From contig BSYQ01000001.1 in assembly GCA_030272585.1 (NCBI GenBank), positions 10,741,001 to 10,805,000 of the forward strand: a stretch of 64,000 nt of DNA, read 5' to 3'. Source of the DNA: Bryopsis sp. KO-2023 (taxonomy: Eukaryota > Chlorophyta > Ulvophyceae > Bryopsidales > Bryopsidaceae). Both the position numbers and the translations under genes were made by a program. A model generated the notes under the pieces. It saw only the letters and a list, made by a program, of their open reading frames with translations. It was not told where the DNA came from and did not search any database. Positions 1-64,000 of this stretch are shown in pieces (positions within the stretch are counted from its first letter, which is position 1; each line of letters opens with the position of its first letter).

Positions 1-322
1 GTATCCTTCTTTGGACAAAAATGATATGAACTTTTTCGTTGCGCTGCATGTCTGGCTGTTGGATGGGGTGTTGGTCGATTTCCTGTGAGTGTGAAGGATC
101 CACTGTAGAATCGATGTTAAATATCTCTGTGATTTCGTATTGTAACCTTGACGTTGTGCACGCTGAGCCCAGCCATCCATTTGCAATGGAAATGGTGACC
201 CTGTTATGGCCTTGCTTTTCCCTGTCATGTTTTTCAGGATTTTTGTTTCAATTTTTTCAGATTCTTACGTGAGTGTTGTCCCTCTGTAACACCCCAGCAA
301 ACCTGCCCACTTTTTCTGACAG

Positions 323-3300
323 ATTTGCTTTGTGGATTTTTTGGTCAGTACCCAGAGCGACGAACCCTTGTGGCGGAGGTGATGGGCCTCCTAGTGGACC
401 ACATTGCTGAAGATATGCGTTGTTCGCTCGTGGTGTCAATTCTGGAGCAACTGTGTGGCGCTGGAGAGTTGGAAGTCAGACAGGCGGCATTAACCAGTCT
501 CACCAGAGTGCTGGACCTGATGTCTGGCCTGGAAAAATATCGAGTGGTGAGTGGGATTTAAACCACACTTTTTCGGGGAAAAAAGTGAAAGAACCGATGG
601 CATGATTGCGCTCTTGTCTGGGTTTGATTTCTGGATATATCCATGGATGAGTTTCTGATGCAGAAAATTTTGAAAATTCTGTTGCAGTTCGAGAACCTAA
701 TGATAAATTTAGCAACGGATCCATCCGAGGCGATTTCCGGAGCTGCAATGAAAAACATGCTACCGGCGATGCTCAATTGGATCTGGGATTCAGACAAGCT
801 GTACAGTGAATTAATGCCCAATATCTTGCAAAGGCTGCTGACTGCATTGACGGAGAGCCCCTTCAGCGTGGGAACAGACCACACATTGATCGTTAGGGGG
901 GAGGCCGAATTGCACACCCCGAAAGAAGCTCAACAGAGAAAGGTGAGGTTTTTTTTTTCGTTTCGGGTTGAAACATGAAGGGGGCCCCTCTTGCTCTTTG
1001 TCGATATTTTGAATGCTTCTGTTGTTTCCTTCATTGTGGGGTTTTTGCTGTGGTTGGAAACAGATGCTTGCGTTGATTTATCTCTACTGTAAGCTGCTGC
1101 CTGTGCTTCGGACAATGGCACTGAAAGGGAGGCCAGACTGGGCGGTAGCAGACGGTGTGGAATCCAGAGCAATCGCAGAAGGGCCAGGTCGGTTGGATCC
1201 CTTCTATTACTCAACTTGTTTTTGACACCAAACAAAGTTTCGATAAAAGTCGACATTCAAAAAAAAATGAAAATCCCAGGAGCATGGGAAACCTTCATTG
1301 ATTGTGTATACTCGACTGGGGAACCATCTGTAAGAAAGTTTCTTGAAGTTTTTAATGCTTGTTTTTAACATCGATGAATTGGATTGGTTAAAAAGGGGAT
1401 CATTGCAGCAATGGTTCAATATCGAGTGCACATAATGACAACCACCTTCCGAACAAAACGAGGCCCAACGGGACCAATCCGTTTATCAGGTCCCCTTCGA
1501 CCCCACCCAGCTCCTCACCTGAAAATAGGGCCGATACCAATCCATTTCATGCTAGCGAAGGTAATGCTTGTTTTTTTTTTGAAAGAGAAAAAGAGTATCA
1601 TGTGCTCATTGCTGAACTTGAGCGAACCCCCCTAGATTCTGAACAATCAGCATTCATGATGTATTTTCTGACCCTGTTATAGGTGGCCCCATGAGGACAG
1701 AGTCCAACTTGGTAAGTTGCAATATGCTGTTTCTGAAATGATTGGTTCAATCATGAGATTGAGGTTTTCGAAACTTGAAAAAGCAAGCAGCTGTGCGCTG
1801 GTTACACAAAAAAGAGTGAAGAAAGAGTGAGATTGATGTGACCTTTCAGACCTCCCACAGTCGAACCTCGTCGGTATTGAGACTGGACACCAGCCCTTTT
1901 GTTGATCCACTCAGTGCATTGACCGAACCAGAGGCAGAGCCTGAGCCAGCAAATCCATCCCCCCACACCCCAGTAGAAAATAACACACCACAGCCAGCCC
2001 CGTCCAGCACTGAGGACACCACTCCCTTGGCGTCTGTCAGTGAACCCATCGCAGCAACCCACTCCGGTGTGTCCGCTGGAGGTTTTGATTATGTGAACGA
2101 CGATGGTATCGGAGATGCTTTTTCAGAGTTGGAGGCTTCCGAATTATTTGGATGTTGGGTGGAGGCATCGGACCATGGCGATTGGACAGCTGTCGAGGTG
2201 AGATTGGGGGTAGCCGTGGGGCCAGCATCACAACCTCTGCTTCCATTGTTGAGCAAATAAAAACACTTGTTTCTACGAGAAGGATTCATGAGCGGACCAA
2301 TGCTGGACCAGAATTGAGAACCACAGAGTGCAATGGCCTGCTCCGATTCTTGGATGGATTGCCTTGCAAACCAATGTAAGCACTGACTGTGTACTTTTCT
2401 TCTTGTTGGGCAGATGGTTGCATCACGAATTATTCCGCTGCTCGTCTCGTGTATAAGAAAAGTGGGTCCTGTGCATGAGTGCAAGAAATTGAGGCGAAGG
2501 CTGGTGGCGGCTGTCAAGCTGACTTGTGGAGTGTTCGGTAGGCTCACCCACTTGGAAATCAACATTTCTTCCAAGCACCGAAACGAACTTTTTCAACTGA
2601 AGGTCCCAAATTCACACCTTGTGCCTTTTCCATCTGAAGTATGATTTAATTTTCAAGTCAATGCCTACAGGTGATGTTTTCACAGCTCGAGCAGTCGAAC
2701 CACAGTTCGTGGCATCAGCTGGGATTCCCGCAGTCCCATCAGGCATCCCAGTGCCGGACCATGTGGCTAAATTAGCACAGAGCTTGATGCCAACAACTGC
2801 TGAGGCATCCAGAGTCGGTAGAGCATGCGTGTTTCCAGCACTGCTGGCTGGGGTCCTCCCCCAAGCTGGGAAAGGGAGGGTCACTGCCTATGTCAGGAGT
2901 CTGCTCTCTGAAACTGGTAGAGGCGAAACTTGGGTCATTCAGCACAAGAAAGTGAGTCCCAGCCCAAAGTCAACCACCCCACACTGCCTGCAAAGGTTCA
3001 TTCACCATTGAATAATGTAGGTTTTGTATCTTGATATCCCTGGTGACTAATGGCATGGTATGGTTTACCCCCATGAAAATATGTGTAAACGTTACACACC
3101 TCCGTGGAGTTCTTTTTTTTTTTCAGGGCTCCGCCAACCCAGGTTCGAATCCTGGTGGGAGCCAGGAAAAGTCGGATTGAGTTGGCTTCTTCTTTGTGAA
3201 TGACTGCAGGAATCACTGGCTGCACTTCAATTTGCCGGACTGTTCTCAGAGGGCAGTTCGCAGCTTCTGGGGTTGCTCCGTGACTCTGTGAAATCTCCAA

Positions 3301-5214
3301 CTGCTGTGGTCAAGCGAGGCGGAGCTATTCTGGCGGAAGCACTGGTCATGACGTCACTCCCCCAGGAAACTGTGCAAACCATTCTGCCGAGTGAGCGCCC
3401 CAGTTCAGGATATCCTTTTCGACTTTTGCTTCTGTTTTGGAATGTATCACATAGGGGCTGGAAGTCTCAGACAGCTCATCCACTTTTTTTTTCACTTTTA
3501 TTTTTATTTTTATTTTTTACTTTTTTTTTTTGTATGAGCAATATGAGGATCGAGACAAATAATGCACTTTTTTTCAAGTCATGTGTTCTCTTTTGCTCTA
3601 GGTCTTGAGGTGCTTACGTCATTTTATGATAAGAATGTGCAAGTCGCTGCTGTGGAGGCGATGGAAAGCGTAGCTGTTCATTGCAGCTCACATCCTGAAG
3701 TCGTTGAGAAACTCCATGCCCAATTTGATAAATTAGTCACTGATGGATCCCATGAGGTAGCCACAAGCGAAAAAACACTGGAGAATCGACTTTCAGAAAA
3801 AGGGTGGATGCGGTGGAAAACGTTTATTTGTTTTTCTTGTTAGAGATTGCACTCTTGATTTACTCTGCCCCCCCCCCCCAAAAAAAAAAAAAAAAAAATT
3901 ACAGAAAAACAGAAAAAAGCAGGTAGAATTTACCACATGATTTCAACATGCTGTTCATTTGTGGAAGTTTATTTGATTTTCCAGTTTTTTCTTTTCTTTT
4001 TTTCAGGTTCAAATGGCGGTTATTCGGGCACTGTCAGGGGCTGTAAATATCTCTGCTGGAGTCCATGTGGAATTCTTGCTGAAGCAAGTCCTGTTGCTGT
4101 TGGCCCACATCCATCAGAAATCGTCGGCAGGAAAAAGCTATCTGCAACTGCAAGAAATGGCCCTCACCATATTTCATGCTTTGCGAACCCTGGACGGTTG
4201 CGAGGTCAGATTTTTTTCAAAGATTTTCTTGTTGCTATTTGAATTTGTTTATTTTTTTCTTCACCGTTTCAAGTGCAGCCCGTTCACGGAAATGTGTTAT
4301 AGGCTGACTCAGAGACAAACCACCGTATCATCACAATGTCCATATCTAATGTTGCTAATATCTGGCATAAAGCTGTAATGTTCTTTTTAAATACTGTACA
4401 GATAATATGATGTAATGTTTCTGGGGCCGTATTTGAATCGGTTTGGCTTTCTTACATGAGATGCACTTGCTCTGATCTCTTTTGCTGGGGACAGGTGTTC
4501 CTTCATAAAGCAATTCTGATCTGTATTTGTTCCTTTGGCTTTTTTTGCGTTTTAGAAAGAAAACAACTGTTGAATAGTCCCTGCACTCAAACCCTCTGAC
4601 TTTCTTTGCTCCTTTTTTTTGCAATTGTTTCGGTTGCTTTTCTCAAAATATGCGACGAAAAAAAAAACAGATTGCAGATCACAGCACCCGACTGCACCTG
4701 GTGGCAGCAATGGAATCTTTGAAGAGAGAATCTCAGCTGCTGGACCCTACTCAAAGGCAACTGATTTCTGCGATGCTGAAAGATTTGTCTGAGAGAACCC
4801 CTGCACTGCAAGTCCCGCAGATGGCCCAACGACCAATGACAGCACGGCATGTGCAAGGGAGTGATGGGGGGAGCGACAGCAAACTATCTTACCAGGTTTG
4901 TTACATATTTATGTATTTTGTTTTCCTCCTTGCTGAAAAAAAGCAACTTTTGCATATTTAGGTAACTGTTTCACTCCTCGCTAAAACAAGCAAGCCGTTG
5001 AATATGTCTGGCACACTTTCCTACGACACTGCATATTTAAGCATATATAAAAAAAAAAGGCGTGAATCCATGCATTGAACAGGGAGGAAATGGTCATCGG
5101 AGAGCAACTTCTCTCGACACCATGTCTGCCTCAGCAGCACACAGGCGAAGTGACAGCGAGTCATCCAAAAACTCAGGTCGACCAGGGGATCCCTCAACAA
5201 ATCCTTTTACATAG
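323..5214 (+). CDS. RELCH: RELCH-like LisH/HEAT-repeat protein, C-terminal part (5' end outside window)
   Basis: About twelve exons, recognised by similarity to human RELCH (KIAA1468), which links Rab11 recycling endosomes to lipid transfer; plants have related LisH/HEAT proteins. Exons read: 323-546, 688-942, 1064-1187, one uncertain near 1430-1560, 1850-2197, 2414-2537, 2671-2951, 3210-3390, 3602-3756, 4007-4204, 4671-4895 and 5083-5214 (stop TAG). Phases join cleanly from 1850 onward. The first exon carries YPERRTLVAE followed by a helical repeat, closely matching the RELCH segment YPERRLLVAE. The last HEAT segment (LLDPTQRQLISAMLKDL) matches the RELCH C-terminal helix. The exon at 1850-2197 adds a Pro/Glu-rich linker that I do not know from the animal protein. 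The tail after the last HEAT helix is Ser-rich. The N-terminal LisH and coiled-coil part would lie upstream of the window. Family assignment is firm; the fourth exon is not. Confidence 0.82.
3120..3166 (+). repeat. tRNA-like T-arm inside a RELCH intron
   Basis: A perfect T-arm (stem CCAGG/CCTGG around TTCGAAT, with the B-box motif GGTTCGAATCC) is followed by TGGGAGCC, which looks like a tRNA 3' acceptor strand. No matching 5' acceptor, D-arm or anticodon arm is visible upstream, where a T-run lies instead. It is therefore not a complete tRNA gene. A truncated tRNA or a tRNA-derived SINE is the likely source. Confidence 0.5.
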
Positions 5215-6180
5215 CTTCCAACCTGGTGTCAGCAACACTCAATAGTCAAACATTAAGCTGCAAGAAACATAGGTGTGCTGGTAGGGCGCGGCTGTTTGAA
5301 CAGAGAAAAGCAGCAAAAAAATGCAGGTCGAATTGCGTATGATTTTTCTGTTTTCCTAGGCGAGGTTGGCAAAGGATTTATCATTCTTTTCTTTCTTTTT
5401 TTCTTTTTTTTTTTTTTTTGGGGGGGGGGGATGGGTTTGGGGGGAATTTTGAGAAAAATCATGGTAAAGCCAGGTCATTATGCTGCTTGAGTTTCTGGCT
5501 ATTGTAAAAAGAAAATGACTGATGGTTTTTTCGTTCCTCCTCTTGGTGGAAACCGTTGGAGCTTCTTGTATGGTTTTTGCCTCGGTGGAATTGGAGTTTA
5601 TGAATGACTAATATTGGTATCAAAAATTCATTGTGCTTGTTAAAAAAAAAAAAAGATTAAGATTGAGATTGAGATTCCAAACGGCTTTCCCAATTTTATG
5701 ATTTTTCCTGAGGGAATCCGTAGATTTGGTTGCTGTTGTACATTTGATGTCCCATTGTTTTTTGTAAGATTCTTCTTTCTTGTTTTAACAACGGGGAAAG
5801 TCCTATTTGTTTTCTACTTTCTTGAAGGAAAATTCCTTTTTGTTTTCGACTCTATTGAATCAGTGGTGGTGGTGGTGGTGGTACGAAATTTGCACATCAC
5901 TGGGAGTGCATGTCTTGATTTGCGCATTTTCTGGACACTCCTCTTCAAATTTTGTTCTGTTCGTAATTCTTCTCAACATACTGATTCAGAGGTGGGGAGA
6001 TCAGCGGATGGAATTGAGGCCTGATGATACCATCGTTTTTTGCCAGCAGCAAGTCCACAATTTTCAAGTTGCTTTCTTGCAGGAAGCAGTGGGGATTTCT
6101 GCGAACAACCGCAGACCACCCAAACAACACAGAGAGAAGACGAGAGTGGAATCATCCCTCTCCTACTCATAATTTATGAG
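5215..6180. other. intergenic region, no gene recognised
   Basis: AT-rich spacer between RELCH and NCA1. It holds a T-run followed by a G-tract near 5400-5430, a short GATT/GAGATT tandem near 5655-5680, and a GGT microsatellite at about 5863-5881. Open frames at 5698-6172 have no recognisable similarity or splice logic. Confidence 0.5.
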
Positions 6181-6278
6181 TTATAGATATGGACTCTTGG
6201 CTGCTGTACAGTTGCTGTACAAGAATCGACCCTCGTAAACGCGCGTGCTTGCACGTCGCACTCCGCGAAGCGCGTCGA

Positions 6279-6284
6279 CACGTG
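6279..6284. promoter_or_regulatory. CACGTG (G-box/E-box) in the NCA1 upstream region
   Basis: A perfect palindromic CACGTG lies 86 bases upstream of the NCA1 start codon, in a locally GC-rich stretch (6230-6290). In plants this motif binds bZIP and bHLH factors. That it is active here is inference. Confidence 0.35.
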
Positions 6285-6369
6285 TACACAGTCTCCAAAA
6301 ACACACCTTCCTCCCCTGTGGTTTATCAAGAGGCCACCGGGCTGAGACTGAGCAAGAACGGAACGAAAA

Positions 6370-9139
6370 ATGAGTTGCCCCTTCAAAACGATGTTTGGGG
6401 GTTCTGGAGGTGTCGCCTCTCAGGCCACTTCCACGAGCGAAAAACAAGACGTATCTCGATGCCCGTTCGCATCTGTATTCTCTGACAACACGGGTTCCAG
6501 TGAGGCACGATTGAAGAACGACGCGGTCGAATCCTCCTCTGTGCCTTCCTCGCGGGCTAATCCGACGAAGGACGCCACGAGCTCTTCCGAACATCGATGT
6601 CCCCTCGGATTCGGAACCTCGTCGGGTCCCAAGTTTACGATCCTGCACTGTCGAATTTGTCGCTCGTTGCTGTATGATTGCGTGCAGCTCGATCCATGCG
6701 AACACAAGTTCTGCAGCTTTTGTGTGGAAAGGTTCGAAGCGTGTCCCTTGTGTGGGGCAGACATACAGAACCTATCCAAAGACGAGAAAATGCAGGGTGA
6801 GCTCTTTCTTTTTCCCTCATGTCTATATTTAATACCATTTAAAAGAATCCCTTTGTTGAATAAGCAACTCCTTTGCATTTTCCTCATTGAGGTCTCCCCA
6901 GAAAACCCATTTCACTTGGGAATAACTGATCAACATCTTAAAACCCCCTAAAAACTCAACCATGAAGGTTCAGAGAAAGCAATGATGCCAAGGCAAATAT
7001 GAACAAGGAAAAAAGCCATGAGTTGAATCGACGGATGTATTGGGTTTATTGTGCAGATGTGGTAAACAAATATATTGAAGTCCACAGTAAAAATCATACG
7101 ATCTGGGAGCTGGACTCGGACCTGCCGACAGAAAAGGTACTGTATCCACACAGCAAACTCATCCTCCATCACTTCAGCATTAATTTTCTGGAAAAGAAAA
7201 TGCAATTATCACTTCTTGTAGTCTACCCAGACCAATAATATTTTTGTCGAATCTTGGTGACAAAAATAGGGGGAAACCTCTGTGTGTCGAAAAAAGAGGA
7301 GCATTTCCGTTGAAAGTTTGAATTTGTGAAGCCGGCATTCAGGTGGACGATCCTCTTGGGCTAGAAAGATGTGCGTCGACATTCTATCTTCAACTTGGCC
7401 TTCGATCGTACATGGGTGGAAACCTCGAAGCTGCGAAAGGAAGGTTGGTAGGTTGTCCAGCTTTCAATTTTCATGTACAGATTTATTCCAGTGAAATGGG
7501 GCTCAGTCTGTCATCTGAACCTCTGTGTGTGTCGTTTTTCGAAAAAAAAATAAAAATTAGAATAATAGAATAATAGAAAAGTAATGTACTGGATGAAACC
7601 TTCTTAGCAAAAAAATCAAAGCTGGGACTCCTGTAGTGTATTGGATGGTTTTATTGGAGCAGATGTATACACTTATCCTTTCGTGTTGAAACCTGTTTGT
7701 GGACTTTTCTTTGCTTGGAGGTTGGGGCTCTGTTGCAATGATCTGGAAGAGCAAGTCAATGGGCACGAGGGGGTGGATGATCAGGTTCGATGTCAGTTGG
7801 GGGCTGTTTGTGGTTCGTTGGGTGATTGCTGTAGGAGGCTTGGGGATGTCGGCACATCCATGGAGCATTATCAAAGAAGTGCTTTGCATCTCAGGGCGGT
7901 CCATGGAAATCCAGAGGTACGGGATATTGCTTTGCAAATAATCAATGGGTTGTGGGCATCTCTGGAGGGGGTGTGAAAAAATGTCGGGAGGAAAAATTGA
8001 AAGAAATGGAGTTATGAGGGTGTTTTCAGTTGTGCAGGCCAACAGCGAGCTGTGTGTAACTCTGAACAAACTTGGGGACCTCCGTTTTTACGAGGATGAT
8101 GTGACTGCTGCCCGAGATTCTTACGCAGAAGCACTGGACGTGAGAAAACGAAGTGTCGATGAAACTGATGACCCCAGTGCTGAGCAGGTTGGTCGGAGTG
8201 GTTTGATATTGATCACTGCAAATAAAGGGTTGGCAGCTCTGAGAAACTGCTTCAGGAATTCGACAAAGGGGTTTCATGCTAAAAAAAATCGATTCATCAA
8301 ATTATCGCTCCCTGATGGTGGTCGATCCTAAAATTATTTCAAAATACTGGTACTTGGGGTTGGTGGTTTAGAGGGTTTACCATTTTTGTCTGTGGCCCTC
8401 CGGGCTTTGATGGATGAACTCACAAATCACCGATGCTTTACCATTGAAATAAATAAATAAATACAATTAATTCATTCATTGGCTAAACAAGTTCCTAGCG
8501 ACTTCTATTTGAAGTTATCTTTATGTTGAGAAATACACATGTGCGAAAAGTTGTCAAACTTTTTCTCATTGCGATATGAAACTCGGTAAGCTGATTGTTT
8601 TGGACGATGGGCTTCAGTTCATTGGATAGAAAAATATGGAAGAAGAAGAACACCAAGATTTGAGAACGAGTTGTCTTTTGGGGGTTATGCAGTTGCTGGA
8701 GCTGGCGGTGTCATTGACGAAAGTGGCTGATGCTGAGCAGGTAACAAGCTTTTCTTTCCTGTTTCGTAGATGTCTCAAGCAGCACTAGCTGTCCCCAGAT
8801 TATATTTTCCTCCATACATGACAAACTCAAATATGACTTACACTTGCAACTACTTGCATTCGTAGTTGGATCAGACCCCTCCTTGAATTCGCTGAGTTTG
8901 AAAATGTTGCAAGAATTCGCTGAGTTTAAAAATGTTGCAAGGCATCTGGCACAATTATGTACATTAAGCGGAAGTAAAACATGGTGTAGGTGCTGGGAAT
9001 GAAGGCAGAATCTGAGCGTGCATTTCGAGAAGCTAAAGGAGTGTTGAAACGGCTGAAGCAGAAGGAAAGCCATCTTAATGGTGGTCAATCCGGCTTGTTC
9101 AGCAGCCTGGTTTCATTTCTGGATGGAAAAGACGACTAA
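6370..9139 (+). CDS. NCA1: NCA1 (NO CATALASE ACTIVITY 1)-like RING/TPR chaperone
   Basis: Seven exons: 6370-6796, 7057-7136, 7343-7443, 7721-7916, 8038-8187, 8693-8740 and 8990-9139 (TAA). They total 1152 bases and 383 residues, close to plant NCA1. The first exon encodes a Ser-rich N-terminus and then a RING finger: CRIC, CEHKFCSFC and CPLCGAD give a C3HC4-like ligand set. Later exons form TPR-like helices (CQLGAVCGSLGDCCRRLGD, LNKLGDLRFYEDD, LELAVSLTKVADAEQ) that align block by block with Arabidopsis NCA1. In plants NCA1 binds catalase and keeps it folded and active for H2O2 removal; that role is taken from the family. The acceptor of exon 4 (TTGGAG) has a weak pyrimidine tract, but the join is fixed by the protein match. 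The start is the first in-frame ATG. Confidence 0.92.
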
Positions 9140-9194
9140 GACAGGCTCGGGCACTCTTACGGGTCTGGTCAGTCTGACTCTTCACTGCGATTGA

Positions 9195-9385
9195 TTCGTT
9201 AGATTGGGGTGGATTCTCTCGAGGGCTGTATTGCTTGCATATTTTGAAATTGTTTGCCTAGCTTTTGTGTACCTGCCCATTTTGAATAGGATGCTTACAA
9301 CAGATTTGAAAGGTGATAGGTTTTTCTTTTGGAGGGGGGAGAGGGCTTTGGATGTAGTGCCACACTAATCTTACGAAATCAAGGT
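9195..9385. repeat. dispersed repeat, copy 1
   Basis: The stretch around GGGGTGGATTCTCTC and GGGCTGTATTGCTTGCAT recurs on the same strand near 17485-17640 with a few substitutions, and the following 150 bases are more loosely alike. Copy 1 starts just after the NCA1 stop codon, so it would lie in its 3' UTR. Confidence 0.6.
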
Positions 9386-9649
9386 TATCAAGTCATAATT
9401 TCTGCCCTGATTCTTGCCTCCAGAAAGGAATGGAATTTCTTTCCTTTACTTGTCACAGAGCATGGACTGGCATCGTGTGTGTGTGTGTGTGCTTCATTCA
9501 TTTGTCTGCTAAGAAAATTTTAAGCTATAAAATATTCAACGGCCCTCTCTCCATCGAAAAGAGAAGCAGCAGAGGTTGGCAGTGTCTCCGTGAATCGTTT
9601 TGCACAATGTGGCACAAAATTTGAAATGTTCAAAGAAAAGAAACTCAGA

Positions 9650-9740
9650 AAAAGAGAGAGAGAGAGGGAGTCGAACCCTCCAGGTAGCGCTTCTCTCCTT
9701 TCAGTTCAATCGAGCGCCCACTGGTGCACATCACTTTTCC
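9650..9740 (-). repeat. tRNA-like T-arm next to a GA microsatellite
   Basis: On the minus strand, GAGGGTTCGACTCCCTC forms a perfect T-arm. It is preceded by AGCGCTAC and followed by a (TC)n run where the acceptor strand should be. Upstream sequence does not fold into a full cloverleaf by eye. It is probably a decayed tRNA or a SINE head. Confidence 0.45.
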
Positions 9741-10067
9741 CAGCGACTCCATCCCCGAATGCGATAAACCCAACACAGAATATGGTTCTTCCCCTGCGTC
9801 TCTGCTTTGATCGACGACACTTGCGAAGAGCTTGCGCAAGAGCAGGAAGGTTTCAACAAAACCTACGTATCTGATATCATGACGATGACGCTGGGATGTG
9901 AGCATTTGGGAAACGTTGATAGCTGTTGTGCCACGCCTCGTGCGATGCATGCCGTAACGCTCGTAGCAGAACACCAAAACTTGCTCCGCACGTTCTTTCC
10001 CCTCTCGTCACTCGCGTGAAAACAGATGGCACTTCTCGTGTGGAGTCCCTACGATGGCCTCCGTGGG

Positions 10068-10074
10068 TATAAAA
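10068..10074 (+). promoter_or_regulatory. TATA box of the spondin-domain gene
   Basis: TATAAAA lies 96 bases upstream of the ATG at 10164, a normal distance for a TATA promoter with a short 5' UTR. It is the clearest core promoter in the window. Confidence 0.6.
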
Positions 10075-10163
10075 GCAGAGGGAAGCAGAAGTCGAGCATC
10101 AACAAAAACTCCTCTGGCGAGTGATCTGTAGAGCACTCTTCGACCAATTGCAATTCGACGACG

Positions 10164-11850
10164 ATGAACTTCCTTTCTGCGGCAGCTATTCTTACCATCG
10201 CTCTGCTGGGCGCCAACTGCGATGCGACGAGATTTGGTAGGTTTCCGTCCTCCTGCTTGCGATTAGATACACACGAGTATGATTTGAACTGCTGTTGGCG
10301 CTCGGTCGGCATTTCCTGTGTTGGTGGAAAATACGGTGTTCCGTCGGCGACCACGTCGCCGCCGACGCTGTCGTACGTCGCCAGATTTTCATACCGGAAT
10401 GCTCAAAAACTATCTTTCGATGTGTAGGGCAACACCACGGGAAGCAAGGCTTTTTCGTGAAGCCCAGGATTATCAATAAGTTCAAATTTCAGGTGAGGGT
10501 TATTTCTTTCGAAATGTTGTCACGTTTGGTGGGCCTCCAGTGGTTCTGTTTTTGCTAACGTCGAGAGTCTCGTGCAGAGCCAGAAAATTCCATGTTGGAA
10601 AAATGTTCAATACACTGTCGTGAACGACTGCGACTGGAATTCGATGACGCACCCCAGAGACTATCCGTCCAGCGCACACTGGAGCCCTCTCTGCGGAACC
10701 ACCCACAACAGAGGGTGAGTTAGGTGCTACTGATCGAGCATTTTGTGTTGCTTCATCGAACTATGTTGACCTTCGCATTGGTGTCGTGTTTTAGAGCATC
10801 CGTGTTCAAAATCGGAGGCATCTCGACCGACGGTGTCAAGCAAGTGGCGGAGACGGGTGATTGCTCTATCCTTCAGGTGGGGCTCCGAAATCGCTTCGGT
10901 AATCAACAGAGGCGTCTCCTGATTTTCCATGCATCTGTAAAAATGCACAAAAAAAAGAAAATATCTCCTCAAGAAAATTGAATTGTTCGTGTGCTTCAGA
11001 CGGAGGTTTCGAAGTGCGCAAAATACGGGTCTTGCGGCAACTTCTTGAGCTATCCATGCAGCGCGATGGATGGCACTTGCCAGCACACTGGCACTTTTGG
11101 CGTCACTAAGAAATACCCTTACCTTTCGTTGGTTTCGATGGCGGCACCATCTCCCGACTGGTAAGGATCGCTCATGAGTGATCACTTTAACTACTGCATG
11201 CACACCAGGAAATTCACGTCTGCTTGCATATCCTGACGTGGTCGTTTTTTCGATGATCAGGTTCGTCGGCGTGGATTCTATTGGTCTGTGCGAGCACGGC
11301 TTCTGGGTACCCAAGTATGAGAAATATCTCATGGGTAACGATGCTGGAACGGACGGTGGCCCTACCTTCTTGTCGCCGGACATGCCTTTGGCAAAGCGCG
11401 CTCCAATCTCTGTGTAAGTCCCGTTCTCCAATATCCGGCTTTTGATGGTTATCACACCTTTGAGTACATCAGGGGATGCTTTCATCATGGAGCTTAGTGT
11501 GATTTCAAGTTCAGTCAAATTGTTGTCTGACACAAGGTTTTTTCTAACATCATGTGGATTTCCAGGTTTGATGCAAAGGATGATTCCAACATTTTCTACA
11601 ACATCGAACAGTAAGTGGTAACCTGTCACTCCACGATCTGAATCCTATTGAACACTGGTGGAAAGCATATTGTGTAAATATTTTGAATAATATTTTTGCG
11701 GCCACAACAGAAGCATTCCAAATGTATCTCTACAAGATTGTTTCTACTTCAGATTCTCGCATTTTCTGACTTTTTGTTTTCTTGAATTTCTTGAACAGGG
11801 GAAAACTGTATCCGCTTTGCAAGATTACTGTGACTTTGAAGAGCACCTGA
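10164..11850 (+). CDS. secreted spondin-domain protein
   Basis: Eight exons: 10164-10236, 10428-10492, 10578-10714, 10795-10876, 11000-11160, 11261-11413, about 11566-11610 and 11799-11850 (TGA). The product is about 255 residues. A signal peptide (MNFLSAAAILTIALLGANC) is followed by a complete Spondin_N-type domain. Diagnostic parts are HWSPLCGTTHN, the SMAAPSPDWFVGVDSIGLC block and the acidic DAGTDGGPTFLSPD loop, which in animal spondins contributes to a divalent-metal site. There is no TSP1 repeat or reeler domain, so this is the domain alone, unlike animal F-spondin. Many Cys residues suggest disulfides outside the cell. A substrate or partner cannot be read from the sequence. It converges tail to tail with a TSP1-repeat membrane protein gene. 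Confidence 0.9.
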
Positions 11851-12721
11851 TGCCTTTACCCCAATTTCCTGACTTCTTTTGGGGAGAATCATTTTTAATT
11901 TTATTGTGACTGTGTTGAGCGCCTTCTTTGAACTGATAGTAGTCTAGTTTGAATGTGAGAAGGAAATATATTGGCTTCCACATCATAGTCATGGGTTGTA
12001 GCAAAAAACGGAAGCAAAAGACTGCTTTTGTTCATTTAAAAACTTGTTGTAAATGTTTCGTTTCTTCTCCTGATACTTATTATGTACTGTGAATTCTGCC
12101 TGGGAAATTCTCTTTGCAAAATTAAACAAATATTACCCGAGAAATAAACCTTCTCATATGGCGCGTTTCGAAATTTATATTAAAACGATGAAGAGGAAAT
12201 GATGAGGGTATTATTCGATAAAAGTCTTGAAAATGTAGAAAATGTAGTAGCAAGGACGAAATGAAATTGGGGGTTGTATTGCTGACATTACTGACATTCA
12301 TACAGTGTGTAGAATACACAATACACACATCTCTTTGTGGGCCAATGATGACCTTTTACATTTTTCTGTTCAAGGTTTTTTCCAAATAATAGCAGAGCGA
12401 TCGATACCAATCGAGGCTCTTTTCAAAATTAAAAAAAAAATCATCTTCCCCATGATTTGAGGGGATTGTATCTTGCTCGGTAGCTGGCTTTAGAAAATAT
12501 GAGTGAATTGATGGAGCCCAGCAGCTGGCGCATTGGGATCCTCTGTGCTCGCTTCCTCTAAGCAATCCAAACCAGGCAGTCAAGCCATAACGTACGTTAA
12601 GGCATGGACAAAATGACACAGAACATATCAACTTGATACTCAGACACCAAAATCAAATTATGTCTTTCCACTGGATGCGGCGACGAAGGCTTTGTACAAA
12701 GCCTACACATGTGTAGAAAAG
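11851..12721. other. convergent 3' intergenic spacer
   Basis: This 870-base AT-rich stretch separates the stop codons of the spondin gene (+) and the TSP1-repeat gene (-). It should hold both 3' UTRs. AATAAA-like strings occur, but I could not single out a poly(A) signal. No gene is seen. Confidence 0.5.
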
Positions 12722-15700
12722 TTAGAACAAGTCCAGCGCACCAATGCTAATTGCTGCTTCGTCTCCACTTCCACTAGCAGTCGAGTTCGTCCTGGGTGAG
12801 AGAAAGTCGATGTTGCAATTGTCTGGCAGACCTCCTTGTCCAAAATGCCCTGCATTGTCTTCACTCGCGGGTAGGCCACTCTCCAAATCAGGCTCTTGCT
12901 GCGCGATTACCGGAATGTCTCTATCTTGCCTCTCTTCTTCTTTCCCTTTTCCATCCCTGAACAAACAGTGGGCACAATGTCAAGTGCATAGTTTGCGTCT
13001 CCTTCCAAAACATGAAAATTTTGAGATCTTTACAACTGTTACAGGCAGTTTTTCTCACCCTTGTCGTCTAAAGAAAATGACGACCAGAGCCAGCGCTCCA
13101 AGAACAGCCACGGCAACCAAGAATCCAATCAGCGCCAAAGTGGTGGGCCCAGCTTTTGCAGATTTGCGCGTTGTTTCTCCAGTGTCTCCAATATCTCCCC
13201 TATCGCCGCTCGATGATGCACTATCGGGTGGCTTGACGCTTGATACATCACCGAGAAAGTCGTCGCTGAGAAGTGGGACGCTTGGACTGAAGTTTTTGAC
13301 GCACTGGAATTCACCAGGTTTGCCCCCAGCAAGACGAATGAAGCCTGGTTGGCATGCCTCGCACGCGTCGCCACTGTAGCCAGCATAACACTGGCAAGTT
13401 CCTGACACAAAGAGAGGCTTCCCACGTCCAGAACAATGCACAGAGCGACCCTGGACCACAGTTGCAGGTGGGTGAATTAGAGGGACCATGCAATCGACCG
13501 GGCATCCATCCGATTCGTCGCCGTTCATGACCGGTCGCTCGTTCAGCTCGCATATCCCGTTCCCACACACGCCGACTTTGTCTTCCGTGAAGATTGTCAC
13601 GTTTCCTTCGAGTCCCATGAGCGAGTTGTGGAGTTGCGAAAAGGGCAAACCCGCTTCGCCATCAATGACAACCGTTGAGCGAACATTTGGCTCTTGCATG
13701 GATAATTGCGGGGTTGGATCGGGGGCCTGCAGCAACACTCGGGTTGCTGTTGACGTTCCTGGCTTCTCTCCGGGATCCTGATATGAAGGGGAGTCAGTCA
13801 AACATTTAACGAAACACTTGGCACTTTCAACAGATACCTTTCGTGTTGGGAGAGCCACGAGTGCAGGGGGGGTTGATGTTTGCAATCGATAAAGACAGTG
13901 ATATATTGACATACCTGCTTCTCGAGCTGTCCAGCCCTTCTGTTGAAATGGGGCAGAGAAACCCTTGCTGGGCCGCCATCGAACCAAGATGCAGCGGATA
14001 CCCTTGCTTGCACTTTGGATGGGCGGGAGATTTCCTTCACGGCTTTGATGACGTCTTTCATCCATACTCCACCTAACTCTCCACCGGATCCACTCCTTGC
14101 TATTTCAATGTCGCCTTCTGGGTGGTCCAAAAGGCGTCGCGTTGTGGTTAGGGGCATTGTCTCCCCCACGAGACGTTTGAAGTGTATAAATGACTCTTCA
14201 ATACCCAGGTGCGTAGAAAGTTGGCGCAATAATTTCGCTTGGAGAATCACGGACTGTGCCCCTCGGATGTTCTTTTTGATGGCTCCTCGCTTGCCGGGAT
14301 TGACTGCAGCAGCAATCTTCAGTTCGGTGTCGCAGGACGTTCCAGCCCCCTCGCAAACCCCGCATTCATCCACCAGTCCCAAACAGCAGATTCCAGACGC
14401 ATCCACTTGCCCATCGCAACAGTCCCCCAGAGCGTCCACGCGGATAGCGGACCCACCGCACACACCGCAAGCGTCCAACGCTTCTGCGCAACAGTGACCA
14501 TCCTTGTCGAGTACTTGACCAGCATCGCAGCATCGCCCACCATTTCCCACGAGTCCCGATTCGCAGCATTTACCGGCATCGTCAACAACAGTGCTGGGAC
14601 AGCAATCCAGGTTGTCGTCGCTGATTTTGCAGGCCGCTCCATACTCGCAGCGCTCTCCTCCATATCCGTCAAAGCATTCGCATCGTAGGTTTCCACAGGT
14701 TCCTCTCCCGTTGCAAGGTTGATCAACATCACAAAAGTCGCAGCGCTTCACAGCGCACGTCGACTGTGAGCTTGGTTTTGGAATAGTGCCACAGGCGTTA
14801 TCATCGAGCACCTCTTTTCTCACGCTCACGCATGTGACGTCCCTGTATCGCCTTCCATACTGAATTTCATTCCTATCATCATCTCCTTCGATGCATTCCT
14901 TATCGCAATCAGACCAGGAACCAGCCACCCAATAGACCAAATCTTCTTGGCATTTGGCAGTGTTGCAAGCCTTCGTGGTGATCGGTTTGGGACCAGGGCA
15001 CCTTGAATCGGACACCTCTCGGCCGTTCAGATAGCATTTGATCTCCCTTGTTTTAATACCTCCGCCGCATGTTTCTGTGCATTCTGACCAATCCCTTGCA
15101 ACCGTCCAGACCCTGTTGCCGCACTCCAATGCCTCGCATTTGTCCACGAGAGCGCCTTTGATGACAAGTGTGTTTTCGCACTGTGTCTCAGGCCGTTCTT
15201 TTCTCCCGTTGAAAATCGAGCTCTTGTGGCTCATTTCAACAAATGCTTTGACGCCCATATTAATTTCCTTATCGCATCCTTCATTTCTTCGCCCAAGTGA
15301 TGCTGTTGTCTCGAATGATATCTCCTTCCCAAACAGGGAGCCAATCTTAGGCATCGTTAGGCCACACTTCTCCAAACTAACCGTGCGTCCATAATTGCTT
15401 GCACAGATGAGACTTTGCCTCTCCAAGCTGGGTCCACATGTGTTGGAACATTGGCTCGTCCCGGTGACAATTGGTGTGAACTCCTCGCACTGGGGTCGCA
15501 CACATTGTCGTGTGGATGCTGGCGTCGATCCCAGGTTGGGCATGCCTCTGCAGATCTCCATCGGTACACTTTGATCCGGGTCGTCCAACAAAATGCAAGA
15601 AACCGAACGCTCTTGCACCCCGACTCCACAAGTAACAGAGCATCCTCCCCATCCCCCTGTTGTGTACTTGGCCCTTGAGTTTTGTGAAGAGGGACTGGTA

Positions 15701-17086
15701 GGCTCCAGCAAAGCCGTTTTTAGATCCAGGGTGTCCGAACTGTTTGTTGCCAAGCCAACAGCAATTGGCGTCTGATCACGGTCTCCTTCCGCGACATCAC
15801 TGACTTCAACGAGAGGACCTGGAGCATCGATGACATCTGGTTCTGCAAGCTCAATGGACGGCTCTTTGCTTGGCTCAGCGATGGTTTGGGAAGGAGCGGG
15901 CCCCTCAGTGGGAACTTCGATTGTGGATTCAACCTCGGCGTTTGTAATCATCTTGTCTGACACTGGTTGATCCGAGACTGTCGAAAGGTTCTGTGGCTTT
16001 TCATCAGGCGACGGAATGGATGGGGATGGTGCTTTTATTGTCTGGGTCTCTGGGTGTTTCGTCTCCACAAAATCACTCAAGTGATCGCCGCCTTCCTTCA
16101 GCACGGGAACATCTGTTTCGGTTCCTGTGTCTGGATTCGAGACGATAGGGATCGGGTCCATAACTGTTGAAGCGCAGGAATCTAGCTTGTTTGGAGCCTC
16201 GTGCGAGCACTTGTACGCGCAATCCCCGCGGGTTGCTGCCATGAAGGTTTCGAGTGTGGTCTTGACTTCCCCTAGCGTTGAAGCACAAACTATGGATTCC
16301 CTCCGCGTTCGGTGGTGCCTCTGAATGAAGCACGATCTTGAATGGAGCGTGCGAAACATGTCTGCCTTCATCTCGGTGGTCTCTCCTTCGAAAGAGCATG
16401 AAAAGGAATCGAGGGTGCACAGGGGACAGTCGCAGGCTTTGATTCTGCTAGTTTTCTTGCACGCCCTGAGACAGCGACCCTGTCAAATTCCACAAAAGTC
16501 GTCATAATCTCCCCAGATGCGAGAATCCTTGAGACAGCAACCTCACGGGAAAGTTGGCAATATCATACCATAAGAGCAGCATTGTAGAGACTTCTGTGGA
16601 CCCTGTTCTGTCCGCACAAGAAGTAGCTACTGCCTTTCTGCGTACATTCCCCGTCTGAACAAGACAGACCCCAGTTACCATCCGAATGCACTCAACATCT
16701 CACAACTGCTACGAGAATAGGCAAGACAATGAACCACATTGTGGTCGTGAGCGTTGGCTACCAATGCGCACCAGTGATATGGTGGAACGTGTTGTCTGGC
16801 AGCCACATGTTTTTTCCGCAGCTCCATCCTCCTTCTCCATCGGCACAGGTCTCTACGACTGCGCCTTCAGTGCACCCTTGACTGTGCGTAGAAGTGTTTC
16901 GATTCAATAAGGGAGTACACTTGCATCTCGTGTGGAAAGTATCAAACAATGGACCCAAAAAAATACATCTCAATGCGTATGCCTTTCTTAGTACCTGCTC
17001 GGACATGTTTCGTATGTGGGAGACGCCGCCACGAATCCCAGGGATAGGAGCAGTATGGGCAGCCACCACGGGACTCCGAGAAGCAT
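12722..17086 (-). CDS. type I membrane protein with thrombospondin type 1 and EGF-like modules
   Basis: Six exons on the minus strand: 17086-16995, 16881-16772, 16690-16569, 16479-13915, 13777-13059 and 12956-12722. They total 3843 bases (1280 residues). The start ATG opens a clear signal peptide (MLLGVPWWLPILLLSLGFVAA). Next come a Cys-rich N-terminal part, a Pro/Glu/Ser-rich stalk, then TSP1-like repeats (GGWGGCSVTCGVG, ARDWSECTETCGGG, AGSWSDCDKEC) and an EGF-like module (CNGRGTCGNLRCECFDGYGG). A run of DACGVCGGS-type short Cys repeats follows, and a second EGF-like module. One transmembrane helix near the C-terminus is followed by RRQ and an acidic cytoplasmic tail of about 80 residues. 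It is probably a cell-surface adhesion or matrix receptor. Exons 2 and 3 are the least certain, though phases agree. Confidence 0.85.
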
Positions 17087-19360
17087 TTTACTTCCAATGT
17101 TGTGGACGAGAGCTCAAGACCAATGGGAGAGAGATTCGACGGCGGCACTAAAAACCGTCGAGTGACAGAGCTGACTTGCGCTGGTGACACAAGGGATTCC
17201 TGAAACCAAGAAGACTTGTGTCGACCCTCCAATCACAGAGGTTTTATGTGGTTGACGGGGGTGGTGACGGTTAGGAAATTGGTTTCTGGCAGCTTACCAT
17301 GCTGACCGAGGCCCACAATGCCACGTGGGAATGAAGTGTGTCAAACTAAGTTCAAATTAAGAGATGATGATCAATCCGTCTTGATCAACAGAACCAGTCT
17401 GTTAGATAAGATAGATAAGATGATTCAGCAAAGATTTTGGTGCTCTTGTACAGTTTTTTTGGCCTTTTCACTCTGACTGACTCGTCCAATTGGGGTGGAT
17501 TCTCTCAAGGGCTGTATTGCTTGCATGTTTTCGAACCCAGTTTATGTCACTTTGAATAGACTTGGTAAAAATGAGCAGGATTTTCATAAGGGGCCTTTTG
17601 GATGGCGGGTTCCAAGCTTTGCACCTTGTACCACTAATGCTGAGGAAGCGAGTTGATTAAATGAATTTCTGCTCAGAATTTTTTTTTATATATTTAAAAA
17701 ATATATTTAATTGAAAATACATTTCGGATAAAAAGTCTTAATTGTACATCATGTAAAGAACTGAAGGGACTGTTCAGTCTCCTTGTATGTTTTTACCCTG
17801 CTGTGGAGGGGGTCATATTTTTTGTTGAAATTCATGGAGAACACTTGAGAAAGCATCAAAATTTAACAGTTTTCTTTAGACAAGTGGAACCACCGTCTTT
17901 CCAGCCATAATTCCATTGTCAGTCACAAGGTCCCGGAGAAATCCCGTTTGTTTTTTTCGACCCTCTCCCATTTTTTTTTTCTACCCGTTCCTTTTTTCCT
18001 GTTTTTCATTTTTTTGATTTTTTCCCCTGTCTCCCATTTTTTTTTCATTTTTCATCCCTTCCCCATACTTTTTTTTTTGATTTTTTTTTTTTTTGACCCT
18101 CTCCCCTGACAATGCACACACAAAAGAAACTATTTTATCTGAACTTGCTTTTTGTATTTTTTTTTTCTTGATTTTTTCCCCCTTTCACTGAAGTCCCATT
18201 TTTTCAAAATATACTATTTTTTCCCCAGCATTTTTACCATCGCAGAAACCATTTTTTCCATCCCGAACGTCACCAATACTGAAATCGGGGTCGAGATAAA
18301 GGGTGTTTTTTTGGGAAACCTACCAGAAAAAACCCTACCATCTTTAGTTTTTCTCTCTTAGCGATTCAGCTTCCCCACAAAGGACTGGATCAGCAAATCC
18401 TTGTTTTTGGTGATGCCCCAGCCTGGGCTATAAAATCACCTGGAAAATATGCTGACTGACTCAACAGATGCTGAATCGCAAGAAATATTTTTTCCCCAAG
18501 AAAGCCTTTCCTTCTATGTGTGAACCCTTTTCCAACCATGGCGATCCAAGCAATCACAATCTGTATGACCCCTCCCATAAACCCCTCCACAAAGACAAAT
18601 GAACAAGACACTTCCCTGAAATCCCATTTTTCTGTGCTATTTTCTTTCCAATTGTTTTTTTCTTGTAAATATATTTCTTTCTTTCTTTCATTTTTCAATT
18701 TTCTTTGTTTTTTCCCTTGAAATTTATCCCTTTTTTCCGAAATCATGTTTCTTTTGCGCAAAAGTAAACTAAAGTTTTCAATCGACAGAATTGCACCAGT
18801 CATCTGACCATTCCTTGAACGTGGCGCAGCCAGAAAACACCTGAAAAAAGACATGAAAAACCATGTAAAAAGTTCTCTTAATAACTTCAAGATCCTCCTT
18901 ATCACTCCCAAGCATTCATCCTCCAGAAACTATTTTTCCAGGATTAGAAGTTTATACAACTATCCCCTGCAAAACTACCAGTGGCCTTTCAGGCTCAATT
19001 TTCTGAGGAAGAAACATGCAAGGATTCCCTACACACCATAATGCCATAAACAGATCTGAGCACTATGTGCCACATCCCGACAGTGAAAATTGTCCTCCTT
19101 CATCCTTGAAATCAGATTTCTACTGAGGAATGCCAGTCAGGGGTGTTTTTTCCTCTCCAGGGTTGAAATTTTGGAATCTAAACCAAATTATGTTTCCACC
19201 AGCCCTCCTTGGACCTATTTTTTCCCTAGCATTCATTTTTGAGGACTCCCTTCAATCCTCAAATTTTCGATGCTTGGCTCAAAAATTTGGTTACACAAGC
19301 AATGAATTCGTATTACTCACCAGTTTCTTTATCTTTTTTGGTGCCTTCCTGCGGCACACC
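17087..19360. other. AT-rich, poly-T-rich region without a recognised gene
   Basis: From about 17940 to 18750 the plus strand is a degenerate run of T-tracts broken by short C-rich bits (CCCTCTCCC, TTCCCC). Minus-strand frames through it are only shadows of low complexity. A diverged copy of the dispersed repeat lies at 17485-17640. I see no gene here. Confidence 0.5.
17485..17640. repeat. dispersed repeat, copy 2
   Basis: It matches copy 1 at 9195-9385: ATTGGGGTGGATTCTCTC then GGGCTGTATTGCTTGCAT, followed by a looser match ending near CCACTAAT in both copies. Orientation is the same. No ends or target duplications could be defined. Confidence 0.6.
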
Positions 19361-19389
19361 CTGTCCCACAGAAACAAAACGCATCATTA

Positions 19390-20868
19390 AATCACATTCC
19401 ATTAGTCATAAATACAGAGCTTCATCAGATTATGACTCACTTAAAATCCTGGCATTTGGTGTGTTCACATCCTCGGCGCTGGATGGCCTCGAAAGGGTTT
19501 GTAGCACCTGAATCAAAAGTTCAAACCCCCACATTTCAAAAAGTGTTTCACTGGAAAAAAACAGGATGTCAATCCAACAAACACACCAGCACATCTTTTG
19601 GCCCATCACAAATTCCAGTCAATTTCCTCTTATAAATGTAGATGGAAATTCAACACCATAAGAATAATGTGGATCCATCACACTACCAACAACTGGGTAC
19701 ATTTGAATTCGCATACAAAGTCATATCATATGATAAAATGGGTCAGACACTTGCTTATCACTTGTTAGGGCAAAGACAGCTGACCTATGGCAGGTTTCTC
19801 CAAGGTGATGCCGAAGTGTGCCAAATGCTTCTCCAGAAAAGGATCCGACACGAAACCCCTCTCCTCCGAAGCATACGAGTAGACCAGAGCTCCAGTTGGC
19901 CCAATGCTTTCCAATTTCACGGCCAATGGGTATTTCCGGCCACCGGCTATGAAATGCCGGAACATCGATCCGATGCCCTCACCTCCATCAAACTTCTGTA
20001 TGGCAAGAGAATCAAACTTGGGGGTCAGTCAGTGCTTACCGATCAGGAGCATCCTTCCAATGGAAAAAAAAATTCTGAGGTGAGTAATTCAATTGTTCAA
20101 CCCCCTCCCCCCCCCCCTTTTTGAAAGAACACAGTGCCATACCGGTCCCCCTGCGCCGATGAAGCCTGTCGACAAGTTGAGCCACAGATTCTCCCTCTGC
20201 CCTGTTGCTCGGCATTTCCATTTTTTGGGGTCTGTTGGCACAATTCGGTTTGATTCGAGCTGGATGAGGTTCTCAGCGAATTTTGAAACAGGGACCGAGG
20301 GGCTTTCCTGAATTTCATTTCAAACACCCTCCTTATTATTCCAGTGTGGTAGGAAATGCACCCACAGAAATTCACTCCAGAGCTGTATTTGATCTTTGTG
20401 TAGACCGTAGTCCAAAATGATGCCCAGATTTTTGAAATGTTTTTGGGAATAATGTATTGTTCATGACAAGCCCAGCTATTTCTTTTCTATTTTTTTTGTA
20501 TGAAGGCCTTTGATTTCTGAGCAAGGGAGAATATTCACTAATCCTGGATGATCCAGTGAAATAATTTGAAGCCATTGTAAATCGAACAGAATACCACACT
20601 TTTTCCTTTGGGGGGCATATTGCTCTCCTTCTGTTGCCAAAGCATGCAAAGTCAAGGGAACTCCTGTGTTCACTATATTTCATATATTTCTCGTCGATAT
20701 TTCACAGCTACAATATTCTGATCCACTCACTTTGGTTTCTTGGGCTTCATGGGGAGGTGGCGTCGAGTTCGATTTCTCCACCGGCGGATCATTCCCCAAC
20801 CACAGCCACCTGAGCGACCACAGGACAATTTCGGCACAGAGTAGTCCGAACGCAAACCAGAGCTCCAT
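19390..20868 (-). CDS. membrane-anchored USP5/UBP14-type ZnF-UBP relative, degenerate
   Basis: Exons 20868-20731, 20307-20143 and 19995-19785 join in phase; further exons near 19510-19445 and 19380-19322 are weaker. The first exon encodes a hydrophobic N-terminal anchor (MELWFAFGLLCAEIVLWSL). Exons 2-3 match the ubiquitin-tail-binding ZnF-UBP of USP5/isopeptidase T: RENLWLNLSTG, KFDG, KYPLAVKLESIGPTGALVYSY, HLAHFGI. Three of the four zinc ligands are replaced. The second Cys (KCSKC in USP5) is lost in KCRAT; the ILCG Cys becomes IGAG; the NNH His becomes IGS. No catalytic Cys box (GNSCYLNS type) is found downstream. It may be a truncated or diverged paralogue that tethers to membrane; the 3' end is unresolved. 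Confidence 0.6.
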
Positions 20869-20964
20869 TTTGACAAGTGAACGCTGGTGAGAGTCTGCAC
20901 GATTGTGGGGGAGTAAATACTCCCAACGACGGTTAGAGCGGATCACCATTCAACCAATCTCGGC

Positions 20965-21060
20965 AATCTCAACAGGGCGCGCGGGGATCGAACCCGCTAG
21001 TTTCTGGCCGTCCCCCCACCCTTCTCACATTGCCCCCAAGCAACTCAATTGGAGCAAGGC
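20965..21060 (-). repeat. tRNA-like T-arm upstream of the ZnF-UBP gene
   Basis: On the minus strand, GCGGGTTCGATCCCCGC is a perfect T-arm, with GCGCCCTG in the acceptor position. The expected 5' acceptor strand is not found about 70 bases upstream. It is a candidate SINE head or a tRNA fragment. Confidence 0.45.
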
Positions 21061-21447
21061 ACTCATGCGTGCGCGTTTTTCTGCGCGTGTCATAGCATGG
21101 CGCGTGTCCGCAATTTGCGGCGACGAGAATGCCCCCGTGTTCACATGCCTAGCCTCGCGGCGGCGCGAAAAGCACTTGTTCGCAGGTATGTGATATGTGT
21201 TGTTCAGAGATGCGAAACTGCAAAAAGACCTGTCCTGCTCCACACAGACCCGCAAAATTTTGCGTAGCATTGGTTTTGCCTTTTCCTTTCCGCCGATACG
21301 TTGATTTGGTGTGCCCTTTAGAGACATCGTTTTCAGTCTGAATAAAAAAGCTTCCTGTACCAGCTAGCTACCTACCTACCCAAAAGGAACTAAACGACGG
21401 AAAAGAAAACTGATTTTTTTTTATCGAAGTTTTTTCCCACAAAGGGG

Positions 21448-24379
21448 TTATGCTCTCCCCTCAAGCTTATGCCTGAACAACTCTGGATATTTTATTTGTT
21501 CCTCTGTCCTGGTGTCTTCCCTCCAAATGGGCTTGTCATGGAGATACAGCGGCTCCCGAAAATCCTGTGCATTCAAGAAATCAAACAACCCCACGGTCAA
21601 TAGTTTGAAAACCACTTTTTTTTGGTTTTCTTTTCTTACAATTCATGGGAATTCGTGAATCAGGAAAAGGTTACCCCTTTAGCAATGTGCTCAATTTAAT
21701 GATGGAAGGTCAAAATTTCTGGTTTTTTCTTCAATGGTTATTACGCACTCACCTTATTTAGCCATGGTGTGGGGAGCAGTCGATCATCACATATTTTTCT
21801 CAGTAATTCTTGCCAGTTGCTGCCTTCCAGGTTAAGTTCAATTTCATCGCGAACCATCATGCACATCTGGATCTGTTTGTAGCCTTGGACGGTTCCCAGG
21901 TCAATCCTCTTCGATTCGCTCCGATCTGCTATTTCCAGTAGCCATTTTCTCATGGATTCAATGCCCTCTTGCTCCCCCACCCTTTGTTCCAATAAGCGCG
22001 AAACCTGATGAAAAATCATTGCCCTGGTAAGTAAAAATGCGTTGTGTGCAATCTAAAGTGCATGAGACTAGCTGTTTTTTTTGTTTTTTTTACACACTTT
22101 TTTGTTCAGAGCTCCCAACAAGATGACTGTCACTACCAACAACTTGAAGGAAGAATGGTTAGAGCGTAAGGTGTGTGCATGATCGCACTTGTAGCAGAAT
22201 GCAGTCTTCAGCTCTGAGACGGCTGCAGGGGTCGAAATGGAAAGTCAGACTGGTGTTGAAGTCGTCCAAGGACTGACTGTGGGCGAACCAGAATTGAGGG
22301 ACGAACAGAACTTCTCCTGGTTGGAGGATGCATTGAGCACCCTTCACCTAAACAAAGGATTTAGTTGATGGGTGCAATAGATTGACTAATGGAATTGATG
22401 GAAAGTTTCGAAAACCATGTGAGTGTGGTAAGAAATTTTCAATTACTTTAATTCTATTATTTCTCGATTTAATTTGAACCCAATTATCTATAGAAATTAA
22501 ATTAACAAATTTAGAAATTCAAAAACTTCCAAGATATAAATAAACCTGAGCACAAATCAATGGATGACAAATTAAATGACAAATAGAAATAGAGGGGAAA
22601 AAAAGCCACCCGAAAATGAAACCTTATCCTCACAAACGACTGACGTCCTTTGTCTGTGAGCAGAAAAAAAGTGCTTTTTTCTTGCCGACTGTGGATTTTT
22701 TTCATGAGAAAGCAATACCTTGTGGAAATTTGGCCACATTTGTTCATCGATCTGTTCAAAATCGACCATCGAATATCGATCGTAAGGATGGTGCAATGGA
22801 AATGGGTAGATCCCCTCAAATGCATCCCTTGGATTGAACAACAGTATTCGCCTCCTCCCGGAAACCTGATTTTCCACTTCGATCAATTAACTTTTCCCTT
22901 TAAATTGTACTCAACATGGCTCACGGGAGGTTCTATTAATAAGATAGGCGTAATAAATTTCATCAACTAAGGCCTTGTAACACTTTTTAAGAATGATAGA
23001 AAATAATATCAGCGACTTCCGGCTTTGGACCAATTTTTTGTGGAGTTTTCGTATTTTCATCACCTGGGCAATAAGCCGATCATGGCATTCATAGGAAGCT
23101 GGAAGGAGCCCATTCTTACTGAGGATATCAAGGGAAACATGGTCCACTGATGGCCACTTTTGGTCAGCACACAGCGATTCCATCCATTCGACATCAATCA
23201 ACTGCACATGCAAAAATTCAGGTGTGAGCAAAGCCAAACAGGCTGATGAAACGCCTCCACACACTACACCCAATACGAAAATAAAAGAAGAAACTAAATC
23301 ACCCATTAAGTCAACATTCACATCAGAATGTACTATTCCAGGGGGGGGGGGCCATTCCTCGATTGAATGTGTTTATGCAAATGAAAAATCTAACCAGTCC
23401 ATGTAAATCTGAATGATCTAAACAAATATTCTGCTCGCTGAAAGGTAACATATTTTTACTGATTGCTTTGCTGGCTTGGTACTTTTCTGCTTTGTTCACC
23501 TGCTGGTCCATCAGCCAGCGTCCAACGCCATTGATTGCTTCAAAGTTGTTACCCAGAACCGGAGCCTTTTGCCAACGAAAAGAAAACAAATTTATAGCAC
23601 TCTATAGCTATTTTTGAACATTAAGAAAATGCTGTTTGAGCAGTTGGCTGCGACGATTCTTCTGACAAACCCATCCACAGTTTGTGGGCCCTCCAACAAT
23701 TTCCTCAAGATTATATTATATCATCATTAATATTGGAAGGGGGACTTGAATTTTTCCAAGAGCAGTAACGAAGGGCAGTTACCTCCATGTACAACGTCCA
23801 TTTCTTCCAAGCTGTGCTGCAGTCAATGAATTCGGTCATCGCCATTTGCATTTGTTGAGTTTTGGGCTCCCTGACATGGTAGCCACTCCCATAGGCATTC
23901 TTTCTCACATCGCACCGAAAAAATCGATTTTTACGGTGATCTGAACACAGCACTGGCACTTTTTCACTCTCACTCGCTTTCTTGCCCTGCACAGGTATGC
24001 AAAAAGCACAGTCACCATGGGTGGAGGTTGAGGGGGCGGCAGTGATATATATACATCTCGAAGAGCAGCTGTCCATCGATCTTGGACAACTAATCCAGAG
24101 AAAATCCCCAGAAGATGCACCTCGTTTGGTGGTTGAGTGGGGGTTGAGGTGTCAACAAGTCTACTCACCAAGTGCTCGGCATTCCATGCCTCGGATTGGC
24201 TTTCCACCAGTTTGGTGTCGCACAAGATCACCGGTTCACTCTCCCGGATTTTTCGCCCAGCATCAAATTCACTTTGCTGTGAAGTTTTGGGGCTGATTCT
24301 CTCCACCCAACCCCCTGAGACTGAATGTTCTTGAAACCGAGGTGGTGGGTCATCTGGCAATTCACCTTGTTCCAAGTTT
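21448..24379 (-). CDS. FIH (HIF1AN)-like JmjC/cupin protein lacking the Fe(II) HxD motif
   Basis: Eight phase-0 exons on the minus strand: about 24379-24169, 23986-23783, 23565-23500, 23201-23064, 22865-22719, 22347-22189, 22004-21753 and 21564-21448 (TAA). A further 5' exon with the ATG is not resolved. The whole chain aligns with factor-inhibiting HIF: SEPVILCDTKLV (FIH EEPVVLTDTNLV), YPFPLHHPYDRYSMVDF (FIH YPYPVHHPCDRQSQVDF), and PGEVLFVPQFWFAHSQSL (FIH PGDVLYIPMYWWHHIESL). In FIH the iron site is H199, D201 and H279. Here PAHYD reads PASYE, so both HxD residues are replaced, and the 2OG-binding K214 is Arg. Only the distal His is kept. A pseudo-oxygenase or a binding protein is the simplest reading. 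FIH hydroxylates Asn in ankyrin repeats and HIF; that activity should not be assumed here. Confidence 0.83.
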
Positions 24380-25472
24380 CTGCATTGTCAAGCACCAACC
24401 AATTGAAAAAGCAACGCAACTCCCTTGGATGTGGCTTTTTTATCAATAAATGTTCTTGATACATCAAAGTGACCCTTCGCCTTCCCACCCGATAGCTCAC
24501 ATTTGTGGTTTCGATGCTAGCCTGACAGGAGCATTTGGATGGGCACTGCCAGTGCGTTTTCTTGGGATCACCCGCCCTTTGCCTTTGGAACACGACACCA
24601 ACATCGTCCGAAAATCACGTGTATTGACAAGAGATCGCTCAGCCCAATCAAGCCAATAGTGCAAGAATCTGTTGTAGTTCTGTTATTGTTTATTGTTCAT
24701 GGCTTTTTGTCCCCATGGTTTTTTGTCCGCCGTTGTTGTCCCCTTGTTGTGAAGCATAGATGAGTTTCAGTAGGTAGCTGGCTACTGAATCCCATTTTTC
24801 AGACCCAATTAACAGAAACAAAGGAGCCCTATTTCTCTCTTCATCCCAAATAACCCGCACACTTGGCGGCTGAGGTCCATTTTCAAACCACGTAAAGAGG
24901 CCTTAATCTGTCTGGTAACACCACTAACAGAACCCCGCAATGCATGAAGCCAAGATCACCAAGCAAAACACAAAGTTTCTGTGTCAAGAAGCCAATAAAA
25001 TACAATTACATTCATATACGAATCAAAAACCCAACCGGCTGCACTCCATAATTTCCCCTTGCCCTTGCTTGCCCATATCACCACTCTCCATCAACACCAA
25101 ACCCATCTAAACAAAGAAACAACGCTCTCGTGAATCGCTGGCGCCTTGACTACATCCTACACAAACTGGATCAGATGTATTTCTTTCGAAACTCTTTCCT
25201 TTTATACATAACACTCATTAGGATGGACACAATCACCCTGAGGGCAAAGACACTCTTCTTGTGCGAGTCGAGCGTGGCTCGAACCATAGACCTCTTCCTC
25301 CCCCCCAAAAAACCACATTTGTTCTCTTCCAACAAAATCACACTCGACCTCTCTCCGTTTCTCAACCTTTTGCCTTTCTTCATCAAAGGCATCCACAATG
25401 ACACTCCTTTCTTCCCACATTACACCCCCATAATTTCCCCCCCAGATCATCAACCTTTTGTTCGGTTGGGTA
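24380..25472. other. intergenic or 5' region, no gene recognised
   Basis: Holds the unresolved start of the FIH-like gene (possible exon near 24450-24590) and then about 800 bases of AT-rich sequence with C-tracts. Open frames around 25130-25500 on both strands have no recognisable similarity. Confidence 0.4.
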
Positions 25473-27723
25473 TTAAACCGCCACTGCTTGACGGAGGACC
25501 CTAAGCAGCCCGAATCTCTTGGCCACCAGAAGCACCATCACAGCCCCAGCAAAACACAAAACAGCGCCGGCAGCTATTTCCGCATTGCCGAGCTCTTCTT
25601 CACCAACAGGGCCATCGGCTTCATTCTCAGCTGGATTGTTGTTCGGTTGGACCTTGTTCTTCACCCAGCGCCCTGTCTTTCCCAGAAAGTCGCCCACATG
25701 ATCTCCAGCTTTTGAAACACCTTCGCCGGCAGCTTCCAAACCCTTTCCGATATCATGGATGAGCGACTGGAGGGGGTTCATCGCTTCCTCCACCTGGAAA
25801 CCCCCAGAAATTGACTGAGGGGAAATTTTCAAGAAGGCAGCATTGATGAGAGCAGACCACCCACAGCAATATATCAAAAACTAAATTCAGATTTAACGAT
25901 TGCGAGAATTCCAGGGGCAATAAACTTTGATGGGTTCAGTCGAGCGGCTACTTATCCCTCTTAACAATTCACAGACCCCACAATGATACACATTGTTGGG
26001 TTTGATGTTAAAAATTGCCAGAATTTGCGACGGAGGACAGGGACTCCTAGAAATAGGAATGCATGTCGATCAATAGTCACCTCCTCCTCAGCCACATCTT
26101 CAATCACTGGTGCAGGAAGCAGTGGACGGCGAGGATATTGAAGCAGCTCAATCTCAACGCCCTGGATTTCACAGAGAAAGTGTTTCAACAGGCATTCCCA
26201 GAAGACACATGTAACAAGCCAAACAGGATGGAAGCAATCGTTTTCAAGAAAACGATCAGCGGAAACAATTGATGCAACGCTTGCCTTATTCTTGGCCAAG
26301 TGTCCGAACATGCTGTTGAGTTCATCATCGTCCTTGAGTGCATCAATCAGCTCCTTTTGCATACTCGGCCTTGAAAGCTGGAATTTCCACATTCACACAT
26401 TCATTGTTATGAACATACAGAATAGAAGTCTCCATGGACAACTTCCAGGATCAACGCAGAAAATAGAGCTAAAACAATATATCTATCAAGCATGGGCATC
26501 CACATGCCGGCCAGGGAAAACTTGTCTACCAGTCTTCCAGCCACCATGCATTTTCGGGGAAAACTTGAGCAAATTCAGGGTGCCATAGCAATTCTGGACT
26601 GACCAGCCTTTCAGTGATGCCTGCCAAAGCCTCCATTTGGCTGGATGCGACTGATGAGGAGCTGCTGCTGGGTTGTGCAACATTGGAGCGGTCGATAATA
26701 GCATCAGCATCCTCGCCAAAACTTTCAATGCTCTCGACATCGTCACTCTGCTGCACGCCCCTGCCATGGAAAAAAAATAAATAAGAAAATCACCTGCTGC
26801 ATTGTCCATACAGATTTTAAAGGTGGTTCAAAGTGGACTACACATCATGATCAACTGTTTAAATTTCAAGGATTTTTTCTACTTAAAAAAATAGAGTAGA
26901 GTGTTACTAGGCCTTTTTATGGGACATTGAATTATTAAGATAATTGGCTAGTACTTACGCTTGGGTGATCCCCATAATATCCTCAATGCCCTCCTTGACT
27001 TCTTCCTTGTTGAAATTCACAACATCTCCCTCCATGTTGAAGGAAAGCCATTCTTCCTGCTGCCCCAAAACGAATCATCATCTACCCCCAATTTTTTCCT
27101 TTTTTTCTCTTGCAAAAATATCGTGTCCCAAAATGTAGACATTTTTACTAAGAAAAATTTCCAGCGATGATGGTGTAGAACAGAGACTTGTAATAAGTGG
27201 AAGAAATCCCCCCAGAAATATTATTGTTGCACTGAAGTGGGGGAATATTTTTTCAAAAAGTCGTCTCGGGGACCTCGCCACTGGTTGGACGGACTTACCG
27301 AGCCATCTTCGATACCCTCCTCGATGGGACCTCTTCGACCGTCAACCTAAATAGAAGTCAGCTATATTCGTCACTTTATTCACCAGCTTCACAGACAGTG
27401 TCAAAATAGATCCACCACATTCTGTCCTGCAAAAGGCGTCTTAATCCCCAACGAACCCTATTTCAACGTGCTGCGATCGAAAACCCTCACAGCTACCTCA
27501 ACTGGCTCCTCGATAGATTTCGAGTTGCGAAAGCGCAACGCCCACCGATTTCGACCAGCTAAGATACCCAGCATTTTCTTTCTTGATCCCTTGCACATAC
27601 CACTTTGGCGACGCGAGACGGGCGAACGCGAGCGTGGCTCTCTGTGCTGGAGGTGGTCGCGGCTGCAGCCCCTGCGGCAACCCCAGCTCCAGCTCCAAAT
27701 CTGATTGCTCCGAAACGAAACAT
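25473..27723 (-). CDS. unrecognised acidic protein with a C-terminal membrane segment
   Basis: Exons are suggested by open frames that splice in phase. They include ones ending IEEPVE (about 27500), VDGRRGPIEEGIEDGS (about 27345-27300), EEWLSFNMEG...MGITQ (about 27060-26962), a Ser-rich acidic one (26759-26525), ELIDALKDDDELNSMFGHL (about 26385-26292), and IELLQYPRRPLLPAP (about 26175-26085). The last exon is 25793-25473. It encodes an amphipathic segment (IHDIGKGLEAAGEGVSKAG), a linker, then a hydrophobic helix (AEIAAGAVLCFAGAVMVLLV) and a short basic tail. The start may be the ATG at 27723 (Ala/Gly-rich leader) or 27574; the first join is unclear. I do not recognise the family. A tail-anchored or organellar membrane protein is possible. 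Confidence 0.5.
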
Positions 27724-28895
27724 GGTTGCGCGAGTCGACGACTTCACACACACAAGGAGTTCTTTTAATTTCGACGAGTTGTAAAAAAGGTGTTTGCCGT
27801 GTTTAAACTCCACACCCAGCGTTCGTGTTGCGATGTGTTTGGAAAGGTAAGGCTGAGTCACGGATCAACGGGAAGGTTCTATCAAAATGCCAAAATGATG
27901 ACGAGATTTGCGTTAATCCACCTGCCGTCGTGGTGTAAGGTGGGAGCCAGTCAGTACTTGAGGGTGAAATGATTTTTGGATTCCCCCCATTCTTTGACCC
28001 GTGTTGTGTTTTGTTGGTGGGCTGGATTTCACACACTTGCTGCCTCTTGTGTCAAATTGGTTGCAGAAAGGGGTTTTCCTGGAATAATGCAACCAAAGCC
28101 TTAACCGTCGAGTACCTAACTGTCGTTCTCATCCACCCATTTTCTGTTTGTGCAAAAAGTAGATTGTCTAGTGTGTATGGTGAGGAAGTTACATTGAGAG
28201 GTCACAGGAGTTGATGATATGATATCGCTTTGGCAACCATCCAAACAATGATTGAAGAATGGTTTTGGGAAGAATTTGTCCCACAATCTTCACAAACCAA
28301 CAATACATCTGTAAATAAGAAACGTTTTTTTTTTGAAGCCAAACGCTTTTTTTCAGTGTTTCAGGCAAATTTCCACGCCTCTTGTTGCGAATTGAAAGTA
28401 TCAGATGGTTTCCCAAAAGAATGAAGGAACAATACAATACAGAAGCATTATCTTCCAACAAGGAATGCTCAAGCTTGAAACTCATTTTTAAAAGAAAGAA
28501 ATTCTTCGAGGTCTCAATAGAACTTACCAAAGTACCCAAAAAAGTGCTGGTACAGTATTACCTAAAATCTTGATGACAAGAACTCCACTGTCCAAAGAAC
28601 TGAAATCAAAATCTGTGAAATATTTCAACAAAGACCAAGCCTTCCAGTTTCTAACCATGTTCATGACCAGCTCCAACAATTGCACATAAAGTAAAAAGGT
28701 AAAAAGGTACTTCGGCTTCATGGTAGCTTATGCATCCGATAGACACATTGGAAAAGAACTGAATTATAAATCAAAACTAAATCAAAACAAAAATGTATGG
28801 AAATCGAGTCTTCCTCATCTAATCTTGGACCGCCTCATCAGCAACATAGTCATTCACTACTTATTTACTGGAACCATAGTCTTGTGATGGCAGCT
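27724..28895. other. intergenic spacer, no gene recognised
   Basis: AT-rich DNA between the acidic membrane-protein gene and Asp-rich gene A. The short frames here show neither family similarity nor consistent splice phases. Confidence 0.4.
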
Positions 28896-30756
28896 TTAAC
28901 CATAATTCCTGACACAAAATCATAGATGAGTCAGCAAACAGCAAGCAATGCACTCCAGCAAGAAAAAGAACACAGATACAATTAAGCGCACACACTCACT
29001 TCGATGGCACTGGCTCCGCAGGACCGAATTTCCTGGAGGGGTGAAGAATGTCACGAGTATCATCATCCCCATCGTCAGAGTCGTCATCCTCATTTTTCAC
29101 AGGGAGGCCGTTTGAGAAAAGTGGCCTGCGGGTGTCGTCATCCCCATCATCTGAGTCATCATCCTCATTCTTCAGGGGCCGACTGGTGTCATCATCCCCA
29201 TCATCTGAGTCATCATCCTCATTTTTCACGGGCGAGAGATTCCCAAAGAGAGGCATTCTGGTGTCATCATCTCCATCATCTGAGTCATCATCCTCATTCT
29301 TCAGGGGCCGACTGGTGTCATCATCCCCATCATCTGAGTCGTCATCCTCATTTTTCACAGGGAGGCCGTTTGAGAACAAGGGCCTGCGGGTATCATCATC
29401 GCCATCATCGGAGTCATCATCCTCGTTCTTAACAGGTGTCCCAAAGAGAGGCATTCTGGTGTCGTCATCTCCATCATCAGAGTCGTCATCCTCATTCTTG
29501 ACAGGGAGGCCATTCGAGAACAAGGGCATGCTGGTGTCATCATCCCCATCATCGGAGTCATCATCCTCATTCTTCATGGGCGAGGCATTCCCAAAGAGAG
29601 GCCTTCCAGTGTCATCATCTGAGTCATCATCCTCATTCTTCAGGGGCCGACTGGTGTCATCATCCCCATCATCTGAGTCATCATCCTCATTTTTCAGGGG
29701 CCTGCTGGTGTCATCATCCCCATCATCGGAGTCATCATCCTCATTTTTCACGGGGAGGCCGTTTGAGAAAAGTGGCCTGCGGGTGTCATCATCTCCATCA
29801 TCGGAGTCATCATCCCCATTCTTGGTGGGTGAGGCATTCCTAAAGAGAGGCCTTCTGGTGTCATCATCGTCCCCTTCACCCTCTGAGTCATCATCCCCGT
29901 TATCCATGGGGATGCCGTTAGAGAAAAGAGGCCTGCGGATGTCATCATCGTCGCCTTCACCTTCAGAATCGTCGTCTTCGTTCTTGGCTGGGAGGACACC
30001 AGCCAACCCAACCCACCTCTGCTGTCCCTTGTAGGGCCCTGAAAGAAAAAGATTGAACATGAAATGCTGTAATCCCCCTTGTCCCCACAAAAGCGCGCTG
30101 TTCCTCTCAGTCTCCAAGCGGTGGAATGTGCCCCTTTCCCGTGCAGAGGCCTGAAGCAGATCACCTTTCTAAGAACTACCGCGCGAAGCATATGCATACA
30201 CAATCACACCGCCCCAATAGAAACCAAATGTATTTGAAAACATAGTTTTGTCTCGCAGCCCATACGCGAGCCGACTGCAGCATCCATAATGCCTACTTCG
30301 ATCTCAGTGATCTATGCAATTGATAAGAAGAACAAAACCAAGAGGGGCGAAACCGCCTTACCTGACGAAGCGACCAGCTGTTGCAGGGACTCCTCTGTGA
30401 ATCCGGCGACTCCAGCAACTGCGCGAAAACAAAGCTGCACAATCAGAAGCAGCAAACGATAGCTACATTCGGGATTCCCAGTACCCACATGCAAAAGCAA
30501 CGAAAACTCCCCCCCAAAGAAACCGTTGGCTCTACGACCGAAGAACGCAGGAGGTCAGCCGCAAAAGTCACTTCTGTATTCCAACTGCTCGATTGTCGCA
30601 AGATCCGTCCAGACGAAAAAAAATTGGTCCTCGACAAGTTGTAGATCTACAACTCTACCCAACTCCACCCAGACGAGCAGTGCAACGAACGATCGAAAGC
30701 TCACCACATGCCGAGAGGAAAATTGCTGCGAGAATGGACACAATGGAGCCGCGCAT
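28896..30756 (-). CDS. secreted Asp-rich tandem-repeat protein A
   Basis: Four exons on the minus strand: 30756-30705 (52 bases), 30418-30362, 30038-29000 and 28908-28896 (TAA). They total 1161 bases and 386 residues. Exon 1 is a signal peptide (MRGSIVSILAAIFLSACG). Exon 2 gives a short leader (GFTEESLQQLVASS). Exon 3 is a run of acidic repeats: a core RRPLFSNGLPVKNE followed by DDDSDDGDDD, with a short form SRPLKNEDDDSDDGDDDT interspersed. The end reads RKFGP and then a very short tail. Asp makes up a large share of the mature chain, so it should bind Ca2+ or basic partners; that is inference. Protein B at 60947-62713 has the same exon plan and core. I know no named family for it. Confidence 0.82.
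29048..29990 (-). repeat. tandem repeat array within Asp-rich gene A
   Basis: About 14 imperfect units of two lengths (short about 54 bases, long about 75-81 bases) code for (S/R)RPL cores separated by DDDSDDGDDD. Neighbouring units are nearly identical at the DNA level, as expected under unequal crossover. The two units closest to the N-terminus carry a different spacer (DDDSEGEGDDDD). Confidence 0.85.
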
Positions 30757-31396
30757 CTTGGCTGCTGTGTGGTTGTGAAGATGAAGGAAGAACCCGAATA
30801 GCTGGTTGAGACACGAGTCGAGGAATGTTAAGAGGGGCGGCGCTGTGTCGACTCAGAGCAACGCACACCGGCCACCCACAGCAGGATCCGACCTCATCAC
30901 ATCATTCTAGGGAAACGCGGAATCCCAGACTGCAGTGATGATGGGACGACCAGTGAGTACCGTTTCCCCCCTATGTGCGGGGGAGAGTAGCAGTCGATCG
31001 GTTTCCCTTCGTTTCGCTGGGTGTTGGGTGAACTCGTTTCTGGGGTACGTGCAATGCCCAGTTGGTTGAACGATCGAGCAAATATGGTGGCTGTATAGGG
31101 ACGAGCTTGGAAACATATCACAGAAAAAGTTCATCGTTCTCGACTTCTCTACGGCGACGAAAACGAAACAGGAATGAATATGGAAACGCGTGGGAGAATA
31201 TTCGGAGCATTTGGCAACTTTCACACGGTTTCTCTCGTGGATCCAGATGGGACAAGGATTGAAGGGATGCTTGTGTTGCTTGGTTGACATTTTTTCCCCT
31301 TCGGTCATTTTTTCTTCCCTGTTCCACCGGTTTGAATCTCGAAAGGGCTGGTTTTGCCGACTTGCGTCCCATCTTTTCGCATCACCTTCGATTTTT
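30757..31396. other. upstream region of Asp-rich gene A, no gene recognised
   Basis: Contains the presumed promoter of the minus-strand Asp-rich gene A. A small plus-strand start (ATG ATG GGA then GTGAGT, near 30939) looks like a first exon but could not be joined to anything convincing. Confidence 0.35.
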
Positions 31397-31510
31397 TCAG
31401 GTTTGTCCAATCGCCACAATTTTCCCCACAATTTCCATCACCTCGGCAACAGCGTTTTGATATGGGTCAACAATGGGAATGGAGATTTCTTGCTTGACCA
31501 CTTGGCCTCT
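31397..31510 (-). CDS. possible terminal exon, perhaps of the ARID gene
   Basis: On the minus strand the acceptor GACCAG opens a 38-codon frame (RGQVVKQEISIPIVDPYQN, then an amphipathic helix AEVMEIVGKIVAIGQT) ending in TGA. It looks coding. The last confident ARID-gene exon at 32719-32417 ends in a sequence (GATAGG followed by GTGAGG) that could equally be a splice donor. The ARID transcript may therefore run on into this exon through one or more unseen exons. Confidence 0.3.
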   Translation of the reverse strand, partial: RGQVVKQEISIPIVDPYQNAVAEVMEIVGKIVAIGQT

Positions 31511-32416
31511 CTGGTCTTGCAATGAGGTCGATCAATTGAGTAAGAGTCCAAAAATTTCCAACAATGAAACGGCCTCCACCTCGCCCGCCAATCCCACTTT
31601 CGAAGAGGTTGGAGCTGGTAGCAGTGGACGAGGTGGGGAGAACAGATATCATGAGGTGGGTGTGACGTCCGGGAGGAAAAAATCGAAAATGTGAAGAAAC
31701 CGTTAAAAAAATGTTCAATCGAGAACTGCACATGTTTTCAAAAACAAAAAAACGTGGAGGAGAGAAAGGCTGAAAGAAAATTTCTAGTCCCATTTGTCAC
31801 CCCCACCCCCCCTTTCTGAGATAATGGAGTTAGGATGCTTAGGAGTCTTTTTGAATGTGCATTATCTTTGTTGTGATTCTCAGATGGTTTCCAGAGTCCG
31901 TCATGAAGGTGATTTCCTGCCAAGAGCTCTTAGGCAGTCGCTGGCCACTCTTACCGAACCAACAAATCAATACTTGGTAGTGATTGCCACATGCCAAGTG
32001 AACAATTGTCGGGCAAAATTCACCATTCGGTTGTGATTTTCTTCACCAGTGATCTCGTGGGTGAAATTGGGATTTCAGCACCCCACTCTTCGTTGCTTCA
32101 GAGAACAATGCGACAGATGTATCGAGAAGAGAATATATACTTTTTGATATTAATGAAGTCAATGTCCCTCAACATCAACTGTCAAGCACAAACAAAAGCA
32201 CATCCAAGAAAGACCATCGGCAACTGTTGTCGATGCTTCCTTCCTCAATGCCACTTGCTCGACCCCACACCCACCCAAAACCTACCAAAACCGCATCAGC
32301 GGTTCATCCTGTTTCCCCACCCTACTCATGCAATAATTAAGCCCATCCCACCCCCCCCCACCCTGGAAAAAGAAAAAGAATAATAAAAAAAGGATATTGT
32401 TTTTGAAAGGATCGCC

Positions 32417-35400
32417 TCACCCTATCACTACCCTATCTTCCTTCGCTTGCACCATGTCTAGCAACAATTCAAAGCATCGCCGGGCTTCCTCGGCAGATGC
32501 CTCAGTGGCTCTAAGTTTGGTTTGCTTTTCCAACAGTTGCTTTTGGTCGCGGGCGGCTTCCTTCTTCAATTTTGCTATCTCGGACAGGTGTTGCTTTCGT
32601 AACGTTGCGATTTTCCCTTCGTACAGCTCAGTGATTTTGGTCGCTACGTCTTGTTGCGGTGCTTGGTTAGGAGCAATTACAGGGGCTGGAGGCAAAAATC
32701 CTGATCGCGATGGTGCCACCTAGACAAACAAAACTTGATCAAATTAGCAAAAGAAATTGTACAGAAAAACGAGTTCTTGAACTATAAAAACTAATTCTCA
32801 CCGTTTTCCCAACGATGTTGATCAAGTGATTTTCCAACCAACGATGAAATAAACGTTCGCTTACAAGCAAAATTGCTGAATATAACAACTCCACAAAAGG
32901 AACAACTCCCAGGAAAGATTAAAAAAACAACACTTTGTGTTGTATAAATAACAAGCATCGCCCACCTGCACAACATTGTCGTCAGATCGTGGTGGGTTTT
33001 GCTCTCCTTGGGTTTGATGCCTATCTTCAAACTGAATTTTCCTGTCGCTCACGGATGGCTGTCCAGTGGTGTAGTGCTGCACCTGTGATTGCAGCCTGCC
33101 CCCATTTTTCTGCTCTGGTAGCACCACAACACCCTTCACGAAAAACCTCGGCCGCTCTTGAATCAGTCTACCTTGGGCTACGACTGGAGGAGCATTCTTC
33201 CCTGTCCGACATACGCACACAAGCCATCCACTCAACACAGGAATGAACAATCGTATACATGCTCTTGGTAAGCTGCAGTGGTTTTCCAGGTATCGGCACA
33301 AATACAGTGTTGTTTAACTGGGTTCTAAATAATCGAAGCAAAAAAAAAAAAAATGCAAAAGCAACAGAGTTTTCATGAAACAACATCAAAAAAGATGAGG
33401 AAAACAATATTCAAATTTTGAGGTATGATCTGTGGCTTTCAATAAACAAAAAAAAGAGCTACTGCAAAATTTCCTATCGATATTACCATTGCTGGAACGA
33501 TGCGTTCCTTCAGTGGTGTTGCAAAGTTCACTCAACGCAGCCGCCGCTGTATACTCATCAGCATCGCAAGGGAGGTCACGAAGCGGAGGAGAGGGATTGC
33601 CAACCAAAGCTTCCTTACCAGCAAGCCAGTCCTAAGCACCAAACCCTCATCACTCAATGTCATGACTAATTCTCTTTTCAGGCCAAGCATCCCCTTGAAA
33701 TTTAACATATTGACTTGAAATCGCCTCAGAAAGGTGGAAAAAATCAATAGGGAGAGGATCATGTAGTGAGTGCACCCTGGACTCTGTTGCTGAACTCGTA
33801 TTCTCCCAGCTTACCGGTGTTGCAAGCTGGCTGCCGGGTGAATCTGCAGCCTCGCAACGCTCCGCCTCACCAATGCATCCCCTTAACCAGCTAGGTGTTT
33901 GCTCCCCTGGTTCTTCATCCACTGGCCCCTTTACAGTCTCATCGTCCCTGTGGAGAGCAGCCATCCATCACCATTCATGCAACGCCCCAGCCAGTGCGAT
34001 CTGTTCGTTCAGGGGCTTTCTTCGGATTCTGAATGGAAAAACCTGTTTCTCGTACCCTAATCGAGCTTTTTTCACACAGCGCCAGGACCTCCGAATGCTT
34101 GAACGCTTCTTTCTAGGCACATGAACAGGCCTTCCAAAGAATGGAATGTCATTCTTTCGATCGGCAGAGGATGGTAACTCGTTTTCTTTGGACATGGCTT
34201 CAGAAGGATACCGCTCCTGTAACACCACATTCCTCATTAGTGTGCCAGGGGGATTTAGTGAAAGCAAAGCAAGCAAGCAACCAAACAATCGACCATCGAC
34301 AAAAAAAACCCACTTAATTGCACTGTCGGACGGTTGACATGAGGCTTTTATCCTTGATGTGATCATGTCAGTCACTTGAAATGTTTTCCAATGCTATGGA
34401 ATGCAGAAAAAATGCCACCTGAAGATGCTGGAAAAAGAAAAGAAAGGTGGAGATGGATCACTTTACTGGCCGCACCTTCTCGAGTTGCAAAAGACACTTG
34501 TCGTAAATCCTCTTGATGTGAAACGAGAGATTCGTCATAGAGCGCGGGGGGTCGAAATACCGTCCAATGGACGCCCACTTCTTCTCGCGACAAACCTACC
34601 GAGCAAAACCCCCACCCCCGCAAAAGTCAGCATTCGAATAACACCAAACTCGAAACGACATGCAATTTCTGTGAACGGCCATCCCGTGCATCCCCTTTCG
34701 CGTTTCCAACCCCAGTCACTTTTTTTTCATCAGAGAATAACACAATCCAAGACATGAAGATCGCATTCCAAAACGAGTGTCTCGCTGCAACTATAAAAAT
34801 GTGCGTACCCTATCCGAGCCGCCACGCGATCGCACCAGCCCCCATAGTTTCTCCAAATCCATTTCCTGCTTGTTGAAAACTGGGATCTGTCCAAGCGCCA
34901 CACAATTCACAATCACTTCAGATGTCCCCCACCCCTCCAAATTCGATCGGCGGCGGGAAATAATATCGACTCAGGCTGGTCCCGCATCCCAGATACGATA
35001 TCTGCAAGAAACTCTGTAAACCGCAGAGAGAAATAGCAGCTACATTCACTACCAGGTCCGAAATTGAGACAACCAATCCACTGCCCCACGCTGTTCGTCT
35101 CAGTCCTGGCTTTTCGCAGCATGCATTTCGGATCCACATCGTCCCTTTTCAACAGGTCATTCGCGGGGGAAAAAACATTCTCGCAAGCGAACAGATACTC
35201 ACAAGGCGCTCCGAACGGAACCCCCCCAAGCCAAACAAAATCGCTACACATCTGTTTTGCTCAACATCCAGCCCCGCAAAGGGAGAGATGGTCACGCGGA
35301 AAACATCGCGCTGGTGTCCGAAATCGCAAAGGCTTGCCGTGCAGGAGCACTGTACTCGAAAGCCCTACTATGCACCCAAAACGATACCTTCAATTCCTCT

Positions 35401-35474
35401 CCGCGCCGACGCCAAAAGGAGCGCAAGTCATCAAGAAAAGTGATGGAATCGGATGGAGCATTCGCGTCCACCAT
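32417..35474 (-). CDS. ARID (AT-rich interaction domain) DNA-binding protein
   Basis: Minus strand. Phase-0 exons 35474-35388, 34886-34809 and 34595-34476 build one ARID domain in order: FLDDLRSFWRRRGEEL, IPVFNKQEMDLEKLWGLV, RSRGG, KKWASIGRYF, then SFHIKRIYDKCLLQLE. Next is a basic exon from 34216 (RPVHVPRKKRSSIRRSWR), an acidic Pro-rich one near 33938-33815, one near 33190-32966, and a charged coiled-coil exon 32719-32417 (ITELYEGKIATLRKQHLSE). ARID proteins bind DNA and often belong to chromatin remodelling or transcription complexes; no second chromatin domain is visible. The ATG at 35474 puts the ARID almost at the N-terminus. A separate possible first exon lies near 35696-35656. Middle joins around 34000-33200 are unresolved, and the 3' end may extend to 31397. 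Confidence 0.75.
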
Positions 35475-35699
35475 CGTGGCATGCACCAATCACTCAACAG
35501 CGCTCGCAAAATCCGGTTGTCGCGTTTGATTGCAGCGGGGTGGATGTTTTTTCCCCTCGAGTTGCACAAAATTTGTGGGCCGTCGGAGAGAGTTGCAGAT
35601 TGCTGAACCGAGAATGAATTAGGTGCGGATGGGGAGAGCTGGCTGGAAAGTTACCTTTCCGATAAGGTCGGATGTTGTGACGTTGACATTGGACATGAC

Positions 35700-36240
35700 G
35701 TGCTGAGTGACTGAAACACACAAGATCTCTTTTTCGGGCTGGAAATGTATGAACGGGAAGCCCCCAGGCGTTCTACTGCCATCATCGACAGCATTTCAGC
35801 CATTCGGAGCCAGGGGAAAGACTCTCCCACCACAGCAAGTTCAAACCTGTGTGAGGATTGTGGCAAATATCGATTGTAGCAGGATTGATGACCCCTCCTC
35901 CAAGATGCTGTGATTTCATGTGTGGTAGGTGTTGGCTGACAGCATTTCAGAATGGAGTTCTGGGCAGTATGACTGATGCTGCCATTCCCTCCTTCATTGA
36001 GAAGCAAACACTGGTTTCTTTATCATCCAACAGGAGTTTGAACATCCAAAATCATACACCCCCTCTGCAACACAAAGTGCCAGCACTTCTCCACATCCCC
36101 CCCCCAAAAAAAAACAAACAATTTCATGGCCTCCCATTCCTTCCTATCAACTCCCACACTTCGTTAATCTAAGCATAGCGACATCATTCATTCCGGCAGT
36201 CAAGAACCAAACAAAAAGAGAAACATTATCAGAATGTGTG
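35700..36240. other. spacer between the ARID and helicase genes
   Basis: About 540 bases. A minus-strand stretch starting ATGTCCAATGTC (near 35696) and ending at a GTAACT donor could be an alternative first exon of the ARID gene. Nothing else is recognised. Confidence 0.3.
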
Positions 36241-36242
36241 CT

Positions 36243-39200
36243 TTAGAATTTCCTGAAAGCACCTTTCACTTTCACTTCTCCACCCCCAACTTCGACCTCA
36301 TGGATATCGATTCCGATTTTTTTCGCCAGCTTTGAAATCACGAAAACCTCGTTGGGGCTGACTAATGACACCACCCACCCTTCTCTTCCCATTCTTCCAG
36401 TTCGCCCAGCCCTGTTCGATATTCCAAACAAAATGAAAAGAAACACAAGGAATGGCACAAAATAAAGCAAAAAAAAAAGGTCCCAGCATGAATCTTGGTT
36501 GAAAAGAATCATGGGTCGAAATAAGAGCAGCAATGAAAACAAAAATAATCAAAACTAAGGAAAAGACAATGAACACCTCTAGACACCAGTGCCAACCACA
36601 AAAACATATAATAATTTCTCAACTTTTTCATTTGCTATTTCCCTCTACAGCTTTATTCGACATCAAATTTCTTTGCTGGCATGTTGGCATTTTGGGGGGA
36701 GGGGGGGGGAAGCAAGCAAATTCTTTAGTCAGTACCTGTGTGCATAATGGGCTCCATCATTGGGGAGTTCCAAGTTAAAAACAGCATCGCACTCCTCCAC
36801 ATCCACCCCTCGAGCAACCACATCACTAACTATCAAAGCTCGATATTTGCCTTCCCGGAAATTCTTCAACGTTTGCTCCCTCTCCAATTTAGTGCTCTCA
36901 CCATGCATCGAACCCACCTGCAGCAAAAAAGAATAAAAAAATAAAAAAACTAATGATAAAAAAGAACGTATGCTTGATTACTGCATAGCATCGACACTCC
37001 CTGGCAATGCTTCGGACAAACCACATCTCCACCAAACTCCCCACCAGTTGATTCGTAACTTTTTGATTTTCCTGTTACTGACCTCCATCTTTTTCGCAGC
37101 CAGCTTGTGCAAAGTGTCTTTGAGCCGTTTTTGGAAGTTCATGAACACCATGGCTCGCTTGGCATCCATTCCATAAATCAGCCTCCTGAGCATATCCACT
37201 TTTCGAGCCACAGGCACCACCACATACCCATGTTTTAAAGTTGGAGGCAAGCTCAAGGCTGCGGATTCAGCATATGCCCCACCTGTCAGTCAAAACTCAA
37301 ATTTGTCAAGAACCCCCAAACAAACCCTCCAATCCACAATTCACATTTGCAGATCCTGCTATGTGACGGATTCCCTCAGGGGTTGTAGGTATTTCCATGA
37401 AAGCTCGAAAGATTAAGGAACCATTAAAACAAATGAGGTGATCTGTTTGCAAGACTGCCTTGTGTAAAAATAAAATTGTTCTTGAGCAGGATTTCTCAGA
37501 GTTGCTCTGTCCAATCGAACCTGCACTGGCTGATGTGGAAGGCTTGGAGCCCCACCCCCACTGTGGAGGCGATGTTGAAGTTTCCTCCACTCTTGGGCTT
37601 AAAGTCATACTTTCCTGCGAAGCAAACATTTCCAACTCTTGCCAAGCTCGAGCAACATATCCATACAACCATGGCATTTATCTTCCATGGCTGAGGCAAG
37701 TCAGTTGCAACTTGATATAGACACTCTAAAAATTTAATCACTGAAAAATTCTAGAATACCACAACAGCAGTTTAAATTGGAAGGCCGCCAATACCACCGT
37801 CAGATCCAGGGTGTGAAACCCCTTCAGCTGTGGCAATTATTAAAAGCAGGCAAACAAAAAAGGTTTTTAAGCTGAAAGCAACAGAGGGGTTACTTCCTTG
37901 TCGTTTTATTCAGACAAGACGTCACACACCTGTGAGCCAATGAACAAGAATTCCGATCCTGGAGCCCACTGTCCAACTTTTTTGACAGCGTTAGGGGTCA
38001 GGGTGGCTGACACCAAAACTGTCTGTCTGTGGGGAAGTTTTTTGCCGACGTGCTCCGTTATTCTCAGCATATCTTCGGTAAAATGTTGTGCAAGTAATTG
38101 ATCCACCTGACGGCAACCCCCCCCACAAAAACAGTGAATTGCCAAGTACAGCTGGTACTCTGGATATTTAGGTATGGTCCCACTTTAAAGTTCCCTTAAA
38201 TAATGCTCAACACACCAAGAAGCATCAAAGATAATTAAGGAGCGACATTCTTTTAAGAAAAAATTAAAGTAGAGTGAAAATGCCCCATCTCCAATTGTTG
38301 CTCCACTATTTGCACTCATCAGAGCTCATCTACAATAAATGATGTCCCTGTTCTATTTTTAGGACAATGAGTAAAACAAGCATACCTCATCCAAAACCAG
38401 AATTGGACATTTGTGTGTGGTCAATCGACCAGCTCGAGAGTGATCGGACAATCGGCCAGGCGTCCCAACAACAATGATTGGTTTCTGTTTTAGCCCTTCA
38501 ACCTGGAGAATATACATGCCACGCCTTAGGGCACCCAATAAAAAAGATTCGGCAGGTTTCTGTAGGAAGCTTGAATATTTAAGATGTACGAGGGTCAGAC
38601 AGGTAATGAAGTCAAACAATGCACTGAATATTCCTTTCCAACTTCAAATCTTGAGGACTGTAGCACCATACTAAGGTCACTTGAAAGAGCAACAATCTTG
38701 ATAGAAAATAGGTGCTTTTTTGAACAATTTGTGATCCTTGCCTGTCTGGCATAGTTGGCACCACCTATACACTGATGGATCGCTGGGTGGGCTTCTTCAG
38801 GTAGCAAGCTCTTAGCCACACGGACAATTTGCATGGCCAATTCACGAGAAGGGGCCACAATCAACGCCTAAAACAATAAAAACTGTCATTCTGGGCTATA
38901 TCTCTAGATTCTAGCCAAATGTTTCACTTCATTGTCTGGACAAAAAGTAAAGCTGAAAAACAGTAAAGCAAGTCTGAGCCCTTTGTGTTGGAAATGTGTC
39001 GAGTTTTTTCCTAAAAACAAAAACAAAGAGAAAAAAAAAAGGAAAAAAAAACGAGAAGTGCTATGAAGCTGGGATTGCATAATTGGAAAATTTGGGGGGA
39101 CATGTAAGGTCCATTGGAGATTTGGAAATCAGGAAAAACGTACTTGCAGCTGGCCAAATTCCCCATCTGGTGTGCCGCTCTCCATTTCTTCTTCAGCTCT

Positions 39201-40572
39201 GGTCAGGGCCATCATCAAAATAGGGATTAAATATGCCAGCGTCTAAACTATGAAAAAACCCAAAAGAAAAAAATCAGGCTCAGAACCTGCAACAGTTGCT
39301 ACGCTGTTTCACATCTCAGGTCTTTTTTTTAATTTCTTTTGTGCCTTGAGGGTCTGTGTAGAGATCAGACTATCCAGGCCAAGATTTAAAAATAAAAAAA
39401 ATTGAAACTTTCATTTGGCGTTTGTTTCCTCACAACAATATAACTCATCCAACGTACTGCCAGCAAATCAACTCATGTTTTTCTGGGGCAATTTCAGCAG
39501 GCAAGGCCTCGTTTTTATTCATTCAATAAAAATCTTAAATAAAATAAAATAAACTTTTATTCAGGGCGATGGTGGGATGCCATCAATCAGGCACTCACCT
39601 TTCCTGAGCCTGTGTAACACTGAATCGCAGCATCCTTCTCATCCAAAATTGCTCCCACTGAGGCGATCTGAACTGGAGTCGGTTGTCGGATCCCATTTGC
39701 CATTAGTGCAGCCTAATCCATACAAAGAAAAAGACCAAACCCTCAAGGAAGTGGCAGCAGTTCGAGTGTTTCAATGCAAGTTTTTTTGTTTTTGTCTTCC
39801 TCCAGTAAACCTCAAAAGAGCAAACGTCTAATTAAAAAGAAAAAAGAAAAAGCTGCGTTTTTTAAAATTCTCATCGTTATAATAGTCATTGTAATAAGCA
39901 GACGTTGAGGCTAGCAACGCCAAGCAAAAAGGTTGATAGTCTGGAAAACTATCCTGGAGTGCCCCTTCTGATTACCTTTTTTTTATACTTTTATAAACTT
40001 TTTTTTTTTTTTTTCTAAGGATCAGAAGATTAGGATTCTTCTAACTAACTGGTTCAGGAAATATTGAGCTGATATGAAAATAAGAATCATCAGCGCCGCC
40101 ATTGTCGTCAATTCGGCGGCCAAGCGTGCATTGTCGTCGACGATCGTCGGTACGGCAAAAACGCTATAAATGCCATTCGATTCTCCACAACACGATTTTC
40201 AGACAGACGCGACGTTTCTGTAAAGTGATTTACCTCCAAACCTTCGACGACCCCGAGTTCTCCAAACGTCTGCGGGACGTTTTCGTCGTTGAGTTGAGGG
40301 AGTGGGACAAACTCGCTGATCGCCGCCTCCCTCAAAGGACTCGACTGCGTCTTAGGCACGACTACTTCGAACTCGGGCGCGTCGATGGGCGTCTTCCCTG
40401 GTGCAGAAGATCCAAGTCGACTCCATGGCTTGTTTCTGTCGGAAGCCCCTGTGACGGGCGTCAAAAACCCCACCTTCTTCGCGCGAAGCGCATTGAAGAT
40501 TACCACCCTCGCTCGACGGGGGACCGGCAACAATGGCGCGGCTGAGCAGTAAAGTCGACCAACAGCGAACAT
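36243..40572 (-). CDS. RH47: organellar DEAD-box RNA helicase, RH47/ISE1-like
   Basis: Ten exons on the minus strand: 40572-40234, 39712-39599, 39242-39144, 38867-38742, 38502-38386, 38106-37930, 37635-37521, 37282-37083, 36917-36736 and 36411-36243 (TAA). They total 1638 bases and 545 residues, near the length of Arabidopsis RH47. The N-terminus is basic and Ala/Arg-rich, like an organelle transit peptide. Motifs in order: Q motif (GIRQPTPVQ), I (TGSGK), Ia (APSRELA), GG, Ib (TPGR), II as DEVD rather than DEAD (also so in RH47), III (SAT), IV (VFMNF), V (VARGVDV), VI (HRAGRTGRMG). The segment LELPNDGAHYAHRAGRTGR is very close to RH47. In Arabidopsis this helicase is mitochondrial, and its loss alters plasmodesmatal transport. 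Intron 4 uses a GC donor. Confidence 0.9.
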
Positions 40573-40837
40573 CGTTTGCAGAAACCGCACCCCACAACAA
40601 ACGAAACAGAGCTGGCAGGCGGCGAATTCCGAGTATTTGTACGTCCCTGAGTCTGTTTCACTAATGAAACGGTACGACAGTCAGATGGCCTCCATTGGAT
40701 GGATTCGGCTTGGTTTTTCGACAGGTCTCGCAGATCCCCCCGAAACACATCCCATTCTGTCTCACCATCTCAACACTTGTGTTTCGATTTTATTCACCTG
40801 GCCAGCCATCCTGGTGGGGCCGCGACCTCTCTCAACA
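40573..40837. promoter_or_regulatory. short divergent promoter region (RH47-like / rhodanese-like)
   Basis: Only 265 bases separate the two start codons, which face away from each other. Both products look organelle-targeted, so a shared bidirectional promoter is plausible. An upstream in-frame extension of the plus-strand frame to 40637 has no good start context and is treated as 5' UTR. Confidence 0.5.
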
Positions 40838-42403
40838 ATGAACGCTGTCGTGTCGACGAGCTACGTGGCCTTCCCCACGCTCGCACCCAATCGTGGCTCC
40901 TGTGTGAAACGTAGTCCGGTCGTCGTGCGTGCAGAAAAAAACAAGCGAGACGTTGGTTCCGACCTGGGCGTCCCCCTTGCGGCTGCGACCTCGGCGTTTT
41001 TCTCCGCCGGGCAAGCTTTGGCGTTAACTTACGACCTCGACCTGCCCAAAAAACTCGGACGCCCTGCTCCACCTGATGTTCCGTCACCAGTTCCGTCTCC
41101 GGTTCCGTCGCCAGTTCCGTCGCCTGCTCCGCCTCCTATCGTCGAGTCCATTGAGTCCATGACCAGCGCAATCACTCCGCCCAGTTTCGACTTCACCGAC
41201 GTCTCTGACTTCTTGGCCACTCAAGACAGCGAACTGCTGTTGCCAGTTCTCGTTGGTGTCGCAGCCTTGGGGTTGGGGGTGGTAGTCGTTAGTCTCACTG
41301 GGCAGTCCAGCGTCAAGGGGTCTTCGCCCGCCGCGGTGGAGAAAATTCTGAAAGAGGATGTTAATGCGATTTTCGTGGACATTCGGTCGACTTCCAGCGT
41401 CAAGGAATCCGGAAACCCATCTTTGAAGGACATAAAAGCCAAATCCAGGTCTCTCCCATTCACAAAAGTAAAGGGAAAAGGGGAGGAAGGCGAAATCGTG
41501 GTCGAGGGTTTTGGGGAAAACTTCACTAAACTGAAGGGCATTCAGGAGGATTCCTTGATTGTGCTTTTCGACTCGAATGGAAAGATGTCTCCGAAGGCGG
41601 CGGCCGAGATTCTGAAGTTTTTGGAATTCGAAAAGCTGTTGTATGTGACTGGTGGAGAACGGGGATGGAAAGCTGCGGGTTTGGACTGGAAGGAGCCTTC
41701 CAAGGGAATTTCATTCTCCTTGCCGGCCCTGCCATTGGTTAAAGGGGTGGAAGTTGATTTGGCGGGTGCCACAAAAAGTCTGGCTGGCGCCACAAAAAGC
41801 TTGGAGGGTGCCACCAAGAGTTTGGCGGGCGCCACCAAAAGTGTGGCAGGTGCCACCAAGGGTCTGACGGAGAATCCAGAGGTGTTGGGGACCGGGATCG
41901 TGGTGGGGGCGATCGCAGCCACTTCTTTTGTGGTGATCAGCAGATTCGAAACCATTTTGGAGGTGGTGGGGTTGTTCGGAGGGCTGAATATCTTGTCCAG
42001 GGAGTTTCTGTTCGCAAAGAAGAGAGACAAGACCATCAGCAAGCTGAAAGCCTTGGTCGAAGAAGACATAGCCCCTCAAGATGCCGTCGATTATTTGAAG
42101 AGATTGTCAAGTGCTGTTTTGAACTTGGATACCTCCACCGACGAACCCAAAACAGAAAAGAAATATGTTTGGGAGTCCCCTGGCGAGAATGCGGAGGTTG
42201 AAAAGACCTCTGGGGGGGAGGATGATGTCAAAGAGCCAGCTGACGTAAAAACCACTGCTGAAGAAAAAACCACTGCTGACGTAAAAACCACTGCTGACCT
42301 AAAAACCACTACTGAAGAAAAGTCCCCTGTAAAGAAAGCCAAAACATCTGGCAGTGAAAAGAAGGTTGAGACACCTGGTGTTTCTGCAACGGTTTCTGAG
42401 TAG
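40838..42403 (+). CDS. plastid thylakoid rhodanese-like (TROL-type) membrane protein
   Basis: A single-exon gene of 521 codons, unusual here. The N-terminus (MNAVVSTSYVAFPTLAPNRG) looks like a chloroplast transit peptide. An Ala-rich segment ending AGQALA then suggests a thylakoid targeting or cleavage site. A Pro-rich spacer (PSPVPSPVPS) precedes a transmembrane helix (LLPVLVGVAALGLGVVVVSL). Next is a rhodanese-like domain: IFVDIR, LIVLFDSNGKMS, VTGGERGWKAAG. The catalytic Cys position is Asp, as in TROL-like inactive rhodaneses. Five AGATKSL heptads lead to a second hydrophobic region (TGIVVGAIAATSFVVIS), a helical stroma-type segment and a Lys/Thr/Glu repeat tail. In plants TROL anchors ferredoxin-NADP reductase; no such binding site is evident here, and CAS is a possible alternative relative. 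Confidence 0.65.
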   Translation: MNAVVSTSYVAFPTLAPNRGSCVKRSPVVVRAEKNKRDVGSDLGVPLAAATSAFFSAGQALALTYDLDLPKKLGRPAPPDVPSPVPSPVPSPVPSPAPPPIVESIESMTSAITPPSFDFTDVSDFLATQDSELLLPVLVGVAALGLGVVVVSLTGQSSVKGSSPAAVEKILKEDVNAIFVDIRSTSSVKESGNPSLKDIKAKSRSLPFTKVKGKGEEGEIVVEGFGENFTKLKGIQEDSLIVLFDSNGKMSPKAAAEILKFLEFEKLLYVTGGERGWKAAGLDWKEPSKGISFSLPALPLVKGVEVDLAGATKSLAGATKSLEGATKSLAGATKSVAGATKGLTENPEVLGTGIVVGAIAATSFVVISRFETILEVVGLFGGLNILSREFLFAKKRDKTISKLKALVEEDIAPQDAVDYLKRLSSAVLNLDTSTDEPKTEKKYVWESPGENAEVEKTSGGEDDVKEPADVKTTAEEKTTADVKTTADLKTTTEEKSPVKKAKTSGSEKKVETPGVSATVSE

Positions 42404-43432
42404 TTTGTTGATTAATTTCTTCTTTAGAAATTCTTGTCTTTTGAGAGGATCATATGCTTATTTACTGGGGTATATTGTATGGGTGGTGAGTTCGTCTGGT
42501 GCCGAGCTCCTTGGTAGCTTTCTCGGATCGATGCCCGATTCCGAAAGATAAAAAAGAAGTCTCACGGATTCTTCATTTATTTATATTGTTATTTTTGGGA
42601 TCAGAAACATCGTTGATTTCGAGAGGAAAATAGGTGTTTTTTTCTGTTTAGCAGCCATGTTTTTTTCTTATTTTTAAGCAGTGGTTAGTCAGGGATTCAG
42701 GTCATGATTATAGATTTATGTAGATGAGATGGATGAGTTGCACAACACAAGTGCTTGGAAAAAAAAAGAAAAGAAAAAAGCAAAGGCGAGAGTGCATCGG
42801 TACTCATTGGTTTTTTTTTTGTCGCTGGACACTTGGTCATTGCCCGCATTGGGGAAGGACGCGTGTATGTTATATGAGGTGATTGCGGCCAGTGGGTGTA
42901 TTGTGAGGGACAATGAATGTTGCAAGGAGATTTGATGTTTCCTTTTTTTTTATTTTAAGGAAGAAATCATCCATGTGCATTCTTCTTGGGGGGGAATCTC
43001 CTGAGGACAAGTGTTGGGGCAACTGTTTCGACTCCTCTCTCAGTTCCACATCCAAAACAGGGGTGCTTTTCAAGACTGTTGAATCAGCCAGGAGGTGGGG
43101 CTTCCTGTTTGAGAATCGCCAATTGTCTAAAATAAAATAAAATAAATCAAAGGCAGAGAGCTTGATGGGACGGCGAAACTGTTCGTCCCACTGGCGAACT
43201 TCTCCGTCAGACAAATCATGAACGAATTCTGTTCGATTCTGGAACCTGTCTCCACTTCCAGCAGGACACAAATGTCTCAAAAAGATAACCTGCCACGAAC
43301 GCATCGAAGTCCCAAAAGGAAAACCGCCGACCCCTGACTTTCAAAACCTGTGCTCGATTTTGTTGCGTTCAGCGTCCAGCAAGCAGCCCACTCGCCTTCC
43401 GATAGTGCATCCATTCTCAGGGGTCTGCTGGG
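42404..43432. other. intergenic region, no gene recognised
   Basis: Holds the 3' UTR of the rhodanese-like gene and the upstream region of the ARM-repeat gene. A minus-strand frame at 42870-43304 has no similarity I can name and no matching splice sites. Confidence 0.4.
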
Positions 43433-46400
43433 ATGGACGGGGGGTTGGCCAGTCGCGCGAAAAGCCGAATCAAACGCGGGAAAGATACAAGAAGAGCTCA
43501 CAAACCGGGGGGAACTACCAGACCAGTGACCTTGCGGCGGCGAGTGGACGACTCAAGAAGTCGTCGAACGTTGAAACGCGCTGAGGCCTTGCAGCAATGG
43601 AGGTTGGATAGCTTTGGGTCTTGTCCCGAGCCAACCACGGGTGAAATCGCTGACTGGGTGAGTTTGCGTTACTCCAGCTGAAAGTTTGGACGCCCCACTT
43701 TGATATCGCTACCACTTGACGACCTTCGGAAAAGCGTACTGTCGCGCAGTGGGGACAAACGCCCTGGTCTGCGACTCGTGCCTCCGTAGAATCAATTCTT
43801 CGATCGTATGTTGTATTGGCCTGGGATATCAGTCGTGCTTGCTCGTCGTATGATTTCGCCACTTTCTTTGTTTGTTTTTCTTCTGGGCAATGAAATGAAT
43901 CTGATCAACTTGTGATGTGATTTGCACAGTTCCAAAATCTGAATGTGTTGGTCAGCGATGCATGCTCTGGAGAAGCAATTCGCAGTGGGGCTGCACTCAT
44001 GAAACTCAAAAGACTGCTCTTCTATGGGGAACTCGGTATGTACATGATCGAATTCTCCTTCAACACATATCATGGTGCACAGTGGACAGACTGCTGAGGA
44101 TTTCAATCTACATGTAAATCGTATTTTGGCGTGAATCGTGTCTTTTTACATCTGGTTTTGGACAAGCCATTTCACCCGAAATTTGGCAGGAATGATATCT
44201 GCATAGGTTTGCTGGCAAGGAAATAACCTGTGGTCGACTATATATGAAAGAAATGAAGGAAAGAATTGCATGGATGCTTGATCTAGGTGCTTCAGAGGAA
44301 GCTACCTATCTGAAAGCTATTCATTGTAGTCCCTTGATGGAGCGGATGTGCAGTTTCATGCACTTTGAAAATGAGTTGCGGGTGAGTTGACCACTACTGC
44401 ATACAAAACACTAATAATGGCTGATTTCTTTTTTTCGACACCTTCACATCTTGTTTCTTATCGCAACAGTTTCAGAAATTTTCAGTCAGGAGCTTCCTGG
44501 GGTGTGGCATCTGTTTTCGAAATTCGGGAGACCCATTGTCTCAACAGCTTTATCTTCTTGTGCATTTCCAGGAGCAATGCTTGGAATTGCTGTGTGTGTT
44601 GAGCTACTTGCCCATCCAAAGGGACCTTGTTGCTGAGATGTTTCAGCAGATGGTTGTTCAATGTCTGACAGAAGTCGTGGCATCGTCCCCTCCAGCCAGT
44701 GCAGTCAAGGTGTGCTTAAAACCCCCCCATTGATTTCCCGATACAGGCAATCCATCATTGAGAATCATACAACGAAAACAAGCCATAACTCATGATGGGA
44801 AAATGATAATTTCTTAATCGAATCCGTTTTTGGTGTGCTTCCCTGGTGCAGGCCATGCAAATTTTGGGAAGCATCGCCACGATGCATGAAAAATGCCATT
44901 TGCTCATCCACAAGTCTGATGCATTCAGAAGGATATGCCAAAGAGTGGTGACATGTGCTGAACTGAACAACCCTATTCCAAAGTATGCCAGTTTTGCGAT
45001 CATGATGATCACTGGCGGGGAAGAATTAGGTCAGGAAATAAACATGGTGAGGATCTTCATATGATGACCAGGGGGAGGGGGGGGGGGTCCTTTTTCCCTT
45101 TTTCCCCCCTCCCAGCCACTCTTATCAGGTTGGAGTTCGATACTCGCTTGAAAACCCTGTCGAAAAAGGCAGTGTCTCGATTTTTAAGGTTGATTGAAAA
45201 TTGTGTGTATGGTTCAATCATTTGCAGTATAGCTTCACTGCACTTATTGGGTTCTTGTTCTTTTCCTTTGGTTCATTTCAGATGGATTTTATTCCGGCGG
45301 CTGAGATGCTGATGACTGGTCTGAGCAATGCTGAACTGCATCGAGATACATTGGCTCACACTGCCGTTGCGATCTGTAATGTCACCAGCCCCGGCCCTTC
45401 AGCATCCAAAGCTAGGGAAATGATCACGGAATCGAACCTGTTTCTTCAAATGATGCGCGGGCTGGAAAGGTTGATCCATACACATAAGTTCCACTGCAAT
45501 CGTTGTGTTTTTTCTTTCGAAAATTATGGGTTATTTGCCGAGCCTTGAGTTGTATCCGATTTTTTGGGAATGGAAGCATTGTTGTTAAGGGAAAAAATGC
45601 CAAATGCTGTCGTGAAAAACCCCAACAGCATTCGTTATAAAGCCCGTGCCCGATTTGATCGTCTGTATTGTTTGTTGAAGAAACAGCACCTAGGGGCTGA
45701 ACCTTGTTTGAACCCAAGAACAATCTTCCTGACTGCCTATCATTTGTTGGCCGATTTCTCTATTTTTTTTTAATTAGTGGCGGTTTTATTCTCGTAGCAT
45801 CCAAGACGAGGAAGCTTTGCTGTACTTGATGAGGAGCATCCGCTACATCACCACAGAAAAAGACATACTGGATGAATTGCTGGAGAAGGGGCTGGCAAGA
45901 AGCCTAAACGTGCAAATGACAAGAGATGGGATTTGCTCTGATCTACGAAGGTACCTTCAAATCAGCCAGTCATAATTTCTTGAAAGAAAAAAAATGAGTC
46001 GTCTTTTTTTCCCCTCCCGAATTTGCCATACTTGTGCAGTGAAAGTGTTTATGCTTTATGTGGGGCAAGGGTGCTTTTGCTTTGTATATTTCAGCATGGC
46101 ATTTTTTTCTTTGCAGGGATCTGTGTGAAATCGCTAACAATTTGGTGATGGATTCCCCGCCTCGACTGGAGATCTTAATCAAGTACAATTTCCTGGACAT
46201 CATGGGGGAGTATGTGATGCGGGAGGATTTTTCAGTCAAGAAAATGGCTGTGCTAGTTCTTGCTAACTCAGCAGCAGTTGCATCAGACGAGGTACATCAC
46301 TGGGATGGCGATTTGCAATTTGACAGCGACGAGCCACCACCATCACCAGCCAGTGATGTTCTGGGTTTTAGCCAGTGACATTGATCTGTTCCCAGCAATA

Positions 46401-47171
46401 CATACACCACCCACATTATCGACAGGCATCCAGAATCGTCCTGAACTTGGGTTGTATCATTATCAGATCATCCGAGATTACTTCGCAAACGAATTGATCA
46501 TAAAATCGTTCGTCAAGGTGTTGGATTCGCTGGATGATGCTGCAGCATATTATGGTGTCGCTGGGCTGAACACGATTTTAGCATCAGGGGAACTTACAAA
46601 ACAGGAGTGGGAAGACAATCATTTCGCCGAAATGGTTGAAGAACTTGGAGGGCGGGATGGCCTTGACCGGTGAGGAGCGGTTTTGTTTTGTTTTTTACCA
46701 AGGGGTATTTTTCGACTTCTGAAATGAAATGGACCTTTTGTTGTGAGTGGATGATGCCTGCTTTCTTTTTGGGAAAATTCCAACTTTGATGGGCACAAAA
46801 ATAGGATGACTAACCCACTTGCTGACCGGGGAGTTTCTTTTCTGTTCAGCAGTGAGGTTGCCCTTGCATCATCGTGGCAAAAACAAATCACCATTTTTCC
46901 CCTCAGAAATTTGCCATTTCAATTGCATCGGATGTCTGGACTGCATTTTAGTTGTGAATTTGATCATCAGGTTTGATAAGTATAGAGCGTTGCACTACTC
47001 TATTTCAGAAAAAGGGGTGTTCTTTTTTCTAATAAGTTGTTCAAAGCACTTTTTTTCTTTCCTTGCAGGCTGGCAATTCGTGAAAATGAAGATCTTTCTG
47101 AAACAGCCAGGGAAGTTTTGAATGATTTTTATGACTCTAAACTAGATTTCGAGAATTTCCCCCCTACCTAA
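43433..47171 (+). CDS. ARM-repeat protein with IBB-like N-terminus (importin-alpha/TMCO6-like)
   Basis: Exons: 43433-43657, 43930-44035, one ending near 44380 (acceptor unclear), 44572-44709, 44852-45046, 45282-45469, 45798-45950, 46117-46291, 46467-46669 and 47069-47171 (TAA). Phases agree from exon 4 on. The first exon is strongly basic (RIKRGKDTRR, TLRRRVDDSRSRRTLKR) and resembles the importin-beta-binding segment of importin alpha. Helical repeats follow, such as LELLCVLSYLPIQRDLV, AMQILGSIATMHEKCH and MAVLVLANSAAVASDE. The C-terminus (IRENEDLSETAREVLNDFYD) resembles the acidic last repeat of importin alpha (HEN..IY.KA...IE.YF). Sequence is far from canonical importin alpha, so cargo binding is not assured; TMCO6-like proteins share the plan. 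Cytosol-nucleus transport is the best guess. Confidence 0.65.
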
Positions 47172-47714
47172 CCTGCCAATTTTTTCTTTTCTCTCTTTTT
47201 GTGGTATAATTTACCTCGGCAAGTTCCGTGTTGCTAATTGTAAATATAGCGGTGGAGATTGATACACAATTTTCACAGACTCCTAGCTGGATGATCAAAA
47301 CCAAATTAGATAGGATTAGTACATCAAACGACTGACTTTCCGAAAAGTGTGTTTGGATAATGCGGGTCAGCATTGAAGCGAAATTAGTGAAAAAGAATGT
47401 GAGGATTCCTCACATTCAAGAGACAGATAAATTTGATGGAATGTAACAAGAAGTGGACGACCGTTTTTTTAGCGAGTGCTTTTTAAAACAAATACAATGT
47501 TTGCTGATCTCCAAGCAAATTCTTTTGATGAAAACACCAATGTATGTAAAGCAACACCCCCCAAGAAAAACAGCCAATCAAATCAAATCATGATTACGCA
47601 CGAAGAAGCCGCCAGGCACCACCAAAAGCACACAATTTTTCAGGGAATTTTTTTCTGGCATCCAGATGGCTGTGTTTTCGGCGACGATGCCCCCCCACCA
47701 CCCCCATGGGAATG

Positions 47715-47778
47715 GCACCACTGATGAATTCTGGAATGAATGGTGGGCACCACTGATGAATTCTGGAATGAATGGTGG
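47715..47778. repeat. 32-base direct tandem duplication
   Basis: CACCACTGATGAATTCTGGA plus the next 12 bases occurs twice head to tail with at most one or two differences. It is probably a recent slippage or unequal-exchange product. Confidence 0.8.
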
Positions 47779-47844
47779 TCAACTTCAGTGCAGGAAGGAA
47801 GGAAGGATGTCAATGGGAGGCTTTGTGATATTTTCGTTGGACCT

Positions 47845-48105
47845 GGGATAGACCTGTTGAGGAGTCGAACCTCAGCACTCCAGGTGTTGGATTTGGTGGG
47901 CACCCTCAGGTCACCCAATACATCATCTGAGGCTGTGAAATCTGACCTGTGCAGTTGCACACACAAGGATACCCACAGCCAGCCAATGGAAGAGACCCTC
48001 TTCTCCTCAAGACGAACCCTATTTTCTGTACCTCTGGGGATCGAACCCAGATTCAGCACCCCCTTAGGAGTCAATGCAAGCCTCTGATTTGGAGTTGGCA
48101 ACAAT
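47845..48105 (-). repeat. tRNA-derived repeat candidate with two T-arms
   Basis: On the minus strand, CTGGGTTCGATCCCCAG (about 48035-48051) and TGAGGTTCGACTCCTCA (about 47858-47874) are perfect T-arms about 175 bases apart. Each carries an RNA polymerase III B box. Complete cloverleaves were not found. This looks like one SINE with a tRNA head and a second tRNA-like unit, or two adjacent truncated copies. Confidence 0.5.
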
Positions 48106-50565
48106 GATACACATCAAGGACGGCGGGGTTTTCATCCCTCACTTCTTCTCAAATGCAACATTCATCCTTCTTAACTTCCATCTCTGTTCCTTCAATTTCC
48201 CTAAACATATATTCCTCCACAGACCTCCCTACTTAAGTAGCTTCCTTGTCGCAGCATCACATCAACCCCCCCCCCAAAAAAAAAGAATAGAAATCTGATG
48301 GGGTCAACACCGGAACAAGACAACTCAGCACCGCAGAAAAAGAAATTTTCAATCAACCAATCATAATTCTCCCTGGGAGATCAACAAAAATACCCCACAA
48401 TCCATCCAAAGACATAACAAAATGAGTCAAAGAAAAAATATTATTGACACGTGGTCAGCATCAATTTCAAGAAAATCAGCGGTAGGATAGATAGGCAAAC
48501 ACACACACCCTTGTCTTCCAATTCAGTGAAGTAAAGTTGTCACTCCTCCAAAACCTCCTCTGCAACAATCATCTCTGCCATCGTCATATTGTTCGCATTC
48601 ATACTCACCCTAAAAAGGCCACGCCAAATCAAACGAGCGAGTGCTTTTCTATAGTTTTTATGTTCTTTTTTGGTTCCCTTGTAATGGGAGGAGGGGGGAA
48701 TGCATGAGAACGCCGCCCGATCCATGATCGCCATATTCTGATACATTTGAATTCGTTTTGTGCATGTTGTGTTTTCCAGATGAGCCCCGAACAGAAACAC
48801 CCACCAGTTGGAATTGCCTGTGAAGCGATAACCCCGTTGTACCGACCAGGAGGCAGCGATTATTTGGGGACCGTGATCTTGGGGTATCCGCTTTGGTTCG
48901 AGATGCGAAAACATCTGACGTCCAGAAACAGACAAAAATTCGACAATTTTGTATTCCGTTCATTTCGTTCGACTGTCTCGCTTTCCCTTTGCACCGCGCG
49001 TCCTCTCGTTTGACGATTCTCTTAGGAAATTCGTGAGCACCTTGATTTATTACCCGAAATCCAGATTGATTAAACGGCCACCCCCACCCCCTGAAAATTC
49101 CGTTCCTGGCGATTTTGCTTTAGTAGACGGCGTGCTGCAGTAGCCGACGAAATAATAACCGAATTCTACTGTATAACACAAACAAAACAAAACAGCGTTG
49201 TCCCTTATTTACAAAGTCTTGTGTCAGTCCCGATACACGAAAACGCTGACAGCCGAATTTTGCATCTCTCAAAATACTCAAAAATGTGTTATAAAAAAAC
49301 CAAGCAATGACCAAGCAGCTGATGGTGCCCAATCCAAAAGGAAGGTTTGCTTCACAACCCCTCCAAAGAAATGAACTAGCCAGCGAACCAACCAGCATTC
49401 CTCTACTTTACACCATACAACCCCCCCCCCCCCCCTCCAACATCCAACACCAAAAAGGGCTTCATACATTGCTGGAAATCTATCACGAAATCCATATTAC
49501 AACATCTAAAAAAATAAAAGGTCCAAAAAAGAGTCAGCAAATATTGTCCTGTTTCCCAGGTAATGTCCAGTTTTTACTCTGCTTTGGTTGATCTATCTGT
49601 CCATAAAAATTGCCCTTGCTGAAGCGGTAAATCCATCAAATACTTATGAACATATTATGGGTATTTCTCATATGAATACCAGTGTTCCAACCCCCTCCAC
49701 TAATGGAGGTATAATATTCTACTGAAATCACAAAAATATCCTTGATGCTTGGCTCCTTTCTCTCCTTTTCCCCTCCCTTCTTTTTCCAGAACAACCAAGC
49801 AGGTAGTTCACAGAAGATCCCAATTCAGAATAAAAAAAGCAATTTCACTCCACCTTGTGCCCCTCACATTGTCCTCACACTATACGGATCACCTCTCAAT
49901 CAAACCAGTATTCATCATTAATGGAGCACTCATTATAAACCAAACTCGACATTCCCACCACCCCTGCATTCTTTTTCTTCAAAATTTCGTGCGACTTGTC
50001 CCTTGGTTGGGAAAACCCATCATCAGATTTTCTCTCTCTTTTTCTCTCTTTTTTTTCCAGTTTTTTCCTCCTATTGTCTTGCAAACTGTCGAAAGTCCCC
50101 AGCTCAAAATTTGTTTCTATTCTATCCAGATATGCAACCTAGATCAACCTACACGTCTGTGTACGTGTTTTTTTCTCCCTGGGGATGAAATACTATGGGA
50201 CATTCAGACTCCAAAACCCTACAATAATTATCATGACCAAATGAAATCCCAGCGTATTGAAAGTAGTATTACTTGCTAGTTGTACAGAACTGATGCATCA
50301 GTTACAACTGGAAATATGATATATAATGATAATAATACACAAAAGGGGAAAAAAAGATAAAACAAAACATCGAGGAAAAAACAAAACTGGAGCAAAAAAA
50401 CATGGGGTTGCCTTCAGCATCTAGGAAACGGTCTTCCCCATTCTTCCATTTTTCCTGTAATCCTTTTCTTGACGATACCTGCAGCTCTGGGTAGCTGCAC
50501 ACTTAAAATCTTCTTCAGCGTCAGACATACGGCACAAAGCCCCCTTCTTTTTTCTCGTCTTGTTT

Positions 50566-53500
50566 TCAGTTCTTCAGCTCCATGGTCACCCGCGATCGCA
50601 CGGTGCTGGAAAGCTCCCCCATCAGCGAATCCTCGTCAAAAGCCTTGGCCCTCATCCATTTCTCCTCAAAATGCCCAATAACCTGCTGTTGGGTATCGAC
50701 AGGCACCCCCCAGTCCCCCATCAAATCCAACACCCAGTTCCGCTTGGAGGCCTTCATTTTTCGGAACTCCTCCAGCTCTGCAGTGTCCCTCAGCAACTCG
50801 CTGATGGAGGACTCAATCAGAATGAAGAAATAGATGTTGAAAGTCATGATCACCATGGCGACCAGCATCTCCTCCCATGTGGTCGGCTGAGGATCACCAT
50901 AGCCCACAGTCGTCAGTGTGTCAGAGCACCAGTAGATGGAATCGAGGTATTGGAGGCCGATGCTGGCTTCCAAGGCAGGGGCACGGTCAATATCACGATT
51001 GGATAACCAACTGTCATCTGGTCTGGTTTTTCGCCACACCGCCACAAAGAAATAGAAGCAGCCCAAAACGTTCAGAGTCATGGCCGTCATGTAGACCGTC
51101 AGCATGAAGTAGAACGTCGAATTCGGAGTGTAATCCACGATCACGGGGAGGGCATTGTTACCAGCAAAGCATGTCGAGGCGAGGTCCATCAGGAATAACA
51201 CAAACCTAGGGACGAATCTCAACAGCAGCAGCCACGTGTAGGTATGTTTGGCTCCGTTCCCATCGGCGCCACCCAGAACAGCAAAATACATGAAAAATGG
51301 AAGGATCGAGAGGATGTCAATGATGAAGGTACCACGCATGATGTAATTCTCAAGGACGGGCTTGAACCCCATCACAATGACCTTTTGGTGGTGGTTCTGG
51401 GCGACGAATCCAGTGGCCATGTTCATGAACATGTTCAAAATGAACACAATGCCAGCATACCACTCAAACATGTGGACCCACCACTCCAACTCGACCGACC
51501 TCCCACCGTTGTTGAGACTGATGTAGTCTCTTCCCAAGCCAAAACAGAACACAACCGGGAGGAGGAAGCTTGTGTAGGTGGCATCCATCACCATCATTTT
51601 TGCTGACCAGAAAATCGCAAAAGGATTATCGGGGCTGAGGGGCACCTCCATGCCAGATCTCTTTGCAACCAAATTGGCTCTGTGGTACTCTTCCTCCTTG
51701 GAGGTACCATAGTCCTCGGCTCCAGTGAACAAGGTCCCCCACTTCGCCGAACTCACATCATGATAACGAGCAACGTTACGAAGACTGTATTGTGAATTCA
51801 TCCTAACTTTCATTGTCTTTGGTGCCTTGGCAGCCCCTTTGTCACCCCCCTCAACTCGGGTGTCCAAGAAACCTCCATTCGTCCTGGCCCAGGCTGTCCG
51901 CATCTGATGTTCTTGCCCATCGACCAACTCAATCAACAAGGTGTTGTCATCTCGACAGAGCTCCTCCAGAGCGGACATCTCTAGATGCCACAGGTAGCAT
52001 GCTGTCTTGGCACGGACAGTGACTGGATGAGGCTCCCTGGTCTGCACCAAAGCATAGTCTCCAATGGTGGCATACCCGCTCACGCGTCCTATCTCCTCGC
52101 TTCCCCTCAAAGCAACGAGAGTACCACCCTCAAGTAGATAGATTCCATTTGGAAGGTCATCCATCTCGAACAGATCGTGCCCACTGGCGATTGTCATGGG
52201 AGTCAGACATCCAGCGATCATCTCTTTGCGCATTCTGTCCATGTTCTTGAACAAATCCAGGTGATTCATCACATCCTGGGTTACATACTGCAGAACCGAG
52301 GACCGAATGCCATCGGGCATATCCAACAGGATTTCCACATCCAGATTGTTGGCTGACGAGAGCTTCTCCGAATAGTAAGACCGGACAACCTTTTTCAGAT
52401 CTTGCGTGAATCCTCTGGCATCCATCCATTGAACGACTTGTTTCATTCGAGTGCGGAGGGCATCCATTTTTCGGACATCATCTCTCAAGCTCTTAATGAC
52501 AGTGGATGTGGAAGCAAAAATTACCGAGAACAAGAGCACAGCGACGAACATGACGAACATGGATGCGAGGTCTTCTTGCCATGTGTTGGGCTGGCAGGAA
52601 AACAAAAGTCATTCAGTGTTATTGTGGATAGACCAGGACTTACATACCACAGATTTTGATACATACGGGGATGCACTTAGTTCAGGAAATGTGTACTGGG
52701 GTCATCTGCCGACAGTCGGGGCAGTAATGAGCAGAATCGTACATCGAAATATTAAGAGCAGTGGTGGTTTGAATGATGTACATACCCAAGGATCTCCAAA
52801 ACCAACTGTCGTGAGGGTATCCATTGCCCAGTACACACTGTGCAGGTACCGCATGATTCTCTGATTGTCGAAGAGCAGTTCGCCATCAGTTGTTGGCATG
52901 ATTCTCATTGCAATCCAACTCCTATCCCCGAGCTGTCCACCTTCAGACGTCTCTGCCTTTCCAAGGATGTACAACGCACACCCACACAAGTTTGAGAAGA
53001 ACATGAACACATAGAAAACGTTGAACATCCAGAGCAACGTGGGTGCCTTCAAGATGCGGCCAAATCCATCGGGTGCCCTGAGCATCCAGCCCAGCTGCTT
53101 GGTACTGACGGAGAAGGAAACATTCCAGATCAGCCGCAAGACGCGGAACACACGGAAGAGCCTCAGCATGCGAAGAATGGAGAGCGTCAATTGGGCATTT
53201 TCGTCTGGACCAGGGACAAACCACAGCAAAAATTAGGAGTTCTTCAGCAAAGAAAGGAAAAATCCAGTGAGCAACCCACACAGCTCGAATGATGATCAAT
53301 GTCTATTTATGTCTGCCATGAGCCATGTTTTTTGTGCATGAGCTGTACACAAACACGCAAGGAAGGGTTTGAAAATCCACCAACTATGTCACTTACTCCC
53401 GCCTTCCGCCCGAGCAATGATCTCATAGAAGAAAGGCAACACGGACAGGACATCTGTCAAAACTCCACCATGGAAAATATAATGCACGAGAACATCTTTC

Positions 53501-56500
53501 CGCCTCATCACAACAGTGCTCCTGTGGTCATACTGGGCAATGTACCCAGTCGTCATGTTCAGAATCATGCTCAGAATAAAAATGACCCCAGCGACGACCT
53601 CCAGACCAAAAGCCCAATCTGGCAAGAGATCATCCTTTTCGTCCAGAACAAAAGCAACCAGGGCAGGCATGACGAAGGCGGTATAGACAGCATCGAAAGC
53701 AAACATGAACCAGGACGAGTACAGGGAGACGAGGCTGTGCGGGTTGATGATGAGCGGGCTCATTCTCTCTGATTCTGGCACGCCCATGAGACGGAACCAT
53801 TCAGCAGGACTGACATCAAAGCTCCTGGGCTGGTAAGCCATCGGAGGCAGGGGATCACTGAAGTGCGCATTGCTCAGGGTGCCCATCGACTTCTCTGACG
53901 TAACCTTCCTGAGAGAGCTCGTCCTCCTCTTCAGTGGCGAACCTAACCCATTGTCAGCAAATCTCAGCTTGGGGGTATATCACTAACAGCATTTGCTTAT
54001 AGCACTCAATGGGGTCGCTGGTGGTGTTCTGGTCCATCAAGAGTTACCTTGGACGTTCGCAGATCCTGCATGCATTCCATTGAGGATTGATTGCAGAGTT
54101 TCTTTGGTGCCAGGATGCTTTTTCTCAACAGTGTCGAGAGACACAGCATCCAAAAGCCACAGAAAGCAAGAGGATTCGCTCTCGACTGTGAACTCACGTC
54201 GTGGTTGACTGTCCTCCCCATGAGCAGATATGACTTCCTCACCAATCGTTGATGGTCCCTGCATCTTGGCTCGATTCACACCATTCTCTGTGGCCACCAC
54301 ACTTCCAAACTCCAAGATATAGAGCGATTGAGCTGGATCCCCTTCGCCGTAGAGTTTGGCCTCTTGAGAACACAGTGATGGTTTCAACATGGACGACACT
54401 GACAGAAGGACATCTGGAGTGAAACACTCAAAAAGCTCCATCTTCTTATACACAGGCTCCAGCATGCAATGGACCACCTCTCCCCTGACGTTGGTGGGAA
54501 GTCCTTCCAAGATTTCGGCCTCATCGAAGTCGACAATTCTACTCCACATCTCCGTGTAAAAACTCTGGACGACGCTCTGCAGGTGCCTAGGGAGTTTCCT
54601 GGTCAAAAAGAAAGACTCCATGGCCTTCATCTTCAGTCGATTGGTGTCTGCTCTCTCCACGACATTCCTGGAGCTCTTGAACAGGTCCAAAGTGGCTCCA
54701 ATGATGAATCCAAAGTAGTAAACCTGGAAAACCATCACAATCAAGGCGGCGATCTCTTCGTTCCATGTAACTGGATGGGGCTCCCCATTTCCGTTGGTCA
54801 GCAACACATCGATGCCGTAGAAAATGCAAGCCACCCAGTGTTCCCATTCAGAAGGCCCATGGTCAATATCTCCTCCCAGCAAAGTGTAACAGTTGAGACA
54901 ATTGGCACCATCGTCATTTCCGACTGCTCCTTGCACAGCTCGGGGCAAATGAATTCTAAGAGCTACCCAACTCTCATCCAGCCCCCTCCATCGGGCAACG
55001 ACATACATCAAAGCTCCGATCCAGTTGATCACTCCAAAGAGAGTGTAGATCACATATCCGAAATAAACGAAAGTTGGCTGGACCCAGTCGAAGAAAGGAT
55101 ACGTCGGGATGCTCCAGTGGTTGATAACCGAGTTCAAGTAGATCTCCTTCAAAATCCAGTAAACTCGACCATATCTAGCGTGCAGCCTCAAAATGTTCAG
55201 AATCTGATCAGCTTGGTCACCTGTGGCACCGATCAAGAAGTCACTCACGCATTCTGAGAACAATCGGAATGTCAGAGTGAAATGTCAAACTGTGCATATC
55301 CAAATAAAAAAAAAACAGATATAGCAGACACCAAGAGATATTTCACTTTTCCCCTGAAACAAAAAAATCACAATCATCCGACACAGGAAACTGCCTACTA
55401 TGTCTTTAGCCATGGGTTGAAATTAATACGAGAAATGTGATTACCTGGGACGTCGCGTACAACACAGATTTCATAAACGAATGGAATGACGGAAACCAAA
55501 TCCACCAGGAATCCACCCTGTGTCAAGTAGTACTTGAACACTTTGGAAGGATCTTTGACCACGAGGGCCTTGTTGCTGTGAGAAACCACAAATCCAGTGA
55601 TGAAGCCAGAAACCATGTCCAGAAAGTAGACAACACCAGCAATCCACAGCAAGGCACGCCCCCAACCATGGCTGTCCTTGATGTTTGTGTAATCCACCGT
55701 TGTCTGCTCAGAACCTTCTGGAATGATGGACAGAGGGTACGGCTCTTTGGGGTCGTTGTCAATGACGAATTGAATGATTTGAGGGAGGACACAGACAGCG
55801 AAGACAAGGTCAAATATTGCCATGAACCAGGTCCAGTAGACAGACAGCTTGGAAGTTGGGTTGATGAGGACTCCAGAATTGCCCTTCATGGAACACACAC
55901 ACACACAAACAACTGGATTAAGGAAGGTGCACCTACCGACAACACAGTACCTAGCCTGAGACAGGGCACAGAAGTAAGTTGGATACATATCTGTTTTTTT
56001 TTCTATTATAGAATGCAAGCATAGTGGTTTTCTGAAAACGGCAGAAGGCCCCAGGTGGAACTCTCGAATGCTCACATTCTTCTGTGCATCTTCGACATAT
56101 TGGCCCCATTCTTCAGCATTGACTCGGAGAAGCTTCTGCGACGGCTGGAACAGACCTAGCTTGGTTGGGTCATACATACCTTCCACCACTTGCTTGAAGG
56201 TCAGCACTGCATCAGCAAAAACGAAATCCAATTCATGAAAAAAAAAAAAAAAACCTCCAGATTATACCATATCCAACAAAGTTCAGAAGCCTTCTTTTTT
56301 CTGTATGAGAAATGCTGGCATTGCGTTGAGAGACATGCAACATTCAAAAAAACGAACACACCTGGGGATGATGTTCTTTGCTTCAGAACGTCTGTTGCAA
56401 ACTCGTTGAGAGATCCATCATTGAGATTGACCTTGGCAGCTTTTTTCTTATTCTCCACACCTGGGCTGACTCCAAACTCTGTTGCCAAGGTATCACTCTC

Positions 56501-59500
56501 TTTCATCATGAAACCCCATGCACGAGAAGCTAAATCTGCCTCAGGCAAATCAGAAACCCTACAACACACCAGCCATCTCAGTTGTTGGAGGGTGGATGCT
56601 AGAATTTGCCCTTCATCGCATAGATCCATACCATCCAGAAGCATAACTTACTTGACCTCCCAAACTTCGCATTTTTCCATCGCGATTGGAGTAGTAAGCC
56701 TCCTGCTGAAAGCTGGGTGAGTAGGTGCAAAAAGAGCTGAAAGACCAACCACCTGGGAGCGGCCCACATCATGCACACCACCGGAAGAACTGGTGATTCT
56801 CGCATGGCCAGATTCGACGACAAAAAACGAATCTGCCACGCTGCCCTGCAAAAAAAAATCGAAAATGTTGCTCATGATATGCATGGAGGACTGGGTTAAA
56901 GGGGCAATCGGAATAATGATGCTGAGCCAGTTGTATGGTTCAGGGAAACTGTCAGCCTACCTCGATAAACAAAGAATCCCCAGGGGCAATCTTTTTTGGC
57001 TTCATCTTGGAAGCGATGGCTGCCCGGATGTCACTGCTCAGCTCTTTTAAGAAAGCAGCATCCCTCACAACAGGCTCACCCTTGATAGTAAGGATATCAT
57101 CGCGTATGTCCTCTGGAATCTCAGACAAAAACTCCGCAGCATCCCAACCACCCTCTTTTGACCACAATCCCAGGTAGAAGAGCTGAATTTACAGTATGGG
57201 TGGGGAAACCAAGCAACAGTTCTCAGTCAGACATAGTGCAAAGTAAGGTAGGTCATCATGCACTGATTGCATTACATCCATTTGAGTTGCATGGCATCCA
57301 ACTCAAATGTCAAACAACAGTTGGAACAGCACTTGTCAGCGAAAACGACCGGCTATCCTGTAAAAAGCATCTAGAAACGATATCACACCTTGACTTTCAT
57401 TCGGAGCCTGTGGTTCAGCTTTCTGCTATCCATCCAAGCTGCCAAATTGCCCATTTTCCCTCTGAACTCAGCAGGAGTGGTGGACTCATGAACTTGACTC
57501 AGAACATTTCCAAAGAGGCCCGCAGTCAAAGAGAAAAAGAAGATGTACAAATACTCAATGAACAGAACTATGACTTGCTCCACCCAACGGATGGGGGCAG
57601 GATTTCCGAATCCAAGGGTGGTCCAGGTGTCCATAGCCCAGAACAAACTGTCCAAGTACTTTCTCCACTGTGTAGCTTCGAGCAATGGAGTGTCAATGTG
57701 GTAGCCATCAGCAACAGCTCCATCACGCCCAGCAACCCAACTGTTTTCTTCACCCTCCCATCTGGCGACCGTGAAAAGACCACAGGCCATGATGTTCATG
57801 CAGCCCAGAATGGTGTGCATCAGAATTCCACACAGGAGAGCCATGTTTGGAATGCGATCCCAGTTGGATGCGTTGGGGTAGTGCCCCGACAGTGACTTCA
57901 TGTAGATCCAAATGCTGAATCGAATCACATACAGGAGACGGAGCAGCCTCAAAATGCACAGGACTTGATCTGCTTGATCCCCTGTTTCCACACACAACAC
58001 CCATTCGGTTTATCATCCAAAAAAGACATACAGTCGGGTCACCCAATACCGCCGCTTTGAATAGCGCCGTACTCGATATAACGCCGGTTTGAAACTGAGA
58101 AAATCTTGGCACACCTTCAATGTGATCCTAGATGTGGCTGAGAGACTGTAGAACTAGGACAGAAGTGTGAAACCATAGGAAAACAACTTTAAAAACACCA
58201 AAAATCTTCCATTAGACCAGTTGTACAACTGTCGTGACCAAAATCGTCTGATTTCGGACACGCAAAATCATTGTTCCAGTCATTGCATCAAAAGAGGACT
58301 TGAATCGATGTCTTTCGATTTGAAAATTTGGTAGCAATTTTTTCAAGTGTTTTCCAACACTCCTTCAAATTTTTGTGATTTTTGGGTTATTTGGGGTGTG
58401 TTTGTTAGGGGCCTGGATTTGTCCAATCTTTTGCTGTTGGTTGGACAAATCTAGCCTCATCTTTCATCCACTTCCTCAATTACATTGCACTCAAAAACAT
58501 GCCCACGGGGTCGTGGTTCTCTCAAATAAATTAGCGCACTTCAAAAATACCCAGCACGGCGGCAACAGACACGAATTACAGGCGAAAAATCGACGATTCA
58601 GACGATTTTTCGCCTGAATTAAGTCACGATTCGTCGATTACTCACAATTTACGCAGGCAATCGAAACAAAACTTTGATGGTGGCTGTGCAATGTTTTTAA
58701 CATACTACAGTTAAAATTTCGAGGCGTTTTAGAAAGTGGTTGCCTAAAAATTTGGGATAAAAAAATACTCTCTTATTGGCAACTTTTTGGTCACGAGAGT
58801 TGTACTGTGAGATATCCCGAGAACTACACTACAACTGGTCATTACACCACAGAAATGTAAGCTCACTTTCTTGAAAAGAACACAACAAAGAACCCTACAT
58901 CTTCCAACGTCATTTGCGTTTTCTTCTGGAAACTCTTCTTCAGAATCGCTTGCTGTAAGTTCAAACGTTTTCGCTTTGGAGGCATGGCTACGGCTGCGAA
59001 TTTGCTTGCCAGCGCCAAATGATTTCGATGTGACTGCGGCTGCGAATTTGCTTGCCAGCGATTTCATTCGATTAGACTTTTGTGTCATTTTCGACCTATA
59101 ATGTGAATACCGCCGTACTCGATATACCGCCGGTTTTCTTGAGCTGACACACACCGGCGGTATTGCGTGACCCGACTGTAGTCGGCCAGTGCCAGCAGCT
59201 GTGAACGCATCATTGGTTGCATCTTCAGGGAAGATGTTGGGTACAGTAGCTCACCGATTGTGTCGGAGGTGATGGCAATCTCGTAGATGAATGCCAAAAC
59301 GGATATGAAATCGACAATGAAGGACCCTCCCGCCAGGGGATTCAAATACCGCTTCATGATATACTGTCGATCCATGACCACCGACTCTTTCCCAGGACCA
59401 GCAACAACAACCCCTGAGTTCAGTTTGAAGGCGATGTCGACAAGGTATATGGCACCAGCAAGCCAATTCCAAGCTCTGGCCCACCCTGCACCTTCACCCC

Positions 59501-60336
59501 CCATGAGCTTGATTTCCCTGATTTCATTTTCACTTCCTTCGATTGTGATGTCCTTGGTGGAATTATTGCAAACGAACCCGATCATGACGGGGAGGATGAA
59601 TGGGAGGTAGATGAAATCAAAAATGAGGACCGAGTACGACCACACGAGTGCAATGAGGCTGTGTGGGTGGAACATCCCCTTGGACTACAAGCAGCCAAAG
59701 AAAAAGTTAATCAACCTTGCAAAAATAATGAATTTGAGACCTGAATTTCAGTCTGGGAAGGAAGTTGCTAGGTCAGACTGGGCTGAGACAAAGGGAGGCT
59801 GATTTGGGTTTCGTTATGAATGTAAATAAGGACACTAGGTCAAGGGATTCGGGAGGTTGTTGGGAAAAGTCCGTGTTCGGAGGGGTGTCATTCCCTGTAA
59901 ACTTGCGCTTCGACGAAAAGATATTTGTTGACGTCAGCTGAAAAGACCGTAATACATGGCGGCTCCACCGAATTTATTACGAAATATATCTCCGCCGCCC
60001 TGTTCGCTGCGGGTGTTTTTTTCTCGGCCACCACACAAACGTAAACAGTCCCGATCGCAGATCTAATCCTGTGCGGCGAAGAGAGTCGCGGCAAAGGAAA
60101 CAAAGGAAATGCGGATAGACCTTAAGCGGACGTGATGTCGAATTCGAATTCGCCATCCACGAAAGGAAAATAAATTCGGGGCCAGTCGAAGCGAAAAGAT
60201 GAAACTCAGGACCAACCTGGGGACGCTTGCCTTCCTTCCGTTTTAGTCCTTCATAGACTTCCGCAGAAACTTCTTCACGCTGATTCGCTGCGTATGGCTG
60301 TGTCCTTTCGAGGGTTGCACTCCCGAGCAGCCCCAT
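50566..60336 (-). CDS. CNGK: four-repeat cyclic-nucleotide-gated K+ channel (CNGK-like), about 2173 residues
   Basis: Twelve exons on the minus strand: 60336-60217, 59684-59255, 57981-57389, 57182-56961, 56845-56652, 56558-56362, 56206-56076, 55883-55445, 55253-54048, 53942-53397, 53204-52786 and 52590-50566 (TGA). They total 6522 bases, exactly 2174 codons. Four S1-S6 units lie in one chain. Pore filters are TTLGFGNP (residue about 304), LLTNGNGEP (about 926), TTVGFGDP (about 1491) and TTVGYGDP (about 2059). S4 is Arg-rich in repeat 3 (LRMLRLFRVFRVLRL) and weaker in the others. Repeats 1-3 are each followed by a C-linker and a cyclic-nucleotide-binding fold; repeat 4 ends in a C-linker. The best cAMP/cGMP pocket is in repeat 2 (IGEEVIS...RREF). 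The architecture is that of animal sperm CNGK, whose single-chain form sets flagellar membrane voltage. Orthology is not proven. Confidence 0.9.
58031..59178. mobile_element. TA-flanked DNA transposon (non-autonomous, mariner/pogo-like) in a channel intron
   Basis: The left end begins CAGTCGGGTCACCCAATACC. The right end is its inverse (GGTATTGCGTGACCCGACTG), matching over the first 24 bases with one mismatch. The element is 1148 bases and is flanked by TA on both sides (58029-58030 and 59179-59180), the target duplication of Tc1/mariner/pogo elements. A second shared motif (GTACTCGATATA) lies inside each end. An inner minus-strand frame at 58744-59154 has a basic, Ser-rich part (RMKSLASKFAAAVTSKSFG) that may be a transposase remnant. 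No catalytic DDE core is visible. It sits wholly in the intron between repeat 1 S3 and S4. Confidence 0.8.
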
Positions 60337-60946
60337 GTTTTGACCCAACAGAGTCCTCAACAACTCGCAGCCTTTTAAGCTGACAAACACCTCCCCTGGT
60401 GTTGGTCGACACCTGTGGCCCGGTCTCTTTGTGCCAGGTCTGCTTGGCTTAGAGGGTTGGGACTCCCAATCTGGCTGAAAGTCTACCCTTTGCCCCAACA
60501 ATATGATGCGAACGAACTGCCGACAGCACAATGTCTTTGTCCACAACCGCAACAGCGAGGGTCGACGAGCCAGTAGCACGTGGTGGCGTGCGGCGGATAA
60601 AACCCGGTACCGGTATCGGGAAGTTCTCTGTCCACAGCTCCATCCGCAGCCGCATTCCTTAGTCACGGCTTAGTCCGTGTGTTGGTCTCAACCTGTTCGT
60701 CTTACCACATGTCCGCGTATCTTTTATTCATGCATGTAACAGACAGACAGAGATCTGGAAAAGGTTGGTTTGAAAGATGAGTAAGTGTGGGATATTGCAA
60801 GGATAAGAAAGTGAACTTGGTTTGCTGTGTGTGGCTTTTTCTTACACAAGCCCGTCTCGAGCACTCTGGCTTTTACTTGAGGGCATAGTCCTGTCATCTG
60901 CATAGAGCAGAGGTTCTGTCGTTTCCAGCCCTGGTACCGGGACAAT
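60337..60946. promoter_or_regulatory. divergent upstream region (channel / Asp-rich gene B)
   Basis: About 610 bases lie between the start codons of the minus-strand channel and the plus-strand Asp-rich gene B. The channel frame stays open upstream of its first ATG as far as 60666 but has no further ATG, so that part is taken as 5' UTR. No core promoter motif stood out. Confidence 0.35.
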
Positions 60947-62713
60947 ATGCGCCCCGCCATCGTTTCCCTTGTCGCTACCATGTTCCTGGCAGCATTGGGT
61001 GAGCTACTGTTATGGAGTTGCACAATCGGTTGCTTGCTTGTAAACTTGTTGTCCACCGTTGTTGCCTGACACACGGGTATTCATACCAGCTGTCGGTGAC
61101 TAGCTCTCGGTTCCCAGACGAAGGCGTTGCCACGTTTTCTCGGTCCTGCTTAGGAACCTGCTTTGCTTTCCTAGAACGGAACGGATGTTCCTTTATTGCA
61201 CCTAACTATGTGTCGCGGTTCGCTGATCTAGTCGCCGACGCCTATGTCCCTGAAGAACGTGTTCTGCTGCAGAAGGGGCTGACCAACTCACAGGGTAAGG
61301 TCGTTCAAAAAGTTGCGGCGTACAGTACGTGTCGGGGCGTTTGGAGGGCCAGTTTCTATTTGTACTTGTTTTAAGAAACGAACTTTTCTCCTGGAGGTTT
61401 CATTTTCTGGTGCACTCTTTCTTTACTCTGTCGGTCACGATCGGAGTTTTCGTTGCCAGGCCACTTGAAGGGTGACAACAAGTTTATCTATTCCGATTCT
61501 GACCATAAGGGTAGCAATGATAGCGGTGACGATGACGGTGGTGATGATGGGGATGATGACGCAACCGTCAGGCCCCTGATGTCCAATGGTCTTGGAGATG
61601 GGGATGATGGGGATGATGATGCCACCGCCAGGCCCCTGATGACCAATGGTGTTGGGGATGGGGATGATGATGGTGGTGATGATGGGGATGATGATGCCAC
61701 CGCCAGGCCCCTGATGTCCAATGGTGTTGGAGATGGGGATGATGATGGTGGTGATGACGGGGATGATGATGCCACCGCCAGGCCCCTGATGACCAATGGT
61801 GTTGGGGATGGGGATGATGATGGTGGTGATGATGGTGGTGATGATGGGGATGATGATGCCACCACGAGGCCCCTGATGTCCAATGGTGTTGGAGATGGGG
61901 ATGATGATGGTGGTGATGATGGGGATGATGATGCCACCACCAGGCCCCTGATGACCAATGGTGTTGGGGATGGGGATGATGATGGTGGTGATGATGGGGA
62001 TGATGATGCCACCGCCAGGCCCCTGATGTCCAATGGTGTTGGAGATGGGGATGATGATGGTGGTGATGACGGGGATGATGATGCCACCGCCAGGCCCCTG
62101 ATGACCAATGGTGTTGGGGATGGGGATGATGATGGTGGTGATGATGGGGATGATGATGCCACAACGAGGCCCCTGATGTCCAATGGTGTTGGAGATGGGG
62201 ATGATGATGGTGGTGATGATGGGGATGATGATGCCACCACCAGGCCCCTGATGACCAATGGTGTTGGGGATGGGGATGATGATGGTGGTGATGATGAAGA
62301 TGATGATGCCACCACGAGGCCCCTGATGTCCAATGGTGTTGGAGATGGGGATGATGATGGTGGTGATGACGGGGATGATGATGCCACCACGAGGCCCCTG
62401 ATGTCCAATGGTGTTGGAGATGGGGATGATGGGGATGATGATGCCACCACCAGGCCCCTGATGTCCAATGGTCTTGGAGATGGGGATGATGATGATGATG
62501 ATGGCGGTGATGATGGGGATGATGATGACGGTGCTGATGATGGCGATGATGATGATGATGCATCTCTTTTCAAGCACTTCAGGAGATTTGGACCATTATT
62601 CAGAGGTATCTATCGTTTGTTCGTTATGTGTGGCAATTTGATACCGTTGCGTTGGTTGCTGTCTCATCAGTCCATTTGTTTTTCTCGCAGGTGCATTTTT
62701 CCCAAAGTACTGA
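60947..62713 (+). CDS. secreted Asp-rich tandem-repeat protein B
   Basis: Four exons: 60947-60998 (52 bases), 61232-61294, 61460-62605 and 62691-62713 (TGA). They total 1284 bases and 427 residues. Exon 1 is a signal peptide (MRPAIVSLVATMFLAALG) of the same length as in protein A and splices in the same phase. Exon 2 gives VADAYVPEERVLLQKGL. Exon 3 holds about twelve units with the core ARPLMTNGVGDG or TRPLMSNGVGDG followed by DDDGGDDGDDD. The end is FRRFGP (RKFGP in A) and then a short tail ending in FPKY. The mature chain is extremely acidic and probably Ca2+-binding and extracellular; both are inference. An alternative frame after 62691 would add 40 residues, but it breaks the splice phase. 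Confidence 0.82.
61560..62500 (+). repeat. 75-base tandem repeat array with higher-order structure in Asp-rich gene B
   Basis: Units of 25 codons alternate between LMSNG and LMTNG and between ATA and ATT codons before RPL. The order Ala-S, Ala-T, Thr-S, Thr-T occurs twice in a row. A four-unit block of about 300 bases has therefore been duplicated; one extra GGDD makes the first block 12 bases longer. A private variant (GATGACGGGG) recurs at the same place in both blocks. Confidence 0.85.
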
Positions 62714-64000
62714 ACATATGGTTTGATGATGTTGACATTTGCGGAGAAAGAGACGACTGTGGTTGGGTGCCAAAGAGCTGTGGAACTGGACCTCGATACA
62801 AAAATTCTTCCTTCAATTTTCCATAGATTTTGTTTTTTGTAAGTGCTGTTTTCTATTTCTTGTATCACAATTCTAAGAAACGTAAGTGGTGTTGCACAGT
62901 ATCTGTGAATTGCTGTGATTTCAGCCTCAGTAAGTTTCAGCTGTGCAGTTGGGGAAAGTTTGTTTTGCTTTTATTCCATTTTGTTGCCTTGTCGGAGGGA
63001 TGAAGCAGTAGCTAGGACTGAAATACATCTTTTTTGAATTGGACCATTGCATTGGATTCACTTTTGCTTGTATGATATTGTTGCAGACTTTGTATTGACA
63101 AGAGACAAGTCATGATGGACAGGAAGTTTAGGTTCATTGTAAACGAATGATGTTTCTTATAGTACCAATTTTGACAGTCCAATTTGCTGGATCAAGATTG
63201 CTGTGTATTCGATTGGTGATGTAAGATTTGCTGCAGCTTTATTTGAAAATTTTGCAAAAGAGTTTCAAAATGTGACAGCCAGGAAATGTGCTATTCTCCT
63301 TCACCTTGCTCTTTGAATGCACTCAAAATCATATTCCAACTTCTCTCTTCATCATTCAAACTGTATTTCAAGGTCCAGGAACAGCAGAAATAAAAACTCA
63401 ACTCAAATCAAAATTGGAGTTGCAAACCGCAATGCATTTTTGAAGATATTTTCAAAAAAAGTACACCTCATGCTTTTTTTTCGATCCAAATTCGGTTGAA
63501 GATACCTTGGGAGATCTGCAGCAGATTTGTAATTCTCCTTGGCAATCTCCACATCCCAGCCAGGGATTTTTCTCTGATGGCAGGCAATTGCTGTGGCCCC
63601 TTTGGTTTTCATCCTGGAGTGATGTGGGGGCAATTGGCAATTAATTGTGCAAGGATATATTGGGCACCTGGTTCTACTTGGATGCACAGGCTCTGCCAGG
63701 TACCCTGTCTGACTGGAAGGTGTTGCAACAGGTAAAATGCCCCCCAAAAATCGTCTCACGACAAAAAGACACAAAATCCTCCATCCTCCATTTATAAAAA
63801 GAAAAAGGTGATCATTTACCTATCATACCTCGTACAACACAACTCCAGATTCTCCATGCATGGATTTGTCAGCCTGGGACGACATCATTCATATCGTGAT
63901 CCCCTGTGTGTCATTTTCATTTCCTTGCACTCATGCATATCAACAAAAACATCTTCCGCCGTCTCTTATCATTTAACGAACATCTCTCTCTCTGGGGCTG
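62714..64000. other. 3' flank of Asp-rich gene B, no gene recognised
   Basis: Mostly AT-rich. A minus-strand open stretch at about 63700-63480 (containing IPGWDVEIAKENYKSAADL) looks weakly coding and might be the end of a gene that starts beyond the window. I cannot name a family or confirm its splice sites. Confidence 0.35.

Follow-up and report, generated by a model that had tools for sequence, protein, structure and literature searches.

A putative single-chain, four-repeat channel with cyclic-nucleotide-binding domains in the green alga Bryopsis sp. KO-2023, resembling CNGK in outline but probably not by descent

The window analyzed here is a stretch of 64,000 nucleotides (C1:10741001-10805000) from the 91-Mb, 28-contig genome of Bryopsis sp. 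KO-2023. On its minus strand, from position 60336 to 50566, lies a 12-exon gene whose introns run from GT to AG and whose exon phases agree, and splicing of the twelve exons gave a single open reading frame of 2,173 amino acids with one terminal stop. The gene is deposited as BSKO_02260, a "hypothetical protein" (P0001) of 2,119 amino acids that is 99% identical to the protein of the window gene and begins with the first Met in exon 2. Exon 1 is missing from this record and present in the deposited model of a paralogue (P0002). The exon boundaries drawn in the first-pass annotation were found to be GT-AG and in phase, and one of them was changed: in both deposited proteins the acceptor of exon 9 is 55220 instead of 55253, which removes 11 residues. 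We prefer a predicted model with acceptor 55220 and exon 1 retained, giving 2,162 amino acids. The organism belongs to the Viridiplantae (Chlorophyta, Ulvophyceae, Bryopsidales) and 107 exon-level matches to the light-harvesting family were found, in agreement with the green-lineage genome proposed earlier. Contamination was considered and dropped, as the 11.4-Mb contig has light-harvesting genes on either side of the window. The features of the gene, with repeats numbered R1 to R4 and cyclic-nucleotide-binding domains CNBD1 to CNBD3, are as follows.

60217..60336, minus strand: exon 1; N-terminal 40 amino acids with the pre-S1 motif EVSAEVYEGL; 75% identical in the paralogue
59255..59684, minus strand: exon 2; R1 S1-S3; last codon phase-1, before S4
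58029..59180, no strand assigned: DNA transposon with 31-nt terminal inverted repeats; within intron 2, outside the gene product
57389..57981, minus strand: exon 3; R1 S4-S6 and start of the C-linker; ends at the C-linker intron common to L017
57602..57619, minus strand: R1 selectivity filter TLGFGN; TVGFGN in the paralogue
56362..57182, minus strand: exons 4-6 (57182-56961, 56845-56652, 56558-56362) with the introns between; R1 C-linker and CNBD1
56076..56206, minus strand: exon 7; linker to R2, with RVNAEEW, unmatched by the motif pattern used
55445..55883, minus strand: exon 8; R2 S1-S3
54048..55220, minus strand: exon 9; R2 S4-S6, C-linker and CNBD2
54781..54798, minus strand: R2 filter TNGNGE, degenerate; identical in the paralogue
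54051..54399 (approximate bounds), minus strand: CNBD2; phosphate-binding cassette with Glu and Arg
53397..53942, minus strand: exon 10; R2-R3 linker with the motif FDVSPAEWFRL, and R3 S1-S3
52786..53204, minus strand: exon 11; R3 S4 (five Arg), S5 and pore
52792..52809, minus strand: R3 filter TVGFGD; same in the paralogue
50566..52590, minus strand: exon 12; R3 S6, C-linker, CNBD3 and the entire R4 in one open exon; stop TGA
51954..52299 (approximate bounds), minus strand: CNBD3; Asp/His where Glu/Arg are expected
50569..51645, minus strand: R4 S1-S6 and C-linker, without a CNBD
50893..50910, minus strand: R4 filter TVGYGD; same in the paralogue

The gene product has what defines the CNBD-channel superfamily: S1-S6 and a pore, a C-linker and a CNBD, with homology to HCN, CNG and KCNH. 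Four Ion_trans stretches (Pfam) were found in each Bryopsis copy. At E ≤ 0.001, two cNMP-binding stretches were found in the deposited protein of the window gene and three in that of the paralogue, so that, on Pfam alone, the least secure of the CNBDs in the window gene is the third; all three were located in the aligned sequence. R4 ends after the C-linker in both copies and there is no CNBD4. Together with the reading frame and the same 12 exons in the paralogue, these findings bear out the twelve in-phase exons, about 2173 residues, four S1-S6 units and three cyclic-nucleotide-binding folds read by the first-pass annotation. The phosphate-holding residues Glu and Arg are both kept only in CNBD2, with Leu/Arg in CNBD1 and Asp/His in CNBD3, compared to an Arg in every one of the 14 CNGK-type CNBDs in the same alignment and a Glu in 13 of them (four proteins supplied 16, two of which were too short for comparison). 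The number of basic residues in S4 was 4, 4, 5 and 2 in R1, R2, R3 and R4, respectively. Pairwise identity among the four repeats was 24-29%, far too low for a recent duplication of a single repeat, which was set aside. A pre-S1 motif occurs in three of the four repeats in both Bryopsis copies and in only 6 of the 348 repeats counted in 87 other four-pore proteins.

The best matches among solved structures were GORK for part of R1 (9e-10), CNGA2 for part of R2 (4.5e-14, with CNGC15b also close), hERG for R3 (3e-22) and HCN1 for R4 (7e-15, with KAT3 also close). Individual Bryopsis repeats are most like different members of the one-repeat tetramers of plants (CNGC, SKOR/GORK, AKT/KAT) and animals (HCN, KCNH), and no Bryopsis repeat is clearly a member of any of these families. 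In an AlphaFold2 model of exon 9 (mean pLDDT 64), trusted for the CNBD alone because the remainder was poor, the C-linker and the beta-roll of CNBD2 were visible; pLDDT in CNBD2 was mostly 77-88 but 54-69 at residues 321-340, the phosphate-binding cassette. The top Foldseek match of this model was CNGA1/B1, with low TM-scores (query-normalized 0.33-0.41 among the matches listed). The exon 12 model (mean pLDDT 57) was too poor for use.

The paralogue, BSKO_01394 (P0002), lies on the same contig 4 Mb away (C1:6714434-6722936). It has counterparts of all 12 exons (tblastn pieces 65-93% identical in amino acids), all splice sites intact and a 2,166-amino-acid frame, and it likewise lacks a fourth CNBD; the transposon is absent from its intron 2, which is short. 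Between the two genes dN was 0.059, dS 0.48 and dN/dS 0.123 over 2,162 codons. The dN/dS of the S1-S6 parts was 0.123, 0.088, 0.085 and 0.109 for R1, R2, R3 and R4, respectively, and that of the three CNBD-plus-linker parts was 0.226, 0.166 and 0.090, compared to 0.63 for residues 1-43, where constraint is weak. By this profile the four-repeat form is under selection throughout, purifying in every repeat including R2, and most weakly in the first 43 residues. On contig C5, two intronless fragments (L011 and L012) match exons 11 and 12 across their spliced junction at 77-79% identity over about 480 bases; they look like a processed copy and back this junction.

These data bear on two readings in which the locus would not encode a working single chain. 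That the open exons are split among two or more genes or transcripts is exceedingly improbable: the case is built from sequence and exon 1 is under weak constraint, but the CNBD of R3 and the whole of R4 share one open exon, 11 of 11 junctions are in phase in both copies, both deposited models cover all four repeats, and the two C5 fragments carry a spliced junction. It is also improbable, though less so, that the protein is a non-conducting or purely regulatory relic in which the R2 pore and CNBD4 have decayed. The degenerate R2 filter, the missing CNBD4 and the ligand residues lost in CNBD1 and CNBD3 would fit such decay; against it, the odd R2 filter is identical in both copies, R2 S1-S6 is among the most constrained parts (dN/dS 0.088), and there are zero frame breaks.

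A near counterpart is CNGK, or tetraKCNG, described in the available portions of the publications from sea urchin, Ciona, zebrafish and Salpingoeca (PMC4749565, PMC8835908, PMC7576140). As described there, CNGK is a K+-selective four-repeat channel with a CNBD per repeat, found in animals and a choanoflagellate (PMC4749565); its proteins form one clade in which R1 is nearest R3 and R2 nearest R4 (PMC7576140), and in the sea urchin channel gating goes through CNBD3 (PMC4749565). Like CNGK, the Bryopsis gene encodes a single polypeptide in which a C-linker follows each of the four 6TM repeats, with several CNBDs and with K-channel-like filters in most repeats. In contrast to CNGK, which has GYG or GFG in each repeat and a CNBD in each, R2 of both Bryopsis copies has TNGNGE and there is no CNBD4; moreover, both ligand residues are kept only in CNBD2, whereas the sea urchin channel works via CNBD3 (PMC4749565, in the portion available). 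Among the matches listed, frequent CNGK filters were STGYG/STGYG/SVGYG/STGYG, and some CNGK-like proteins, for example P0057 and P0071, also deviate in the filter of one repeat.

Beyond the two Bryopsis genes, a first homologue search returned only a four-pore protein of Phytophthora, an HCN of a fish and a EukProt one-repeat channel; with the R3 pore region as query, the two Bryopsis genes alone came out of 68 candidates. Both protein searches rest on shared 5-residue words and say little on absence elsewhere. A synthetic pore query, built from sea urchin pore motifs in published mutagenesis primers (PMC4749565, available portion), gave 265 matches from 1,260 candidates, of which 120 were used; this set is skewed to K+-type pores and is no census, and taxon names are as deposited. 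Among the matches listed, CNGK-type proteins came from echinoderms, hemichordates, cnidarians, sponges, tunicates, fishes and others, and four-pore proteins from Triparma, a diatom, Chrysophaeum, Aureococcus and oomycetes. P0031 is presumably ichthyosporean, from its Nk52 prefix, and P0019 has a name style that we take to fit choanoflagellate transcriptomes. With a purpose-built pore HMM, four, three, two and one pores were called in 89, 26, 8 and 2 of 125 proteins, respectively, a few of the four-pore calls being doubtful (P0100 has 1,100 amino acids, and the first match is partial in P0053, P0067 and P0087). The stramenopile proteins (P0060 and P0083 of Triparma, P0074 of a diatom, P0003, P0103 and P0104 of oomycetes) are predicted proteins of the same four-in-one design. 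With these records and the published choanoflagellate CNGK (PMC4749565 and PMC7576140, as available in part), the earlier description of single-chain CNGK as known from animals is too narrow. Two-repeat fusions of other lineages likewise join CNBD subunits in one chain.

The same genome has two one-repeat channels related to the Bryopsis repeats. L10 (L010; C16:848565-850352) is a one-exon channel of 595 amino acids, and L17 (L017; about C1:6560641-6564631) was modeled with ten exons, its 5' end not settled; the two are 40% identical. The best-domain scores of L10 were 212 and 209 bits against the two Bryopsis four-repeat proteins, compared to at most 92.6 bits against the other 28 of the 30 proteins listed. 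Like the four-repeat gene, these channels have a similar pre-S1 stretch and a C-x-x-W end of the CNBD and fall in the same clade; they differ from it in having one repeat (presumably with four subunits per channel), a canonical TVGYGD filter and their own CNBD. In FastTree (106 rows), Bryopsis repeats, L10 and L17 formed a clade with support of 99 and CNGK repeats one with 100, from a hand-picked set, chosen by no formal rule, of 25 of the 125 proteins (23 and the two Bryopsis copies) with one-repeat references. In IQ-TREE (LG+C20, 46 rows), the eight Bryopsis repeats with L10 and L17 had 100/99 and the CNGK repeats 100/98; in a second sampling of 46 rows the values were 100/99 and 100/99, each run containing eight hand-picked tandem proteins besides Bryopsis. 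The CNGK clade spans repeats of animals and near relatives. Inside the Bryopsis clade, the eight repeats grouped without L10 and L17 at 95/87 and 95/84 in the two samplings. Repeats R1-R3 of P0088 ('Rmarinus') were placed near the Bryopsis group in FastTree, poorly resolved, and did not join it in the second IQ-TREE sampling. Many branches in these trees are very long; Bryopsis is the sole green alga, further channel loci of its genome (L019-L023) were left out, hERG was entered as two aligned pieces minus the short segment that separates them, and L18 as two exon pieces joined end to end.

By the AU test, a grouping of Bryopsis and CNGK repeats with L10 and L17 outside was rejected (dlnL 92, p 7e-8), as was one-to-one descent of each Bryopsis repeat with its CNGK counterpart (dlnL 116, 114, 137 and 95 for R1, R2, R3 and R4, respectively). 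Grouping of the Bryopsis repeats with the stramenopile proteins was also rejected (dlnL 109), in a test covering P0060 and P0074. When L10 and L17 were removed, Bryopsis and CNGK repeats as sister clades were not rejected (p 0.085), though R3 with CNGK R3 still was; even sister clades would need separate internal duplications. Within Bryopsis, neither R1+R3 (p 0.21) nor R2+R4 (p 0.20) was rejected. A phase-1 intron just before S4, at the same alignment column, is common to R1, R2 and R3, which it groups together, and absent from R4 and L17. A phase-0 C-linker intron at one column is common to R1 and L17, and eight of the nine introns of L17 have no counterpart in the repeats. This pattern is in keeping with duplication of a repeat that already bore an intron, R4 branching off first, a split with 96/82 in the second IQ-TREE sampling and weaker support (88/15) in the first. 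Judged from the alignments and trees, it is well supported that the internal duplications were independent of those of CNGK, and it is likely, not proven, that the one-repeat form came first.

The first-pass annotation had left a choice between a CNGK older and wider than animals and a form that arose again. The former, a four-repeat gene older than the divergence of green algae from animals and retained in Bryopsis, is very improbable. It would account for the matching architecture and order and for four-pore CNBD proteins outside animals, and sister-clade placement is not rejected once the one-repeats are left out; however, all four repeat-wise groupings were rejected, that of R3 even without the one-repeats, the trees do recover repeat orthology for most holozoan repeats and for P0060 versus P0102, and homogenization would be required of repeats now just 24-29% identical. 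Alternatively, in the green line the four-repeat gene is the older form and L10 and L17 derive from one of its repeats, which overlaps with our preferred reading on independence from CNGK and is unlikely, though less remote. Here derivation of the one-repeats from R3 (p 0.14) or R4 (p 0.13) is not rejected by the AU test and is less readily accommodated for R1 (0.0495) or R2 (0.0545); L10 is a single open exon, retrocopy-like, and intronless R3 fragments are present on C5. In contrast, bootstrap support places L10 and L17 outside all repeats (95/87, 95/84), and eight of the nine introns modeled in L17 are at positions unseen in the repeats. The favored explanation, which we hold with good but not full confidence, is a single-chain pseudo-tetrameric CNBD channel that arose within green algae, most likely when a one-repeat CNBD channel related to L10 and L17 was duplicated internally; its likeness to CNGK would be convergence. 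The idea of recent copies of a local one-repeat channel thus holds for the local lineage and fails for the recent date, given 24-29% identity.

In such a channel, one chain would fold into one pore around the unequal filters GFGN, GNGE, GFGD and GYGD. CNGK itself carries a K+-selective current gated by cGMP or pH and is located in sperm. In Bryopsis, with three K+-type filters and one TNGNGE, the filter ring cannot be fourfold; for want of a K+-type filter in R2, the pore probably passes cations and selects for K+ less strongly than CNGK does. Cyclic nucleotide binding, most plausibly at CNBD2, would shift gating, and the five-arginine S4 of R3 would be the main voltage sensor. The class III cyclase family gave ten matches above the family cut-off at about eight separate places in the genome. 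Bryopsis is a siphonous seaweed whose gametes are flagellate, and the flagellate alga suggested earlier as a setting is a poor fit to its thallus. In the alga, the channel may serve the swimming of gametes or control the giant cell electrically.

Fusion of four repeats was a step that enabled Nav and Cav channels. In the literature, as available in part (PMC7576140, PMC4749565, PMC6259924 and PMC8835908), CNGK of animals and choanoflagellates is the only four-repeat CNBD fusion described, and no report of one in green algae was found in a literature search, which missed the Bryopsis genome paper. The Bryopsis gene would be CNGK in outline and not by descent, an old, independent four-repeat channel, and annotation as CNGK with a role in the sperm flagellum would be wrong by descent. 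An independent green-algal case, with one-repeat relatives and common introns in the same genome, makes it possible to ask what fusion brings; once subunits are tied together, their filters, voltage sensors and ligand sites can come to differ. We tentatively suggest, at somewhat less than even confidence, that fusion of four CNBD subunits is recurrent, and that the fusion in Bryopsis is its own, apart from holozoan CNGK and the stramenopile forms, and asymmetric, with one repeat lacking a K+ filter, another lacking a CNBD and a single cyclic-nucleotide site, which may have given a mixed-cation, cyclic-nucleotide-dependent channel in a plant lineage.

The second intron of the four-repeat channel gene (BSKO_02260) was found to contain a transposon:

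58029-59180: DNA transposon of 1,152 bp in intron 2 of the four-repeat gene, with 31-nt terminal inverted repeats

The inverted repeats have TA at their ends. When 40 of the 68 candidates were scored, the transposon was found full length in at least nine genomic places including the window copy, at 94-100% identity, and the identity of two of the non-window copies rounded to 100%. Such similarity among full-length copies indicates that the transposon was recently mobile. In the same scored set, its inner stretch at ~58215-58805 had many more stand-alone genomic copies than the whole element, and looks like a smaller element nested inside it.

Fragments of the four-repeat gene were present at two loci on contig C5 of the same genome:

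L011, ~4178-4763: decayed intronless fragment, R3 pore and CNBD
L012, ~3845-4430: decayed intronless fragment, R3 pore and CNBD

These lie ~96 kb apart on opposite strands and look like processed copies of the gene. At L017, the modelled one-repeat gene appears to have GC donors in place of GT at two introns, located at 5278 and 7526.

Two repeat-rich frames were found in the window:

61375-62826 (+): open frame, tandem repeats rich in Asp, unit length 60-75 bp
28999-30168 (-): open frame, tandem repeats rich in Asp, unit length 54-144 bp

A motif like DDD..RPL(M/F)SNG is common to both, and they probably belong to the same repeat-protein family.

Four-pore CNBD channels were predicted in stramenopile and other protist records, namely P0060 and P0083 (Triparma), P0074 (diatom), P0003, P0103 and P0104 (oomycetes), P0088 ('Rmarinus'), P0078, P0093, P0096 and P0102. 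Two-repeat forms are described for groups of this kind in PMC7576140. In the tree, Triparma P0060 and P0102 paired repeat by repeat.
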